Origin: Schaalia canis
Lineage (GTDB): Bacteria > Actinomycetota > Actinomycetes > Actinomycetales > Actinomycetaceae
Length of the DNA: 64,000 nucleotides
Assembly (NCBI RefSeq): GCF_003858455.1
Contig: NZ_RQZF01000003.1
Coordinates: forward strand, 248,001 to 312,000
Direction of reading: 5' to 3'
Within the stretch, counting starts at the first letter, position 1. Each line of letters begins with the position of its first letter. Both the position numbers and the translations under genes were made by a program. Under the pieces are notes generated by a model that saw only the letters and a list, made by a program, of their open reading frames with translations, had not been told where the DNA came from and did not search any database. Below are positions 1 to 64,000 of the stretch, in pieces.

Positions 1-521
1 GGCTGAGGCAGGGTGACGATGAAGGGGGCAGCCTTCTTTTTCACGGTATCTGGAGCATTGGTCTCACAGATGAGGTAGGCGCCAACAGCCATACGAGTAA
101 GCATGGTTGCACCATTGGGCCCCGTTTCGGGGAAGGTCTTAGGCGTGCCGAAGGTCAGAGTAGCAATAGAGGGCCTGTTGCCGTCACAGGCGTTTGTTGG
201 CACCTGGAAGTTATGGAGCTTTTGCCAGCCTGCACTGGTTGTAAGGTTGACATTGCTGATGGGGTAGGCAGTGAAGGTGACGTTTGCAACGCCTGCTCCA
301 CCGATTGAGTTGGCGTTTGCGCCGTTGATCTGACCGGGAGCATTTTGAGTGCCGGATTCATGTTTGTGCAGAGTGATAGAACCGGTGCGATCGGTTTTGA
401 TATTGCCGAGGTCGCCTTCGGCGGCGTGCGCGCTGACGCCTGATACTACCGAGGTACCAATAAGAACGATGGCCGCGCCTAGTGCAACCATTCGCTGCCT
501 CATGTGCAGCCACTTATTCAT
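1..521 (-). CDS. fimbrial shaft pilin, partial (C-terminus beyond window)
   Basis: Surface pilin subunit of the Gram-positive sortase-assembled type. Only about 173 N-terminal residues are visible; the gene runs off the left edge. The ATG at 521 begins a signal peptide (MNKW, then a hydrophobic stretch ending near SAHAAEG). The mature start contains GSITLHKHESG, nearly identical to the same region of the pilin at 784-2490 (GSITLHKRESG) and similar to the one at 24976-26658. The visible end (GAYLICET followed by AAPFIVTLPQ) matches the end of the N-terminal domain of both paralogues, just before their pilin lysine motif. It lies downstream of the second pilin on the same strand, so it is a tandem paralogue. 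A sortase gene probably lies further left, which is inference. The pilin motif, E-box and LPxTG cannot be checked here. Confidence 0.85.
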   Translation of the reverse strand, partial: MNKWLHMRQRMVALGAAIVLIGTSVVSGVSAHAAEGDLGNIKTDRTGSITLHKHESGTQNAPGQINGANANSIGGAGVANVTFTAYPISNVNLTTSAGWQKLHNFQVPTNACDGNRPSIATLTFGTPKTFPETGPNGATMLTRMAVGAYLICETNAPDTVKKKAAPFIVTLPQ

Positions 522-695
522 GGACTTTGCCTTCTTGAGCTGCCCGCTGTTGGCACGGTGTGACGCGATGGGCACAGTGTGGCGCTAACGGCACGGTGTT
601 GCGCTGCGGGCTTAGTGTGATGGGGAAAGGATGACGGAGTCGAGAGATACCGCAGGATGCCTGCGGGCACTCCAAAGTTTCTTGAGTGAATGAGC

Positions 696-734
696 AGGGT
701 GCTCTGGGAGTCGCGTGGAGTCCCAGAGCACCCT
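696..734 (-). terminator. hairpin between tandem pilin genes
   Basis: A 14-bp perfect inverted repeat (arms 696-709 and 721-734, 11-nt loop) lies 50 bp downstream of the pilin stop at 784. There is no U-tract on the minus strand, so it may be a partial terminator or an mRNA-stabilising 3' structure that tunes read-through into the next pilin gene. Confidence 0.55.
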
Positions 735-783
735 TGCCGATTCAGCGTGTCGTCACAGGTGTGTGATGACACGACGTGTTCGT

Positions 784-2490
784 TCAGGCCTCAATGGCCT
801 CGCGGCGGCGGCGTACGAGCACTGCACCCACAGCCAGGAGCAGCAGCGAGGTGCCAACAACCGTTGCGATCACGGTGCCAGAAGCACCGGTAATGGGCAG
901 TTCGGGAACAGACACGGGGGTGTTGGGGAACTTCACGGTCACCTTTTTCATCAGGCCCGGCTCAACCTTGACGGCGACCTGGGCGGCAGTGTCCTTGGGC
1001 AGGATGTAACCGAGGGGTGCCTGGATTTCCTTGAGGATGTAGCAGCGGTACGCTTCCGTGGGAACGGGCTCCTCCGTTCCGGTGGCCTTACCGGATGAAA
1101 CGTAGAGGCCAGCGACGGTGACGATGCCCTGATTATCAGAGGTGAACTGAGACTCGCCGTTAACGGTGATCTTCTCGCTCTTCGTCGTGGAAATCGCGTT
1201 CGAACTGCAGGTATCGTCCTGAGTCTGGGCGTGGTAGACCTCAAAGATTGCACCCTCAAGGCCGGTTTCCTGACCATCCGTTGAATGCTTCTTCAGCTTT
1301 GCCTCACCCCAGGTGGTAACCACCTTGTTGGACGGGGGGATCGGAATTTCGCGATCGGGAGTGTTCGTGGGAGGGTTGCCCGGATCGGTAGGAGGGTTGT
1401 AGGGCGGGGTGTCGGGATTGTCGGGAGGGGTCGGCTTGCCTGTAATGATGGTGTCCATAATGACGTAACCGGTGTTGGGCAGCACACCACCTGTCCCAAG
1501 TCCATCGACCTTGGCGGTCAGGGTGACGATGACGTACTTGTTCGGGTTCTCACGAAGGAATGTGAGGCCATCCTTGTTGAAGGTCACAGAGAGCCAGTGC
1601 TTCGTATTATTCGTAGGCGTGGTGGAATCAACCTTGTCGTACTTGTTCGTGTCGATAGGGCTGGGGCTTCCACCCTGTGCATCATCGGAGAGCTGCACAC
1701 TCGTGATCTTGCCGTTGCTGTAGCCGGAACCAAGGGAGTCACCGATGACGAAGTACTTGAAGTACTCATCCTTAGCCGAGGGTCCGTTGTCTCCCTTAGA
1801 AAGCTGGGGAACCTTGGCAGTAATGGTGAAGGTCACCTGATCGTCGGTTTGGATACCGTACTTTTCAACAGGACGGACATCCTTCACTGCCGGGTGAAGC
1901 ACAGTGTTCTTCGGGTAGGCGTGAACGTTGTAGACCCAGCCCTTGATGTTGTCAAAGGTCGGAACCGAGACAACGAAGGGAGCAGCAGGCTTCACCACCG
2001 TTGAGGGACGGTCAGTTTCACAGATCAGGTACGCACCAATGGCGAGTCCATCAACCTTGGTATCACCAGAAGCATCCGTTTTCGAAGGGAATTTCACGCC
2101 ATCTTCAAGAGCGTGTCCGCCGATCGTCTTTGAGGTCTTTGCCGTATCGCAGCTATCAGCGGCGACCTTCAGTTTGCTCAACTTCTCCCAGTCGAGAGGC
2201 TTGGTGAGATCAAGACCGCTGATCTTGTAGTAGGTAAACTCAACATCCTTGACCGGGCGACCTGCTTCAGTCTTCTCAAAGACGGAACCAACGGTGCCGC
2301 CTTGCGAGCCGGATTCACGCTTGTGAAGGGTGATAGAGCCCGTCTGGGCCTTATTGATATTTCCGTACTCGGGACGGTGCTCTTGAGCATTGGCTACGCC
2401 CGCTGCGGTAATGACGCCAGTCAGTGCCAGCGCTGCAGCAATACCGGTAGCCATGATGCGGTGCCCCAGTGATTGGGGATGTGCACTCAT
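784..2490 (-). CDS. fimbrial shaft pilin, LPITG-anchored (FimP/FimA-like)
   Basis: 568-residue backbone pilin, expected to be polymerised by a class C sortase and then linked to the cell wall. Seen in the sequence: a signal peptide ending near VANAQ (about residue 36); a pilin motif YPKN with Lys about 194, the nucleophile that joins subunits; an E-box in the C-terminal domain (ILKEIQAPLGY, Glu about 488), needed for intramolecular isopeptide bonds in CnaB/SpaA-type domains; and an LPITG sorting signal (about 531-535), a hydrophobic segment and an RRRR tail. The proline-rich stretch about 365-395 separates two domains. The start has a good AAGGAA ribosome site. It follows the tip-adhesin gene by 171 bp on the same strand, giving the tip-then-shaft order known from Actinomyces type 1 and 2 fimbriae. 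Whether it corresponds to FimP or FimA cannot be decided here. Confidence 0.9.
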   Translation of the reverse strand: MSAHPQSLGHRIMATGIAAALALTGVITAAGVANAQEHRPEYGNINKAQTGSITLHKRESGSQGGTVGSVFEKTEAGRPVKDVEFTYYKISGLDLTKPLDWEKLSKLKVAADSCDTAKTSKTIGGHALEDGVKFPSKTDASGDTKVDGLAIGAYLICETDRPSTVVKPAAPFVVSVPTFDNIKGWVYNVHAYPKNTVLHPAVKDVRPVEKYGIQTDDQVTFTITAKVPQLSKGDNGPSAKDEYFKYFVIGDSLGSGYSNGKITSVQLSDDAQGGSPSPIDTNKYDKVDSTTPTNNTKHWLSVTFNKDGLTFLRENPNKYVIVTLTAKVDGLGTGGVLPNTGYVIMDTIITGKPTPPDNPDTPPYNPPTDPGNPPTNTPDREIPIPPSNKVVTTWGEAKLKKHSTDGQETGLEGAIFEVYHAQTQDDTCSSNAISTTKSEKITVNGESQFTSDNQGIVTVAGLYVSSGKATGTEEPVPTEAYRCYILKEIQAPLGYILPKDTAAQVAVKVEPGLMKKVTVKFPNTPVSVPELPITGASGTVIATVVGTSLLLLAVGAVLVRRRREAIEA

Positions 2491-2661
2491 GATTTTCCTT
2501 TCGCAACGTCACCTCGGGTTTTCGGGGTGACAGACATGTGTTGTGGGATGATGCCCCGCCCCTACAGAGCGGGAAGAATGTGTTGTTGCAGGGGTGTCCT
2601 CTTCTTGCTACGCATTCGAGAACGGTCCTTCAATGAGAAGGGAAAGGAATTACATTCGATT

Positions 2662-5523
2662 TTAACCCCTCTCTATCTTTTCCCCATAAAGGGATTGTGT
2701 AGCAAGACTGTTATTTCCTGCGGGATGCAACCGACGCATAGCGGCCGCACCAAAGGCAAGAGTCAGAATGCATGCGCCAGCCATGAGGAAACTGTCGGCT
2801 CCCATACCACCGGTGAGTGGCAGCAGGGGCAGGGTGACGGTCTCATTCGTGATTCGACCAAAGTTTGCCTGCAGGGCGTTTTCTCCAATTGTTTGCGTCC
2901 GCACTGCGGTGTCACGCCGATAACCCGGTGGGGCGGCAGTCTCTTCAAGACTAAGGTTTTGCCACTTCAATCCTTCCAGGCGGAATCGGCCCGGCTGCGG
3001 ATCACGATCGCCACCGTTTTGGCACGCACCCGCCTTGACACAGTCCTGCACGGCAATGACACCCTGCTGGCCTGTCGTGACCGACCATTCAGAGCCAGAC
3101 AAATACGTTCCCGAGGCGTCGGTCTTCTCCCATACGACAGAGCCCGGCAATTGCTTATTGGTGACAACGCATGTGAGTTTTTCACCCGGCTGCAGAGCAC
3201 GCACATTCAGACCGCTACCTGTTCCTGTGACAGGTTGACGCTTGTTGCTCGTGCATCGAATGGAGGCCGAATAGCTGGCAGGCCTGGCGGCCTCGGTAAT
3301 ACGGACGTCCTGCCGCGTGGCCGAATTCGGGAAGCTCACTGTCCAAAGCTCTGGCACCGTACCGGACGCGTTTGACACCTGGTGCTTGCCGAACCACGGA
3401 TCGTTGCGGTCTTTCAAGGGGGATAAGGTGCCGTGCAGATTGCTCTCCAGGTCAACGGCCAGAGTCCACCCTGAGGCGTCGGCCACCTTCGCACCAGCAG
3501 GATCGCGAACCTCTTTTTTCACTTCAATCTGCGCAACAAGCTTCTTATTGTCAATCCTCCCGAAGGAGAGCTGTTGCTTATCCGCCGTCAGTGTTTGAGT
3601 GAAAGTTTGTGTTGTCCCCTCGTAGCCCGTTGGCGGGGTAGTCTCTCCTAGCGTGTATTGACCGAGATAGAGGCCGTCGACCTTGAAGTATCCAGCGCGA
3701 GGGTCAATGTCGTTATCCCCTGCACGGCACTGACTGGCATTTGCTGCCACGCAATCTCGCACGGTTTGAGAACGCCCCGGGGCAAGCGGGCCGTCGAGAG
3801 TCCAGACTGAGCCCCCCAGGCGCACGTTCCGATCGTCGGCGTCCCCCTTTTCCCACACGAGGCTTCCATTTGCCGGAGTATTAGTGAAAGTACAGATCAC
3901 CTCAGCACTGGCAGTGTTCGGGATAGTGACACTGCCGCTTCGGCCTTCACCTGCGGCGATTGGGCCGGATTTGTCCTCACATCGCCACGTTGAGCGATAT
4001 GCGCTGGCGGCGGAGGGGCTATTGCCTGCCATATTCTCGCTAAAGGTATAGCGCGTACCGGTGCGGACTGGGAAGACACCGATCGTTTCTGCCTGCAACC
4101 CGTCACGGTTACCACTCGTCGTCACCGACGGAATCATCGTTTGAGTTCCACCTGCACCGTTCTTCATCAGATTCAAGACAAATTGATCGTTCGGTGCTCG
4201 CCGAGACTCGACATTCTTCCGCAGACGGATTGTTGCCGGGGAAGCACAAGAGGCAAGGTCACGGCTCTCACTCAAACCACTCTTGAAGACACCGAGATTC
4301 TCATAGTCAATGGGATCATGCCGGTTAACTGTTGTTGTATCTCCGAGGTAGAGGCGCCCGTATGCGTCAAAAGCAATTCCATTGACGCTGCCCTCCGTCC
4401 TGATAGGGGCGGTTGATGAAGCGGGTATATTGCCGCCATTAGCTCCCGCAAGTGCGTCTGCCGTGATTGAGTGAATACTCGTTTCTTTGTCGGATGAGCC
4501 ATAGAAGCTACTACCACTACGCACAACGAAGAGGTTACCCTCCTCATCGAAAGCCATATCACCATTGGCTGCACTGTTATAGGGTTCCCCTGCTGCAAGC
4601 TGCCTACCAGTATTGAAAGAACCTAAGTCCCGCGTAGTACGGCTACGAGGATCAAAACGATAGAGACGGAATCGAAGTTGTCGAACAGTGTTGACATCCC
4701 CCGGCGCATCGTAAGTACCGAAGTAGAACATTCCTGTGCTGAGCTGTACTGCACCTGCAATATAGGGAACATTGAGGCCACTTTGCGTACGCGAGGTTTG
4801 CCGGACCCAACGGTTAGCACCACGGTCGTATTTATAGATGGTATAGTCCCACTGGCCAAGTTGAGCATAGGGGTTATAAAAGTATTCGTAATGGCGAATT
4901 GCGTAGATATCTTCAGCGTTCGCCCCAATACCAAGGGCATTCACACTAGTTCGAAGATCACCTTCTTGCGGGTACGGGTAATCAGTTCTTGAGCGCCAAT
5001 CCTCGGAAGGAACTTGTGCAAACTCGCGGGTTCTGCCTGAGGAAAGTATTTCAACGAGAGCGCCATCCTGACGGATGGAGAATACCGAGCCGTTAAGACA
5101 ACTCGATGCAGTAAGCGCTGCCGCCCGGCGGAATCGCCCTCTGGGTTTTGGCGCAGGCGCCTCGGATTGAGGGGTGTTCACCGATTCGGCGGGAGCAGAT
5201 TTCTCAGCGCTCCCATTATCTACTTGAGTGCCATCACCAACGGCTGCCTCTTCCTTGAGAGTCACTTCAGGAGTCGAGGGGGCTTTCTGTGCTGTTAATG
5301 CGTCGTTTTCCTCTTCCAAAACACTAGAGGTTGACGACTGCGCCGCATCTACGTCACTCTGCCCCGATTCCGCCGCCTGGACCGAATCGGCGTAGGTCGG
5401 GACAGATACCACAAACAAGATGCTCGCAACAAAGGCAAGAACGCTGAACAGGACGACGGTGAGGGGCAGCAACCCCCCATTCCGAGCATTCATATGTCCC
5501 GCATTGCGGAGCATTTCGCGCAT
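2662..5523 (-). CDS. pilus tip adhesin-like surface protein, LPLTG-anchored
   Basis: Large wall-anchored protein (953 aa from the start chosen) encoded immediately upstream of a shaft pilin, the usual position of a fimbrial tip subunit. Visible parts: signal peptide with a long hydrophobic core ending near TYADS; a Glu/Ser/Ala-rich spacer to about residue 130; a 300-residue head with repeated aromatic blades (IYAIRHY, GMFYFG, GNLFVV, GRLYLG) resembling a beta-propeller, which is inference; then two or more SpaA/CnaB-like domains, each opening VWEK and closing with an E-box (GETTPPTGY, EETAAPPGY); and an LPLTG motif, hydrophobic helix and basic tail. The start at 5523 is preferred over 5538 because GAGGG lies 8 nt upstream of it. 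Cysteine-rich loops recur in the SpaA-like domains. The host ligand is unknown. Confidence 0.8.
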   Translation of the reverse strand: MREMLRNAGHMNARNGGLLPLTVVLFSVLAFVASILFVVSVPTYADSVQAAESGQSDVDAAQSSTSSVLEEENDALTAQKAPSTPEVTLKEEAAVGDGTQVDNGSAEKSAPAESVNTPQSEAPAPKPRGRFRRAAALTASSCLNGSVFSIRQDGALVEILSSGRTREFAQVPSEDWRSRTDYPYPQEGDLRTSVNALGIGANAEDIYAIRHYEYFYNPYAQLGQWDYTIYKYDRGANRWVRQTSRTQSGLNVPYIAGAVQLSTGMFYFGTYDAPGDVNTVRQLRFRLYRFDPRSRTTRDLGSFNTGRQLAAGEPYNSAANGDMAFDEEGNLFVVRSGSSFYGSSDKETSIHSITADALAGANGGNIPASSTAPIRTEGSVNGIAFDAYGRLYLGDTTTVNRHDPIDYENLGVFKSGLSESRDLASCASPATIRLRKNVESRRAPNDQFVLNLMKNGAGGTQTMIPSVTTSGNRDGLQAETIGVFPVRTGTRYTFSENMAGNSPSAASAYRSTWRCEDKSGPIAAGEGRSGSVTIPNTASAEVICTFTNTPANGSLVWEKGDADDRNVRLGGSVWTLDGPLAPGRSQTVRDCVAANASQCRAGDNDIDPRAGYFKVDGLYLGQYTLGETTPPTGYEGTTQTFTQTLTADKQQLSFGRIDNKKLVAQIEVKKEVRDPAGAKVADASGWTLAVDLESNLHGTLSPLKDRNDPWFGKHQVSNASGTVPELWTVSFPNSATRQDVRITEAARPASYSASIRCTSNKRQPVTGTGSGLNVRALQPGEKLTCVVTNKQLPGSVVWEKTDASGTYLSGSEWSVTTGQQGVIAVQDCVKAGACQNGGDRDPQPGRFRLEGLKWQNLSLEETAAPPGYRRDTAVRTQTIGENALQANFGRITNETVTLPLLPLTGGMGADSFLMAGACILTLAFGAAAMRRLHPAGNNSLATQSLYGEKIERG

Positions 5524-6110
5524 CTTGGTATCCCTCATTCAGCCTACAAATGACATTGTTCGGAGCGTCTGCCATTAATGGATCAGCACCAAATGCGGGT
5601 CACACTTGGGCAAACCTCGATACATCTATGTAGCCACAATTTGGGCACAATATAAAGCTAAATCGTGTAGATGAATACCACAGGCATAAAATTATTCTTT
5701 AAACACCTTTATTAACCCAGCATTTTCCCAGGTACGTCACCGTATTTTCACAGTTTCAGTAACGACTTACACCGCTTGTGGCAAAGTAGACACCAAGGCA
5801 TCTTATGTCCCAGGTCACCCCACAATAAGAAAACTTTATGTTTTCCTAATTGACATACCTGGCCCTTACCCCTCCCTCGGCAGGAGACGTCAACGGCAGC
5901 AACAAAGGGTACACACCCCTAAGGATTCACATCGCAGGCATCCCCACGCGCTTCAAACGCAATGAGGCACTACCTTCTCACGAGACAGCTCCTTGGCCTC
6001 ATAACGCGATACGACCATTACTTCGCGACACAAGCCAGCATCTCGCGGAATCACCCCCATTGGCACGGCTCCTTCGCCACCTTGAGTATGCAGGCAGCAG
6101 AATATATAAA
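5524..6110. other. intergenic region between fimbrial locus I and tuf
   Basis: No convincing gene. The part nearest the adhesin (about 5600-5860) is clearly more AT-rich than the surroundings and probably carries the promoter and regulatory sites of fimbrial locus I. I could not identify a strong -35/-10 pair. A small hairpin (GAAAAC/GTTTTC) lies at about 5829-5845. A long open frame on the plus strand across this region and tuf is an antisense shadow. Confidence 0.5.
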
Positions 6111-6143
6111 GGCCCGCCGTGGATGTTATATCCACGGCGGGCC
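6111..6143 (-). terminator. tuf / str operon terminator
   Basis: Perfect 13-bp stem (6111-6123 with 6131-6143, 7-nt loop) 63 bp beyond the tuf stop. On the minus strand it is followed by TTTATATATT. Typical Rho-independent terminator for the end of the str operon. Confidence 0.85.
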
Positions 6144-6206
6144 CTCAAGGGGCGAACCCCTCAGATCTGTTCCCTCACAACAGCTCTATGCTGCAGAGGG
6201 AGAGAA

Positions 6207-7397
<1,191 letters not shown>

Positions 7398-7508
7398 TTG
7401 GTGTCCTCCTGGACTCGGGTAGATCTTTCAAGCCTATGGCTAGGTGTACTTTAACACCTACAGGGCGTGAGATCCTACAGGGATTTTTAGTTGGTGTGGG
7501 GTGCCACA

Positions 7509-7556
7509 TTTTGGCCCGCCCGAGACAACCTCGAAAGATCGCTGAACGGGCCAAAA
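7509..7556 (-). terminator. hairpin between fusA and tuf
   Basis: Inverted repeat TTTTGGCCCG (7509-7518) with CGGGCCAAAA (7547-7556) enclosing a 28-nt loop, just after the fusA stop. No clear U-tract follows on the minus strand. It could be a partial terminator or a processing site, allowing tuf to be expressed at a different level from fusA. Confidence 0.45.
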
Positions 7557-7575
7557 CGTCACTCCCCTGTGGGAC

Positions 7576-9699
7576 TCACTCGCCCCGAGACTTTCCGATG
7601 ATCTCCTCGGCAACATTCCGGGGGACCTCGGCGTAGCTATCGAACTGCATCGAGTACACGGCGCGGCCCTGCGTCTTGGAACGCAGGTCGCCCACGTAGC
7701 CGAACATTTCCGACAGCGGGACGTGTGCGCGAACAACGCGCACACCGTGCTGCTCATCCATGGACTGGATGGCACCACGACGAGAGTTGAGGTCGCCGAT
7801 GACGTCGCCCATGTACTCTTCGGGCGTACGAACCTCGACGTCCATGATCGGCTCAAGCAGCACAGCAGAAGCCTTCTTAGCGGCTTCCTTCATTGCCATG
7901 GTGCCGGCGATCTTGAAGGCCATTTCGGAGGAGTCAACGTCGTGGTAGGCACCGTCAAGCAGGATGGCCTTCACGCCAACCATCGGGTAGCCAGCCAGAA
8001 CGCCGGTCTCCATTGCGGCCTGGATGCCATGGTCAACCGAAGGAATGTACTCACGAGGCACGCGACCACCGGTCACGCGATCTTCGAATTCGTAATCCTT
8101 CTCCGCGTCGGCTTCGATCGGCTCAAGAGCAATGATGACGCGGGCGAACTGACCCGAACCACCGGTCTGCTTCTTGTGCGTGTATTCGTGCTTCTCAACG
8201 GCCTTGCGGATGGTTTCGCGATAAGCAACCTGGGGCTTGCCAACGTTTGCCTCAACCTTGAACTCACGACGCATACGGTCGACGAGGATGTCGAGGTGAA
8301 GCTCGCCCATACCACCGATAACGGTCTGGCCGGTCTCGGGGTCGAGCTCAACCGAGAAGGTCGGGTCTTCTTCAGCAAGCTTCTGAATAGCGGTGCCCAG
8401 CTTCTCCTGGTCGGCCTTCGACTTGGGCTCGATGGCGACGTGGATAACGGGCTTGGGGAAGGTCATGGACTCGAGAACGATCTGTTTGTCCATGGCGCAC
8501 AGGGTGTCACCGGTGGTGGTGTCCTTCAGGCCGATCACAGCGTAGATGTGACCTGCGTGTGCGACGTCAACCGGGTTTTCCTTGTTGGAGTGCATCTGGA
8601 AGATCTTGCCGATGCGTTCCTTCTTACCCTTGGTGGAGTTAGCCACCTGAGCGCCAGCTTCGACCTTGCCCGAGTAAACGCGGATGAAGGTGAGCTTGCC
8701 GTAGAAGGGGTGCGCTGCAACCTTGAATGCAAGAGCGGAGAAAGGCTCATCCTCGGAGGCCTTACGGACCTCGGTGTTGCCTTCTTCCTCGTTGCCGGGC
8801 TTGAATCCTTCAACGGCAGGGATGTCGAGGGGCGAGGGCAGGAAGTCAACGACGGCGTCGAGCACGGGCTGCACGCCCATGTTCTTCAGAGCGGTGCCGC
8901 AGTATACGGGGAATGCGCGACCGGAAATGGTCAGAGCGCGCACGCCAGCCTTGATCTGCTCAACGGTGAGTTCACCGTTCTCCAGGTATGCCTCGGTGAG
9001 TTCGTCGGAGCCCTCAGCGGCGGCTTCCATGAGCATGTCGCGGTACTCTTCGGCCTTTTCCTGGAGTTCTTCCGGGATGGGGCCGCGAACAATGAGTGAA
9101 CCCATGGTGGGCTGACCCTTGTCGTCCTTAGCGGGGTAGCGCACGGATTCCATGGTCACGAGGTCAATGGAGCCCTCGTACTCGTTCTCAGCACCGATAG
9201 GCAGGTGCATGACGATGGGGGTAGCGTGGAGGCGATCCTTGATGGTCTGCACTGAGAAGTAGAAGTCGGCGCCCATCTTGTCCATCTTGTTGATGAAGCA
9301 GATACGGGGAACCTCGTACTTGTCGGCCTGACGCCACACGGTTTCGGACTGAGGCTCAACGCCTTCCTTACCGTCGAACACGGCAACGGCACCGTCGAGG
9401 ACGCGCAGGGAGCGCTCAACCTCAACGGTGAAGTCAACGTGGCCGGGGGTGTCGATAACGTTGATCTGGTTGCCATTCCAGAAGGAGGTCACAGCTGCGG
9501 ACGTGATGGTGATACCACGTTCCTTTTCCTGTTCCATCCAGTCGGTGGTCGAAGCGCCGTCGTGGGTTTCGCCCAGCTTGTAGTTGATGCCCGTGTAGAA
9601 CAGGATGCGTTCAGTCACGGTGGTCTTGCCAGCATCGATGTGTGCCATGATGCCGATGTTGCGGACCTTATTGAGGTCGGTCAGCACGTCAAGTGCCAC
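7576..9699 (-). CDS. fusA: elongation factor G
   Basis: 707-residue translocation GTPase, full length. The G domain starts [18 protein letters not shown] with P-loop AHIDAGKT, then DTPGHVDF and NKMDK. Domain II, III ([10 protein letters not shown]), IV and V follow in normal order, ending in [13 protein letters not shown] start. Lies 81 bp after rpsG; that gap holds a perfect 10-bp hairpin (GAACGACGAG / CTCGTCGTTC, about 9742-9773) without a U-tract, which might be a processing or regulatory structure. Third gene of the str operon. No fusidic-acid-type change was looked for in detail. Confidence 0.98.
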
Positions 9700-9780
9700 T
9701 GAAATGTCCTTCGCTCGAAGTTTCGTGAGTGGCTGGTGGGTGAACGACGAGAGCCCGGGGGCCCTCGTCGTTCAAGGAAA

Positions 9781-10251
9781 TCACCAGCGGTAGTGAGCGA
9801 ACGCGCGGTTCGACTCGGCCATCTTGTGCATGTCCTCGCGGCGCTTCACAGCGGCACCAAGACCGTTGGAAGCGTCGAGGATTTCGTTCGCCAGACGCTC
9901 GGTCATGGTCTTCTCGCGACGCTGGCGCGAGAAGTCAACGAGCCAACGCAGGGCGAGGGTGGTCGCGCGGGAGGCGCGGACCTCAACCGGCACCTGGTAG
10001 GTGGCGCCACCAACGCGGCGGGAACGCACCTCAAGGGCGGGACGGATGTTGTCCAGAGCGCGCTTGAGCACGGTTACGGGATCCTGGTCAGTGCGCTCAC
10101 GCACGGATTCCAGAGCCGAGTACACAATGCGTTCAGCAACAGTCTTCTTACCGTCGAGGAGCACGCGGTTCACGAGCTGGGTGACGACCTTGGAACCGTA
10201 TACGGGATCGTCAACGAGGGGACGCTTAGGAGCGGGGCCCTTACGAGGCAT
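9781..10251 (-). CDS. rpsG: 30S ribosomal protein S7
   Basis: 156-residue primary 16S rRNA-binding protein that nucleates the 30S head. It starts [12 protein letters not shown] and ends FAHYRW, the normal actinobacterial form and length. Its ATG overlaps the rpsL stop in the sequence TAATG, so translation of the two genes is probably coupled. In enterobacteria S7 represses the str operon; no evidence for or against that can be read here. Confidence 0.98.
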
Positions 10252-10625
10252 TACTTCTTCTCCTTCTTAGCGCCGTAACGGGAACGAGCCTGCTGACGGC
10301 CGCGGACACCCTGGGTGTCGAGCGAGCCGCGGATGATGCGGTAACGCACACCGGGGAGGTCCTTCACACGACCGCCACGGACGAGCACGATCGAGTGCTC
10401 CTGCAGGTTGTGGCCTTCACCGGGGATGTAAGCGGTGACTTCGATGCCAGAGGAGAGGCGAACACGAGCGACCTTACGGAGGGCCGAGTTCGGCTTCTTA
10501 GGGGTGGTGGTGTACACGCGGGTGCACACGCCGCGACGCTGGGGAGAGCCCTTCAGCGCAGGGGTCTTGACCTTGCTGCGCTTGGAGCTGCGTCCCTTGC
10601 GAACGAGCTGCTGAATAGTAGGCAC
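10251..10625 (-). CDS. rpsL: 30S ribosomal protein S12
   Basis: 124-residue decoding-site protein. It starts at GTG (10625) with GGAG just upstream and reads [12 protein letters not shown]. The streptomycin-relevant loops [11 protein letters not shown] and GGRVKDLPG have the wild-type residues (Lys at the position equivalent to 43 and Lys in VKDLPG), so no streptomycin-resistance substitution is visible. First gene of the str operon. Its leader of about 270 nt contains a terminator-like hairpin (10678-10705) downstream of a good promoter (10903-10932). Confidence 0.98.
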
Positions 10626-10677
10626 TGGTACTCCAGTCTTTTCCGTTGGTGGTCTTCTTCGGCCTGAGCATGAAAAA

Positions 10678-10705
10678 AGACCCTGATGTCAGTCAGCCAG
10701 GGTCT
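10678..10705 (-). terminator. terminator-like hairpin in the rpsL leader (putative attenuator)
   Basis: On the minus strand an 8-bp perfect stem (AGACCCTG/CAGGGTCT, 12-nt loop) is directly followed by six T, then the rpsL ribosome site and start about 50 nt later. The promoter lies upstream of it (10903-10932), so transcripts of the str operon must pass through this element. Confidence 0.65.
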
Positions 10706-10902
10706 GTCGTTTTCCCCTTTTTTGACGCACGGGTGTCCGTCAGGGGCCGACGCGCCATGATAACCACACTGGAAAAGAGCCATGCGGGTCAGAGAATGAC
10801 GCCCGGAGCTCCAACGGAGGGAGCCCGCAGTCAGCACCACCACACGAAAGCGAGTGGTGCGACTAAAGAGGAATCCGGGCAGAGCCCTAGATACCGCGTA
10901 AC

Positions 10903-10932
10903 AGTCTACGTGGAGCGCAGAAGGCTCGTCAA
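10903..10932 (-). promoter_or_regulatory. promoter of the rpsL-rpsG-fusA-tuf operon
   Basis: On the minus strand, -35 TTGACG (10927-10932) and -10 TAGACT (10903-10908) are separated by 18 bp, a close match to the primary sigma-factor consensus. The predicted start is near 10896, giving a leader of about 270 nt. In the rest of the 10626-11158 gap I see a small hairpin around 10838-10862 and the repeat at 11030-11102, and no gene. Confidence 0.65.
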
Positions 10933-11029
10933 TGCAAAGGCTTGCTTACAGGGCGTATCCTCCGCCACACTTGCTCATGTCCGACGCTCCCCCGTCCGCA
11001 CCTCTCCTTCCTCATTCCCTCACTTCCCC

Positions 11030-11102
11030 GTCGAAACCTTACTTTGCGCACGAAAATGGAGGTCCGGGACTTATAGTTTCGTGCACAACACGAGATTTCG
11101 AC
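11030..11102. repeat. family-1 palindromic repeat, left copy
   Basis: 73 bp: arms 11030-11055 and 11077-11102 (26 nt each, 20 of 26 complementary by my count) around a 21-nt centre. It begins GTCGAAACCTTACTTTG. It lies 56 bp beyond the stop of the DUF559-like gene at 11159. Aligned against the right copy (12287-12359), about 60/73 bases match in inverted orientation and 55/73 in direct orientation, because the asymmetric centre is also inverted. Immediately outside is GTGGTGGGCGG (11107-11117), a sequence that also follows the right copy (12368-12378). Confidence 0.85.
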
Positions 11103-11158
11103 GAGGGTGGTGGGCGGCACGAGCACTCACAGCACGCCGACCTCGCAAAGCACCTCCC

Positions 11159-12181
11159 CTAGCGTCGCCCAGCACGGGCAAGTGCCGAACGAATACGACC
11201 TTCCAGCGCCTGAGATACTGCAAGCTCTCCCCAGGCAACTCGCACAACGATCCACCCGGCTCGCTCGATCGCCTCACGGCGATACTCCAACGCCTCGCGT
11301 GCCTCGTGTACCTCCTGCAGCGTCACGCCAAACTTTGCGCGCCCATCAGGCTCGACGGCAACCTGGAACTCCGGGAAGGCGAAGTCAAGGAAGTACCGAG
11401 CTCCCGCGACGCGCATCTCATACTGCGTGACATACTCGTCCAGCCCTGCCGTGCACAGCAGCCATGCCATGCGAGCTTCAAAAACCGAATCCATTGGATG
11501 CGCCATGTGTCGACTCGCTGTGAAGTAACGGGCGCGACCCCGCGCACGGCGGGGCAGTTCCCAGCACTCCTCCAGGCAGACCTCCTGCAGCTGGGCCAAA
11601 CGGGAACGCGTTGCCTCAAGATCCCAACGGTCCGTTCTCACCACTGCCTGCGTAGCCATCATGAACGCGACGAATCCGCACTCGTCAGGCAAGAGCCGCA
11701 CGCTTTGCACTCCCGCAGTCAGAGGGTCGACACACGGGACACCTGCTTGCAGCTGCGTCGTTTGACGAGCACGCCCAAGGATCGTCAGCTTGAGGGGCAC
11801 CGCGGGGATGTGGTTGCTGCGCGGTGTCGTTACATGAGTAAAGAGGTCCTTGTTGTAGGGATTGGCGTGATCGACCTGCAGGTATATCGGCAGCCGCTCT
11901 GCCTGCCAGTGGTCGATGCCATGCGTGAGGAGCGCTGTCGGCCCCGCGATAAGGCTTCCGTCGTGCCGCTCTTGAACAGCCACTGCTCTGGCAAGTTGCA
12001 CGATCTGGCGCTCTTGATAGACGTTCTCAGCGGCAGCGAAGGCCCGGGTGTGCAACGCGTAGCCGCGCATGATGCGCACCACCTGGCCTTGCGAGGGTTC
12101 GGCCTGCAAGGCCGAGCGTCGGCGACGCCCGGTGCGCACGAGATTTCTTACAACAACCTCCATCAGATCGGTGTGTTTCAT
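11159..12181 (-). CDS. AbiEi-like/DUF559-type protein with PD-(D/E)XK-like C-terminus
   Basis: 340-residue protein of uncertain function. The N-terminal part resembles AbiEi-family antitoxin/regulator proteins: a short helical region, a wing-like VVRIMRGYAL near residue 40, and SLIAGPTALLTHGI near 80. The C-terminal 100 residues resemble DUF559/Vsr-type nuclease folds: a strand with FLDFAFPEF, then AVEPDGRAKFG, giving the pattern D-x(9)-E-x-D-G-x-x-K, followed by a helix and GWIVVRVAW. The putative catalytic acids and lysine are intact. ATG start with GAGGA 5 nt upstream. It has no partner toxin gene and stands alone between palindromic repeats. It shares architecture with 39869-40990, though sequence identity looks low. 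It could be a nuclease, a regulator or an orphan antitoxin. Confidence 0.75.
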   Translation of the reverse strand: MKHTDLMEVVVRNLVRTGRRRRSALQAEPSQGQVVRIMRGYALHTRAFAAAENVYQERQIVQLARAVAVQERHDGSLIAGPTALLTHGIDHWQAERLPIYLQVDHANPYNKDLFTHVTTPRSNHIPAVPLKLTILGRARQTTQLQAGVPCVDPLTAGVQSVRLLPDECGFVAFMMATQAVVRTDRWDLEATRSRLAQLQEVCLEECWELPRRARGRARYFTASRHMAHPMDSVFEARMAWLLCTAGLDEYVTQYEMRVAGARYFLDFAFPEFQVAVEPDGRAKFGVTLQEVHEAREALEYRREAIERAGWIVVRVAWGELAVSQALEGRIRSALARAGRR

Positions 12182-12286
12182 GGCCGTCCTCTTTGATTGC
12201 CTGCCTTTCTACTCTTTCTATTTGAGCGAGCAGAGCGCCTTCATCAAAGCGATGCGACAGATCTGTGGATAACTCTTCTTCCCCCC

Positions 12287-12359
12287 GTCGAAACCTTACT
12301 TTGTGCACGAAATTATAGGTTCCGGACCCCCCATTTCGTACACAAAGTAAGGTTTCGAC
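12287..12359. repeat. family-1 palindromic repeat, right copy
   Basis: 73 bp with a nearly perfect inverted repeat: arms 12287-12312 and 12334-12359 (25 of 26 complementary) around a 21-nt centre. It lies 105 bp upstream of the DUF559-like start, with its outer end touching the U-tract of the rpoC terminator. The high symmetry suggests a recent or functionally maintained structure. Same family as 11030-11102. Confidence 0.88.
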
Positions 12360-12365
12360 GAAAAA

Positions 12366-12404
12366 CAGTGGTGGGCGGTGCGCCATGCGCACCGCCCACC
12401 ACTG
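12366..12404 (-). terminator. rpoC terminator
   Basis: 18-bp perfect stem (12366-12383 with 12387-12404, 3-nt loop) just after the rpoC stop. On the minus strand it is followed by TTTTT. Strong Rho-independent terminator for the rplJ-rplL-rpoB-rpoC block. Confidence 0.9.
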
Positions 12405-12418
12405 CAGATCAATCAGCC

Positions 12419-15400
12419 TCAGCCACGGAAAGGCATTCCGAAGTCAATGCTGCCCAGGGCATTGAGGAAGTCCTCGGACACCTCGCCGTCCTGGAAGTCC
12501 ATCTCTGAGTAGTTGGAGTTCGCCATCGCCTCGGCGGTGGGCTCCACCAGCACGCGGTTGTAGCGTGCCAGACCCGTACCAGCCGGGATGAGCTTACCGA
12601 GGATGACGTTCTCCTTCAGGCCAAGCAGCGAGTCTGACTTGCCGTTCATCGCAGCCTCGGTGAGGACCTTCGTGGTCTCCTGGAAGGATGCGGCAGACAG
12701 CCACGAGTCGGTAGCCAGCGAGGCCTTGGTGATACCCATGAGCATCTGACGTGCCGAAGCGGGCTGGCCACCCTCGGCAGCCACCTTACGGTTCTGCGTC
12801 AGGTAGGCCATGCGGTCAACCAGCTCACCAGGCATGAAGTTGGTGTCGCCGGGCTCAAGGATGGTGACCTTGCGCAGCATCTGGCGAACGATCACTTCGA
12901 TGTGCTTGGAGTGGATACCCACGCCCTGATCGCGGTAGACCTTCTGCACCTCGTCCACAAGCTGCTTCTGAGCCACATTGCGGCCCATGATGCGCAGAAC
13001 TTCCTTGGGATCGAGCTGGCCTTCGGTCAGCGGAGTGCCAGCCTCAATGTGCTCGCCCTCAGAAACCAGCAGCTTCTGGCGGCGCGAGACCTCAATGACC
13101 AGATCTTCCTTCGCATCATCACGGGTAATCACCACGCGACGGATTGCAGGATCATCATCGTCAATGTGGACGCGGCCGGCGGCCTCGTTCATCTTCGCCT
13201 CAGCCTTAGGTGTACGGGCTTCGAAGAGCTCTTGCACACGAGGCAGACCCTGGGTGATGTCAGCAGCCGAAGCAGCACCACCGGTGTGGAAGGTACGCAT
13301 CGTCAGCTGCGTGCCAGGCTCACCAATGGACTGAGCAGCAATAATGCCAACAGCCTCACCGATATCAACCTGCTTACCGGTAGCCAGAGAGCGGCCGTAG
13401 CAGGTGGCACAGGTACCAACCTGAGATTCACAGGTCAGGACCGAACGGCAGTGAACCTCAGCAACGCCTGCAGCCACAAGCTCAGCCAGAAGCTGATCGC
13501 CCAGGTCAGTGCCTGCGGTGGCAACAACGGTGCCATCCTCAGCCACAGCATCACGCGACAGAGTACGAGCGTAAGCCGTGGTTTCGTTGGTCTCCAACGC
13601 CATCCAGGTGCCGTCCTCGGTCTTTTCAGCAATCTGAATCTTCAGCCCACCGCGGGTACCACAGTCGGCCTCGCGGACAATGACATCCTGCGACACGTCA
13701 ACCAGACGACGGGTCAGATAACCCGACTCTGCCGTACGCAAAGCGGTATCAGCCAGACCCTTACGGGCGCCGTGGGTTGCGATGAAGTACTCCAGAACCG
13801 TCAGGCCTTCACGGTAGTTGGCCTTAATCGGGCGCTCAATGAGCTTCTGCTTCGGGTCAGACACCAGGCCACGCATACCAGCAAGCTGCTGGACCTGCGA
13901 CCAGTTACCACGAGCACCGGAGGACACCATGCGGAACACGGTGTTGCGCTCATCGAAGTTCGCCTTCATATCGGCTGCAACCTCTTCGGTGCACTTCAGC
14001 CACAGGTCAACGAGCTCGTCGTAGCGAGACTGCTCGACGATCAGACCCATGTCGAACTGCTCCTGAATCTCGGCAGCGCGAGCCTCGTAACGAGCCAGAA
14101 TCTCTTCCTTGCGGGGAGAGGCCTGAATGTCAGAGAAGGCAATGGTGATACCAGACCAGGTCGACCAGTGGAAACCGGCAGACTTCAGAGCATCAAGGCA
14201 ATCCGCAGCCAAAACATTCGGGTAACGCTCAGTCAGGTTATTGACGATCGTCCCCAACTGCTTCTTGCCGACAACCTCATTGACGTAGGGGTAGTCGATC
14301 GGCAGAGTCTCGTTGAAGATGGTGCGGCCCAGCGAGGTAACCAGGGTGATCGGATCACCCTCAGTCCACCCCTCGGGAGCTTCCCAGCCTTCAGGAGCAA
14401 CAATGTCAGTGAAGCGGATGCGAGCCTTCGCATTCAGGTGCAGATCACCATTATCGAAAGCCATGCGAGCCTCAGCAGCGGAGGTGAAGGAAGGAATCAC
14501 CTCGTTGCCCTCAGCGTCAACCTCAACCTCAACCATCGGATCAGGCTCAGAGGTCAGGTGGAACAGACCAATGATCATGTCCTGCGAGGGCATTGCCACG
14601 GGGCGGCCATCGGAAGGCTTGAGAATGTTGTTGGTCGAAAGCATGAGGATACGAGCCTCAGCCTGCGCCTCAGCACCCAGGGGCAGGTGAACTGCCATCT
14701 GGTCGCCGTCGAAGTCAGCGTTGAAAGCAGCACAGGCCAGCGGGTGAAGCTGGATGGCCTTACCTTCAATAAGCTGAGGCTCGAAGGCCTGGATGCCCAA
14801 ACGGTGCAGCGTAGGTGCGCGGTTGAGCAACACCGGGTGCTCACGAATGACATCGTCGAGGACGTCCCACACCTCAGGACGCTGGCGCTCAACCTTACGC
14901 TTAGCAGCCTTGACGTTCTGGGCGAAGTTCTTCTCAACGAGGCGCTTCATCACGAAAGGCTTGAAGAGCTCCAGAGCCATCTGCTTAGGCAGACCACACT
15001 GGTGGAGCTTGAGCTGCGGGCCAACAACGATAACCGAACGGCCCGAGTAGTCAACGCGCTTACCCAGCAGGTTCTGACGGAAACGACCCTGCTTACCCTT
15101 GAGCATGTCCGAAATGGACTTCAGGGGACGGTTACCGGGACCCGCAACAGGGCGACCACGGCGTCCATTATCGAAGAGGGCGTCCACAGACTCCTGGAGC
15201 ATACGCTTTTCGTTGTTGACGATGATCTCAGGAGCACCCAGCTCAAGCAGGCGCTTGAGGCGGGTGTTGCGGTTGATGACACGACGGTACAGGTCGTTGA
15301 GGTCGGAGGTCGCAAAGCGGCCACCATCAAGCTGCACCATGGGGCGCAGATCCGGCGGGATCACCGGAATGGTGGTCAGAACCATCGACTCAGGGGCGTT

Positions 15401-16318
15401 ACCCGTCGCAACGAACGCGTTAATGACCTTGAGGCGCTTGATAGCGCGGGTCTTACGCGGGCCCGTTTCAGAGGCGATCACACGGCGGAGGTTTTCCACC
15501 TCGCCTTCAATGTCGAAGTTCTGCAGGCGCTTCTGAATGGCGGCAGCGCCCATGTCACCCTTGAAGTAGGTGCCGTAGCGCAGCATCATCGAACGGTAGA
15601 GGCGCTCATCACCTTCAAGGTCACCAACCTTAAGGTCCTTGAAACGCTCCCACACAGCCTCCAGATGCTCCATGTCAGCTTCGAAACGGCGACGAATCTG
15701 AGCCATTTCACGCTCAGCAGTCTTACGTTCCTTCTCGCGCTCAGCAGGCTTAGCACCCTCAGCCTCAAGCTGGGCCACGGTCGCCTCGGCACGCTCAGCG
15801 CGCGCATTCAGAGCAGTATTCATCTGGTTCTCAAGGTGGCCCTTTTCCACCTCAAGCTCACCACGCAGATCGGCAAGGTCCTCATCACGGCCCTTTTCAT
15901 CCACCTCAGTGATCATGTAGGCAGCGAAGTAAATGACCTTTTCCAGGTCCTTCGGAGCCAGGTTCAGAACGTAGCCCAGACGGGAGGGCACGCCCTTGAA
16001 GTACCAGATGTGGGTGACGGGGGCAGCCAGGTCAATGTGACCCATGCGCTCACGGCGGACCTTCGAGCGGGTCACCTCCACGCCACACTTTTCACAGACG
16101 ATGCCCTTGTAACGGACACGCTTGTACTTACCGCAAGCACACTCCCAGTCGCGGGTGGGACCGAAAATCTGCTCGCCGAAAAGGCCGTCACGCTCAGGCT
16201 TGAGCGTACGGTAGTTAATGGTTTCAGGCTTCTTGACTTCACCATGAGACCAGCCTGCGATGTCCTCAGAGGTCGCAAGGGTGATCCGGAGGGAGTCGAA
16301 CGTCTTGGCGTCCAGCAA
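12419..16318 (-). CDS. rpoC: RNA polymerase subunit beta-prime
   Basis: 1,299-residue catalytic subunit of RNA polymerase. Full length: N-terminal zinc-binding region (CACGKY and CEKCG), the active-site loop [12 protein letters not shown] that binds Mg2+ through its three aspartates, and the second zinc site ([15 protein letters not shown]). It ends [10 protein letters not shown]. The start is TTG at 16318, preceded by AAGGAG at 7-nt spacing and reading (M)[10 protein letters not shown], as in the family. Follows rpoB by 15 bp. A strong terminator follows the stop. Confidence 0.98.
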
Positions 16319-16333
16319 AGTCTTTGCTCCTTA

Positions 16334-19810
<3,477 letters not shown>

Positions 19811-19874
19811 AAGGGGTCCTTCCCTGCGAAAACTTTTCAGCGCGGACACGCCTACGGCCCCTAACTGACGAGTA

Positions 19875-19904
19875 CCTATATTTGCTCGGCGCTGTTTACG
19901 GCAA
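19875..19904 (-). promoter_or_regulatory. candidate rpoB promoter
   Basis: On the minus strand, -35 TTGCCG (19899-19904), 18-bp spacer, -10 TATAGG (19875-19880), about 65 bp upstream of the TTG start. Apart from this and the rplL terminator, the 19811-20245 gap shows no gene. A separate rpoB promoter fits the terminator after rplL. Confidence 0.4.
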
Positions 19905-20171
19905 AATGGGTACAGGTCACCTCGGGCACACTGAGGCGCAACTATTCATCATAGGCAAGCCGGCGCACGGAAAGTAGGCCCACCCCCCGGGTGTGTGCAG
20001 ATTCACTTGCTGAAGGCGATGGGCGCCCACGCATTGCTAAATATGCGTCTTGTTGTCAAAACTGCCCCGCACGCGGCGCAGGATTAACAACACGGCGCAA
20101 GATTAGCGTGGATTAGCTCGGATTCGGGCCGCACGCCATGCCCCACACCCCTGGGATATCGATATAAAAGC

Positions 20172-20205
20172 GTGAGGCCCGCGCGTTTTCACGCGCGGGC
20201 CTCAC
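20172..20205 (-). terminator. rplL terminator
   Basis: 15-bp perfect GC-rich stem (20172-20186 with 20191-20205, loop TTTC on the plus strand), followed on the minus strand by GCTTTTATAT. It lies 40 bp after the rplL stop and separates rplJL from rpoBC. Confidence 0.85.
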
Positions 20206-20245
20206 AGAGCACTCAGTGCTCACGAAAGACTCAGTGATGGTGAAA

Positions 20246-20632
20246 TCACTTGAGGGTGACGGAGCCGCCAGCCTCTTCGATCTCAGCCTTAGCCTTCTCG
20301 GCGTCTTCCTTCTTGGCGTTCTCGAAGATGGTGGAGGGAGCGCCGTCGACGAGGTCCTTAGCTTCCTTCAGGCCCAGGCCGGTCAGGTTCTTGACGACCT
20401 TGACAACAGCGATCTTCTTGTCGCCAGCGGACTCGAGGACAACCTCGAACTCGGACTTCTCTTCTTCAGCAGCAGCATCGCCAGCGGCGGGAGCAGCAGC
20501 AACAGCCACAGCAGCGGGAGCAGCGGCGGTCACGTCGAAGACCTCTTCGAACTGCTTAACGAACTCGGAGAGCTCGATGAGGGTCATTTCCTTGAAAGCT
20601 TCGATGAGCTCTTCAGCGGAGAGCTTAGCCAT
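20246..20632 (-). CDS. rplL: 50S ribosomal protein L7/L12
   Basis: 128-residue stalk protein that recruits translation GTPases. N-terminal dimerisation helices ([14 protein letters not shown]), an Ala-rich hinge (about 40-55), and a C-terminal domain with [13 protein letters not shown], ending in GGSVTLK. The start at 20632 is chosen over 20641 because AAAGGA lies 8 nt upstream and the family starts MAKL. Follows rplJ by 85 bp. Confidence 0.97.
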
Positions 20633-20717
20633 GGTTGGCATCCTTTCCTATTTGGCCTGCTACGCGAGCAGATTGGTTTGAGTTCCGTCAGGCCGAAACC
20701 TGACCGGGCCTGTCGCG

Positions 20718-21239
20718 TCAGGCCGCCTGCTCCTGCTTGTCGCGCAGAGCATCGATGGTGCGCACCGTCTTGGACGGAAGCGCGTTGAAAACGTACGCCG
20801 CCTGTGCGACCTTGGCCTTGAGAGCGCCTGCGGCCTTGGCCAGCAGGACCTCGCGAGACTCGAGATCGGCAAGCTTCTTGACACCCTCAGCGGACAGCTG
20901 AACGCCGTCCATAGCGCCGGACTTCAGCACCAGCGCAGGGTTTTCCTTGGCAAAATCACGCAGCGCCTTGGCAGCCTCAACGGGCTCGCCGGAGACGAAA
21001 GCAATAGCGGTAGGACCGGTGAGGTCCTCAGCGAGGAAGTCGAGACCGACCTCCTTGGCCGCCAGTGCAGCAAGCGTGTTCTTCACCACGGCGTAGTTCG
21101 CGTTGTCGCCCAGGCTGCGACGCAGCTGCTTAAGCTGCTTAACAGTCAGGCCGCGGTACTCAGTGAGCAGCACTGCGTCGGCTGCGCGGAAACGCTCCAC
21201 GAGCTCGGCGACAGCAGCCACCTTGTCAGACCTCGCCAT
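20718..21239 (-). CDS. rplJ: 50S ribosomal protein L10
   Basis: 173-residue protein that anchors L7/L12 to 23S rRNA. It starts MARSDKVAAVAELVERF and contains the conserved EYRGLTVKQLKQLRR. In other bacteria the L10-L12 complex represses its own leader. Here a terminator-like hairpin with a U-run lies 43 bp upstream of the ATG (21282-21309), consistent with leader control. Confidence 0.97.
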   Translation of the reverse strand: MARSDKVAAVAELVERFRAADAVLLTEYRGLTVKQLKQLRRSLGDNANYAVVKNTLAALAAKEVGLDFLAEDLTGPTAIAFVSGEPVEAAKALRDFAKENPALVLKSGAMDGVQLSAEGVKKLADLESREVLLAKAAGALKAKVAQAAYVFNALPSKTVRTIDALRDKQEQAA

Positions 21240-21281
21240 GGTCCTCCTTCCAATGTGTGTGCCGCCGGAAAGTAAACAAAA

Positions 21282-21309
21282 AGCCCAGCACGCAGGCTCG
21301 TGCTGGGCT
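21282..21309 (-). terminator. terminator-like hairpin in the rplJ leader (putative attenuator)
   Basis: 11-bp perfect stem AGCCCAGCACG/CGTGCTGGGCT with a 6-nt loop, followed on the minus strand by TTTTTGTTTAC and then the ribosome site of rplJ. Position and form match the attenuator part of L10 leader elements. I could not confirm the L10-binding kink-turn by eye. The 21240-21530 gap holds no other feature I can support on this strand. Confidence 0.6.
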
Positions 21310-21518
21310 CGTCAAGAATCCCGCTATCTTCGGATCATTCTCCATCAGATAGTCACTCACCTGCGTCGGTTGCTTTCGCTCTTCGATCCACGCGAGTGGA
21401 TGCCGACGGTCTCTGGCTCGATAAGGCTAACAGGCATTCGACACTCAACTCAAGCAGGGATCATGTGGATCACACCACGCATACACGCTTTAGCACCCGG
21501 ATCCTCTCAAGCCGGGTG

Positions 21519-21530
21519 CATACTGAACGC
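21519..21530 (+). promoter_or_regulatory. -10 element directly before LCP gene 1 (possible leaderless start)
   Basis: CATACT is followed by GAACGC and the ATG at 21531, with no ribosome-binding site. The same GCATACTGA(T)ACGCATGA block precedes the paralogue at 22695. The spacing places transcription start at or next to the ATG. No good -35 seen. Confidence 0.4.
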
Positions 21531-22541
21531 ATGAGCGCACAAGCCCCCTCAACACGTAGCAGTCGGATTCGTTCCCTCGTCTTGGCTTTGCTGATTCTTG
21601 CGCTTGCCTTCCTGCTGATTGTTGGCGGCGCCTTTGCCTACCTCCGCCATTCAATCGACTCGCAGATTCGCCACATTTCTATCGAGACAACCCCCGACCA
21701 GCTTCCACAATCAGCGCTCGCACACTCCCCGACCGCCGTCCATGACACCCTCAACTTCCTCATCCTTGGCTCTGACTCGCGATCTTCTGGCGGTAATCCA
21801 AGCGACTGGCATGCAGGCGCCCAACGCTCCGACGTCATGATGGTTCTCCAACTCAGCGCCAATCGCTCACGCCTCTCTGTAATGTCGCTACCGCGCGACC
21901 TGTGGGTCCCTATTCCTGGGCACGGCGAAGGAAAGATCAATTCCGCATACTCTCTTGGCGGGCCTGAACTGACAATCAGCACCGTCGAAGGCCTGCTTGG
22001 CTCTCCGATTCATCATTTCGCCGTGGTGGACTTTGAGAGTTTCGCCCAAATGACCGATCAAATCGGCGGCGTGACGGTTAACACCACCTCTGGTCCGCAG
22101 CATTTAAACGGCACCCAAGCCCTGGCTTTCGTCCGCGAACGCTATTCCCTTCCCAACGGTGACCTTGATCGAGTCCGCCGTCAACAGGCCTGGATTCAAG
22201 CCCTCCTGAACGGCATCTTCGAACAAAAAACCCTTCAAGATCCCGTAGCGCTCCACGCCATGCTGCACACCCTCCTCTCTCACTCCGCCGTTGATGAAGG
22301 ACTGACATTTGATTCGCTCACTGCTCTGGCTTTGGAATCTCGCACCCTCCAGCGCGGAGGTATCGTCTTTTTCACCGCGCCCGTGAACCCGCCATCGACC
22401 TCGTCAGACGGGCAATCAATTCTCACCCTCAAAAGCGAGGCGATGGACCAACTGCGCCAAGCGTGGGCCCAAGACCGCGTCAAAGAGTTCGTTGCCTCCT
22501 CCAAGGACGTTCGCACACTGGGTTCCGATCCTATTTACTGA
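21531..22541 (+). CDS. LCP (LytR-CpsA-Psr) family glycopolymer transferase
   Basis: 336-residue membrane-anchored enzyme of the family that transfers wall glycopolymers from lipid carriers to peptidoglycan or, in Actinomyces, onto surface proteins. One N-terminal transmembrane helix (about 15-37) is followed by an extracellular LCP domain: LNFLILGSDSR (about 74-84), RSDVMMVLQL, the catalytic-pocket SLPRDLWV (Arg about 122), KINSAY, and the DLDRVRRQQ motif (about 211-219). All the usual charged residues are present. The start at 21531 is chosen because the preceding open frame lacks LCP character and the paralogue begins at the matching point. Tandem with 22695-23693. Confidence 0.9.
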   Translation: MSAQAPSTRSSRIRSLVLALLILALAFLLIVGGAFAYLRHSIDSQIRHISIETTPDQLPQSALAHSPTAVHDTLNFLILGSDSRSSGGNPSDWHAGAQRSDVMMVLQLSANRSRLSVMSLPRDLWVPIPGHGEGKINSAYSLGGPELTISTVEGLLGSPIHHFAVVDFESFAQMTDQIGGVTVNTTSGPQHLNGTQALAFVRERYSLPNGDLDRVRRQQAWIQALLNGIFEQKTLQDPVALHAMLHTLLSHSAVDEGLTFDSLTALALESRTLQRGGIVFFTAPVNPPSTSSDGQSILTLKSEAMDQLRQAWAQDRVKEFVASSKDVRTLGSDPIY

Positions 22542-22681
22542 CCCTACGATTACTGACCCTACGCACCTTCACTGCACACACGACAGCACAGCGCAACGCA
22601 TATAAGTGCAGGTCAGAGGCATATTGTGCTGGACATGTTCCCAATTGGACGCCCCACTCTATCCTTCGCCAAGCGTGTAGG

Positions 22682-22694
22682 CATACTGATACGC
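22682..22694 (+). promoter_or_regulatory. -10 element directly before LCP gene 2 (possible leaderless start)
   Basis: CATACT, a 7-nt gap, then the ATG at 22695, with no ribosome site. It parallels the block in front of LCP gene 1 and was probably duplicated with the gene. Confidence 0.4.
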
Positions 22695-23693
22695 ATGACA
22701 TCTTCTGCACGAAATGCTGTACTCGCCGTTGGTGTCCTGCTACTGGGCCTTGTCCTCATCACCTACGGCACCTTCGCCTACCTGCGCCACTCGGTTGATG
22801 CACGAATCCACCACCTGTCCGTCAAGGTTGATGACCCGCCCCTGCGAGCTAGCCCCGCCCCGCAAAATAGCATGCTTGAGCGGGCGCGCAACGCCCTCCC
22901 CCTCAACTTCCTTATCCTCGGTTCCGACTCTCACTTTCACGGCAGCGACCCGCGCGACTGGCATGAGGGTGCCCAACGCTCCGACGTCATCATGCTGCTT
23001 CAACTCAATGGTGATCGCAGTGGCGCATCGGTGTTGTCCCTCCCCGGCGACCTGCTAGTTTCTGTGCCCGGCGAGGGCGACAGCCCCTTGAACGCCGTCT
23101 ATCCCCGTGGCGGTGCCGACCTTCTGATCCAGACGGTTCGCCATCTGATGAATATTCCTATCCACCATTTTGCGGTGATTGATTTTGAAAGCCTGTCAGA
23201 GGTTACCGATGTGATCGGCGGCGTCGATATTTCTACGTCGGCCGGCGAGCGCCACTTCGACGGGGCGCAGGCTATGCGATTTGTGCGCGAGCACCCTGAC
23301 TCAGCGCAGGCAGAAATTGCAAGCGTGTGCCGTCAACAGGTGTGGATACGCTCCATCCTTGGAAACATTATGGAGCGGAATCTTCTTGCCGACCCTCATC
23401 AGCTTGGCCAGATCGTTGAGGCTTTCTTAGCTCATTCCGCTTTTGATCAGGGACTTACTTTCGATTCTCTTCTTGCCCTCGCTTTGGAATCCCACCAGTT
23501 GCGCAGCAGGCATATCGCCTTCTTAACCGCGCCGATCGACGGCCCTTCTGTGGGACCTCACGGGGAGCCAGTGCTTTTACCTCACGCGAAAGCTCTGGCT
23601 GGGCTTGCTCAAGCGTGGTCGCAAGACCGCGTTGAGGAATACGTTGCGTCTTCAGGTGATATCCAGTTGCTTGACGCGGTTCCCGTGCGTTAG
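22695..23693 (+). CDS. LCP-family paralogue with degenerate active site
   Basis: 332-residue tandem paralogue of the preceding LCP gene: the same N-terminal helix (about 8-29), LNFLILGSDSH, RSDVIMLLQL and HHFAVIDFES. Key positions differ. SLPRD has become SLPGD (Arg to Gly, about residue 118), KINSAY has become PLNAVY, and DLDRVRRQQ has become EIASVCRQQ (Asp to Ala, Arg to Ser, Arg to Cys). These residues bind the pyrophosphate of the lipid-linked substrate in characterised LCP proteins, so this copy is probably inactive as a transferase. The frame is open and membrane topology kept, so it is not an obvious pseudogene and may have a regulatory or scaffolding role. The alternative start at 22626 is less likely. 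Confidence 0.8.
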   Translation: MTSSARNAVLAVGVLLLGLVLITYGTFAYLRHSVDARIHHLSVKVDDPPLRASPAPQNSMLERARNALPLNFLILGSDSHFHGSDPRDWHEGAQRSDVIMLLQLNGDRSGASVLSLPGDLLVSVPGEGDSPLNAVYPRGGADLLIQTVRHLMNIPIHHFAVIDFESLSEVTDVIGGVDISTSAGERHFDGAQAMRFVREHPDSAQAEIASVCRQQVWIRSILGNIMERNLLADPHQLGQIVEAFLAHSAFDQGLTFDSLLALALESHQLRSRHIAFLTAPIDGPSVGPHGEPVLLPHAKALAGLAQAWSQDRVEEYVASSGDIQLLDAVPVR

Positions 23694-23804
23694 TTCCTGG
23701 GCAATAGTTCCTCTGCAATAGTTCTGGCGCGCTGCTTCCCGCCTCATGGTTCCTACGCAGTGGTTCGTGCAAAAGCGCGTCGCACGGCCTGCCGAAAAGC
23801 CGCG

Positions 23805-24740
23805 TCATCGCGACTTTTTCAAGGCTTTACGCGCCTCCTTCTGACGGCGGCCTTTCGCGATGGGGCGCCCAGCCCACCATACATACAGCGCAATGACGCA
23901 CAGGCTGAGGAGGAAGAATACCGCCCACCAGGGGAAGAAGGGGACGTCTGGTGAGCTACCTTGCTGCTCGATATCTTCTGTCGGCGTGGGCAGCACTCGT
24001 TCGCCGGTGACAAGAATACGGTGGCTGTTGATCCCCAGGGGCGTACAGGTGATGAGGGTGGCGAGGTCTTTGCCTTCTTGGAAGCGGATGGCTTCTGTGG
24101 CCTCCGGCTCGATGACTTCGGTGGAGATGATTTTGTAGGTGAGGACTTCGCCGAACACTTCAAGGACGAAGGTGTCGCCTTCTCCGACCTTGTCCAGGTT
24201 CGTGAACATTTCGGCTTCTGCCAGGCCGCGGTGGGCGGTGATGACGGTTCGGGTGCCGATGCCCCCGACGGGCAGTGAGGTGCCTTTAAGGTGGCCGGCG
24301 CCGTTGAGCAGGGTTTGTTCTGAGGTGCCGTGGTAGATCGGCAGGTCGAGGTGGATTTTTGGGATGCGGATACGTGCCATGAGGCCCGTTGCTGAGGCGC
24401 GGAGTTGATGGTCGTAGTCGAGTAGGTCGTTGACCGATGTGCCGGTACCGCGTGGTTTGTTCGCGTTTGCGTCGAGGACGGCTCCGGCGTTGAGGGCTTC
24501 GTTATAGAGGCGGGCTTGGCGTATTTGCTCGGTTGCTTCTGGTTCGGCGTTGTTCACCTGCTCGTCGTAGACGGCGATGATCTGCGACTGGTTGTATTGC
24601 GTGACCCAGGCTGCAGCATCGGGGTATAGGAACATGGCAGAACCAACGATCGCCATGAGTGCGGGAATAAGAGAAAGGCGGTTAAGACGCCACTTGGGGC
24701 CGCGATGTTGGGGGCCAGGAAGGACGAGGCGTGAGCGCAT
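23805..24740 (-). CDS. srtC: class C (pilus-assembly) sortase
   Basis: 311-residue transpeptidase that joins pilin subunits through the pilin-motif lysine. Seen: an N-terminal transmembrane helix, a helical region, then the sortase barrel with LPIYHGTS, ITAHRG (His about 170), TLITCTPLG (Cys about 232) and HRILVTGER (Arg about 241), and a C-terminal transmembrane helix with a basic tail, the class C hallmark. Near the expected lid I see LLDYDHQLR rather than the DP-aromatic motif of many class C enzymes. The start at 24740 is preferred because earlier ATGs fall in or near a hairpin (24785-24819). It is the last gene of fimbrial locus II and presumably polymerises the pilin at 24976. Confidence 0.92.
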   Translation of the reverse strand: MRSRLVLPGPQHRGPKWRLNRLSLIPALMAIVGSAMFLYPDAAAWVTQYNQSQIIAVYDEQVNNAEPEATEQIRQARLYNEALNAGAVLDANANKPRGTGTSVNDLLDYDHQLRASATGLMARIRIPKIHLDLPIYHGTSEQTLLNGAGHLKGTSLPVGGIGTRTVITAHRGLAEAEMFTNLDKVGEGDTFVLEVFGEVLTYKIISTEVIEPEATEAIRFQEGKDLATLITCTPLGINSHRILVTGERVLPTPTEDIEQQGSSPDVPFFPWWAVFFLLSLCVIALYVWWAGRPIAKGRRQKEARKALKKSR

Positions 24741-24784
24741 TCTTCCTCTTTCCGTGAAGTGCCGTCCACGGACGGCGGAGTTGA

Positions 24785-24819
24785 AAGGGTGGAGCCGCAT
24801 TGTATGCGGCTCCACCCTT
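24785..24819 (-). terminator. hairpin between shaft pilin and sortase genes
   Basis: 16-bp perfect stem (24785-24800 with 24804-24819, 3-nt loop) in the 235-bp gap between the pilin stop and the sortase start, followed on the minus strand by TTTCAA. A partial terminator here would give much pilin and little sortase from one promoter. Confidence 0.7.
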
Positions 24820-24975
24820 CAGGTTAAGCGGTGCTGACTGTGCGCGGCGGGAATTGCGCTTTGGTGGGATTTACCAATCCGGGGCAAGGCTAGCGCCCGC
24901 TGCACAAGTAGCTCATGGTGTGGCTACCCTGCGCAGTCTGCGATGTAGTCAGCATGCAGTCAGCAATGCTGATTC

Positions 24976-26658
24976 TCAGGCTTCAGCGTTGCGCTTGCGG
25001 ATCACCATGACAACACCCATGGAGCCCAGAACCAGGGCCAGGCCACCGACCATGAGCAGCACGCGGCCGGAAGCACCGGTCAGCGGCAGGGCAGGAACGG
25101 AAACCTTGGTGTTTGCCATGGTGAGGTCGAAATCGGTCGACACACCGGCCTTCACGATAATTGCAAAGGTACGCTTCTCGAGAGAAGGAAGGACGAAACC
25201 AACAGGGGCAGTCTTCTCGCGCAGGACATAGCAGCGCTCCGTCTTAGGTGCACCATTGTTGGACTTATCGATAAACAGACCCGGAACAGTTACTTCGCCG
25301 TTCTGACCGGTCGTGACTTCAGTAATCGCGGTTCCGGTGGTGGCGGTGTTCTTTTCTTGGGCGACGGCAGCAGCCTTGCACGCATCATCGTTCTCAGGCT
25401 TGAGGACTTCGAATACCGCACCCTGCAAGCCAGTCGCCTGAGATGCCGCATCGTACTTCCGAATCTTGACGTCACCCCAGGTGGTCTTCGCGACATTGGA
25501 GGGCTTCGGAGTCGGATCGTTTGGAACCTTGGGGGTCGGAGAACCGCCAGGATTCGGAGTGACCGGGGTATCGGGATCATCGCCGGGCTCCGTGGGCGAG
25601 GTCTGAACAGCCACAAAAGCGGTGTTGGAAATCAGACCTTCGGTATTTTGAACCTTGTCGCCGGCAGGCACATTAGCTACTTTGGCACTCAGGGTGACGA
25701 CAATGTTTTCGTTCTTCTTGCCTTCAAGCTTGAGAAGACCAGCTTTGGTGAAGTTGACGGCGCGGAAGTTTTTCTGAGTTTCGTCAACCTTGTAATCGGC
25801 ATTCAAACCGAAAGCTTCACCACCGACCTGCACGCTCTTTACTGTGACCTCAGTCAGGCTTGCTGAGTGTTGGTCAATCACCGAGTAGTAGGAGAAGTGT
25901 TCGTCGAGCAGGCTGGGCACCTTCGAGGTAATCGTGTAGGTGACGGCTTCGGAAGTACCGATCAGCCACTTGTCGTCGGCGACGCTCACAGCCTTCTTAG
26001 GAGCTTCGGTGACAGTGTTCTTGGGGTAAGCGTGGACGTCGTAGATCCAGCCGGTGTTCTCTCCGTCGCCATTCTTCTGCGGGCGGGGGAGGGTAACGAC
26101 GAATGGTGCGGAACGCTTCACAACCGTGACAGCATTGCCAGCAACGTTGGTTGCGGTCTCACCTTCGCCGAGCTTCTTTTCGCAGACAAGGTAGGCGCCG
26201 ACGGGAAGGTTCTCGAAGGTAGCAACACCTCCACCTGCGGTCTTGCGCTCCTGGGAAGCCTCGCCGACCTTGGCAGAGAGATTGTTACCCAGCTGAGCAA
26301 AGACTGCGTCACCATTGTCGTTACATGACGTAGCAGGAATATTCGTCAATGCATTGATCGCGGTCCAGCCCTCGTTTGTCTTGAGGTCCACAGCAATAGG
26401 GTGCACCTTGAATGTCACACCGTTAACGCCCTGACCTTGCGCGTCTGGTTTTGCGGCAGTTACCGAGTCGGGATTTTGGAGAGAACCGGACTCGAACTTA
26501 TGAATGGTGAGCTTACCTTCAGTGCCAGTGATATTGCCGTAGGTGATTGGCGAATCTTCGGCATGGGCAGCGCCTGCGATCAGACCGGACGCGGCCAAAG
26601 CTACGGCGGCGGCAGCACTCACGGTGCGCTTCATTGAGAAGCCTCCGCTTTTGCTCAT
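24976..26658 (-). CDS. fimbrial shaft pilin, LPLTG-anchored (FimP/FimA-like)
   Basis: 560-residue backbone pilin. The start at 26658 (MSKSGGFSMKRTV) has AAGGAG upstream; the longer open frame upstream lacks support. Signal peptide cleaved near AHAED; pilin motif YPKN (Lys about 213); a Pro/Gly/Asn-rich linker near 370-390; C-terminal CnaB-like domain with E-box CYVLREKTAPVGF; LPLTG (about 524-528), hydrophobic helix and RKR tail. Paired cysteines occur in the N-terminal (ATSCND ... YLVCEK) and C-terminal domains, as in Actinomyces FimP/FimA. It follows a tip-adhesin gene by 137 bp and precedes a class C sortase: a complete three-gene fimbrial operon. Confidence 0.93.
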   Translation of the reverse strand: MSKSGGFSMKRTVSAAAAVALAASGLIAGAAHAEDSPITYGNITGTEGKLTIHKFESGSLQNPDSVTAAKPDAQGQGVNGVTFKVHPIAVDLKTNEGWTAINALTNIPATSCNDNGDAVFAQLGNNLSAKVGEASQERKTAGGGVATFENLPVGAYLVCEKKLGEGETATNVAGNAVTVVKRSAPFVVTLPRPQKNGDGENTGWIYDVHAYPKNTVTEAPKKAVSVADDKWLIGTSEAVTYTITSKVPSLLDEHFSYYSVIDQHSASLTEVTVKSVQVGGEAFGLNADYKVDETQKNFRAVNFTKAGLLKLEGKKNENIVVTLSAKVANVPAGDKVQNTEGLISNTAFVAVQTSPTEPGDDPDTPVTPNPGGSPTPKVPNDPTPKPSNVAKTTWGDVKIRKYDAASQATGLQGAVFEVLKPENDDACKAAAVAQEKNTATTGTAITEVTTGQNGEVTVPGLFIDKSNNGAPKTERCYVLREKTAPVGFVLPSLEKRTFAIIVKAGVSTDFDLTMANTKVSVPALPLTGASGRVLLMVGGLALVLGSMGVVMVIRKRNAEA

Positions 26659-26795
26659 GGTGTTCTCCTTATGTTCGGGAGGGCTAGATCCCTCTCGTTG
26701 TGTTGATGGAATAGATGGGTTTGGTGCAGGGAGCACCAAAAGTCAGGTATGCGCGTGATTTATCAGGGCGCGCGGGTTTTGTCTGTCCGTGCCGA

Positions 26796-29609
26796 TCAGC
26801 CTCGCCTTCTGGTGCGGTGAATCACCACTACCCCACTGACGCAGGCGATCAGAACTGAGGCTGCGCCAACATAGGTGTACATGTCGGCCGCCGTCCCGCC
26901 GGTAAGGGGAATCACAATCGGCTCTCGCGGGTAATTAACGATCGAAGCGATCGTTGCTGCCGGGGCAAGCTCTGCCTGAACTGTTGGGTTAGCGTTGATC
27001 GCATAACCGGCTGGGGCTCGCGTCTCTGTGATGCTGTGCGTACCCCATCGCAGTTCAATGATATGGAACTTCCCCTTTGCCGGATCCTTATCGATATAGG
27101 GTCCGCTTGCCCGCGTACAGGCTCGGGAGTCGCAGTCGCGGATAATCGTGTCAGCAGGCACCTGGGGGCCGCTCAACTGCCACTCCGATCCGCCCAAGAA
27201 GTTTCCCTGCGAATCGACCTTCGACCAGCGAAGCTCGGCATACACTGGGCGGAAGGCCACCCGACAGGAAATACGGTCTGCGCGCGGAACAGATAGCGCA
27301 CCAGGTCCTGCGGTAACCCTTGCCGCGAAGGGACGATTGCCTGGGCGAACAGTCCCCGGAGTCTCCGTGCACACCCAGCCCGGTGGATTGGCGAAGAGAT
27401 AGCCTCGTGTCCAACCACCTGGGCCAGAACCAGCCGTTTTCAGCGCAAAGTTTCCCGAAGCGATCGACGTCCGGGGAATCCTTCCCTGTGCCTGCATGAA
27501 ATACCCAGTCTGTGTCGAGGTACCTTGCTGGGCACTCACTCGCCAGTTTTCCGGCGGAAGAGGCGTGTCGGTCCAGCCTTCAGAGTTGTCAACCTCAAGC
27601 TGTACTTCCAACGTGGGAACGTAGATCTGTACCTCGTAATCTTCCACCTCACCGCTGCTCGTAATCTGCGTGGCCGACAAAGGCGAAACCGGGCCGAAGG
27701 AGGTATCAGCAGGGTTGGCAATACGAATACGCATGTAGGAACGTTGAGCGCTGCCAGCCTCGCCCCGCACAGCGCGCACGGCGTTAGCAGGGACTGTCCA
27801 CGTCAGCATAGCCGCTGAACCTTGGCAGTCAACCTCGTTACTTTTTTCCCCCTCGTCAAAGGTGCCATTCACGTTCCAGTCAATCCAGCCGGCAATCGTT
27901 CCCGGTCCGGTGCAGGCTACCTGGCGGGAAACTATCGCCCCCACGGCGGTGTCAAAGGTGAGATCTGCGTTATTAGTGATGCCGTCGTCGTCATCACGAT
28001 CAGCGTTCGGAGTATGAAGATCTACAACCTCATGGGTGACGAGTGCCCCGAGGCGAGTCGCCGGAGGCTCCATTGTGGTCAATGGAATACCGCGGGTCAG
28101 GTTCGTGGTAGATGCCGTCAAAGGCGAAGTCCACCTTGGGTGGAAGAAAGCGCCAGCAGCACCGTAGCTCAGGGGCGCATCAGACAGGTCTGACAAAGTA
28201 ATGAGGCCTAATGCAACGGCTTGAACGCCGTTACCCTGCAGGCGAACAGTGGCGTTTGAGGTTCCTTGAGCGAACAGGACAGCACCAGGCGTTCCAGAAC
28301 CGCTGGCGCACTCGTTGCCATTCGGGACGATCCTGATTGTGGACTGTCCTGCAGGAGCACCCGCCTGGGTGACGGCAAAAACCGCGTCAGCCGTCGCATT
28401 AACCGATCGGGAAGGTTGACGTTGGGGGTAAGTCGGAGGGCATCGTTGCTCGTCGGCGAAACGATCCAGCAGGTGCCACTTTGTTGAGCTTGGGGTGGTC
28501 GCTTCCACCCATTCGTCCGAACCTGAACTATAGCCGGCAGATTCAGCATCAGCGACAACCAGACCATCAATAGGAACTGGCTGCGGTGAGGAGAATTCCC
28601 CGTCACTGTCCTTCTGCCATAGCGCAGCGGAACATTCGACATTAAAACGAGGGGTTGCGCCATAACCAGGCTTGCCATGGTTGATACCCGGCTGGCCATT
28701 GCCCAAACCAATCACCATGCGATTTTGAGTGCCCTGACCACCAATGTTGTACATGTTGTCAAGGCTGTCTCCTTGCCAATTACCCGGCACGGTGGCGGCA
28801 ACAGGACCGGCCTTATAGCTAGGCCCCTGCCGCAAAGAACGATGATCCAGATTCGTTAATTGGCAGGAGGTAATCAATCGAGCCGAGGTGCCAATATTCC
28901 TCACATACGAGCGAACTGCCGAGTGAGGATAGCGGGAATCATTTCCCATGACATCAAATACGACACCATCAGAGCGGGGAACATCCGGGCGGGTAACTCC
29001 GCTATGGCTGGACGATTTCAATGTCGCATTCGCGTAAAAGTTAGGGTCAGACCACTGCATCCACTGGATAACGTCTTTAAAACGTCCGCTACCACCAGTC
29101 GCAAAAACAGGCGCACTCAGATTCGGATTATTAATATCCGTTGACAAGGCCGCACTGCTACGAGCTGCTCGCCTGAAACCCGAGAAGCCACTGCGCTGCG
29201 GCGCTGGAGCGCTCTGAGCAGCATCTGCCGCGCGCTCGCCAGATTGAGTCAGCTCATCAGCATCGTCTGAGGAGTCTCTCTCTGAGTCACTCTGCTGAGC
29301 ATCAGCCCCAGCAGCCGAATTATCCGCCCCATTTTCCTCTTCACCTGCGGCTTCGGTGCTGTCTACATTGGTGGAAGCATTCTGATCTTCAGCATCACTC
29401 TGGAGCGAGTCTGACTCTGGCGCATCAACGTCATTAGCGGGGGAAATCTCGCCATTGCTCTCCGCAGCAATGGCAGCCCCTTGATCGGGAGAGCGAACAA
29501 TAACAGGAGCAGAAATACCCTGGACGTGCAATCCAGGCAAGGCGAACAGGGTCGCACTTGCCATCAGAGCTAAAAGGAGCGTCCGAGGACGTCCAGGGAG
29601 CCGATTCAC
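26796..29609 (-). CDS. pilus tip adhesin-like surface protein, IPLTG-anchored, with GEVED-like domain
   Basis: About 937 residues, first gene of fimbrial locus II. I chose the GTG at 29609 (GAGGA 4-5 nt upstream; signal peptide begins RLPGRPRTLLL) over the GTG at 29657. After the signal peptide comes an acidic, Ser/Glu/Asp-rich low-complexity stretch of roughly 100 residues, then a long head domain, then a region with DRDDDDGI ... AGWIDWNVNGTFDEGE ... GEVEDYEVQIY, matching the GEVED-type domain of surface adhesins. It ends with a CnaB-like domain (WSKVDSQGNFLGGSEW ... ITETRAPAGY), then IPLTG, a hydrophobic helix and RRRG. Isoleucine replaces the usual leucine in the anchor motif. The ligand is unknown. 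Function as tip subunit is inferred from gene order and homology to the pattern at 2662-5523. Confidence 0.8.
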   Translation of the reverse strand: MNRLPGRPRTLLLALMASATLFALPGLHVQGISAPVIVRSPDQGAAIAAESNGEISPANDVDAPESDSLQSDAEDQNASTNVDSTEAAGEEENGADNSAAGADAQQSDSERDSSDDADELTQSGERAADAAQSAPAPQRSGFSGFRRAARSSAALSTDINNPNLSAPVFATGGSGRFKDVIQWMQWSDPNFYANATLKSSSHSGVTRPDVPRSDGVVFDVMGNDSRYPHSAVRSYVRNIGTSARLITSCQLTNLDHRSLRQGPSYKAGPVAATVPGNWQGDSLDNMYNIGGQGTQNRMVIGLGNGQPGINHGKPGYGATPRFNVECSAALWQKDSDGEFSSPQPVPIDGLVVADAESAGYSSGSDEWVEATTPSSTKWHLLDRFADEQRCPPTYPQRQPSRSVNATADAVFAVTQAGAPAGQSTIRIVPNGNECASGSGTPGAVLFAQGTSNATVRLQGNGVQAVALGLITLSDLSDAPLSYGAAGAFFHPRWTSPLTASTTNLTRGIPLTTMEPPATRLGALVTHEVVDLHTPNADRDDDDGITNNADLTFDTAVGAIVSRQVACTGPGTIAGWIDWNVNGTFDEGEKSNEVDCQGSAAMLTWTVPANAVRAVRGEAGSAQRSYMRIRIANPADTSFGPVSPLSATQITSSGEVEDYEVQIYVPTLEVQLEVDNSEGWTDTPLPPENWRVSAQQGTSTQTGYFMQAQGRIPRTSIASGNFALKTAGSGPGGWTRGYLFANPPGWVCTETPGTVRPGNRPFAARVTAGPGALSVPRADRISCRVAFRPVYAELRWSKVDSQGNFLGGSEWQLSGPQVPADTIIRDCDSRACTRASGPYIDKDPAKGKFHIIELRWGTHSITETRAPAGYAINANPTVQAELAPAATIASIVNYPREPIVIPLTGGTAADMYTYVGAASVLIACVSGVVVIHRTRRRG

Positions 29610-29780
29610 AGTTTCCTCGTAGATGAACTCTTGTTGCACATACTCTCGTGCAACCACTTCACTAATGTTGACCAGATATCAAGCATTCTATGTGTCGTTT
29701 AGTAAGCGAAACAAGAGGAGGAATATCACGTTTCAGCGCGCTCTATTCGCTTTTCGATAAGGACTTTCACCACTAATAGC

Positions 29781-29816
29781 AAGTGCCGCCCGCATTCAAA
29801 GATGCAGGCGGCACTT
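29781..29816 (-). terminator. rplA terminator candidate
   Basis: 15-bp stem with one mismatch (29781-29795 with 29802-29816, 6-nt loop) 20 bp after the rplA stop. Only a weak U-rich tail follows. It separates rplKA from fimbrial locus II. Confidence 0.6.
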
Positions 29817-29835
29817 AGATCGCTGAAAAGAAAAC

Positions 29836-30552
29836 TCAGGCAGCGTCCTCAGAGGTGAGGTTGCGAGTCTTCGTCACATCGACAGGGATGCCAGGGCCCA
29901 TGGTGGTAGCCACGGTGCCCTTGATGATGTAGCGGCCCTTAGCGGCGGTCGGCTTCAGACGCAGAACCTCTTCGAGAACTGCAGCGTAGTTCTCAGTGAG
30001 CTGCTCGGCGGTGAAGGAAGCCTTACCAACGATGAAGGCCAGGTTCGCGTGCTTGTCAACACGGAACTCAATACGACCACCCTTGATCTCACGAACAGCC
30101 TTAGCGGTGTCCATGGTCACGGTACCGGTCTTGGGGTTCGGCATCAGACCACGAGGACCAAGGACGCGGCCCAGGCGGCCAACCTTGCCCATCAGGTCAG
30201 GGGTAGCAACGGCAACATCGAAGTCGGTGTAGCCAGCGGCCACCTTCTCGATCAGTTCGTCGCCGCCGACCTCGTCAGCACCAGCGTCGAGGGCTTCCTG
30301 CGCGCGCTCGCCAACGGCAAAGACCAAGACCCGAGCGGTCTTGCCGGTGCCGTGCGGCAGGGTAACGGTGCCACGAACCATCTGATCAGCCTTACGAGGG
30401 TCAACGCCCAGACGGAAGGTGACCTCAACGGTCGAGTCGAACTTGGTAACGGTGGTTTCCTTGGCCAGACGCATGGCGGCCAGGGGAGCGTAAATCTCGC
30501 CGGCGTGGATCTTCTCCGCGGCGGCGCGGTAGCTCTTAGAGCGCTTAGGCAT
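29836..30552 (-). CDS. rplA: 50S ribosomal protein L1
   Basis: 238-residue L1-stalk protein. It starts [15 protein letters not shown] at 30552 with AAGGAG upstream; the longer frame is not used. Contains [22 protein letters not shown] and ends [14 protein letters not shown]. Follows rplK by 75 bp. Confidence 0.97.
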
Positions 30553-30627
30553 TCTGCTTATCTCCTTGCAGTCGTGGTAATCGGGGCAGCGCATGCCCTA
30601 CCACTTGGGGGTTGATGACGTCGAGAA

Positions 30628-31059
30628 TCAGTCTTCGACGGTGATGCCCATGGAACGGGCGGTGCCGGCGATGATCTTCTCAGCGGCATCGAGGTCGTTG
30701 GCGTTGAGGTCAACCATCTTGGCTTCAGCGATCTCACGAGCCTGAGCGCGGGTGATCGAACCAACCTTGACGGTGTTGGGGGTTGCCGAAGCCTTCTGCA
30801 AGCCAGCAGCCTTCTTGATCATCTCAGCAGCCGGAGGCGTCTTGAGAACGAAGGTGAAGGAGCGGTCTTCGTAAACGGTGATCTCAACGGGGATGATGGA
30901 GCCACGCTGGGCTTCAGTCGCAGCGTTGTAGGCCTTGGTGAACTCAACAATGTTCACGCCATGCTGACCAAGTGCGGGACCAACGGGCGGAGCAGGAGTT
31001 GCTGCGCCTGCAGGGATCTGCAGCTTAATCAGGCCGGTGACCTTCTTCTTAGGTGCCAT
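30628..31059 (-). CDS. rplK: 50S ribosomal protein L11
   Basis: 143-residue GTPase-centre protein. It starts [18 protein letters not shown], has the conserved [16 protein letters not shown], and ends [10 protein letters not shown]. The 566-bp gap to nusG suggests its own promoter. Confidence 0.98.
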
Positions 31060-31517
31060 GTGATTCGGGTCTTTCTTCTACTTCCATGCCACGGCGGATA
31101 CCGCAGCACACTATGCATAGCCAGCCACCCGCACCGCCCTCGTCAAACACGAAAGGAGCGCAAGGCACACTGGTGCCATACACAAATGGTCATCTTACCG
31201 CGCACCCCGCACTCTCCCCAAGTCCGGGTGCGCGACATCACGTTCCACACAGACAACTAAACACTCAGCCACACAAACAGCCCCGGAAGGCATCCAACGA
31301 TGCACCCCTATGATCTCTTTTGCTCTTTATGATCTCTTCTTATTTTCCGCTTCTTCCCTTTCCTCGCCTCTGCCACTCCGGCTGACTTGTGTGACAGTTG
31401 TTGCACGGTGACGCAGTTGCGACTCTGCGTGACGGCTATACCTGTCACGCAATGCAACACATGCACCACAGCCGCACATCACCACCCCACCATCACTGAC
31501 GCAACCCGCCAAACACA
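31060..31517. other. intergenic region upstream of rplK
   Basis: No gene seen. Probably carries the rplK promoter on the minus strand; I could not assign one with confidence. Around 31388-31450 there are several interleaved inverted copies of TGACAG/CTGTCA and GTGACGCAG/CTGCGTGAC, which could form a structured leader or an operator. Confidence 0.4.
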
Positions 31518-31555
31518 GCTCTGCCCCCGGATGCGTACGCATCCGGGGGCAGAGC
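31518..31555 (-). terminator. nusG terminator
   Basis: Perfect 17-bp stem (31518-31534 with 31539-31555, loop GTAC) 70 bp after the nusG stop. The U-tract on the minus strand is weak (TGTGTTTGG), but the stem is very stable. Confidence 0.75.
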
Positions 31556-31625
31556 ATCAAGCAACGCTTACATTCGCAGCCCAGCCAAGCAGGCCAGAGT
31601 ACCGGCAGCGCCTCGAACTAGAGAC

Positions 31626-32396
31626 TCACTTCTCCAGCTTCTCCACCTGATCGAAGGAAAGCTCCAGCGGAGTCTCACGCTCGAAGATGGTGACAAGCAC
31701 CTTGAGCTTCTGAGTCTCAGGCATGATCTCAGAAATAACTGCCGACATTGCCTCGAAGGGGCCATCAATAACAGTGACGACCTCGCCCACCTCGAAGTTA
31801 ACCTCAATCTCCTGCACAGGAGCGGGGCCGGTCTTCGCCTCAACCGCAGCTTCCTCCATGACATTGGGGGTCAGCAGCATAACGACCTCGTCAATGGTCA
31901 GCGGCACAGGATTGTGCTGATCGCCCACGAAGCCCGTCACAGCCGGGGTGTCCTTGACAACACGGTAGGCCTCTTCAGTGAACTCCATGCAGACAATGAC
32001 ATAGCCTGGAATACGCACGCGGCGCACGCGCTTCTTCTGCGACCCACGGAAATCCATCACGTACTCGTCCGGCACCTCAACACGGTAGATCTGCTCTTCC
32101 ATGTTCTGGGTCTGAATACGCTGCTCCAGGTTGGCCTTCACCTTACGCTCGTGGCCCGAGTAGGTGTGCAGCACATACCACTCACCCGGCTGCAGCATGA
32201 GGTCCATGCGGAGCTTCTCCACCGGATCCATCACAGCCTCTTCAAGGACGACAGTCTCTTCAGCGCCTGCGTCAGCCGCTTCATCCGCCGCAGCTTCGGG
32301 AGCAGCGTCTTCGATGATGTCAGCCTCGGTAGCGTCAGCCTCGACAACGTCAACGGTCTCTTCAACGGCTTCTTCAGCCAGGAACTCTTCGCTCAC
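31626..32396 (-). CDS. nusG: transcription termination/antitermination protein NusG
   Basis: 256-residue RNA-polymerase-binding factor. The start is GTG at 32396 with AGGAGG 6 nt upstream, giving (M)[12 protein letters not shown]; the longer frame is unsupported. About 75 N-terminal residues form an acidic Ala/Glu extension common in actinobacterial NusG. The NGN domain ([21 protein letters not shown] ...) and a KOW domain ([14 protein letters not shown]) follow, ending DQVEKLEK. Downstream of secE, but a hairpin with a U7 tract separates them. Confidence 0.97.
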
Positions 32397-32510
32397 AGTA
32401 ATCCTCCTGCTCAGGCTCGCTCGTGAGATTGCGAGCAAGGGCGAGGTGGGCCAGCGCCCTTCCCCATCCCTCACCCTCTTTTCAGAGGGCAGAAAATTGT
32501 GGAAAAAAAT

Positions 32511-32534
32511 CCGCCTACAGTGTCCTGTAGGCGG
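32511..32534 (-). terminator. terminator between secE and nusG
   Basis: 10-bp perfect stem CCGCCTACAG/CTGTAGGCGG with a 4-nt loop, followed on the minus strand by ATTTTTTTCC, 14 bp after the secE stop. The plus strand also has TCTTTTT after the stem, so it could act in both directions. Confidence 0.8.
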
Positions 32535-32548
32535 TGTCTTTTTGGCGT

Positions 32549-32842
32549 TTAGCCGAAGACCAATGCATTCAGTTTACCGAATGCGAAGTCAAGAAGTCCC
32601 GTGTAGGCCATGATGACCGCCACAAAAACGATGACAACCCCGAAATACGTCCAGGTTTCCTTCGCTGTGGGGTAGGTGACCTTCTTCAACTCAGAGACGA
32701 TCTGAGTAATGAAAAGCCAGATACGACGGAAGAAATTGGGGGTTTCCTCAACGGGATGTTCAGCCTCGGCGCGAGTGCGGGTCGGAGCAGCCTTCGTGCG
32801 ATCCTTGCGCACGGATGCATCACCTGCATGTGCCTCAGTCAT
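32549..32842 (-). CDS. secE: preprotein translocase subunit SecE
   Basis: 97-residue single-span membrane protein of the SecYEG channel. Start at 32842 (MTEAHAGD) with GGAGGA 7 nt upstream. A charged, disordered N-terminal part is followed by the conserved amphipathic segment [19 protein letters not shown], then TYPTAKETW, and one transmembrane helix ([14 protein letters not shown]). Preceded by tRNA-Trp, the usual bacterial order. Confidence 0.96.
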
Positions 32843-32914
32843 GACATTCCTCCGTGTCGTCGTGTCAGTGTCGTCATGAGCGTCTCTGCTAAAACACTCG
32901 CTAGATATGACTAG

Positions 32915-32987
32915 CAGGGCAGGCGGGACTCGAACCCACAACCGCCGGTTTTGGAGACCGGTGCGCTACCAATTGCGCCACTGCCCT
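32915..32987 (-). tRNA. tRNA-Trp (CCA)
   Basis: 73-nt cloverleaf on the minus strand. Acceptor arms AGGGCAG/CTGCCCT, anticodon loop with CCA (TCTCCAAAA), T-loop GGTTCGAGTCC. Located directly upstream of secE. Confidence 0.95.
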
Positions 32988-33194
32988 ACGCTCGATCAAG
33001 AAGATTCTTGAACCAGCTCGATAGAGTCTAGGGGAATCGGCGCCCGAATGTCCAACTGGCAACGCTGAAGGGAGCTACATCACTCACCGCGCACAACCCA
33101 ACACACGCGTGTAGCACCCCAACACCTCGGCAAGGAACTCTCGCAATACGGGCCATAGTTCCCCTCCGCTACCAGCCCATGCGACCATAGAAGT

Positions 33195-34400
33195 GTGACC
33201 ACTACACCACGTTCTCGCGTTTCCGCACGCTTCGCTGCAATCACCCCTTCCGCTACCCTGGCCGTCGACGCAAAAGCCAAGGCACTCAAGGCCGCCGGCC
33301 GTCCCGTCATTGGCTTTGGCGCAGGTGAACCCGACTTCGCTACCCCCGATCACATCGTTGAGGCCGCCGTGGCCGCCGCCAAAGACCCGGCCATGCACCG
33401 CTACACGCCCGCCTCAGGCCTGCCCTCCCTACGCGAGGCCATCGCCGCAAAAACCCTGCGCGACTCAGGCTACGAGATTGACCCCACCCAGGTGCTCGTC
33501 ACCAACGGCGGCAAGCAAGCCGTCTTCCAAGCCTTCGCAGCACTGCTTGACCCAGGCGACGAAGTCCTCCTCCCTACCCCCTACTGGACCACCTACCCCG
33601 AGGCCATCGCCCTGGCTGGCGGCGTCACCGTGCCCGTCTTTGCCGGTGCCGACGCCGACTACAAAGTAACCGTCGAACAGCTCGAAGAAGCGCGCACCGA
33701 CCGCACTAAGGTCCTCCTGCACTGCTCGCCCTCCAACCCCACCGGCGCCGTCTACACGCCCGACGAGGTTGTCGCTATCGGCAAATGGGCACTAGAACAC
33801 GGCATCTGGGTCATCACCGACGAAATCTACGAGCACCTGCTGTACGAGGACGCCCAACCCGCCCACATTGTGCGCCTCGTCCCCGAGCTTGCCAACCAAA
33901 CCATCGTCCTCAATGGCGTTGCCAAGACCTACGCCATGACCGGCTGGCGTGTGGGATGGATGATCGGCCCCGGCGACATCATCAAAGCCGCCACCTCATT
34001 CCAATCCCACCTGACCTCCAACGTCTCCAACGTCGCACAAAAGGCAGCCCTCGAAGCACTCGTGTCCCCCATGGACGCCGTCGTTGAAATGCGTACAGCC
34101 TTCGACCGCCGCCGCCGCACCATGATCGACATGCTGCGCCACATTGACGGCTTCGAGGTTCCCGTCCCCAAGGGCGCGTTCTACGCCTACCCCAGCGTCG
34201 AGGCCGTCCTCGGCCGTGAAATCCGCGGAAAGGTCCCCACGACCTCCGCTGAGCTTGCCGACCTCATCCTCGACGAGGTTGAGGTCGCTGTCGTCCCCGG
34301 TGAAGCATTCGGCCCCTCCGGCTTCCTGCGCCTGTCTTACGCCCTCTCTGACGAGGACCTCGTCGAAGGCGTCGGCCGCATCCAGGAGCTGCTGAGCTAA
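33195..34400 (+). CDS. aspC: pyridoxal-phosphate aminotransferase (aspartate aminotransferase type)
   Basis: 401-residue class I/II aminotransferase. It starts at GTG (33195): [16 protein letters not shown]. Family motifs in order: [50 protein letters not shown] (substrate/PLP-binding Asn), TDEIYEHL, and [14 protein letters not shown], where the Lys forms the PLP Schiff base. It ends in [17 protein letters not shown]. Aspartate is the likely donor, but substrate specificity cannot be fixed from sequence alone. A strong terminator follows. Confidence 0.88.
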
Positions 34401-34420
34401 ACCAGCGAGCACACACTGAG

Positions 34421-34475
34421 ACGATGGGTTCTGTGCCCACCACACGCGCGATGTGGGAAGCACAGAACCCATCGT
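34421..34475 (+). terminator. aminotransferase terminator
   Basis: 16-bp perfect stem (34421-34436 with 34460-34475) around a 23-nt loop, followed by TTTTGT on the plus strand, 20 bp after the aminotransferase stop. Confidence 0.85.
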
Positions 34476-34486
34476 TTTGTCATAGG

Positions 34487-34498
34487 TAGAATGACCTC
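34487..34498 (+). promoter_or_regulatory. -10 element directly before the hydrolase gene (possible leaderless start)
   Basis: TAGAAT (34487-34492) is followed by six bases and the ATG at 34499, with no ribosome site. Same spacing as in front of LCP gene 1. No clear -35, because the upstream sequence is the preceding terminator. Confidence 0.4.
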
Positions 34499-35296
34499 AT
34501 GGAGATCCGCTGGCGCCCTGCAGACACCGAAAACCCCCTGGGGACGGTCCTCATTTCCCACGGCTACGCCGAACATTCAGGCCGTTTCATGCACCTGGCA
34601 GATGCCCTGACTGAAGCCGGTTACGACACCTGCTTCTACGACCACGCCGGACACGGCATCTCCCCCGGTAGGCGCGCTTGCGTGGACGTCGGCAAGCTGA
34701 TACTCGACCATGTCGAGCACCGCCGCGCCGCCCTCGCCGATGCGCGAACACCAGAACTCTTCCTTTTCGGTCACTCCATGGGCGGCCTCATCACCGCCGC
34801 CTCCAGCCTGCTTGACCCCACCCACCTGCGCGGCGTCGTCCTGACCGGCCCGGCCTTCCACCCTCTGCCTCATATGCCGCTCGCTGCAGCTAAAGCCATG
34901 CTCCCCGCTGCCCGCCTCGCCCCCTCCACCCCAACCGCACCGCAACGCGAAGGACTTCTCTCCCGCGACCCCGCTGTAGAGGAGGCTTTCCAGGCCGACC
35001 CCCTGACCTACAAGGGCTCCGTACCGCTCCTGACCGGCGCAACCATGACCGTCCAGGGCTATCAAACCCTCGACAATGCGGCCATGGCACGCACCCCCAT
35101 GCTCATCCTGCACGGCAGCGACGACCAACTCACCGACCCTGCAGGCTCCGAACTCTTTGTCACGCGCGCCCGTGAAGCACACCCCAGCCTCGATATTCAC
35201 CTTCGCGTCATCGACGGCGCCCGCCACGAGGTCCTCAACGAACCCGAAGGCCCCTCGCTCATGCGTGACATCATCTTGTGGCTAGGTGAGCACTGA
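34499..35296 (+). CDS. alpha/beta hydrolase (monoacylglycerol lipase-like)
   Basis: 265-residue cytoplasmic serine hydrolase. HGYAEHSGRF (oxyanion region, about 21-30), DHAGHG, the nucleophile elbow GHSMGG (Ser about 92), a catalytic Asp region (LILHGSDDQLTD) and a His near the end (GARHEVLNEPE) match the monoglyceride-lipase branch of the fold. The stop is 2 nt before the deaminase start, so the two genes are cotranscribed. Confidence 0.82.
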   Translation: MEIRWRPADTENPLGTVLISHGYAEHSGRFMHLADALTEAGYDTCFYDHAGHGISPGRRACVDVGKLILDHVEHRRAALADARTPELFLFGHSMGGLITAASSLLDPTHLRGVVLTGPAFHPLPHMPLAAAKAMLPAARLAPSTPTAPQREGLLSRDPAVEEAFQADPLTYKGSVPLLTGATMTVQGYQTLDNAAMARTPMLILHGSDDQLTDPAGSELFVTRAREAHPSLDIHLRVIDGARHEVLNEPEGPSLMRDIILWLGEH

Positions 35297-35298
35297 CA

Positions 35299-36474
35299 GT
35301 GACCTCCACACCCGCATCCCCCCAACGCCGAGCACCCGAACACTGGCCCGCCTCCGCCCGCTTTGCGCGCCGCCACGAAGCCCCCACACCGCGAGTCCCC
35401 CTGCTCACCACTCCCCCGCCCACGCCCGAAGGCCGCCGCGACCTGCGCACCCTCCCCAAGGCTCACCTGCACCTGCATTTCACTGGTGCTATGCGCCCCC
35501 AAACCCTTGTTGAGATGGCGACCGAACAGGGTGTGCGCCTGCCCCCACATCTGCTTGACCTTGACCCGCTGGCCGTTCCCGCCGACGCACGCGGCTGGTT
35601 CCGCTTCCAACGCTCCTACGACTCAGCACGCGCCCTCGTCCGATCCGAAGCCACCATGCGCCGCATCGTCCGAGAAGCAGCCGAAGACGAAGCCCTCGAA
35701 GGATCCGTCCGCCTAGAAATGCAGGTTGACCCCACCTCCTACGCCCCCTGGGTGGGTGGCATCACCCCCGCCCTGGAAATCGTGCTGGACGAGGCCGCAG
35801 CCGCCTCCCGCGATACCGGCGTTGACGTGGCCATCATCGTTGCCGCCTCACGCATCCGACACCCCCTTGACGCCCGCACCCTCGCCCGCCTGGCTGCCCG
35901 CTACGCCGGAACCGGCGCCGGTAAAGTCGTCGGCTTCGGCTTATCGAATGACGAGCGCATGGGGGAAACCTCCGCATTCTCAGCGGCTTTCCGTATCGCG
36001 CGCCAAGCCGGGCTGGCCTCCCTCCCACACGGTGGAGAACTGCTCGGCCCGCAGTCTGTTCGCGAGGTTGTTGCCGCCCTCGCCCCGAAACGCCTTGGCC
36101 ACGGAGTGCGCACCACCGAAGACCCCGACCTACTGCGACGCCTCATTGATGAAGGCGTCGCCTTCGAGGTCTGCCCGACCTCCAATGTGCAGCTCGGCGT
36201 CTACCACGACCTCGGGCATGTGCCACTACCCACCCTGGTTGAAGCAGGCGCAGAAATTGCCCTGAGTGCCGATGACCCACTGCTCTTCCACTCACGCTTG
36301 CTCGCCCAGTACGCGGCAGCACGCGACGTCCACGGCATGAGCGATGCGGCCCTTGCTGACCTGGCCCGCTCCTCAATTCGGGCTTCCCTTGCTGATGAGG
36401 CGTCAAAGGCGCGCTGGTGCGCGCGCATTGACCAGTGGCTCGCCAGCGACCCGGCCACCCATCAGGCGACGTAA
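35299..36474 (+). CDS. add: adenosine deaminase family protein
   Basis: 391-residue amidohydrolase-fold enzyme. GTG start at 35299; the first 50 or so residues are Pro/Arg-rich and not part of the fold, so an internal start is possible. Metal and catalytic motifs: KAHLHLHFTGAM (HxH), SLPHGGE, LGHGVRTTED, VCPTSNVQLG and SADDPLLF (metal Asp). Adenosine is the likely substrate. Related deaminases acting on other adenine nucleosides, such as the menaquinone intermediate aminodeoxyfutalosine, cannot be excluded. Convergent with murB, 8 bp apart. Confidence 0.8.
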   Translation: MTSTPASPQRRAPEHWPASARFARRHEAPTPRVPLLTTPPPTPEGRRDLRTLPKAHLHLHFTGAMRPQTLVEMATEQGVRLPPHLLDLDPLAVPADARGWFRFQRSYDSARALVRSEATMRRIVREAAEDEALEGSVRLEMQVDPTSYAPWVGGITPALEIVLDEAAAASRDTGVDVAIIVAASRIRHPLDARTLARLAARYAGTGAGKVVGFGLSNDERMGETSAFSAAFRIARQAGLASLPHGGELLGPQSVREVVAALAPKRLGHGVRTTEDPDLLRRLIDEGVAFEVCPTSNVQLGVYHDLGHVPLPTLVEAGAEIALSADDPLLFHSRLLAQYAAARDVHGMSDAALADLARSSIRASLADEASKARWCARIDQWLASDPATHQAT

Positions 36475-36482
36475 CGCTCCGC

Positions 36483-37565
36483 CTACCAGCTAATACCCAC
36501 AGCAACCGGCTCAGGCACCAACGTCACACCGAAAGCCTCACGCACCCCATCACGCACCCTACGCGCTAAAGCAACCACGTCGCTCGCCCTCGCCCCACCA
36601 CGATTCGTCAACGCCAACACATGACGGGTCGACAAAGATGCAGGCGCGCCCTCCGACACAGCGAAACCCTTCGCAAAACCCGCGTGATCAATCAACCACG
36701 CAGCCGAGGTCTTCACACGCCCCTGTCCTGCAGGGAAACGCGGCGCGCCCTCCGGCAAAGCGGCGGCGGCCTCGTCAGACAGAATCGGGTTCGTAAAGAA
36801 AGAACCTGCACTCCACGTATCGTGGTCACCCGGATCAAGAACCATACCTTTGCCCCGACGCAGGGACAGAACAGCCTCACGGACTCGGGTGGAGGGGGCA
36901 GACTGGCCCACCTCGACCCCCAGGTGGCGGGCAAGTTCACCATAAAGAACAGGGGCAGACATCGACGAACGCGGCAGCGAGAAGGTCACGCTCAACACCA
37001 CCCAACGGCCGGTCGGGCCATAGGTTCTCCCCGAGGGCTGAGGGGTGGACAGAGACTCTTTCAACACCGAATGGCGGTAGCTCAGATGGAGGTCCTCACG
37101 GCTCAAAGTGACGATTTTACGAGCGTCACGATCCCAGGCCCGAACCTCCTTCAAAGTGGCGCTGACGTCTTGACCGTAAGCCCCCACATTCTGCACCGGC
37201 GAGGCCCCCACAGTACCCGGAATACCAGAAAGGGCTTCCAGACCAGACAGGCCTTCCTCAAGAGTCCACGCCACGAACATGTCCCAATTCGTGCCCGCAC
37301 TGGCCTGCACGCTGACGTTCGCGCCATCATCAACGACCGTGATCTCACTGCGAGCGTCCTGCAAAACAAGGCCTTCAAAGCCGTCGTCTGAGGCAAGAAT
37401 ATTTGACCCGCCGCCGATAATCAGCAAAGGCGTGCCATCGGCGTCAGCCTCGCGAATCTGGGCGATGAGCTCGGCCTCAGAACCCGCACGCACAAAGCGA
37501 TCAATGGGGCCTCCGACGCGGAAGGTCGTCAGGTCCGCAAGGGTATAGCCCCGAAGTACCGTCAT
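36483..37565 (-). CDS. murB: UDP-N-acetylenolpyruvoylglucosamine reductase
   Basis: 360-residue FAD enzyme that makes UDP-N-acetylmuramate for peptidoglycan. FAD-binding start TTFRVGGP, then LIIGGGSNIL, GLSGIPGTVGASPVQNVGAYGQ (catalytic loop), LSYRHSV, and SAGSFFTNP with the serine proton donor. ATG start. In related genomes it often sits near rpmG, as here. Confidence 0.95.
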   Translation of the reverse strand: MTVLRGYTLADLTTFRVGGPIDRFVRAGSEAELIAQIREADADGTPLLIIGGGSNILASDDGFEGLVLQDARSEITVVDDGANVSVQASAGTNWDMFVAWTLEEGLSGLEALSGIPGTVGASPVQNVGAYGQDVSATLKEVRAWDRDARKIVTLSREDLHLSYRHSVLKESLSTPQPSGRTYGPTGRWVVLSVTFSLPRSSMSAPVLYGELARHLGVEVGQSAPSTRVREAVLSLRRGKGMVLDPGDHDTWSAGSFFTNPILSDEAAAALPEGAPRFPAGQGRVKTSAAWLIDHAGFAKGFAVSEGAPASLSTRHVLALTNRGGARASDVVALARRVRDGVREAFGVTLVPEPVAVGISW

Positions 37566-37992
37566 TACTCTCGCTCTTTCTGCTCGCGGGTTTTCTCAGC
37601 CCGAGGGTTGCGGTCCGGGCCGAGGGGGGGGTGTCGAGTCTGGGGGACATGATCCTGGCTGGGGGTTGCCCCATGTGGATGCTGTCCTTCACACCACAGT
37701 GGCGTGAGCCTCGTAGAGGAGGCCTTATGACGGTATCACTAAACAGGGGGAAGAATGCGTACCTCGGCGTAGGTTGCGAAAGACCTCCCGGTGAGGGGTC
37801 TAAAGGGTGACAAGCACGAGCAGCACGGACACCGAACAGTCCAGGAAAAAGTTCGCATCTCCAACTGTCGTATACCCCTAAAACCCCTATCACCCGGAAA
37901 GAGTCAACATCTCCTTGTGTCCTGTATTTGTCCTGTGGCCCCGGAAAGCGGGGTGGGAGAACAATGCTGAGAGCGGAAGGGAAAAGAAAAAT
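37566..37992. other. intergenic region between murB and rpmG
   Basis: About 430 bp without a gene I can support. Open frames here have no recognisable domain or ribosome site. It contains an 8-base run of G at about 37624. Presumably carries the murB promoter. Confidence 0.4.
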
Positions 37993-38016
37993 CCCCGGGG
38001 AGTGAACTCCTCGGGG
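37993..38016 (-). terminator. rpmG terminator
   Basis: Stem CCCCGGGGAG/CTCCTCGGGG (37993-38002 with 38007-38016, one mismatch), followed on the minus strand by ATTTTTCTTTTCCC. Ends the tRNA-Tyr/Thr/Met-rpmG transcription unit. Confidence 0.85.
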
Positions 38017-38033
38017 TATTTCCTTTACTGCAA

Positions 38034-38204
38034 TCAGCGAGTCTCGCGGTGTGCCGTGGACTTACGGCAGCGCGGGCAGTACTTCTGCAGTTCAAGACGA
38101 TCCGGCGTGTTACGACGGTTCTTCTTGGTGATGTAGTTACGCTCCTTGCACACTGAGCAGGCCAGCGTGATCTTCGGGCGAACGTCCTGGGACTTGCTTG
38201 CCAC
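38034..38204 (-). CDS. rpmG: 50S ribosomal protein L33
   Basis: 56-residue ribosomal protein, easily missed because of its size. It starts at GTG (38204): [16 protein letters not shown], and ends STAHRETR. Two CxxC pairs (CSVC, CPRC) mark it as the zinc-binding form. tRNA genes precede it and a terminator follows. Confidence 0.95.
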
Positions 38205-38263
38205 GGTGGTACCTCACTTATGCTTGGTTGGTCGATGCGCGACCTTGTTTAAGAGACGCTTGG

Positions 38264-38337
38264 TAGCGGGGGCGGGGCTCGAACCCGCGACCTCACGATT
38301 ATGAGTCGTGCGCTCTGACCAGCTGAGCTACCCCGCC
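38264..38337 (-). tRNA. tRNA-Met (CAT)
   Basis: 74-nt cloverleaf on the minus strand: acceptor GGCGGGG/CCCCGCT (G-U at position 1), anticodon loop ACTCATAA, T-loop GGTTCGAGCC. Probably the elongator type, since it lacks the initiator-specific acceptor mismatch and GGG/CCC anticodon stem. Confidence 0.92.
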
Positions 38338-38365
38338 GCAGCGGCGCGGCTCTTGCCGCGACCAG

Positions 38366-38438
38366 AGCCCCGAAAGGGAATCGAACCCTTGACCTTCTCC
38401 TTACCATGGAGATGCTCTGCCGACTGAGCTATCGGGGC
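38366..38438 (-). tRNA. tRNA-Thr (GGT)
   Basis: 73-nt cloverleaf on the minus strand: acceptor GCCCCGA/TCGGGGC, anticodon stem TCTCC/GGAGA with loop ATGGTAA, T-loop GGTTCGATTCC. Confidence 0.94.
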
Positions 38439-38533
38439 AACGTCGAGAACCTTACATCACTTTCGATCTGCTTTGCAAATCCATTTAAGCGAGAAGAAAC
38501 TCACGTTTTGATCGAAGTTTTATCTCCGATCAG

Positions 38534-38615
38534 TGGCGGGAGAGGGATTCGAACCCCCGAAGCATTCCGCGTCTGATTTACAGTCAGATCCCTTTGGCCA
38601 CTCGGGAATCCCGCC
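38534..38615 (-). tRNA. tRNA-Tyr (GTA)
   Basis: 82-nt class II cloverleaf on the minus strand with a long variable arm: acceptor GGCGGGA/TCCCGCC, anticodon loop ACTGTAAAT, T-loop GGTTCGAATCC. Confidence 0.94.
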
Positions 38616-38719
38616 ATGCCGCCGTTTGGGCGACGACATGAAACAATAGCAGGGTCGACACGTCCAACGCCAATCCGATAGGACGTGCACTGCAACACAT
38701 CTTGAGAAAGGGCTGAAAA

Positions 38720-39223
38720 ATGGCCGATTCTTCCTTCGATATCGTCTCTAAGCTCGACCGCCAAGAGGTCGACAACGCCGTCAACCAGGCAGCCAAAGAG
38801 GTCGCACAGCGCTACGACTTCCGCAATGTTGATGCAGCGATCCGCCTATCCGGTGACGCCATTGAGATGGAAGCCAACTCCCCCGAACGTGTCATGGCTA
38901 TCCTTGATGTGCTCGAAACTAAGCTCATCCGCCGTGGCGTATCCCTCAAGGCCCTTGATCTTGAGGGGCGCGAGCCAAAGGCCTCCGGCAAGATCTACAA
39001 GCTCGTTGCACCCCTGCGCGAGGGCCTCAGCCAAGAGGTTGCGAAGAAGATCACAAAGCTGATCCGTGATGAGGGTCCTAAGGGCGTGAAGGCTCAGATT
39101 CAGGGCGACGAAGTGCGCGTCTCCTCGAAATCCCGTGACGATCTCCAGGCCGTCATTGCCCTGTTGAAAGGTGAAGCCGGGGCCAATATTGACGCTGCTT
39201 TGCAGTTCGTGAACTACCGCTGA
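38720..39223 (+). CDS. YajQ-family nucleotide-binding protein
   Basis: 167-residue cytoplasmic protein of the UPF0234/YajQ family, members of which bind nucleotides (cyclic di-GMP in Xanthomonas). It starts [21 protein letters not shown] and contains RYDFRN and [19 protein letters not shown], both typical. GAAAGGG upstream of the ATG. Its role in actinobacteria is not established. Confidence 0.93.
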
Positions 39224-39375
39224 GGTGATGACAGAGGATAGCCCAGCTCCGCTGAAGACTCTCACTGGAAAAGGGCACCTACCACAGGGATGACAGGGTG
39301 CTCACGCATCGCAGCGATTGCCTGTGTGTGCACAGGAAATCTCAATGGATGTCAGGTTCTTGTCTGGCACGGGCA

Positions 39376-39463
39376 TGATTACCCGTACCTACGCAGGTGA
39401 GGCGTCGTGATTCCTGCGGGAGTGCAGCCGTCTATCTGATTACCCGCGCCTACTCAGGTGAGG
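39376..39463. repeat. pair of 27-bp direct repeats downstream of yajQ
   Basis: Copies at 39376-39402 and 39437-39463 differ at 3 of 27 positions (TGATTACCCG then CCTAC and CAGGTGAGG). In one frame both read ITR(T/A)Y(A/S)GE. The surrounding 39224-39589 has no gene I can recognise. It ends in a terminator (39590-39619), so a small transcript is possible. Confidence 0.6.
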
Positions 39464-39589
39464 TCCTCACACCTGTGACCTCTGAGCCCCTTATAAGCGT
39501 CTTCAACATCGACTGCTCTGCCATCCAGACCCCAGCCAGTAGTGGGTGCCGTCGCAGCTCGGCCATCAGTCCTCAACCGTCCACAGCCC

Positions 39590-39619
39590 AGGGTGGGCCG
39601 CAAACATGCGGCCCACCCT
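39590..39619 (+). terminator. terminator downstream of yajQ
   Basis: 13-bp perfect stem (39590-39602 with 39607-39619, loop AACA), followed on the plus strand by a pyrimidine-rich tract (TTCGCTTTCTTCTTCTC). It lies 366 bp after the yajQ stop, so either the yajQ transcript has a long tail or a separate small RNA ends here. Confidence 0.75.
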
Positions 39620-39647
39620 TTCGCTTTCTTCTTCTCTTTGCGCGTCA

Positions 39648-39708
39648 TGTACTGCTTAGCGTTTTGCGTACGTGGTGTGCCGCGTACATGAGGCGCCAAC
39701 ATATACAC
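39648..39708. repeat. family-2 palindromic repeat, copy A
   Basis: 61 bp beginning TGTACTGCTTAGCG and containing TGCGTACGTGGTGTGCCGCG. Ungapped alignment to copy B (41006-41066) gives about 45/61 matches in the same orientation. It lies 28 bp beyond the terminator at 39619 and 160 bp before the DUF559-like gene. Confidence 0.75.
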
Positions 39709-39868
39709 AAAGCGCTAGAGCGTACACATCGAGGCGGCACACTATCTTCCCTTTTCCACAGTTGAAACGCCTCGGAGAGGTTATCCACACTCGCTTGCGA
39801 GCGGATTAGCGCCTTTGGTCAATATCGCGCACCCTCAAGGAAGGAACGCATCAGAAAAGAGGAGCGCA

Positions 39869-40990
39869 ATGGCACAGGCACAGGCACAGGCACACAGCAT
39901 CCCTCAAAAAGGAACCACCAGACAAGCCAACAATCCCCCGCAAACCGAGCAAACAATCCTCAACATTGCCCATCACATGCTGACAACCGCACATGGCGCC
40001 CACACAAAACACCGGAAGGAACTCAGATCTGGGCACTACCTTCCCATCAGGAGAGGTTTCTACCTCAACCGGAACTCTCTTCCAGCGGAGCACAGCCTGT
40101 GGCAGCATCAGCGGACGGTTGCTATTGCACGCCATATTGCCCACTATGCAACCCACCGCCACATTGACGCCTTCACTCACCAGTCTGCCCTGCTACTCCG
40201 TGGCCTCCCGATCCTGCGCAGACCGGGGACAATCCACGAACGCAGACACGCATCCAGGGGCAGACACCCCATCATTTACCCTCCGGTAAAGCTCGATGGG
40301 CAGATGCTTTGTCCGTCCGCTCCCGTCCTCATTCATGCAGGATCATTCCTAGGCGACCACGTGGAGATTCTGGGCGGGCTACCCGTGACAAGCCTGCGCG
40401 AAACCGCCAGGGACATTCTTGCCTACAGCACTCCGGTAGAAGCCGTCGCAGAGGTGTCCATGCTGATGCGCCACGCCTGCGGTTATAACCGATGGCGGAA
40501 GGAAGAATCCGACACACACGCATCGGCAGTTCGGAGCCTCATAGAAGAAGCAATCGACGAAGTTAGCTCACCGTGGGGAAAACAGCGGGCACATGAACTG
40601 CTCTCTCTTTGTGATCCCTCCTGTGAATCCATCGCCGAAAGCTACTTCAACTGGTTCCTTCACGCCTTTAACGCCCGCCCATGGCAGACGCAGGTTGAGA
40701 TCACGGTCGATGGAGCGCTGTATGTCGCCGATTTCTGTTTCCCTGAGCAAAGGGTTCTTATCGAGGTTGAAGGGTTCAGCAAGCTAGGTGCACAGCAGGA
40801 CGAGATCGGGAAAAACCTCAGCGCTTTGATGCGGCGCGACAATATCTTGACCTCACAGGGCTGGAACCTTATCCATCTACCCGCACGACAGATGTATGTC
40901 GATCCAATGGAACTCCATGTTCATCTTCGTCAAGTGATTGGGGGCGTCTTTACACCGAAGCCGCCTCACCGGTGGCTCCTCGACAGTTAA
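39869..40990 (+). CDS. AbiEi-like/DUF559-type protein with PD-(D/E)XK-like C-terminus
   Basis: 373-residue protein of uncertain function. I chose the ATG at 39869 (GAGGAG 5 nt upstream) over a TTG at 39815. The N-terminus starts with a short Ala-Gln repeat (MAQAQAQAH). It then shows the AbiEi-like layout: a wing YLPIRRGFYLNR, a helix, and FTHQSALLLRGLPIL. The C-terminal part has the DUF559/Vsr-like nuclease pattern YVADFCFPEQ ... IEVEGFSKLG, which is D-x(9)-E-x-E-G-x-x-K, then a helix and GWNLIHLPARQM. The same residues are spaced identically in 11159-12181. No toxin partner is adjacent. It is flanked by family-2 repeats 160 bp upstream and 15 bp downstream. Could be a nuclease, regulator or orphan antitoxin. 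Confidence 0.75.
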   Translation: MAQAQAQAHSIPQKGTTRQANNPPQTEQTILNIAHHMLTTAHGAHTKHRKELRSGHYLPIRRGFYLNRNSLPAEHSLWQHQRTVAIARHIAHYATHRHIDAFTHQSALLLRGLPILRRPGTIHERRHASRGRHPIIYPPVKLDGQMLCPSAPVLIHAGSFLGDHVEILGGLPVTSLRETARDILAYSTPVEAVAEVSMLMRHACGYNRWRKEESDTHASAVRSLIEEAIDEVSSPWGKQRAHELLSLCDPSCESIAESYFNWFLHAFNARPWQTQVEITVDGALYVADFCFPEQRVLIEVEGFSKLGAQQDEIGKNLSALMRRDNILTSQGWNLIHLPARQMYVDPMELHVHLRQVIGGVFTPKPPHRWLLDS

Positions 40991-41005
40991 CACCCCGGCA
41001 CTTCA

Positions 41006-41066
41006 TGTACAGGTTGACGCCCTGCGTACATGGTGTACCGCGCACAAAAGGCGCTAACCCGTACAC
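41006..41066. repeat. family-2 palindromic repeat, copy B
   Basis: 61 bp. The outer arms TGTACAGGTTGACGCC and GGCGCTAACCCGTACA are imperfect inverted repeats, with a smaller nested palindrome (TGCGTACA ... TGTACCGCGCA). It fills the 90-bp space between the convergent DUF559-like gene and htpX, so it might also serve as their shared terminator. Confidence 0.82.
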
Positions 41067-41080
41067 AAGTCAGACAGACG

Positions 41081-41950
41081 TCAGTAGCCGGCCATCTTCT
41101 CGAGGCGAGCAATGCGATCATCCATTGGTGGGTGTGTGGCGAAGAGATTACGGATCCCTGCCCCACGGAAGGGGTTGGCAATCATCATTGAGGCCACATT
41201 CTGATGTGCTGGCGTCGGAGACAGCGGCACATGATCCGTTCCAGCCTCTAGCTTCCGCAAGGCTGAAGCCAGGGCCAAAGGATCCTGCGTCAACGCGGCC
41301 CCATCCTCGTCAGCGTCATATTCACGGGTGCGCGAAATCGAAAACTGAATAAGCATCGCCGCAACAGGGGCAAGGAAGGCCATAAGCAGCATCACCAGAG
41401 GATTCACGGAGTTCTCATCACGACGGCCACCACCAAAGAACATCAACCCCTGCGCCACCGAGGTAATCAAACCCGCAATTGCCGCCGCAACAGAAGACGT
41501 CAAAATGTCGCGGTTATAGACATGCATCAGCTCGTGCCCCAAAACACCACGAAGCTCGCGCTCATTGAGGAGCTGCAAAATACCCTCAGTACAACACACG
41601 GCAGCATTTTGCGGATTACGACCCGTAGCAAAAGCATTGGGAGTACGCGTGGGCGCAATCCAAATCGTTGGAGCAGGCTGACCGGCACGCGCCGACAATT
41701 CGTTGACAATCCGATGCAGGGCGGGGGCCTCGGCCTCGGACACCTGGTAGGCGTTCATTGAACGCAGGGCCAGCGTCGCTGAGTTCCAATAGGAATAGAA
41801 GGTCGTCCCCAGACCAATCAGGGCGAACCCAAAAAGAAAAATCGGACGCCCCGTGGATTGGGCGATAATCCCACCAATTGCCAAGAGAATCAGCCACAGG
41901 CCGCCGAAAAGCATCGCGGTCTTTAGGCCGTTGTGATGACCGTGTCCCAT
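41081..41950 (-). CDS. htpX: membrane zinc metalloprotease HtpX
   Basis: 289-residue M48 peptidase involved in membrane-protein quality control. I chose the ATG at 41950 (MGHGHHNGLKTAM; AAAGG at 6-nt spacing); the frame is open further upstream. Two N-terminal transmembrane helices, the zinc-binding GHELMHVYNRD (HExxH), two further hydrophobic segments and the third-ligand region RTREYDADEDGA are all present. It ends MDDRIARLEKMAGY. Confidence 0.95.
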   Translation of the reverse strand: MGHGHHNGLKTAMLFGGLWLILLAIGGIIAQSTGRPIFLFGFALIGLGTTFYSYWNSATLALRSMNAYQVSEAEAPALHRIVNELSARAGQPAPTIWIAPTRTPNAFATGRNPQNAAVCCTEGILQLLNERELRGVLGHELMHVYNRDILTSSVAAAIAGLITSVAQGLMFFGGGRRDENSVNPLVMLLMAFLAPVAAMLIQFSISRTREYDADEDGAALTQDPLALASALRKLEAGTDHVPLSPTPAHQNVASMMIANPFRGAGIRNLFATHPPMDDRIARLEKMAGY

Positions 41951-42168
41951 CATCATCCTTTCAAGTATTGCTTCAACCGTAGCCGCGTTTTCCTCACCCA
42001 GCATGTTGAAAACGCACATTCGGATGCTCTACAGCGCACGGCTGCACTTATTCCCCGCCTCGCTCATGGCAGGCTTGTTACATCTTCCGGGGGTTAGGCG
42101 GCGTACTTTAGGCAACGAGGGGAGCAAAACCCCCAAGGTGGGAATAAGAAAGGCAGAAACAAAACGAT

Positions 42169-42190
42169 GGGTGCGACCACTGTCGCACCC
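42169..42190 (-). terminator. terminator of the ferredoxin reductase gene
   Basis: 9-bp perfect stem GGGTGCGAC/GTCGCACCC with a 4-nt loop, followed on the minus strand by CATCGTTTTGTTTC. It lies 83 bp after the stop at 42273. The rest of the 41951-42272 gap shows no gene. Confidence 0.75.
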
Positions 42191-42272
42191 ACCGCCAGAA
42201 TCCAGGCAGCCTACTACTGCCACACTCACAGGGCCCAGGCAGCCTACTGCCCGGCAATCACATCAGAAACAC

Positions 42273-43772
42273 TCAGGCGTGACGTGTTGAACCCGGGCCA
42301 GTGAAATCATCACCGAAGCGCTCCACAGCTCCCGGAACACCCATTTCACCGGGCTGGCCAATCAGGTCTGCAGTGACTTCTTCACCACGAGAAATCGCAG
42401 TCATCGCCTCACGGGAGACAACCTTAATGCGCTCACGCGTGCCGCGATCCCCCGGCAACTCACCATATTCCGCACCCAGAGCCTGCTCGTAAGCATCAAG
42501 CAGCTCCCAGCCCTGCCAGGTCGTGTAGGCCACGCCACGCTCTTCCAGCAGCGCCACCATCGCCTCGTGGCCAACCTCGCTGGTAGTCGCAGCAAGGCGG
42601 CCGGCCTGAGCGTCCTCCACCAGGTGAGCGATAGTCTGCTGAGCATCAGACTTCGTCGAGCCAATCAGACCGACCGGGCCACGCTTGACCCAGCCGGTGG
42701 CGTACACGCCATTAAGGGTCTGCTCAGATCCCACCTCAGCGACCACGCGGCCCTCGATATTAGGAATCACACCGCGGACGGTGTCGAAAGGAATCCCGTC
42801 AATCGGTGAGGAGTAGTAGCCAACCGCCCGATACACGGCCTGGACAGGCCAAGTGGTGATCACACCGGTGCCGCGCACATTACCGTCACCCGTCAGCTCG
42901 GTGCGTTCCGTGCGCAGAGCCTTCACATGGCCGTTCTCATCGGGCACGATCTCAACCGGGGATTCAAAAAGATGAATGTGAATGCGGCGAGAGGCAGTGC
43001 GTTCCTCGGGGTCAATCGAGGCGTAATTCGTCAGGGTTTTGACGACCTGGCGCTGCTGGTTGGAGCTACGCAGAGCCTCCTGCGAGCCCTCGTCAAAGTC
43101 GAAATCTTCCTCGCTGACAATGATGTCAACGTCGGGGACGTGGCCCAGTTCGCGCAGTTCCAGGGGAGTGAACTTCACCTGAGCGGGACCGCGACGGCCA
43201 AAGACGTGCACATCGGTCACAGGGTTTTCTGCCAGGCCTGCCGCCACATTTTCAGGGATTTCGGTGGTCATCATGTCAGGCAGGTGCTTGGCGAGGACAC
43301 GCGCAACGTCCAAGGCCACGTTGCCCACGCCGATGACGGCAATTTCCTTGGCATTGAGCGGCCATTCACGAGGGTAGTCAGGGTTCCCGTCGTACCAGGA
43401 AACAAAGTCAGCGGCGCCGTAGGATTCAGGCAGGTCAATGCCAGGAATCGGGAGCGGAGCATCACGGTCAGCTCCGGTTGCAAAGATCACGGCGTCGTAG
43501 TGCGCCTGCAGGTCTTCAACGGTGACGTCTCGGCCGACCTCAACATTGCCCAGTAGGCGGATGTCGCCGCGCTGGAGGATCTTGTAGAGGGCGACGATGA
43601 TCTGCTTAATGCGGGGATGATCTGGAGCGACGCCGTAGCGGACGAGGCCGTAAGGGGCGGGGAGGCGTTCGAAGAGATCAATGTTTACTTCGAGGCCTGA
43701 CTTGGAGAGGATGTCCGATGCATAGATGCCTGCCGGACCTGCACCAATGACGGCCACGTTCAGAGTGCTCAC
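42273..43772 (-). CDS. FAD/NADP-dependent ferredoxin (adrenodoxin-type) reductase
   Basis: 499-residue flavoprotein related to FprA of mycobacteria and adrenodoxin reductase, which passes electrons between NADPH and ferredoxin. GTG start at 43772 with AGGGGAG 7 nt upstream; the longer frame is not used. FAD motif VAVIGAGPAGIY at the N-terminus, then PAPYGLVRYGVAPDH, typical of this branch, and the NADP motif VIGVGNVALDVARVL. It ends FGDDFTGPGSTRHA. No ferredoxin gene is adjacent. Confidence 0.92.
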   Translation of the reverse strand: MSTLNVAVIGAGPAGIYASDILSKSGLEVNIDLFERLPAPYGLVRYGVAPDHPRIKQIIVALYKILQRGDIRLLGNVEVGRDVTVEDLQAHYDAVIFATGADRDAPLPIPGIDLPESYGAADFVSWYDGNPDYPREWPLNAKEIAVIGVGNVALDVARVLAKHLPDMMTTEIPENVAAGLAENPVTDVHVFGRRGPAQVKFTPLELRELGHVPDVDIIVSEEDFDFDEGSQEALRSSNQQRQVVKTLTNYASIDPEERTASRRIHIHLFESPVEIVPDENGHVKALRTERTELTGDGNVRGTGVITTWPVQAVYRAVGYYSSPIDGIPFDTVRGVIPNIEGRVVAEVGSEQTLNGVYATGWVKRGPVGLIGSTKSDAQQTIAHLVEDAQAGRLAATTSEVGHEAMVALLEERGVAYTTWQGWELLDAYEQALGAEYGELPGDRGTRERIKVVSREAMTAISRGEEVTADLIGQPGEMGVPGAVERFGDDFTGPGSTRHA

Positions 43773-43929
43773 GTCAGCACTCCCCTTTCTTCGCACGAGC
43801 GAATAAGTCATTCCGCTAAGCTGCGGGGATTTTTGCATAAGAATACTTCGCTAATTCTAGCGCCGCTATCCCGCGCTGTTACAGTCCCCCGTCATGGTGT
43901 GAGCCACCCTCGGCAGACATCACCCAGCC

Positions 43930-43962
43930 GGGGGTGGAGGCTTCTCTGAAGCCTCCACCCCC
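43930..43962 (-). terminator. hairpin downstream of the repeat-rich surface protein gene
   Basis: 15-bp perfect stem (43930-43944 with 43948-43962, loop TCT) 36 bp after the stop at 43999. Very GC-rich with no U-tract on the minus strand. Confidence 0.65.
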
Positions 43963-43998
43963 GCTCTTCCCTATCAGCGCTTTTCTCTCAGCGCTTTC

Positions 43999-46900
43999 CT
44001 ATGAGCGGCTGCGTCTTCTCAGGGCGATCAATCCCCCGCCCACCGCAGTCAGAGCAACCGCGAGCAGCGCACCCGCCTGGCCGCCGCTCATACCTGTGCG
44101 GGCAATCGGCGGAGTCGGAGAGGGCTTGTCTGGGGTGTACGTGTTGACGAACTCGATCTGCGCGTTCGCACTCACCTCACCGATCGTGACCGTCACCGGC
44201 TGAGGTTCACGCAACGTGTATCCACGCAGGACGGCGCTATCAGCTCGTTCCGTGAGGACACAGCGTGTGCCGATAGGGAGGTTCGTCAACGTCGCTGCTT
44301 CGCCATTGCCTTTCAGCGCGATACTGCCTTTCACAGGGGCTTCTACTCCGCTGCAGGTGTAGTCGATGACGAAGGAGTGGCGTGCAAAGGCGTTCTCGGC
44401 TGCTCCCTTGACGACCTTACGAACCGATAGATCACCGCGCCTGAGCACATAGGTGTTGTCGGCGTGAACTTCAACCTTTGCCTTGTCGGCAACGTCGAAG
44501 GTAGCGACACCCTCGTTGAAGCTCTGCTGGCCGATACGAAGGCGACTGGTCAGTGTCGTTCCATTGACGAGGCTGGGGCGCTCTCGTAGTTCACAACGAC
44601 CGGCAGGAACGTTCGTCACTGTTTCCTGGCGTCCTGGGGACACCGTAACTTCGCCCTTGAGAAGTTGTCCGGTCAGAGCGGTACACGAATAGTCGAAGGT
44701 GAAGGATGAGGGTGCAATGCGGGCGCCGTCACCGGTTACGACTTTTTCGACGCTGAAGCCACCTGTGAGTGCGCGGTAGTGGTTGGTGACTTCTACCGTG
44801 TTTGTGCGGCCCTTCTCGATCCGCAGCGCCGTCAGGGGCACGAATTGTGTCTGAACCTCGTAGCCTGCGCGGTTCTTAGTGGCGGCACTTTCTGACACCA
44901 CACATTCCGTGCCGACTGGCAGGCTGTCATGGACAGTGACGGGCGTGCCATTGCCGGGAACGTTCACGGTGCCGTTAATGGCGTCGGCTCCAGGAACACG
45001 ACACTCATAAGCGATCTCAAATGTGTCAGCGCTGAATGGGCCGTCTCCTGTCACATGCTTGAGGATGCTAAAAGGTGCTCGTTCGCGAGTGAAGGTGTTG
45101 GTAGCGCTGATCGCAATGTCTGTCCCCTTCGTGCTGAGGTCGAAGCTGAGAGGGGCATTGTTTGTGCCAGCAGCTTGCCCATCAATCATCCAGCTGAGGA
45201 CGTGCCCCACGTGGTCGACTGTCACAGCATTCTCCGTCACTGTGCAACGCCCAAGAGGAAGGTCCTTCACACGAATCGGGGTGCCAGGGGTGACGTTGAG
45301 GGTGCCGGTGACGCTATCGAGGCCCTCTGCGAGCGGGTCGCAGGTGTAGGTGAAGGAGTAGCTTTGAGGTGCGAGCACTGCACCATCACCGCTCGTGATC
45401 TTACTGAGGGTGAAGTGGGCACGCTCTAGCTCGTAGGCGTTAGTGAAGGTCAGTTCCAGGGGAGCTGTCCCTGCTGCGATGGTGACCTTCTGCGCCAGGG
45501 GCTCCACTAAGGCGTATCCGGCAATGCGTGGAACTGCTGCAGTGTTTTCCTTCACCGTACATTCTGATCCGACGGGTAGTTCCGGACTGATCCATACCTC
45601 CCCGATCTTCACTGCAGCGTTCATATCATTTCCACCGCAGTTGTAGATGAAGGGGAAGGGTTGGTCCGCCAGCCGCGTGCGCACTTCTGCGGGTGTGGTG
45701 GGGTCGAGTTTTTTGATGATGCTGAAGCGCCCCATCATCCGTTGGTAGACATTCGTGAAGGAGGCGAGGTTTTCCTTGCCGGCTTCGAGAGTGAGGGTCT
45801 GTTTTTCAGGGACGGTAAAGGTGTAGTCCTTGAGGTGGTTGGGGGCAGGGGCAACTTCTGTGATGACGCATTGGGTGCCGGGGGCGAACTTCTTTCCGAC
45901 AGGGATGCTCTCATTAGTGGGGGGCACATCAATGGTGCCGCTTTCGCCACCGCATTCGTAGCGGAATGTGTATTTTTGGCTGCCGATCAAGGCGGGGTCA
46001 ATCCCTTGAATGCCCTTGCGGATAGCGAAGGTCGCTTTCTGTTCGACAGGGTTGGTGACGGCTACTGTTGTGACGGTTTGGTTACGAATAGTAAAGGTGG
46101 GGCTGTTTCCTTGAGCTGTTTCTGTTCCCACCACGTAGGAAGGCTGGCCCCATTCAAGGAGGGTCGCACCAACAGAGTGTGGTAGCGCCTGCGTATCTTC
46201 CGTGACGGTGATGCGTGTTCCGATGGGGAAGTTCAGCGGATAAGGAACTGCTTTGCCAGTTTCTTCAATGATGAACTCGGCTGGGTTGGAAGTGGGAGGC
46301 GCCCAGTTGGGATAGTCCTGGGCGGTTTTACCGTCGGGCAGGGTCCAGTTGATGAGGAAGCGGTATCGCTGCTGCGCTGGAAGAACGCCCGCACCTGACC
46401 CGGAGAGGGTTTTCTGGAGGGAGAATCCGCCGAATCCCTGCTCCATCTGCGCGCTCACATCAAGGGTTTCTCGAACGCTTCCTTCCCTGCTACTTTCGGC
46501 AGGGTAGTCCGCCAGCGTGACCTTATTGGTGTAGGTCTGCCCCATATGTGTCTGGCCGTTGGGGCTGGCTGGCCGAGTTTGGTAGAAGATGCGGTAGTTT
46601 GCTTCACCATTGAGGTGTGTCCCAAAAGGCCCCGCAAGGTGAACGGTGAATTGTTTGGGGTTGTGCGGGTCGGGCGTGACCGAGAGGGAGAAGCCGTCTG
46701 TGCTTTTACCTGAGCTGTCGGCAAGGGTGACTTCCGGTTGTGAGGGATCCAGTTTATGCCGATAGAGGTTGAGTTTGACGACGCATTTATCAAGGCATAG
46801 GTCGTGCCCTTCGCCAACAATATCGGTAAAGGTCATCGAGGTAATGGGCGTCTGGCCTGTCCATTTTCTCAGGAGGACAGAGGGGTTAAACCAGATCGAC

Positions 46901-47529
46901 CAGTAGATCGTGGATTGCCCAGGATTAATTGTGGATTCGTATTTTGCGAAGCCAGCTTCCCAGTATTTTGGAGCTGGCGGCTCGGTAATAGCCTCTCCTC
47001 CTGGGAGGGGGACGCTTTGCACCTCCCCGTTGACGGTAATAGTGGTTTGTGTTTCGGTCGTTGTCTCGGTCGCGATCAGTTCAGCGCGGCCCTTACCGTG
47101 GATATTGACGTATCCGCGGATATTGTCACTGAAGGTGCACAGGATGCGTCGAGGTTCGAGGACGCACTCTCCTGCCTGGATACCATTGGCGCCGAGGAGT
47201 ATGCGAGTTCCTGTTGTCATCCGATTGCGTAGCCCCTTGGGAAGTTCGATGACGAATGATTCTCCGGGCTGAGGGTCTGCTTGCGTGGCATCCCAGGTGA
47301 AGTTCATGCCTAAAACATCCCAGCGGTGCACCTGCCCGGGAACGGACTGTTGTTGCCCATCGGTCTTACTGAGCTGGGTGATTCTGACGACGATCTTTGA
47401 GTTGATTCGCGGTCCTGGGGAGTCGGCCTGAGCGGTGGAGACATAGGCAAGCACCAGAAGCACACTGGCCAGAGCGAAGGCCAGGAGTGATCGGACTCGT
47501 TGCCATATCGGCAGTGGACTGACATTCAT
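43999..47529 (-). CDS. repeat-rich wall-anchored surface protein (DUF5979-like repeats, IARTG anchor)
   Basis: 1,176-residue surface protein. The start at 47529 has GAGG 7 nt upstream; an ATG at 47541 is possible. Signal peptide ends near AQADS. A head of about 380 residues resembles Ig-like adhesin domains. Then come seven tandem units of about 90-110 residues, each opening like FSVEKVVTGDGA, with YTFTYxC and a later cysteine (GTxCVVTE), and ending FTNxY. These resemble DUF5979 repeats and probably form a disulphide-braced stalk. The C-terminus has PIARTG in place of LPxTG, a hydrophobic helix and RRRSRS. The motif fits the LAxTG class of anchors rather than the pilus type. Single gene, AT-rich upstream region. 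Confidence 0.85.
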   Translation of the reverse strand: MNVSPLPIWQRVRSLLAFALASVLLVLAYVSTAQADSPGPRINSKIVVRITQLSKTDGQQQSVPGQVHRWDVLGMNFTWDATQADPQPGESFVIELPKGLRNRMTTGTRILLGANGIQAGECVLEPRRILCTFSDNIRGYVNIHGKGRAELIATETTTETQTTITVNGEVQSVPLPGGEAITEPPAPKYWEAGFAKYESTINPGQSTIYWSIWFNPSVLLRKWTGQTPITSMTFTDIVGEGHDLCLDKCVVKLNLYRHKLDPSQPEVTLADSSGKSTDGFSLSVTPDPHNPKQFTVHLAGPFGTHLNGEANYRIFYQTRPASPNGQTHMGQTYTNKVTLADYPAESSREGSVRETLDVSAQMEQGFGGFSLQKTLSGSGAGVLPAQQRYRFLINWTLPDGKTAQDYPNWAPPTSNPAEFIIEETGKAVPYPLNFPIGTRITVTEDTQALPHSVGATLLEWGQPSYVVGTETAQGNSPTFTIRNQTVTTVAVTNPVEQKATFAIRKGIQGIDPALIGSQKYTFRYECGGESGTIDVPPTNESIPVGKKFAPGTQCVITEVAPAPNHLKDYTFTVPEKQTLTLEAGKENLASFTNVYQRMMGRFSIIKKLDPTTPAEVRTRLADQPFPFIYNCGGNDMNAAVKIGEVWISPELPVGSECTVKENTAAVPRIAGYALVEPLAQKVTIAAGTAPLELTFTNAYELERAHFTLSKITSGDGAVLAPQSYSFTYTCDPLAEGLDSVTGTLNVTPGTPIRVKDLPLGRCTVTENAVTVDHVGHVLSWMIDGQAAGTNNAPLSFDLSTKGTDIAISATNTFTRERAPFSILKHVTGDGPFSADTFEIAYECRVPGADAINGTVNVPGNGTPVTVHDSLPVGTECVVSESAATKNRAGYEVQTQFVPLTALRIEKGRTNTVEVTNHYRALTGGFSVEKVVTGDGARIAPSSFTFDYSCTALTGQLLKGEVTVSPGRQETVTNVPAGRCELRERPSLVNGTTLTSRLRIGQQSFNEGVATFDVADKAKVEVHADNTYVLRRGDLSVRKVVKGAAENAFARHSFVIDYTCSGVEAPVKGSIALKGNGEAATLTNLPIGTRCVLTERADSAVLRGYTLREPQPVTVTIGEVSANAQIEFVNTYTPDKPSPTPPIARTGMSGGQAGALLAVALTAVGGGLIALRRRSRS

Positions 47530-47899
47530 GACAAACCTCATCGTCTATTCGAGTAAAACATCCCATTTGTATGACATTGAAACAATGGGGAATCTTGACC
47601 AGAATGTCACAGCTTAAACAAGCAATCAAGGCGCATTTCTAATTGAATTAACAGGAAGTATTCAGCCTTCATAAAGGTGAAGGGAAAATTGACCAAACAG
47701 TAAGTCACAAAAACCGTCATATAATTCACACCCCCTAAAGGCCATTAAGAAATAAATATTCAGGATGGGGGAATACATCTTCTGAAGTGCAGAAATCTTA
47801 ATTTTCGATAAAGATCAGCTCATAAGACATCTCACAAGAATCGCCTTTGACTCCTGGGCGCCGAGATAAAATCTTTCCAATCGGTCATTATTGCTCGGG

Positions 47900-47950
47900 C
47901 GACTATGCCCATATTTTGAGATAGCTTGTCTCAAAATATGGGCATAGTCG
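47900..47950. repeat. perfect 22-bp inverted repeat
   Basis: Arms 47900-47921 and 47929-47950 are exact reverse complements (CGACTATGCCCATATTTTGA and two more bases) with a 7-nt loop. It lies 72 bp beyond the metF stop on the minus strand, without a U-tract. The rest of 47530-47899 is AT-rich and holds no gene; it probably carries the promoter of the surface-protein gene. The hairpin may end metF transcription or be a protein-binding site. Confidence 0.85.
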
Positions 47951-48021
47951 TCAAGCTCATCCACAGCGGGAGGTAGCACAAAACCTAAGTATCACAACGA
48001 AAAACGATGCCCTGTGGAGTT

Positions 48022-48924
48022 TCAGATGAAAGCGATAGGTGTTAGCAGGTCTAATTCCCGCAAAACCTCCAGCACATACTCATGCCGATTAAAGGTATAG
48101 AGATGTACTGACGGAGCCCCACCCTGCAAAATCTCCTGCGCAACAGCCACCGTATACGCCACCCCCAGCTCAGGGGCGTACCCGCCAGCCTTCTCCATCG
48201 CCGCAAGCAAATCAGCAGGCGCAGGCCGCCCCGCCAAAGAAGCAACCTTCCGCAACTGCCCCAAAGTCGACACCGGCATCAAACCCGGCAGAATCGGAAG
48301 AGTAACACCCGCCTGCTGAGCTTCAGCAACAAAGCCTAAATACTCATCAGCGTGGAAAAACAACTGAGTAATCGCCAGCTGCGCACCCGCCTCCTGCTTA
48401 GCAATCAACCAATCAATATCCTCACGGCGAGATCGCGACAGTGGATGCCCATTGGGATAAGCAGCAACAGCAATACGCCCCACACTCGTCAGCGCCGGAC
48501 GCTCACCGCGAACCTCGTTAATCAACTCAATAAGTTCCACAGACGATAAGGACCCCGCAACAGAGGCGTCTGACTCATCCATCCCACGCGGCGGATCACC
48601 TCGTAAAGCCAAAAAATCATGAACACCCGCGTCCATCATCGAATGAATGACCGCTTTAATGGCAGCCCGGTCCTCACGTACCGTCGTCAAATGTGCCATC
48701 GGAAGAGCGTCCGTGTAATTGCGCAAATAGCGCAGCAGATCCACCGACCCATCACGATGAGCCCCATTGGCTCCATAGGTCACGGAAATGAAATCAGGAC
48801 CAGCAGCGGACAGGTGCTGTACGCAATGCCCTAGGGCAAGAGCCGCAGCCCCCGTGCGCGCCGGAAAAACCTCGAAAGAAAAGCGAGGCTTCGTGGGCGC
48901 CGAACCCGTCAGCAACAGCGTCAT
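48022..48924 (-). CDS. metF: methylenetetrahydrofolate reductase
   Basis: 300-residue flavoenzyme that reduces 5,10-methylene-THF to 5-methyl-THF, the methyl donor for methionine. Contains FSFEVFPARTG (N-terminal FEFFPP-like motif), DFISVTYGANG, DFLALRGDPPRG and AQLAITQLFFHADEYLGF. The ATG overlaps the upstream stop by 4 nt. Last gene of the metE operon, so methyl supply and use are co-expressed. Confidence 0.95.
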   Translation of the reverse strand: MTLLLTGSAPTKPRFSFEVFPARTGAAALALGHCVQHLSAAGPDFISVTYGANGAHRDGSVDLLRYLRNYTDALPMAHLTTVREDRAAIKAVIHSMMDAGVHDFLALRGDPPRGMDESDASVAGSLSSVELIELINEVRGERPALTSVGRIAVAAYPNGHPLSRSRREDIDWLIAKQEAGAQLAITQLFFHADEYLGFVAEAQQAGVTLPILPGLMPVSTLGQLRKVASLAGRPAPADLLAAMEKAGGYAPELGVAYTVAVAQEILQGGAPSVHLYTFNRHEYVLEVLRELDLLTPIAFI

Positions 48925-50084
48925 ACCCCACCCCCACTGAGAACCTCGGCCGCCATCGCTGTACCTCGCACACGCGCCGCGATCTTCGCAAACGCTACCT
49001 CGCGGGCAAAATCCGGCGAACCATGCCGCGGCTTTTGATCAACCAAATACGGCGAGAAGCCGCAATCATCCGTTGACCCCAGAAGCGTCGGCGGGATAAA
49101 GCGAGCAGCCCGCACAAGCTGATCGCAGATGTCCTCTGCGGTTTCTAACTTCGGCGTAACCGTGCGCGTCACCCCAAGAAGAATCTGCGGCTGACGAGGC
49201 CGACTCACATGGTCCCATTTCGCCAACTGCTCCCCCACAAGCCTGGCCACCCTGTCTGGCTCAGCATCACTTGCCGCCTCCATAAGGAAGTAGCCTGCCT
49301 CAATGGCAAAAAGCTCTGGGATAAGGTCGGCGTAGTCGACATCATGTGAATGGTGACTGTCGTGGTCATTACCCGAGCAGGTATGAACCCCCACATTGGC
49401 GCGTAGATGCTCGGGAATGCGATCAAGGACTCGGTTGAGCAGCTCAATAAAGCCCTGTAACGACTCCGGCCCCGCCCAGGACAATACTGGCGTTGCATGC
49501 CCCGGCTTGGCGACGTTCTTCTTTAAGGCCAGACGCCCCTCCGTGAAATCGATACTCACTCGAGAGGCCCCGGCCGCAAAGCAGCGGGTAATATCTTCTG
49601 CGCATCCTTGCACCACGTCATCAAGAAAATCCTGACGGGAATAGTCCCCGATCCCCTCTGGGCCCACCATGAGCGAAAGCATCGATGGAGAGACGACCGC
49701 CTGCTTCAGCGGGTGATCGGTGAGTGTGCGGGTGCGTTCCACGTCCTCAGCAGCCCACGAGTGGAAACGGAAGGGTGCTGTGCTCAGGGCAGGAATCACA
49801 CGATGGTGCCCGTCGGCGTAGACAGCAAAAAGTGGGCCCTCAGTAATGCCCTCGGCACTGAGCGGATAGCTGGAAAAACTCAGGCGATACTGCTCGCCAT
49901 CATTGACATAAGGAGAGCCCGTAGCCTCAAGTTTGTGGACGGTATCGAGCACAGCGCGAGATTGCTCCCGCTCAACATCCGCGGCGCTTGCCGCGCCAAT
50001 CTCAGCATCCAGCACCACCTGCTGAAGGCGAGAAGGGCGCGGCAAGGAACCCACGTGTTCGGTCGGAAGAGAAGGCGTGCTCAT
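48921..50084 (-). CDS. MetE C-terminal-domain-like methyltransferase
   Basis: 387-residue protein corresponding to the catalytic barrel of cobalamin-independent methionine synthase without the N-terminal half. It starts STPSLPTEHVGSLPRP. Zinc-ligand motifs are present: VGVHTCSGND (His, Cys) and STDDCGFSPY (Cys). It overlaps metE and metF by 4 nt on each side. Similar stand-alone barrels (YxjG/YxjH-like or core-MetE proteins) may use other methyl donors. The exact reaction is unknown. Being sandwiched between metE and metF argues for a methionine role. Confidence 0.85.
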   Translation of the reverse strand: MSTPSLPTEHVGSLPRPSRLQQVVLDAEIGAASAADVEREQSRAVLDTVHKLEATGSPYVNDGEQYRLSFSSYPLSAEGITEGPLFAVYADGHHRVIPALSTAPFRFHSWAAEDVERTRTLTDHPLKQAVVSPSMLSLMVGPEGIGDYSRQDFLDDVVQGCAEDITRCFAAGASRVSIDFTEGRLALKKNVAKPGHATPVLSWAGPESLQGFIELLNRVLDRIPEHLRANVGVHTCSGNDHDSHHSHDVDYADLIPELFAIEAGYFLMEAASDAEPDRVARLVGEQLAKWDHVSRPRQPQILLGVTRTVTPKLETAEDICDQLVRAARFIPPTLLGSTDDCGFSPYLVDQKPRHGSPDFAREVAFAKIAARVRGTAMAAEVLSGGGV

Positions 50085-52423
50085 GCTAATTCCTGACGCA
50101 CAGCCTGAGCGGCACGCACCATATTCGTCAAGGACGCAACAGTCTCGTCGTAACCACGCGTCTTCAGACCACAGTCAGGGTTAACCCACAGTTGGTCGCC
50201 GGGAATATGCGCGCTGGCAATGCGAAGGAGTTCTTCTTGCTCTTCTTGCGAGGGAACACGCGGGGAGTGAATGTCATACACGCCCGGGCCGATCCCTCGG
50301 GAGTACTTGTGTGCGCCCAGGGGAACCACCACGTCCATACGCGAACGGGCTGCCTCAATGGAGGTGACATCAGCATCCAGCCCATCAACAGCGTGGATAA
50401 TCTCGCCAAACTCCGAGTAGCACAGGTGCGTGTGGATCTGCACCTCAGGAGCGGCCCCACCCGTCGCCAAACGGAAAGCACCCACCGACCACTCCAAGTA
50501 CGCCTGTTGACGGTCAGCATCCAAAGGTAAGAGTTCACGCAATGCAGGCTCATCCACCTGGATAATCTCGATCCCTGCAGACACCAGGTCATCAATCTCA
50601 TCACGCAGCGCCAAAGCAACCTGGGTGGCAGTGTCAGCCAAGGGCTGATCGTCACGAACGAAAGACCAGGCAAGAATCGTCACAGGGCCAGTCAGCATGC
50701 CTTTCACATGACGATCCGTGAGGGACTGAGCGTAGGCTGACCAGCGGACAGTCATCGGAGCCGGACGGCTGATATCACCCCACAGAATCGAGGGACGCGT
50801 CGCGCGAGTACCGTAAGACTGCACCCACCCGTTCGTTGTCACCGCACAGCCGTCAAGGAGTTCAGCGAAGTACTGAACCATGTCATTACGTTCGGCCTCA
50901 CCGTGGACGAGGATGTCTAGGCCGATTTCCTCCTGAAGACGAATGACCGACGCGATCTCCTCACGGAGGAACTGCTCGTAGGCGTCGACGTCGATCTCTC
51001 CGCGGCGGAAGGCAGCTCGCGCTCGACGAATTTCGGCTGTTTGCGGGAAAGACCCGATGGTGGTGGTCGCAAGCTCGGGGATATTCAACGCAAGCTGAGC
51101 AGCGCGCCTCTCAGTCTCTCCGGCTCGCGTGCGATCCTCCGCAGTGACAGCCGCTGCACGCTGGCGCACATGTTCAACACGGACACCCGGTGCATGCGCA
51201 CGATCAGCAAGGATCTCGGCGTTCTCTTCGAGTGCCGTCACAATAGTCTCCCTACCGTGAGCGAGCCCTTCGGCCAGCAGGGCAACATGCTCCACCTTCT
51301 GATCGGCAAAAGCCAGCCAACGGGCAAGACGAGCGTCAAGTGAGGGCTCATCAGCAACATCGTGTGGAACATGCTGAAGGTTATTCGCCGTAGCAACCGA
51401 CACTGTGACCCCTGCCTGGCGGATACGCTCAAGAGTGGCCAAAGCCTGGCTGAGGTTCGTTTGCCAGATATTGCGCCCATCAATGACGCCCGCAACAAAT
51501 GTTGTCCCCTCAAAAGCACGGGCGAAGGAGCCTTCTGCCAGCGCCTGCTCATCCAGACGCCCGCGAACCAAATCCGCCTGAATAGCCTCAACGGGAAGCG
51601 CCCCAAGACGAGTCTGAGCGTAGGAAGAATCCCCATAGGGGGCGGTCAGAAGAATAGCCGGACGATCGGCGCGAGCACCCAATTCCGTGTAGGCAGAGGT
51701 CACGAAGGCGAGGATTTCCTCTCGTGTATATCCCAAGGAATCCGAAACAAGGGCCGGCTCATCAAACTGCACCCAACGGGCTCCGGCCTCGTGAAGAGCG
51801 CGAAGGAGGGCCGCGTACCCTTCAACGACATCATCCAGACGTGAGATTGGTGCAAAGCCTTCTGGCGCCTCATCGGCTGCCTTTGCCAACAAAAGATAGG
51901 TGACGGGTCCAACGAGGACGGGACGCGAATCGATGCCCTGCGTGCGAGCCTCCTCAACATAGCCCACCAGGGTGCCAGCATGAGGTTCCACCGGAGTCTG
52001 CGGGGAAATCTCCGGCACCGAGTAGTGGTAGTTCGTGTCGAACCATTTGGTCATCTCAAGAGGCTGATGTGTCTCATCGCCTCGGGCGAGCACGAAGTAA
52101 CGGTCAATGTCACTCCCTTGCACATCTGCGAAGCGCAGCGGCGTCGCCCCCAAAGCCACGGTGGTGTCAAGAACCTGATCGTAGAGGCTGAAAGATTCGG
52201 GGATTGCACCATCCTGGCTGCTTAAACCCAGGTCCTTCAGACGTGAACGCACGTCGGCTCGCAGAGCAGCGGCAGTGACAGCGAGTTCAGCCTCGGTAAT
52301 GGTGCCCTTCCAGTAGGCTTCAACGGCTTTCTTCAACTCTCGGCGTCGACCAATACGCGGATAGCCCAGGATCGTGGCGGGAGCAAGACCCGCAGTGCGA
52401 TGTTCGGTGTTCGGTGCGCTCAT
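50081..52423 (-). CDS. metE: cobalamin-independent methionine synthase
   Basis: 780-residue enzyme that methylates homocysteine with methyl-THF-polyglutamate. Full length with both barrels: N-terminal half starting ILGYPRIGRRRELKKAVE, C-terminal half with TTIGSFPQTAEIRRAR, VHGEAERNDMV, zinc site IHTHLCYSEF and VNPDCGLKTRGYDET. ATG start. First gene of a three-gene operon. I looked for a SAM or cobalamin riboswitch in the 389-bp upstream gap and saw none. Confidence 0.97.
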   Translation of the reverse strand: MSAPNTEHRTAGLAPATILGYPRIGRRRELKKAVEAYWKGTITEAELAVTAAALRADVRSRLKDLGLSSQDGAIPESFSLYDQVLDTTVALGATPLRFADVQGSDIDRYFVLARGDETHQPLEMTKWFDTNYHYSVPEISPQTPVEPHAGTLVGYVEEARTQGIDSRPVLVGPVTYLLLAKAADEAPEGFAPISRLDDVVEGYAALLRALHEAGARWVQFDEPALVSDSLGYTREEILAFVTSAYTELGARADRPAILLTAPYGDSSYAQTRLGALPVEAIQADLVRGRLDEQALAEGSFARAFEGTTFVAGVIDGRNIWQTNLSQALATLERIRQAGVTVSVATANNLQHVPHDVADEPSLDARLARWLAFADQKVEHVALLAEGLAHGRETIVTALEENAEILADRAHAPGVRVEHVRQRAAAVTAEDRTRAGETERRAAQLALNIPELATTTIGSFPQTAEIRRARAAFRRGEIDVDAYEQFLREEIASVIRLQEEIGLDILVHGEAERNDMVQYFAELLDGCAVTTNGWVQSYGTRATRPSILWGDISRPAPMTVRWSAYAQSLTDRHVKGMLTGPVTILAWSFVRDDQPLADTATQVALALRDEIDDLVSAGIEIIQVDEPALRELLPLDADRQQAYLEWSVGAFRLATGGAAPEVQIHTHLCYSEFGEIIHAVDGLDADVTSIEAARSRMDVVVPLGAHKYSRGIGPGVYDIHSPRVPSQEEQEELLRIASAHIPGDQLWVNPDCGLKTRGYDETVASLTNMVRAAQAVRQELA

Positions 52424-52605
52424 GATGCTCTTTCATTGTGCGGAGTATGGGAGGAGGGCCTCTGTGAGGGCAACACCTCTATGCCTGTTGACAGTTCCGA
52501 ACGGTAGCAAGGGGGTAAAAGGCCTCTCCCAGGGGCACAACATTTTGGACTTTTGTAACGGGAGGCGTCAGCCCTCTCAAGGCTGCTGCCCGCCCACTAG
52601 CAATC

Positions 52606-52666
52606 TGTACACCTTGGCGCATGATGTACATGGTGCACCACGTACATCATGCATTAACCCGTACAT
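52606..52666. repeat. family-2 palindromic repeat, copy C (solitary)
   Basis: 61 bp aligning without gaps to copy B (about 44/61). It has a perfect 11-bp inner inverted repeat GCATGATGTAC/GTACATCATGC whose bases differ from those in A and B, suggesting that pairing is conserved rather than sequence. No DUF559-like gene is near. It lies 62 bp beyond the terminator at 52729-52760. Confidence 0.78.
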
Positions 52667-52728
52667 TTCTCTGCTTGGGCACAGATGCTGCACAATGTGG
52701 CTGCAGAATGTGGCTGCGCAAAGCAAAA

Positions 52729-52760
52729 GTCCGCGTGGCAGGAAAACCTGCCACGCGGAC
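52729..52760 (-). terminator. terminator of the nuo / polyprenyl synthase operon
   Basis: 14-bp perfect stem (52729-52742 with 52747-52760, loop AAAA on the plus strand), followed on the minus strand by TTTTGCTTTG. It lies 52 bp after the polyprenyl synthase stop. Confidence 0.88.
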
Positions 52761-52812
52761 CTTGAAAAGCCTCAACGGCTGCACCGTCAACCGGTGCCGG
52801 ACTCATAATGGC

Positions 52813-53826
52813 CTACACCATCCGGTCCACCATCAAATGAGCAAAAGACACCAGCGCCGTCTTTGCCTCGCCCTCAGGCAAAGCATCACACTCAGCAATG
52901 GCATCAGCGGCCCATTCACGAGCCATCTGACGGGTTTCCTCCACCACATCATGCTCGCGTAAAGCAGCCACAACCTCAGCCAGGGCTTCATCGGACGACA
53001 GATCCCCCGCCAGCATCGACAAAATACGAGCACCAGCCGGGTCAATGGTGCCCTCTGCCTGACGGCGGCGCAGCAACAAGACAGGCAGGGTGTCAACGCC
53101 CTCACGCAGATCCGTGCCCGGCGTCTTCCCAGAGGTCACTACCTCGGAGGCAAAATCGAGTACGTCGTCAGCGATCTGGAAGGCCACGCCAATCTTTTCA
53201 CCAAAGCGGGCCACGGTTGCAGCAATCTCCTCACCCGCACCACCGTGGAAAGCCCCAAAGTGGGCGGCCGAGGACAGCAGCGACCCGGTCTTATCAGCGA
53301 GAACCTGAATGTAGAACTCCACCGGATCCGCGCCTTCAGTCACGCCGAAGGTCTCATTGAGCTGGCCGATGCACAAGCGCTCAAAGGTATGCGCGTGATA
53401 GGCCACAGACTCCGGTCCCAAAGAAGCAACCAGCACTGAAGCGCGGGCGAAGAGGACATCTCCAGCGAGAATCGCCCGATTATTGCCCCACTGATGCTGA
53501 GCTGAAGGCACACCACGACGAGTGGGAGCCGAATCCATCACATCATCGTGGTAGAGCGAGGCCAAGTGCGTCAGCTCAATCGCTGTTGCAGCATTTAAGA
53601 CCTTCTCGCCAAGGGCAAGCTGCGGGGTGCCGAACTGTGCGCACGTCAAGGTCAGCAGAGGGCGAATACGCTTACCCCCCGCGACAGCAAGATGCGAGGT
53701 CAGTTCGTCAATGAGATCCCGCGAACCAGAAACAGCCTGGTGAAGGGATTCTTCGACGGCCTCGAGGCCCGGCAGAATGCGGGCCTCGAGGTCAGGAACG
53801 TGAAGATCGGGTGTGGAGACGTTCAC
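52813..53826 (-). CDS. polyprenyl diphosphate synthase (menaquinone side chain)
   Basis: 337-residue trans-prenyl transferase. Both aspartate-rich motifs are present: HDDVMDSAPTRRG (first DDxxD, about 94-98) and ADDVLDFASE (second), plus GGKRIRPLL. The GTG start overlaps the nuoN stop (GTGA). A long-chain synthase next to nuoN is common in actinobacteria and suggests it makes the menaquinone tail. Chain length is not readable by eye. Confidence 0.9.
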   Translation of the reverse strand: MNVSTPDLHVPDLEARILPGLEAVEESLHQAVSGSRDLIDELTSHLAVAGGKRIRPLLTLTCAQFGTPQLALGEKVLNAATAIELTHLASLYHDDVMDSAPTRRGVPSAQHQWGNNRAILAGDVLFARASVLVASLGPESVAYHAHTFERLCIGQLNETFGVTEGADPVEFYIQVLADKTGSLLSSAAHFGAFHGGAGEEIAATVARFGEKIGVAFQIADDVLDFASEVVTSGKTPGTDLREGVDTLPVLLLRRRQAEGTIDPAGARILSMLAGDLSSDEALAEVVAALREHDVVEETRQMAREWAADAIAECDALPEGEAKTALVSFAHLMVDRMV

Positions 53827-55391
53827 GGGAGAAGCACGACCACCTGATTGAGTAGGGACAGGACTGGAGCCGGGAAGAGGCCCAGAACGATCGTACCCAA
53901 TGCGGCGACAATAATCGCAACGGTGCTCAAACCTTCAGAACGAACAATGACTACCTCACCCGTGGGTTCCTCGAAGAAGAGCACCCGTACAACACGGAAG
54001 TAGAAGAAGGCCGTCACAGCCGAGCATGCCAGTGCCAGGCCGACAAGGTAGCCCCATCCACCGGCGAAAGCATCGGCAAAAACAACGAACTTTCCAATGA
54101 AACCAGCGGTCAGCGGGATGCCTGCGAAGGACAAAAGGAACACGAGGAATGCTCCTGCCACCACCGGATTGGTGCGGCCAAGGCCCGACCAGCGTGTGAA
54201 ATCTGTGACCTCAGCACCAATAGCACCCTCACTGTCCTGGCGGCGCACAAGCGACACCACACCAAAGGCGCCAACGGTAGCCAAACCGTAGGTCAACAGG
54301 TAGAACAGCACGTTGCCCGACGAACCCTGCACCAGCGAGAACACACCCAGCAGGATGAAACCCGCGTGTGCAATCGACGAGTAGGCGAGCATGCGCTTAA
54401 TGTCGGTCTGCACAAGGCCAGCGAAGGTGCCGACGAGCATCGTCAGAGCGGCAATACCCACCAGGACCCACGACAGTTCCCACTGTAGGGCGCCAGCAAC
54501 CACCTGGTAGAAGCGCAGCATTGCGGCAAATGCCGCAACCTTCACAGCGGCAGCCATGAAGCCAGTAACAGGGGTTGGAGCGCCGGTGTATACATCAGGT
54601 GTCCAGGCGTGGAAGGGGGCTGCACCCACCTTGAACAGCAGGCCGACCATGACCATGAACACGCCGATGAACAGCAGCCAGTCCATATTCACCATGCTCG
54701 GAATTGCGGTGGCCACCTGAGTGATGGTGAGTGAACCGGAGAAGCCGTACAGCAGGGCCGAACCCATGAGCATGAAGCCCGAGGCGAAGGCACCCAGCAG
54801 GAAGTACTTCAGAGCGGCTTCCTGCGAGAGCTGGCGGCGGCGGCGAGCCGTCGCAGCGAGGATGTATAGCGGCAGGGACATCACTTCAAGCGCCACGAAC
54901 AGAGCGATGAAGGAGTTCGCTGCGGGGAAGACCATCATGCCGCCCAGGGAGAACAGCACGAGGGAGAAAATCTCGGTCCGCTGGTAGTTCTTCGCGTCAG
55001 TAAGTTCTTCTTCGTGTGAGCCTGGACGATCCGAAGGCTGGCCTGCGAAAGCGCCATCCCCGATCTCCGAGCGATCAGCGATCACGAGGACCGCAAAGAA
55101 GCCCAGGACGGCAAGAATGAACTGTGCTGCGAGGGTCAGCGGATCTTCGATGTATTCCCCCAGAGACTGCGGTGCTGCAGCCACGGGGATCCACCGCAGG
55201 GCGAGGACGCTAGCCGCACCCATAGTGGAGACCAATGCGATGCCGATACCCATGGCGCGACGCAGGCGCACGGGCGCGAGAGCTTCAGCCAAGACAGCGA
55301 CAACGGCGCCACCCAGGACGATGATGATGGGTAGCAGCGACACCCACGCGATGGTGGGGGCGACAAATTCGTCGACGGGAAGGTTATTCAC
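53823..55391 (-). CDS. nuoN: NADH-quinone oxidoreductase subunit N
   Basis: 522-residue antiporter-like membrane subunit of complex I. Many hydrophobic helices. Key stretches: FPAANSFIALFVALEVMSLPLY, KVGAAPFHAWTPDVYTGAPTPVTGF and DIKRMLAYSSIAHAGF, carrying the conserved proton-channel lysines and glutamate. GTG start at 55391 overlapping the nuoM stop by 4 nt. Confidence 0.96.
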   Translation of the reverse strand: MNNLPVDEFVAPTIAWVSLLPIIIVLGGAVVAVLAEALAPVRLRRAMGIGIALVSTMGAASVLALRWIPVAAAPQSLGEYIEDPLTLAAQFILAVLGFFAVLVIADRSEIGDGAFAGQPSDRPGSHEEELTDAKNYQRTEIFSLVLFSLGGMMVFPAANSFIALFVALEVMSLPLYILAATARRRRQLSQEAALKYFLLGAFASGFMLMGSALLYGFSGSLTITQVATAIPSMVNMDWLLFIGVFMVMVGLLFKVGAAPFHAWTPDVYTGAPTPVTGFMAAAVKVAAFAAMLRFYQVVAGALQWELSWVLVGIAALTMLVGTFAGLVQTDIKRMLAYSSIAHAGFILLGVFSLVQGSSGNVLFYLLTYGLATVGAFGVVSLVRRQDSEGAIGAEVTDFTRWSGLGRTNPVVAGAFLVFLLSFAGIPLTAGFIGKFVVFADAFAGGWGYLVGLALACSAVTAFFYFRVVRVLFFEEPTGEVVIVRSEGLSTVAIIVAALGTIVLGLFPAPVLSLLNQVVVLLP

Positions 55392-56935
55392 TTCGCGCTC
55401 CCTTCGGTGGCGACGTGGGAGGCAGCCACCAGAGTGGTAGCAGCCTCATCAGCGATAGGGGTCAGCGAGGAAACAAGCGGTGCTGCCCACACGCCCAGGA
55501 TGACCATTGCGGCAATCAAGGGAGCAACGACAACCTTCTCACGACCGTTGAGGTCTTCAAGTGAAGCGTTCTTCCCTGCCGGGCGACCGGTAAAGACGCG
55601 CTGGTAGGGCAGCAGAACGTAGACGGCAGCCACAACGACGCCCAGAACAGCGAACACAGCCAAGCCCGCTGAGGCTGACCATGTGCCCATGAGGACCAGG
55701 TATTCGGGGACGAAGCCGGACAGGCCGGGCAGGGCGATTGAGGCCATAGCGGACACGAGCCACAGGCCGGCCAGGATTGGGGTGACGCGCTGCATACCGA
55801 CGTAGTCGCGCATGTCACGACTGCCACCGCGTTCTGCGAGGAAGCCCGAGATGAGGAACATTGCTGCGATTGAAACGCCGTGAGCGACCATGTACACCAT
55901 GGCACCGGTCATGGCGATGGACGAGCCGACAAAGATGCCCAAAACCATGAAACCGAAGTGGGATACGGAGGTGTAGGACACCAAGCGCATGATGTCGTTC
56001 TGGCCGATAGCAGCGAAGCCGCCCCACAGGATCGACACAACAGCGAGGATGCACAACACCAGGGCTGCTTGAGCCGACGCGACGGGGAAGAGCCGCAGGA
56101 CCAGGGCGATCATCCCGAAAGTACCGATCTTGTCGAGCACGCCGACAAGCAGTACCGAGGTACCGGGGCGGGCCACGGCGGCAGTGTCAGGCAGCCAGGT
56201 GTGGACGGGCACCATCGGGGCTTTGATAGCAAAAGCAATCATGAAGCTGACGAACACACCCATCTGCAGGCCTGCAGGCAGGTTGCCTGAGAGGCTGGAA
56301 AGGGTGTCCAAGCGGAAGAAGGTGGCGGAGTGCTCCGGGATTGCTGCCCAGAGAGCAACCATGCCACCGAGCATTGCCAGACCGCCAGCCAACGAGAAGA
56401 GCAGGAACTTCATCGCGGCACGACGACGCGCCTCAATATCACCCACACCGTAGCGACCAATCATCAGGTACAGCGGGATGAGCATTGCTTCAAAGGCGAA
56501 GTAGAACAGGACAACGTCGAAAGCAGCGAAGATCAGGACCATGAAGGTTTCCAGGAGCAGAATCAACGCCAGGTAGCCGCGAGGGTCCTCATCCGAGTCT
56601 GCCCATGCGGCGCCAATGACGATCGGTACCAGGGCCACGGCCAAGAGGACCATCACCAGGCCAAGGGCATTAACGCCCAGCGCCCAGGAGACACCCATTG
56701 GAGGAATCCAGGAGTAGGACTCGACCATCTGATAGGTGCCCGACTCTGACCAGTCAAAGGCTGTGGCGGCTGCGAATACAGCCAGGATCAATTCGATGAT
56801 CGACACACCCAGAGCGATCGGGCGTGCCTGGGGTCGAAGCCCCGGAATAGCCACAACCAGCGCACCCAGCAGTGGCAGCACCACGAGGATGCTCAACCAC
56901 GGGGTGGTGGCGGGGATGAGAGTGCTGATTTCCAT
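55388..56935 (-). CDS. nuoM: NADH-quinone oxidoreductase subunit M
   Basis: 515-residue antiporter-like subunit. I chose the ATG at 56935 (MEISTLIPATTPWL, AGGAG just upstream); the GTG at 56956 contributes the ribosome site instead. Contains FAFEAMLIPLYLMIGRYG, KAPMVPVHTWLPDTAAVARPGTSVLL and DIMRLVSYTSVSHFGF. Typical length. Confidence 0.95.
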   Translation of the reverse strand: MEISTLIPATTPWLSILVVLPLLGALVVAIPGLRPQARPIALGVSIIELILAVFAAATAFDWSESGTYQMVESYSWIPPMGVSWALGVNALGLVMVLLAVALVPIVIGAAWADSDEDPRGYLALILLLETFMVLIFAAFDVVLFYFAFEAMLIPLYLMIGRYGVGDIEARRRAAMKFLLFSLAGGLAMLGGMVALWAAIPEHSATFFRLDTLSSLSGNLPAGLQMGVFVSFMIAFAIKAPMVPVHTWLPDTAAVARPGTSVLLVGVLDKIGTFGMIALVLRLFPVASAQAALVLCILAVVSILWGGFAAIGQNDIMRLVSYTSVSHFGFMVLGIFVGSSIAMTGAMVYMVAHGVSIAAMFLISGFLAERGGSRDMRDYVGMQRVTPILAGLWLVSAMASIALPGLSGFVPEYLVLMGTWSASAGLAVFAVLGVVVAAVYVLLPYQRVFTGRPAGKNASLEDLNGREKVVVAPLIAAMVILGVWAAPLVSSLTPIADEAATTLVAASHVATEGSAK

Positions 56936-56952
56936 GAGTTCTCCTCCCACGC

Positions 56953-58947
56953 TCACAGCTGGAAACCGATAATGACGACCAGGGACAGCAGGACGCCGCC
57001 CAGGATGTAGGACGCGTAGGTGCGGGCGTTACCGGTTTGCGTGATGCTCACCAGGCGACCCAATCCCTTTGCGGATGCGGCCACTCCATTGACTATGCCG
57101 TCCACTGCACGCTTGTCGCCACCGGCGGCCACGGCCACAAGAGCGGTACCGGGGGTGACAACGAGGGTGTCGTTAATGGCGTCTTGGAAGAGGTCGTTGC
57201 GGGCGGCGTGCACGAGGGCGTTAGCCGCAGGAACGGAGGTGGGAACCTCGCCCTTGCCGTACTTGGCCCACGCCAGTGCCGCACCGAGAGCCACAAGGAT
57301 CAGGGAGGCGGCCATAATGACGGGGATCGGCAACACGGGGTGCCCGTGCTCGGTAGCACCGATAGCGGGGGTCAGCCATACGGAGAAGAAGTCTCCGATG
57401 GAGAGCAGCCCACCAATGGCAACCGCTCCCACAGCCAGGATGATCATTGGAATGGTCATCAAAGGTCCCGACTCGTGGGGGTGCACGGGCGCGCCTTCAG
57501 CTTCAGTGGTCCAGCGGGCGGTGCCGTGGAAGGTCATGAAGAACAGACGCGACATGTAGAAGGCTGTCAGCCCTGCACCAAAGAGTGCGATACCGCCAAA
57601 GACCCATCCGGCCCAGGGGGCGGGGTTACCGGCAAAGGTATCCATTGAGAACGCGGCCTCAATGATCTTGTCCTTGGACCAGAAGCCCGAGAACGGGGGC
57701 ACGCCCAGGATGGCCAGCCAGCCCATCATGAAGGTCAGCCAGGTGACTGTCATGGCGGTGCGTAGAGCGCCGAAGCGTCGCATATTGACCTGATCGCCCA
57801 TGCCGTGCATGACCGAGCCCGCACCAAGGAACATAAGCGCCTTGAAGAAGCCGTGGGTGAAAAGGTGGAAGATGGCGAACGCCCAGCCGATGGGGCCAAG
57901 GCCAGCGCCGAGCATCATGTAGCCGATCTGGCTCATGGTGGAGGCTGCCAGCACCTTCTTCATGTCGTCCTTGGCGGCACCAACGATGGCACCAAAGAGC
58001 AGGGTGATAGCACCAATGATGGTAACAACGGTGGCGGCAACGGGGGCAGCCTGGTAGACAGCACCGGAGCGAACCACGAGGTACACGCCAGCGGTCACCA
58101 TGGTGGCTGCGTGAATGAGGGCTGACACGGGGGTCGGGCCTGCCATTGCGTCGCCCAGCCATGCCTGGAGGGGGAATTGCGCGGACTTACCGCAGGCACC
58201 CACCAGCAGGAAGATACCGATCATGGTGGCCTGCGCGACAGGAATCTCAGAGACTCCGTGGGCAACGGCTTCCATATTGACGGTGCCGAAGTTAGCGACC
58301 ATGGCCATCATGGCCAGGAGCAATCCCATGTCACCAACACGGTTCATAACAAAGGCCTTCTTTGCAGCCTTGGCGTAGTCGGGAACGTCATTCCAGAAGC
58401 CAATGAGCAGGTAGGAGGCCAAGCCCACGCCTTCCCAACCGATGAAGAGCACCGCGTAGGAGTCACCCAGAACCAGGGTGAGCATGGCGGCGATGAAGAG
58501 GTTGAGATAGGCGAAGAAGCGGCGGCGATCCTTGTCGTGCTCCATGTAGGCCACGGCGTACACGTGGATAAGGGAGCCGACGAGGGTGACCAGCATGACG
58601 AAGGTCATCGACAGCGGGTCCACCATAAGGCCAAAGTCCACGGAGAACTCTCCGGCGGGAATCCAGCTAAACAGGGTGGACGCATAGCGGCGGCCTTCAG
58701 GCGCAGTGCCCAGCATCTGAATAAGGATGGCAACGCCGACGGCGAAGGAGGACCAGGAGGCGAGGACGCCCATCCAGTGGCCCCACTTATCCGTGTGGCG
58801 TCCAGCCAGCAGCAAGAATGCGGCGCTGGCCAGGGGAATTGCGATCATCAGCCACGCAAAGGAGGCTGCGCCGGTGGCAGCTACGGGCTCAGCGATCGTG
58901 CCATGCCCATCCATACCCACCAGGGCGGGGAGGAATCCGATGTTCAT
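56953..58947 (-). CDS. nuoL: NADH-quinone oxidoreductase subunit L
   Basis: 664-residue antiporter-like subunit with the long C-terminal lateral helix expected of NuoL. Contains GWEGVGLASYLLIGFW, SAQFPLQAWLGDAMAGPTPVSALIH and DDMKKVLAASTMSQIGYM. ATG start with GGAGG upstream, 13 bp after nuoK. Confidence 0.97.
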   Translation of the reverse strand: MNIGFLPALVGMDGHGTIAEPVAATGAASFAWLMIAIPLASAAFLLLAGRHTDKWGHWMGVLASWSSFAVGVAILIQMLGTAPEGRRYASTLFSWIPAGEFSVDFGLMVDPLSMTFVMLVTLVGSLIHVYAVAYMEHDKDRRRFFAYLNLFIAAMLTLVLGDSYAVLFIGWEGVGLASYLLIGFWNDVPDYAKAAKKAFVMNRVGDMGLLLAMMAMVANFGTVNMEAVAHGVSEIPVAQATMIGIFLLVGACGKSAQFPLQAWLGDAMAGPTPVSALIHAATMVTAGVYLVVRSGAVYQAAPVAATVVTIIGAITLLFGAIVGAAKDDMKKVLAASTMSQIGYMMLGAGLGPIGWAFAIFHLFTHGFFKALMFLGAGSVMHGMGDQVNMRRFGALRTAMTVTWLTFMMGWLAILGVPPFSGFWSKDKIIEAAFSMDTFAGNPAPWAGWVFGGIALFGAGLTAFYMSRLFFMTFHGTARWTTEAEGAPVHPHESGPLMTIPMIILAVGAVAIGGLLSIGDFFSVWLTPAIGATEHGHPVLPIPVIMAASLILVALGAALAWAKYGKGEVPTSVPAANALVHAARNDLFQDAINDTLVVTPGTALVAVAAGGDKRAVDGIVNGVAASAKGLGRLVSITQTGNARTYASYILGGVLLSLVVIIGFQL

Positions 58948-58960
58948 TGAGTGACCTCCC

Positions 58961-59260
58961 TCAGTTCTTCAGCAGGTTGACGTCGTCAACGCTCGTGGTG
59001 GCGCGCGACTTGAAGATGGACACGATGATGGCCAGACCCACCACAACTTCTGCGGCGGCGACGATCATGACGAAGAAAGCCATGATTTCGCCGGCAACCT
59101 CGCCGTGAATACGTGAGAATGTCACGAGGGTGAGGTTGGCCGAGTTGAGCATGAGTTCAACACCCATGAGGGAGATGACCGCCGAGCGGCGCACCATCAC
59201 AATGACGGCTCCCAGGGTGAAGAGGATGGCGGCAAGCAGCAGGTAGTATGCGAGGCTCAC
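58961..59260 (-). CDS. nuoK: NADH-quinone oxidoreductase subunit K
   Basis: 99-residue three-helix membrane subunit. It contains the conserved glutamates in [14 protein letters not shown] and [14 protein letters not shown]. The GTG start overlaps the nuoJ stop by 4 nt. Confidence 0.96.
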
Positions 59261-60246
59261 TTCTCTGCCTCCTCGGTAGTGGTGGTGGGCTCTGCAGTCT
59301 CATCGGACGAGGCCACCGCTGCGGGTACCTCGGGCGAATGAGGCTGGTTGAGTCCGGTGGGAGCTTCGGGGCCAGGCATGCCCCATGCGCCGGAACGCTC
59401 AGCGGTACCGGCGGCACCGGGGCCGAAGGGAGACTGCGAAGCATCCCCCATGCGGGCGAGCAGCAAGGACTGGGCGACCTCGGGTTCAATCATGCCGACG
59501 CTGCGCTCAAGGCCACGCACACGCAGCACGCGGGGCACGGACTCTTCAACGGGACCAAGAGTTTCACCCGAAAGAGCCGGGACGTCAACAGCAGTGCTGG
59601 TGGCGTACACGCCGGGCGACGGAAGCTGGCCGATGTGACGGCCCGTGGCCTTGTAGGCGCGCATCTTCGCTTCAGCGGTGGAGCGCTGGTCAACCTTGGG
59701 GCCAAGCTCATCGGTGTGGGTCAGCAGCATGGCGCCAATCGCAGCGGTGATCAGCAGCGCGGCTGCCAGTTGCATGGAGAACCAGTGCTGGGAGAAGAGC
59801 TCCACAGCCAAGGAGGTAATCGGCGCATCCGTGAAGGGATCAACCTCGGGTGCGGGCGTGGCAACCACGGTGGCTTGGGCGATTGCGCTGGCCAGAATGA
59901 TGACCACGCCGAGGCCAGCCAGGATTGACGAGATCACGCGGGCACGGCCCTGACGGGTGTATTCATCGGAGGCGCCCAGGCCGATCATCATGATGACGAA
60001 GAGGAAGAGCATCATGATGGCGCCGGTGTAGACGATCACCTGCACGGTCCCCAGGAAGGGTGCGCCCATGGTGACGTAGAGGACGGCCAGGCCCAGCATG
60101 ACGCCCACCATGCTGATCGCTGCGTAGGCGGCCTTCTTGAACAGGAGGATGCCGAAGGCGCAGGCGATCATGAACACGGCGACGCAGGCAAAGAGCACTG
60201 CCTCTCCTGTGGAGGCCATCGCAGGCCAGTTTCCAAAGAGGTTCAC
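59257..60246 (-). CDS. nuoJ: NADH-quinone oxidoreductase subunit J with extended C-terminus
   Basis: 329-residue membrane subunit. Five transmembrane helices in the first 190 residues, including [22 protein letters not shown]. The remaining 140 or so residues are hydrophilic, Pro/Ala/Glu-rich and probably disordered. NuoJ in E. coli is 184 aa; actinobacterial forms are longer. GTG start overlapping the nuoI stop. Confidence 0.94.
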
Positions 60247-60893
60247 TTCAGTGCCTCCTGCGGGTAGTCAACGACCTTCACGGTCGCAAGGCTTTCGTCC
60301 TCGGGACGATGTTCACGCACCCAGTCAACCTGAGCCTGGGTGGCGCCCACAACCGCACCGCGGTAGTAGTCGCCGTCAGATAGGCCCTCGACCATGGGGT
60401 GTGGCGGTTGGAGCATACCTTCAGAAAGAGGAACGAGGATGTCGTCCTTTTCGAAGATTTCAGATTCGCGATCAAACTTCGCGATCTCGAAGTCGTGCCC
60501 CATCGTCAATGCGCGCGTCGGGCAGGCCTCGATACAGAAGCCGCAGAAGATGCAGCGCAGGTAGTTGATCTGGTAGACCGCGCCGAAACGCTCGCCGGGG
60601 CTGAATTGAGCCTCGGGAGTGTTCGATGCAGCCTCAACGAAGATCGCGTCAGCGGGGCACGCCCAGGCACACAGCTCACAGCCAATGCACTTTTCCAGGC
60701 CATCCGCGTAGCGGTTGAGCTGGTGGCGTCCGTGGAATCGGGGCTGTAGCACCGCCGGTTCGAAGGGGTAGGACTCGGTTGCTGTGGGCTGGAAGAACTG
60801 CGTGATCGTCACACCGTAGCCAGCCAGGGGGGCGAAGAATCGGGCAATCGGCCCCATGGGGTCGTGCTCGTAGAGCATTTCCTTATCGCTCAC
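60243..60893 (-). CDS. nuoI: NADH-quinone oxidoreductase subunit I
   Basis: 216-residue peripheral-arm subunit carrying two [4Fe-4S] clusters (N6a, N6b). The motifs are [12 protein letters not shown] and [12 protein letters not shown]. The C-terminus is longer than in E. coli. GTG start, 2 bp after nuoH. Confidence 0.97.
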
Positions 60894-60895
60894 GA

Positions 60896-62197
60896 TCAGG
60901 CCTCCTCAATAACGATCGGTGCGCGGCCCGCACGAGGCGAGGGCGGCAGTGTCTGTCCGGGCAGGGGTGGTACCGGGTAGCCGTCAGCGAAGGCGTCGAA
61001 GGGCTTATCGGCGGGAGCCTCGTCCTCTTCTTCCTCGCCACCGTCGGTGAACCACACGACGATGAGGGCGATGACGAAGACACCGACAATGACGGCGGCG
61101 ATGACCGGCAAGGAGACGTCAACCCAGTTGGTGACGCCACGCAAGATGGCCACCAGAACGATCCACACCAGTGAGATGGGGATGAGGCGTTTCCAGCCCA
61201 GGGCCATGAACTGGTCGTAGCGGAAACGCATGAGTGTAGCTCGGGTCCACACCATGAGGAACATGAAGAACCACATCTTGAGGAAGAACCACAGGATGCC
61301 CCACCAGCCGCCATCCATGATGCCGAAGTAGCTAAACGGCCACGGTGCGCGCCACCCGCCAAAGAAGAGGGTGGTAGCCACGGCAGAGACGTTGAGCATG
61401 TTGACGTACTCGGAAAGGAAGTACCAGGCGAACTTCATGGAGGAGTATTCGGTCATGTGGCCTGCCACGATTTCACCTTCAGCTTCGGGAAGGTCGAAGG
61501 GCAGACGGTTCACTTCACCGACTGCAGAAATGCAGTAGACGATGAAGGCCGGCATGAGGGCGAAGGCCCACCACACGTTCTCCTGGGAGGCAACGATCTG
61601 CGAGGTCGACATGGAGCCCGCCATGATGAACACGGACACCAGGGCCATACCCATTGACAGTTCGTAAGAAATCACCTGCGCAGAAGAACGGATAGCGCCA
61701 TACAGAGGCAGGGTCGAACGAGACGACCAGCCACCCAGGACGATGCCGTACAGGCCAAGGGAGGCCATTGCGAGGATGTAGAGAACAGCCACGGGCATGT
61801 CAGCCATTTGCAGCGGCGTGGAGTAGCCGAAGATATTGACATTCGGACCCAGCGGCATCACGGCGAAGATGCTGAATGCGCAGAAGGCAGCAATGACAGG
61901 AGCCAGCAGGTAAAGGAACTTATCCGAACGACGCGTCCACATGTCTTCCTTGAAGAGCAGCTTCACGGCGTCAGCAATGGCCTGAAGCAAGCCGAAGGGG
62001 CCTGCCACATTCGGGCCGGGACGCGACTGCATGCGGCCCAGGCCTCGACGTTCCACCCACAGGGCGATGAGCACGTTGAGGATGAGGAAAACAATGAGGA
62101 AGACAGCCTTAATCAGGGTCAGCCACCATGTTTCCTGCGAAAAGTCCGCAACTGCGCTCTGAACTGCCATGGGGAGTTCGAAGGGAAGAGCGTTCAT
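60896..62197 (-). CDS. nuoH: NADH-quinone oxidoreductase subunit H
   Basis: 433-residue quinone-chamber subunit. The ATG at 62197 ([10 protein letters not shown]) overlaps the nuoG stop as ATGA; the frame is open further upstream inside nuoG. Contains [45 protein letters not shown] and [19 protein letters not shown]. About 50 C-terminal residues are acidic and disordered. Confidence 0.96.
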
Positions 62198-64000
62198 CGG
62201 GCCACCTCCGCTGTAGCGGTGAGGGTCACAATGGAGCCAGCAGCTCCCAGTGACGTGTGGACGAAGGAATCCTGCGAACATTCGGGGACCCACACGACGC
62301 CGTCAGGCAGGTCAGCCACTTCAACAGGAAGGGTGATAGCACCGCGTTCACTGGTGACAGTAACGCGGGCATCTTCTGCCACGCCCAGGCCCTGCAAGGT
62401 TGCAGGCGACACGAAGGCCACCGAACGGCGGGCGGTACCAGCAAGCTGAGGGGCGCCGGCCTGCAAACGACCAGCGTCCAGCATCGGCTTGTGCGTGGTC
62501 AGTAGTGCCTGACCGGGAGCGACAGCGGTCGGAGCGGGGGCTTCAACAGCAAGAGGCTCCACGCGGGCACCCGTCCAGGACATGAGGGGGTTGACCTCGT
62601 CGTAGACGTCCGTCAGTGTCTCCAGGCCAAGATCCACACCAAACTCACGCGCCAGGCGCACGAGGACGTCGCGGTCGCTCAGGGAGCGGGCGGCGATAGC
62701 CTGACCGAAGGGACGCAGGCGGCCTTCCCAGTTAATGAAGGTGCCGTGCTTCTCAACAACCGGAGCGACGGGGAGCACCACGTCGGCCAGTTGAGTGGCC
62801 GGAGATTCGCACACCTCAAGGGAAACAACGAAGTCGGCGGCCGTGAGAGCTCCTTCAAGGCTCAACGCAGGATCGTTGAAGCAGAAGTCACGGTCATCAA
62901 CACCGCCAACAACAACGGCTGTGATCTCACCCTGGGTGGTGCGGTTGACGATCCCAGCAGCGCAAGAACCACGCTGCTCAGGCAGGTTCGCCCACCCCAG
63001 CGAAGCGCGGGCGGCCTCGTCCTCCACGGGACGGCCAAAGGGCAGCAGACCCGGCAGCAGGCCAGCCTCAACAGCAGCGCGGTCGCCAGCGCGGCGAGGC
63101 ACCCACTGCAGGCGAGCGCCCAGACGGTCAGCGCACTCAGCGACGGCAGTCAGCAGGCCAGCCGACCGTGCGGCGCGCTCACCAACGAGGATAATGCCGC
63201 CACGCAAAGCCTCAGCAAGTTCAGCGTTGATGCCACCTTCAGCGATAGAGGCGAGCACCTCGACCTCGGTGCCTGGGGCTGCATGGAGCACCTGAGCGCC
63301 GAGCTTGCGTGAGCCAGCGGTGGTGAAGGGGGCGACGGTTGCAACCTTCACACTGCCGGCGAGCACGCCCTTACGCAGACGCAGGAAGAGGGAACCGGCC
63401 TCGTCCTCGGGCTCAAGAGCAACGAGGAGGACCTGCCCACCCTTTTCCACATCCGTGTAGGTCACGCCCAGGCCCGAACCAGCCACGCGGTTGGACAGGA
63501 AGGCGCGTTCCTCACCGGAGAGGGTGCGGGAGCGGAAGTCAATATCGTCCGAACTCAATACAGTACGCGCGAACTTCGACCACGCGTAGGCGTCCTCGAA
63601 AGTCAGGCGGCCACCGGGCAGGAAGCCCACGCGGCCCTTGGCGCGAGCAGCCTTCAGGCCCTCAGCAGCCCGGTGCAGAGCGTCCGACCATGAGGTGGGA
63701 ACCAGCTCGCCGTTCTCACGAACCAGAGGCTGGGTCAGGCGGCCCACATTGTGCCATTCGAAGGCGAAGCGATCCTTGTCGGTGATCCACTCTTCGTTGA
63801 CCTGCGGGTCATTGCCTGCCATACGACGGACAACCTCGCCACGGCGCACGTCCACGCGAATCGCAGCGCCCGAAGCGTCATGCTCGGTCACCGACGCGGT
63901 GGAGACCAAGTCGAAGGGGCGAGCGCGGAAACGGTAGGAGGCGGCGGTGAGGGCACCCACGGGGCAGATCTGGATGATATTGCCCGAGAAGTAGGAAGCG
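62194..64000 (-). CDS. nuoG: NADH-quinone oxidoreductase subunit G, partial (N-terminus beyond window)
   Basis: 602 C-terminal residues of NuoG; the N-terminal [2Fe-2S] and first [4Fe-4S] domains lie outside the right edge. The frame is open to position 64000 and reads SGNIIQICPVGALTAASYRF, so CPVGAL of the N5/N4 region is intact and the methionine-like GTG at 63960 is internal. Next, where molybdopterin-type domains of many NuoG proteins carry CxxCxxxC and a fourth Cys, this one reads SVTEHDASGAAIR and WITDKDRFAF. All four cysteines are replaced, so cluster N7 cannot form. The rest of the domain (LEVCESPATQLADVVLPVAPVVEKHGTFINWEGRLRPF) is normal. Confidence 0.93.
   Translation of the reverse strand, partial: ASYFSGNIIQICPVGALTAASYRFRARPFDLVSTASVTEHDASGAAIRVDVRRGEVVRRMAGNDPQVNEEWITDKDRFAFEWHNVGRLTQPLVRENGELVPTSWSDALHRAAEGLKAARAKGRVGFLPGGRLTFEDAYAWSKFARTVLSSDDIDFRSRTLSGEERAFLSNRVAGSGLGVTYTDVEKGGQVLLVALEPEDEAGSLFLRLRKGVLAGSVKVATVAPFTTAGSRKLGAQVLHAAPGTEVEVLASIAEGGINAELAEALRGGIILVGERAARSAGLLTAVAECADRLGARLQWVPRRAGDRAAVEAGLLPGLLPFGRPVEDEAARASLGWANLPEQRGSCAAGIVNRTTQGEITAVVVGGVDDRDFCFNDPALSLEGALTAADFVVSLEVCESPATQLADVVLPVAPVVEKHGTFINWEGRLRPFGQAIAARSLSDRDVLVRLAREFGVDLGLETLTDVYDEVNPLMSWTGARVEPLAVEAPAPTAVAPGQALLTTHKPMLDAGRLQAGAPQLAGTARRSVAFVSPATLQGLGVAEDARVTVTSERGAITLPVEVADLPDGVVWVPECSQDSFVHTSLGAAGSIVTLTATAEVAR

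Follow-up and report, generated by a model that had tools for sequence, protein, structure and literature searches.

Predicted Vsr-fold nuclease genes bracketed by lineage-specific repeat arrays in Schaalia and related actinobacteria

Described systems and the locus between rpoC and rpsL

The closest described counterparts of the locus analyzed here are the REPtrons, in which REP, BIME or REPIN repeats accompany a RAYT gene. The relevant sections of PMC3733652 describe RAYTs as tyrosine transposases with an HUH motif that recognize single-stranded REP DNA and cleave a GTAG motif; according to the same sections, REP families have until now been linked only to tyrosine transposases, and some of them to no enzyme at all. 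The likeness to our locus and its relatives lies in a gene flanked by palindromic repeats, relatives of which are dispersed between genes. The difference is that here the protein is a predicted Vsr-fold PD-(D/E)XK protein, the arrays are longer and they often contain sites spaced by 19 nt. PMC3733652 also describes, in its part on TIRtrons, a gene for a TIRYT, again a tyrosine transposase, between long terminal inverted repeats that constitute a repeat family in some species. At our loci, too, long repeats enclose a gene and belong to a repeat family, but of 76 flank pairs only 11 are inverted, the other 65 being direct (pairs scoring at least 22 in a wider search of 700-nt flanks, less one tandem copy in genome G009), and the enzyme is unrelated.

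Other described proteins are comparable in part. AbiEi, from type IV toxin-antitoxin systems, binds inverted repeats in its own promoter, as stated in the part of PMC7319586 that concerns it, and may share with the present family a DNA-binding winged helix at the N-terminus; here, in contrast, repeats lie on both sides of the gene and elsewhere, and a nuclease domain is fused. No AbiEii nucleotidyltransferase toxin gene is present at the focal locus, where a single gene lies between the arrays and the neighbors are rpoC and rpsL. The Vsr/EDxHD homing endonucleases such as I-Bth0305I, and the Vsr repair nuclease, appear from structural modeling to have a similar nuclease fold, but they are a homing enzyme and a mismatch nuclease, unlike our reading of the present family, and we know of no enzyme of the I-Bth0305I or Vsr type that owns dispersed repeat arrays. 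The MTES_1575-type Vsr-REase is linked to the family by Pfam matches (see below). In the section of PMC3710099 devoted to it, MTES_1575 is a Vsr REase joined to wHTH domains within a single large HEPN-containing protein; in this context it differs from our proteins, and that section mentions no repeats. In the open-access literature that we searched, we found no published link between such nucleases and flanking or dispersed repeats.

The window that we analyzed is a stretch of 64,000 nucleotides from Schaalia canis. According to its list of open reading frames, a single gene of 340 aa lies between two inverted 79-nt palindromic repeats in the rpoC-rpsL interval:

11159..12181, minus strand: focal gene, an ORF of 340 aa with a predicted winged-helix-like N-terminus and a predicted C-terminal Vsr-fold PD-(D/E)XK nuclease domain, DUF559/MTES_1575-like
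11026..11104, no strand assigned: left array, a palindromic 79-nt repeat downstream of the focal gene, with CGAAA at 11032 and 11051 and TTTCG at 11077 and 11096
12283..12361, no strand assigned: right array, a palindromic 79-nt repeat upstream of the focal gene, with CGAAA at 12289 and 12308 and TTTCG at 12334 and 12353
12366..12404, minus strand: rpoC terminator stem adjoining the right array, an 18-bp perfect inverted repeat
12419..16318, minus strand: rpoC, an ORF, upstream neighbor of the focal gene
10251..10625, minus strand: rpsL, an ORF, first gene of the str operon and downstream neighbor of the focal gene

A preliminary description of this DNA had reported two inverted hairpin repeats of 73 bp around a single gene, the right one adjoining the T-tract of the rpoC terminator, in a segment between rpoC and the str operon. 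We confirmed this arrangement, with a repeat length of 79 nt. The right copy ends at 12361 and is followed by AAAA, which is the T-tract of the minus-strand transcript, and then by the stem (12366-12383 and 12387-12404), just past the end of rpoC. The two copies are 82% complementary as an inverted pair and 77% identical as a direct pair; they align in both ways because each copy is itself palindromic, and their inverted orientation is set by an asymmetric loop. The right copy has 28-nt arms that are 96% complementary, and in the left copy 21 of 27 arm positions pair when counted by eye. Folded as single-stranded DNA, the right and left copies give z values of -12.85 and -4.28, respectively, and in each case none of 200 shuffles was equally stable. 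Both copies carry CGAAA at array positions 7 and 26 and TTTCG at 52 and 71. The 19-nt spacing of these sites is kept in all four focal arms, and in the diverged left copy the arms differ in the spacer only: all six arm mismatches fall between the two CGAAA sites.

As in a REPtron, the flanking repeats are dispersed in the same genome, with one further copy only for the focal member. A blastn search of the whole genome (76 contigs) placed the focal repeat at three sites, the two gene ends and a solo copy on contig C46. There was no family member in the 15 kb around the solo copy, and by eye a stem-loop follows this copy too. Compared with the right copy, it has matching differences in both arms (by eye), implying that self-complementarity has been retained. 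At E 0.001, the focal repeat was found in 0 of the 34 other genomes of the genus; relatives therefore do not all carry the same gene and repeats at this position, whereas vertical inheritance of both in all of them would have spoken against the cassette first proposed. What distinguishes the locus from a REPtron is that no HUH/Y1 transposase of the IS200/IS605 type lies between the repeats. GTAG is also absent from the hairpin foot in the focal arrays, where the sequence reads CGTC. The system would be REP/RAYT-like in its working, yet it lacks the HUH transposase that defines a RAYT system and, at the focal locus, the toxin partner that defines AbiE.

The foot of the focal palindrome, CGTC...GACG, resembles the CGTC-tagged REPs that are said, in the pertinent part of PMC3733652, to have no dedicated transposase. 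Because this motif occurs at both ends in 1 of 76 arrays, the focal one only, the resemblance may be due to chance.

A second family member lies in the window, with flank repeats of its own:

39977..40990, plus strand: second family member, 337 aa, with flank repeats unrelated to the focal ones
39645..39710, no strand assigned: its upstream repeat, 66 nt, 76% identical to the downstream copy (SW score 26)
41003..41068, no strand assigned: its downstream repeat, with nine further matches in the genome, mostly partial and weak (E 1.7e-7 to 0.3)

These two repeats are rather diverged from each other, and the upstream one was not recovered by blastn with the downstream copy. One further match of the downstream repeat falls within the window, at 52626-52665.

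The predicted nuclease family

The focal protein had initially been labeled DUF559/AbiEi-like, with an intact PD-(D/E)XK-like C-terminus. The Pfam family DUF559 (PF04480) matched it with 13.9 bits, below the gathering threshold of 20.6, and MTES_1575 matched it with 15 bits, below the cut-off of 38.2. Among 48 family members, DUF559 matched 35 and MTES_1575 matched 33 at E <= 0.1, and the RAP domain had matches in 16; no Y1 transposase was among the Pfam families matched by these 48. In the alignment of the 48 members, E235, Q253, D266, E277, K283 and R301, which are located in and near the nuclease domain, are invariant, as are R65 and G309.

The AlphaFold model of the focal protein (pLDDT 91.3, pTM 0.90) was compared with solved structures by Foldseek. 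Over the nuclease domain only, it matched 3r3p_B, the catalytic domain of the homing endonuclease I-Bth0305I, and 1vsr, which is Vsr, both with a probability of 1.00 and with E of 0.07 and 0.10. No Foldseek match of the focal model reached E 0.001 or better, and the top two, ahead of 3r3p and 1vsr, were mitoribosomal proteins with poor overlap (TM 0.17-0.24). A sequence-profile search of the PDB with the focal protein gave two weak matches, the better of which (E 0.13), an 'endonuclease-like protein', fell on the nuclease domain. The modeled fold and the conserved residues lead us to predict that the C-terminus is a Vsr-fold PD-(D/E)XK nuclease with E235, D266, E277 and K283 as its conserved catalytic residues, and in this respect the initial reading of an intact PD-(D/E)XK-like domain held.

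The modeled N-terminus of the focal protein begins helix-helix-strand-strand, which would fit an AbiEi-type winged helix. The Pfam model AbiEi_4 gave weak matches in 2 of the 48 members, the focal protein not among them, and single PADLOC AbiEi models gave weak matches in at most 6 of the 48 (best E 1.1e-5), again without the focal protein. Searches of the focal protein against NCBIfam and PADLOC returned no families, and tblastn against the plasmid and phage collections returned no match. It is possible, from the modeled fold, that the family proteins have an N-terminal winged-helix DNA-binding part.

Identity between the focal protein and the 47 other aligned members is only 19-29%, and the focal protein lies on a long branch of the tree (117 of the 119 members, two being too short to include), implying that it is not a close ortholog of the others. 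The family itself is widespread. At least one family match was found in 33 of 35 genomes of the genus (E 1e-10), and 182 of 297 genomes of the order had a match. Named relatives with family loci are Schaalia and Actinomyces species (seven loci in a contig search), and the members occupy many different genomic places.

Shared flank repeats and array families

A repeat common to both flanks was found for 75 of 118 family genes in the genus (the 119 members less one without 300 nt on both sides) and for 2 of 129 neighboring ORFs (Fisher 1e-29, a value that treats related species and clades as independent samples, which they are not). When the left flank of one member was paired with the right flank of another from the same genome, a shared repeat was found in 1 of 380 pairings. 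An earlier control had given a similar picture, with a shared flank repeat in 75 of 119 members and in 13 of 600 random segments. The other 43 of the 118 members had no shared flank repeat by the same test. Outside the genus, 20 of 26 loci shared one; for these loci there is no control set of their own, and each genome contributed one locus, the top-scoring one in the search from a longer list, which favors closer relatives.

Members with open genes and no detectable flank repeats form groups (L031, L038, L141, L037, L035 and others). Such members may be host-adapted, or may use arrays elsewhere.

The repeat that a gene carries goes with the protein that it encodes. Among pairs of members from different genomes, both with flank repeats, the arrays matched in 34 of 35 pairs with at least 80% protein identity, in 53 of 76 at 60-80%, in 1 of 45 at 45-60% and in 0 of 2233 below 45%. 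The protein tree agrees with the array types. We conclude that the repeat type is specific to the protein lineage.

The arrays also occur away from the genes. For the first array family, 10 of the 35 genomes had 24-62 matches each; G009 and G018 had two each, and the remaining 23 had none. Members of the cognate clade were detected in nine of the ten array-rich genomes but in no genome of the remaining 25; in G009 and G018 a sister clade is present. The exception is G019, which has 54 matches of this array family and in which the cognate clade was not detected, as judged from the match list at E 1e-10 and the loci examined there. For the second array family, the clade is confined to G006 and G007, in which there were 50 and 58 matches, respectively; elsewhere there were two matches (one place) in G017, which is without the clade, and none in 32 genomes. 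These matches count both strands, so that the places are about half as many, and the counts may be low in some genomes, where not all candidates from the first pass were scored. Genome G042, from another bacterial family of the order, has seven full-length array places and two short ones, with the gene between two of them; among 14 genomes searched, this array type was found at one place in the congener G104 and in none of the other 12. The array families tested thus have several to many copies. With the exception of G019 and a few single copies, they are tied to protein lineages rather than being widespread with no link to the gene, and across the family as a whole the shared flanks, the lineage-tied arrays and their dispersal lend good support to the analogy that had been drawn with REP/RAYT systems, an analogy in which a DUF559-type protein takes the place of the transposase.

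Sixty array records, representing 55 places, were located relative to genes: 50 fall in gaps between predicted ORFs, and the other 10 overlap with a naive ORF. A general association of arrays with terminators was rejected. Terminator-like stems stood beside 3 of 53 records, compared with 10 of 318 control positions (p=0.41); the 53 leave out seven records that lie beside a family gene or belong to the G019 pair, and five places count twice.

The aligned flank repeats have a median length of 101 nt (range 50-505). A 7-mer repeated at a distance of 12-44 nt was present in 46 of 76 arrays, compared with 310 of 1520 shuffled arrays. The commonest spacing was 19 nt, in 25 arrays (8 at 19 nt among the shuffles), and 32 arrays had a spacing of 18-21 nt; related arrays are taken as separate in these counts. 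In the clearest array families, a block of two or three sites in forward orientation precedes one of two or three in inverted orientation (by eye), and the focal repeat fits this plan, as CGAAA-19-CGAAA followed by TTTCG-19-TTTCG. We also asked how many arrays are self-complementary. This was clear in 38 of 76, for which at most 1 of 100 shuffles was as good, and the hairpin, which the preliminary description had taken as characteristic of the ends, was therefore rejected as a common feature of the family arrays. That 19-nt-spaced sites are also common points to multi-site binding of duplex DNA. Similarly, the position of the left focal copy's 6 of 27 arm differences, all between sites, favors recognition of spaced sites in the duplex over recognition of a hairpin. 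Judging from these sequence patterns, we infer that the proteins would recognize spaced sites in duplex DNA rather than a hairpin as such.

The rpoC-rpsL interval, a possible mechanism and its alternatives

Measured in 29 of 35 genomes, the distance between rpoC and rpsL ranged from 391 to 8545 bp (there are no values for G032, G022, G031, G027, G030 and G010). A different family member lies in this interval in 12 of 28 other genomes, always in the opposite orientation to the focal gene. In G032, the closest relative by rpsL (98%), about 11.4 kb filled by other genes separate rpoC from rpsL, and neither the focal gene nor the focal repeat is present there. The differing content and length across genomes imply that the interval is a variable region. 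Flanked by two conserved operons and ranging from 391 bp to more than 11 kb in the genus, it has the appearance of a hotspot for gene insertion.

Gene-present and single-array states coexist at this site. The interval contains array, gene and array in G021 and G009, and a single array with matching outer flanks in G018 and G015. By eye, the single array of G018 continues rightward like the left array of G021 and then like the right one, and that of G015 is closer in sequence to the right array of G021. The G018 state would fit removal of the gene by recombination between two arrays; change in the opposite direction is the alternative.

Arrays can also be stable. One solo array occupies the same place in eight genomes, with an extra unit in two, implying that arrays can be old and vertically inherited. 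The same interval holds an array of another family in G017 and none in the stretch aligned for G001, G007, G006 and G003. These differences imply that arrays can change by units, and that one interval can be taken by different families. The mobility of the cassette, as initially proposed, did not gain support: no recent insertion or target duplication was found among the genomes of this analysis, and the solo array that we followed has kept its place.

Overall, the focal segment is probably one of a large family of repeat-bracketed nuclease genes that resemble REP/RAYT systems, with a predicted Vsr-fold nuclease replacing the HUH transposase. In such a system, several subunits of the protein would bind to the protein's own array, each occupying one site; in many lineages these sites form two convergent blocks with a spacing of 19 bp, or about two helical turns. 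Occupation of the upstream array could set the gene's own expression, and array binding could also position the nuclease on DNA. A nick or cut at the array might then provoke repair or recombination between copies, which would spread, homogenize and maintain the arrays, and the same recombination could lead to gain or loss of the gene between two arrays. Several observations sit uneasily with this explanation: the 43 of 118 members without a shared repeat, the arrays of G019 and G017, genomes in which the cognate clade was not detected, the solo array that keeps its place in eight genomes, the presence of only three copies of the focal repeat, the Foldseek E values above 0.001, the weak AbiEi matches in a few members only, and the clear self-complementarity of no more than 38 of 76 arrays.

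The most serious alternative, although we consider it unlikely, is that the protein is a regulator, either an AbiEi-type DNA-binding repressor or a nucleoid protein, with arrays that are operators kept by selection at many genomic positions and a nuclease fold that is a relic or acts on foreign DNA only. Arrays do stand upstream of the gene, and AbiEi and Rv2827c bind inverted repeats in their own promoters, according to the relevant part of PMC7319586. The location of most array records between predicted ORFs (50/60) is also in keeping with operators, as is the solo array kept at the same place in eight genomes, in which the sites are mostly preserved although the immediately preceding DNA is not the same (by eye). 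A regulator, however, leaves unexplained the matching downstream array, the states with and without the gene, and the invariance of the E, D, E and K residues of the nuclease.

It is still less likely that these are homing endonuclease genes, which would cut array-like sites that lack the gene and be copied into them by recombination, the arrays being homing sites. The catalytic domain of I-Bth0305I is among the similar solved folds, one site occurs both with the gene between arrays and with an array alone, and members are found at many different places, all of which would be in keeping with homing. But a homing gene normally splits its own target, and here a complete array stands on each side of the gene. 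Moreover, many arrays persist in genomes that hold the enzyme, where a plain homing enzyme should keep cutting them. That the genes merely land in intergenic regions already rich in unrelated dispersed repeats, as the general variability of the rpoC-rpsL interval might suggest, is hardly credible, given that different members of one genome have different repeats (1/380 cross matches), that neighboring ORFs are without such repeats (2/129) and that the repeat type tracks the protein lineage.

The preferred explanation, a REP/RAYT-like family with a nuclease of another fold, has a broader form that we regard as evenly balanced between true and false. The family would then be a second, independently evolved genome-resident repeat system, in which Vsr-fold nucleases with a fused DNA-binding part own, read and spread private arrays of sites, these being often spaced by 19 nt and arranged as two convergent blocks. 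In the same reading, and with the same even balance, several lineages with hardly any shared repeats would coexist in one genome, the system would extend through several families of one actinobacterial order, and the specificity of each protein could be read from its flanks. If a nuclease of a quite different fold drives an equivalent repeat population, the trait arose at least twice; many genes annotated only as 'DUF559' or 'endonuclease domain' would also gain a testable role. With its presumed sites beside each gene, the genus would offer about 75 natural protein-site pairs for studying DNA recognition.

Three individual loci add detail to the behavior of the arrays. At L199 (G019:C1), two arrays of the same family lie 1.3 kb apart, near 110973-111060 and 112343-112430, with gene-like sequence between them in which no family nuclease is detectable; this insert is possibly replaced cargo. 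At L100, the rpoC-rpsL interval of G007, two arrays of the GCATTGGGG family, at interval positions 233-305 and 3656-3728, bracket about 3.4 kb without a family member. Finally, at L075 (G009:C2:807000-818400) there is a tandem duplication of the family gene, the array and the first ~50 bp of rpsL; because the duplicated unit includes the start of rpsL, an rpsL fragment lies between the two copies.
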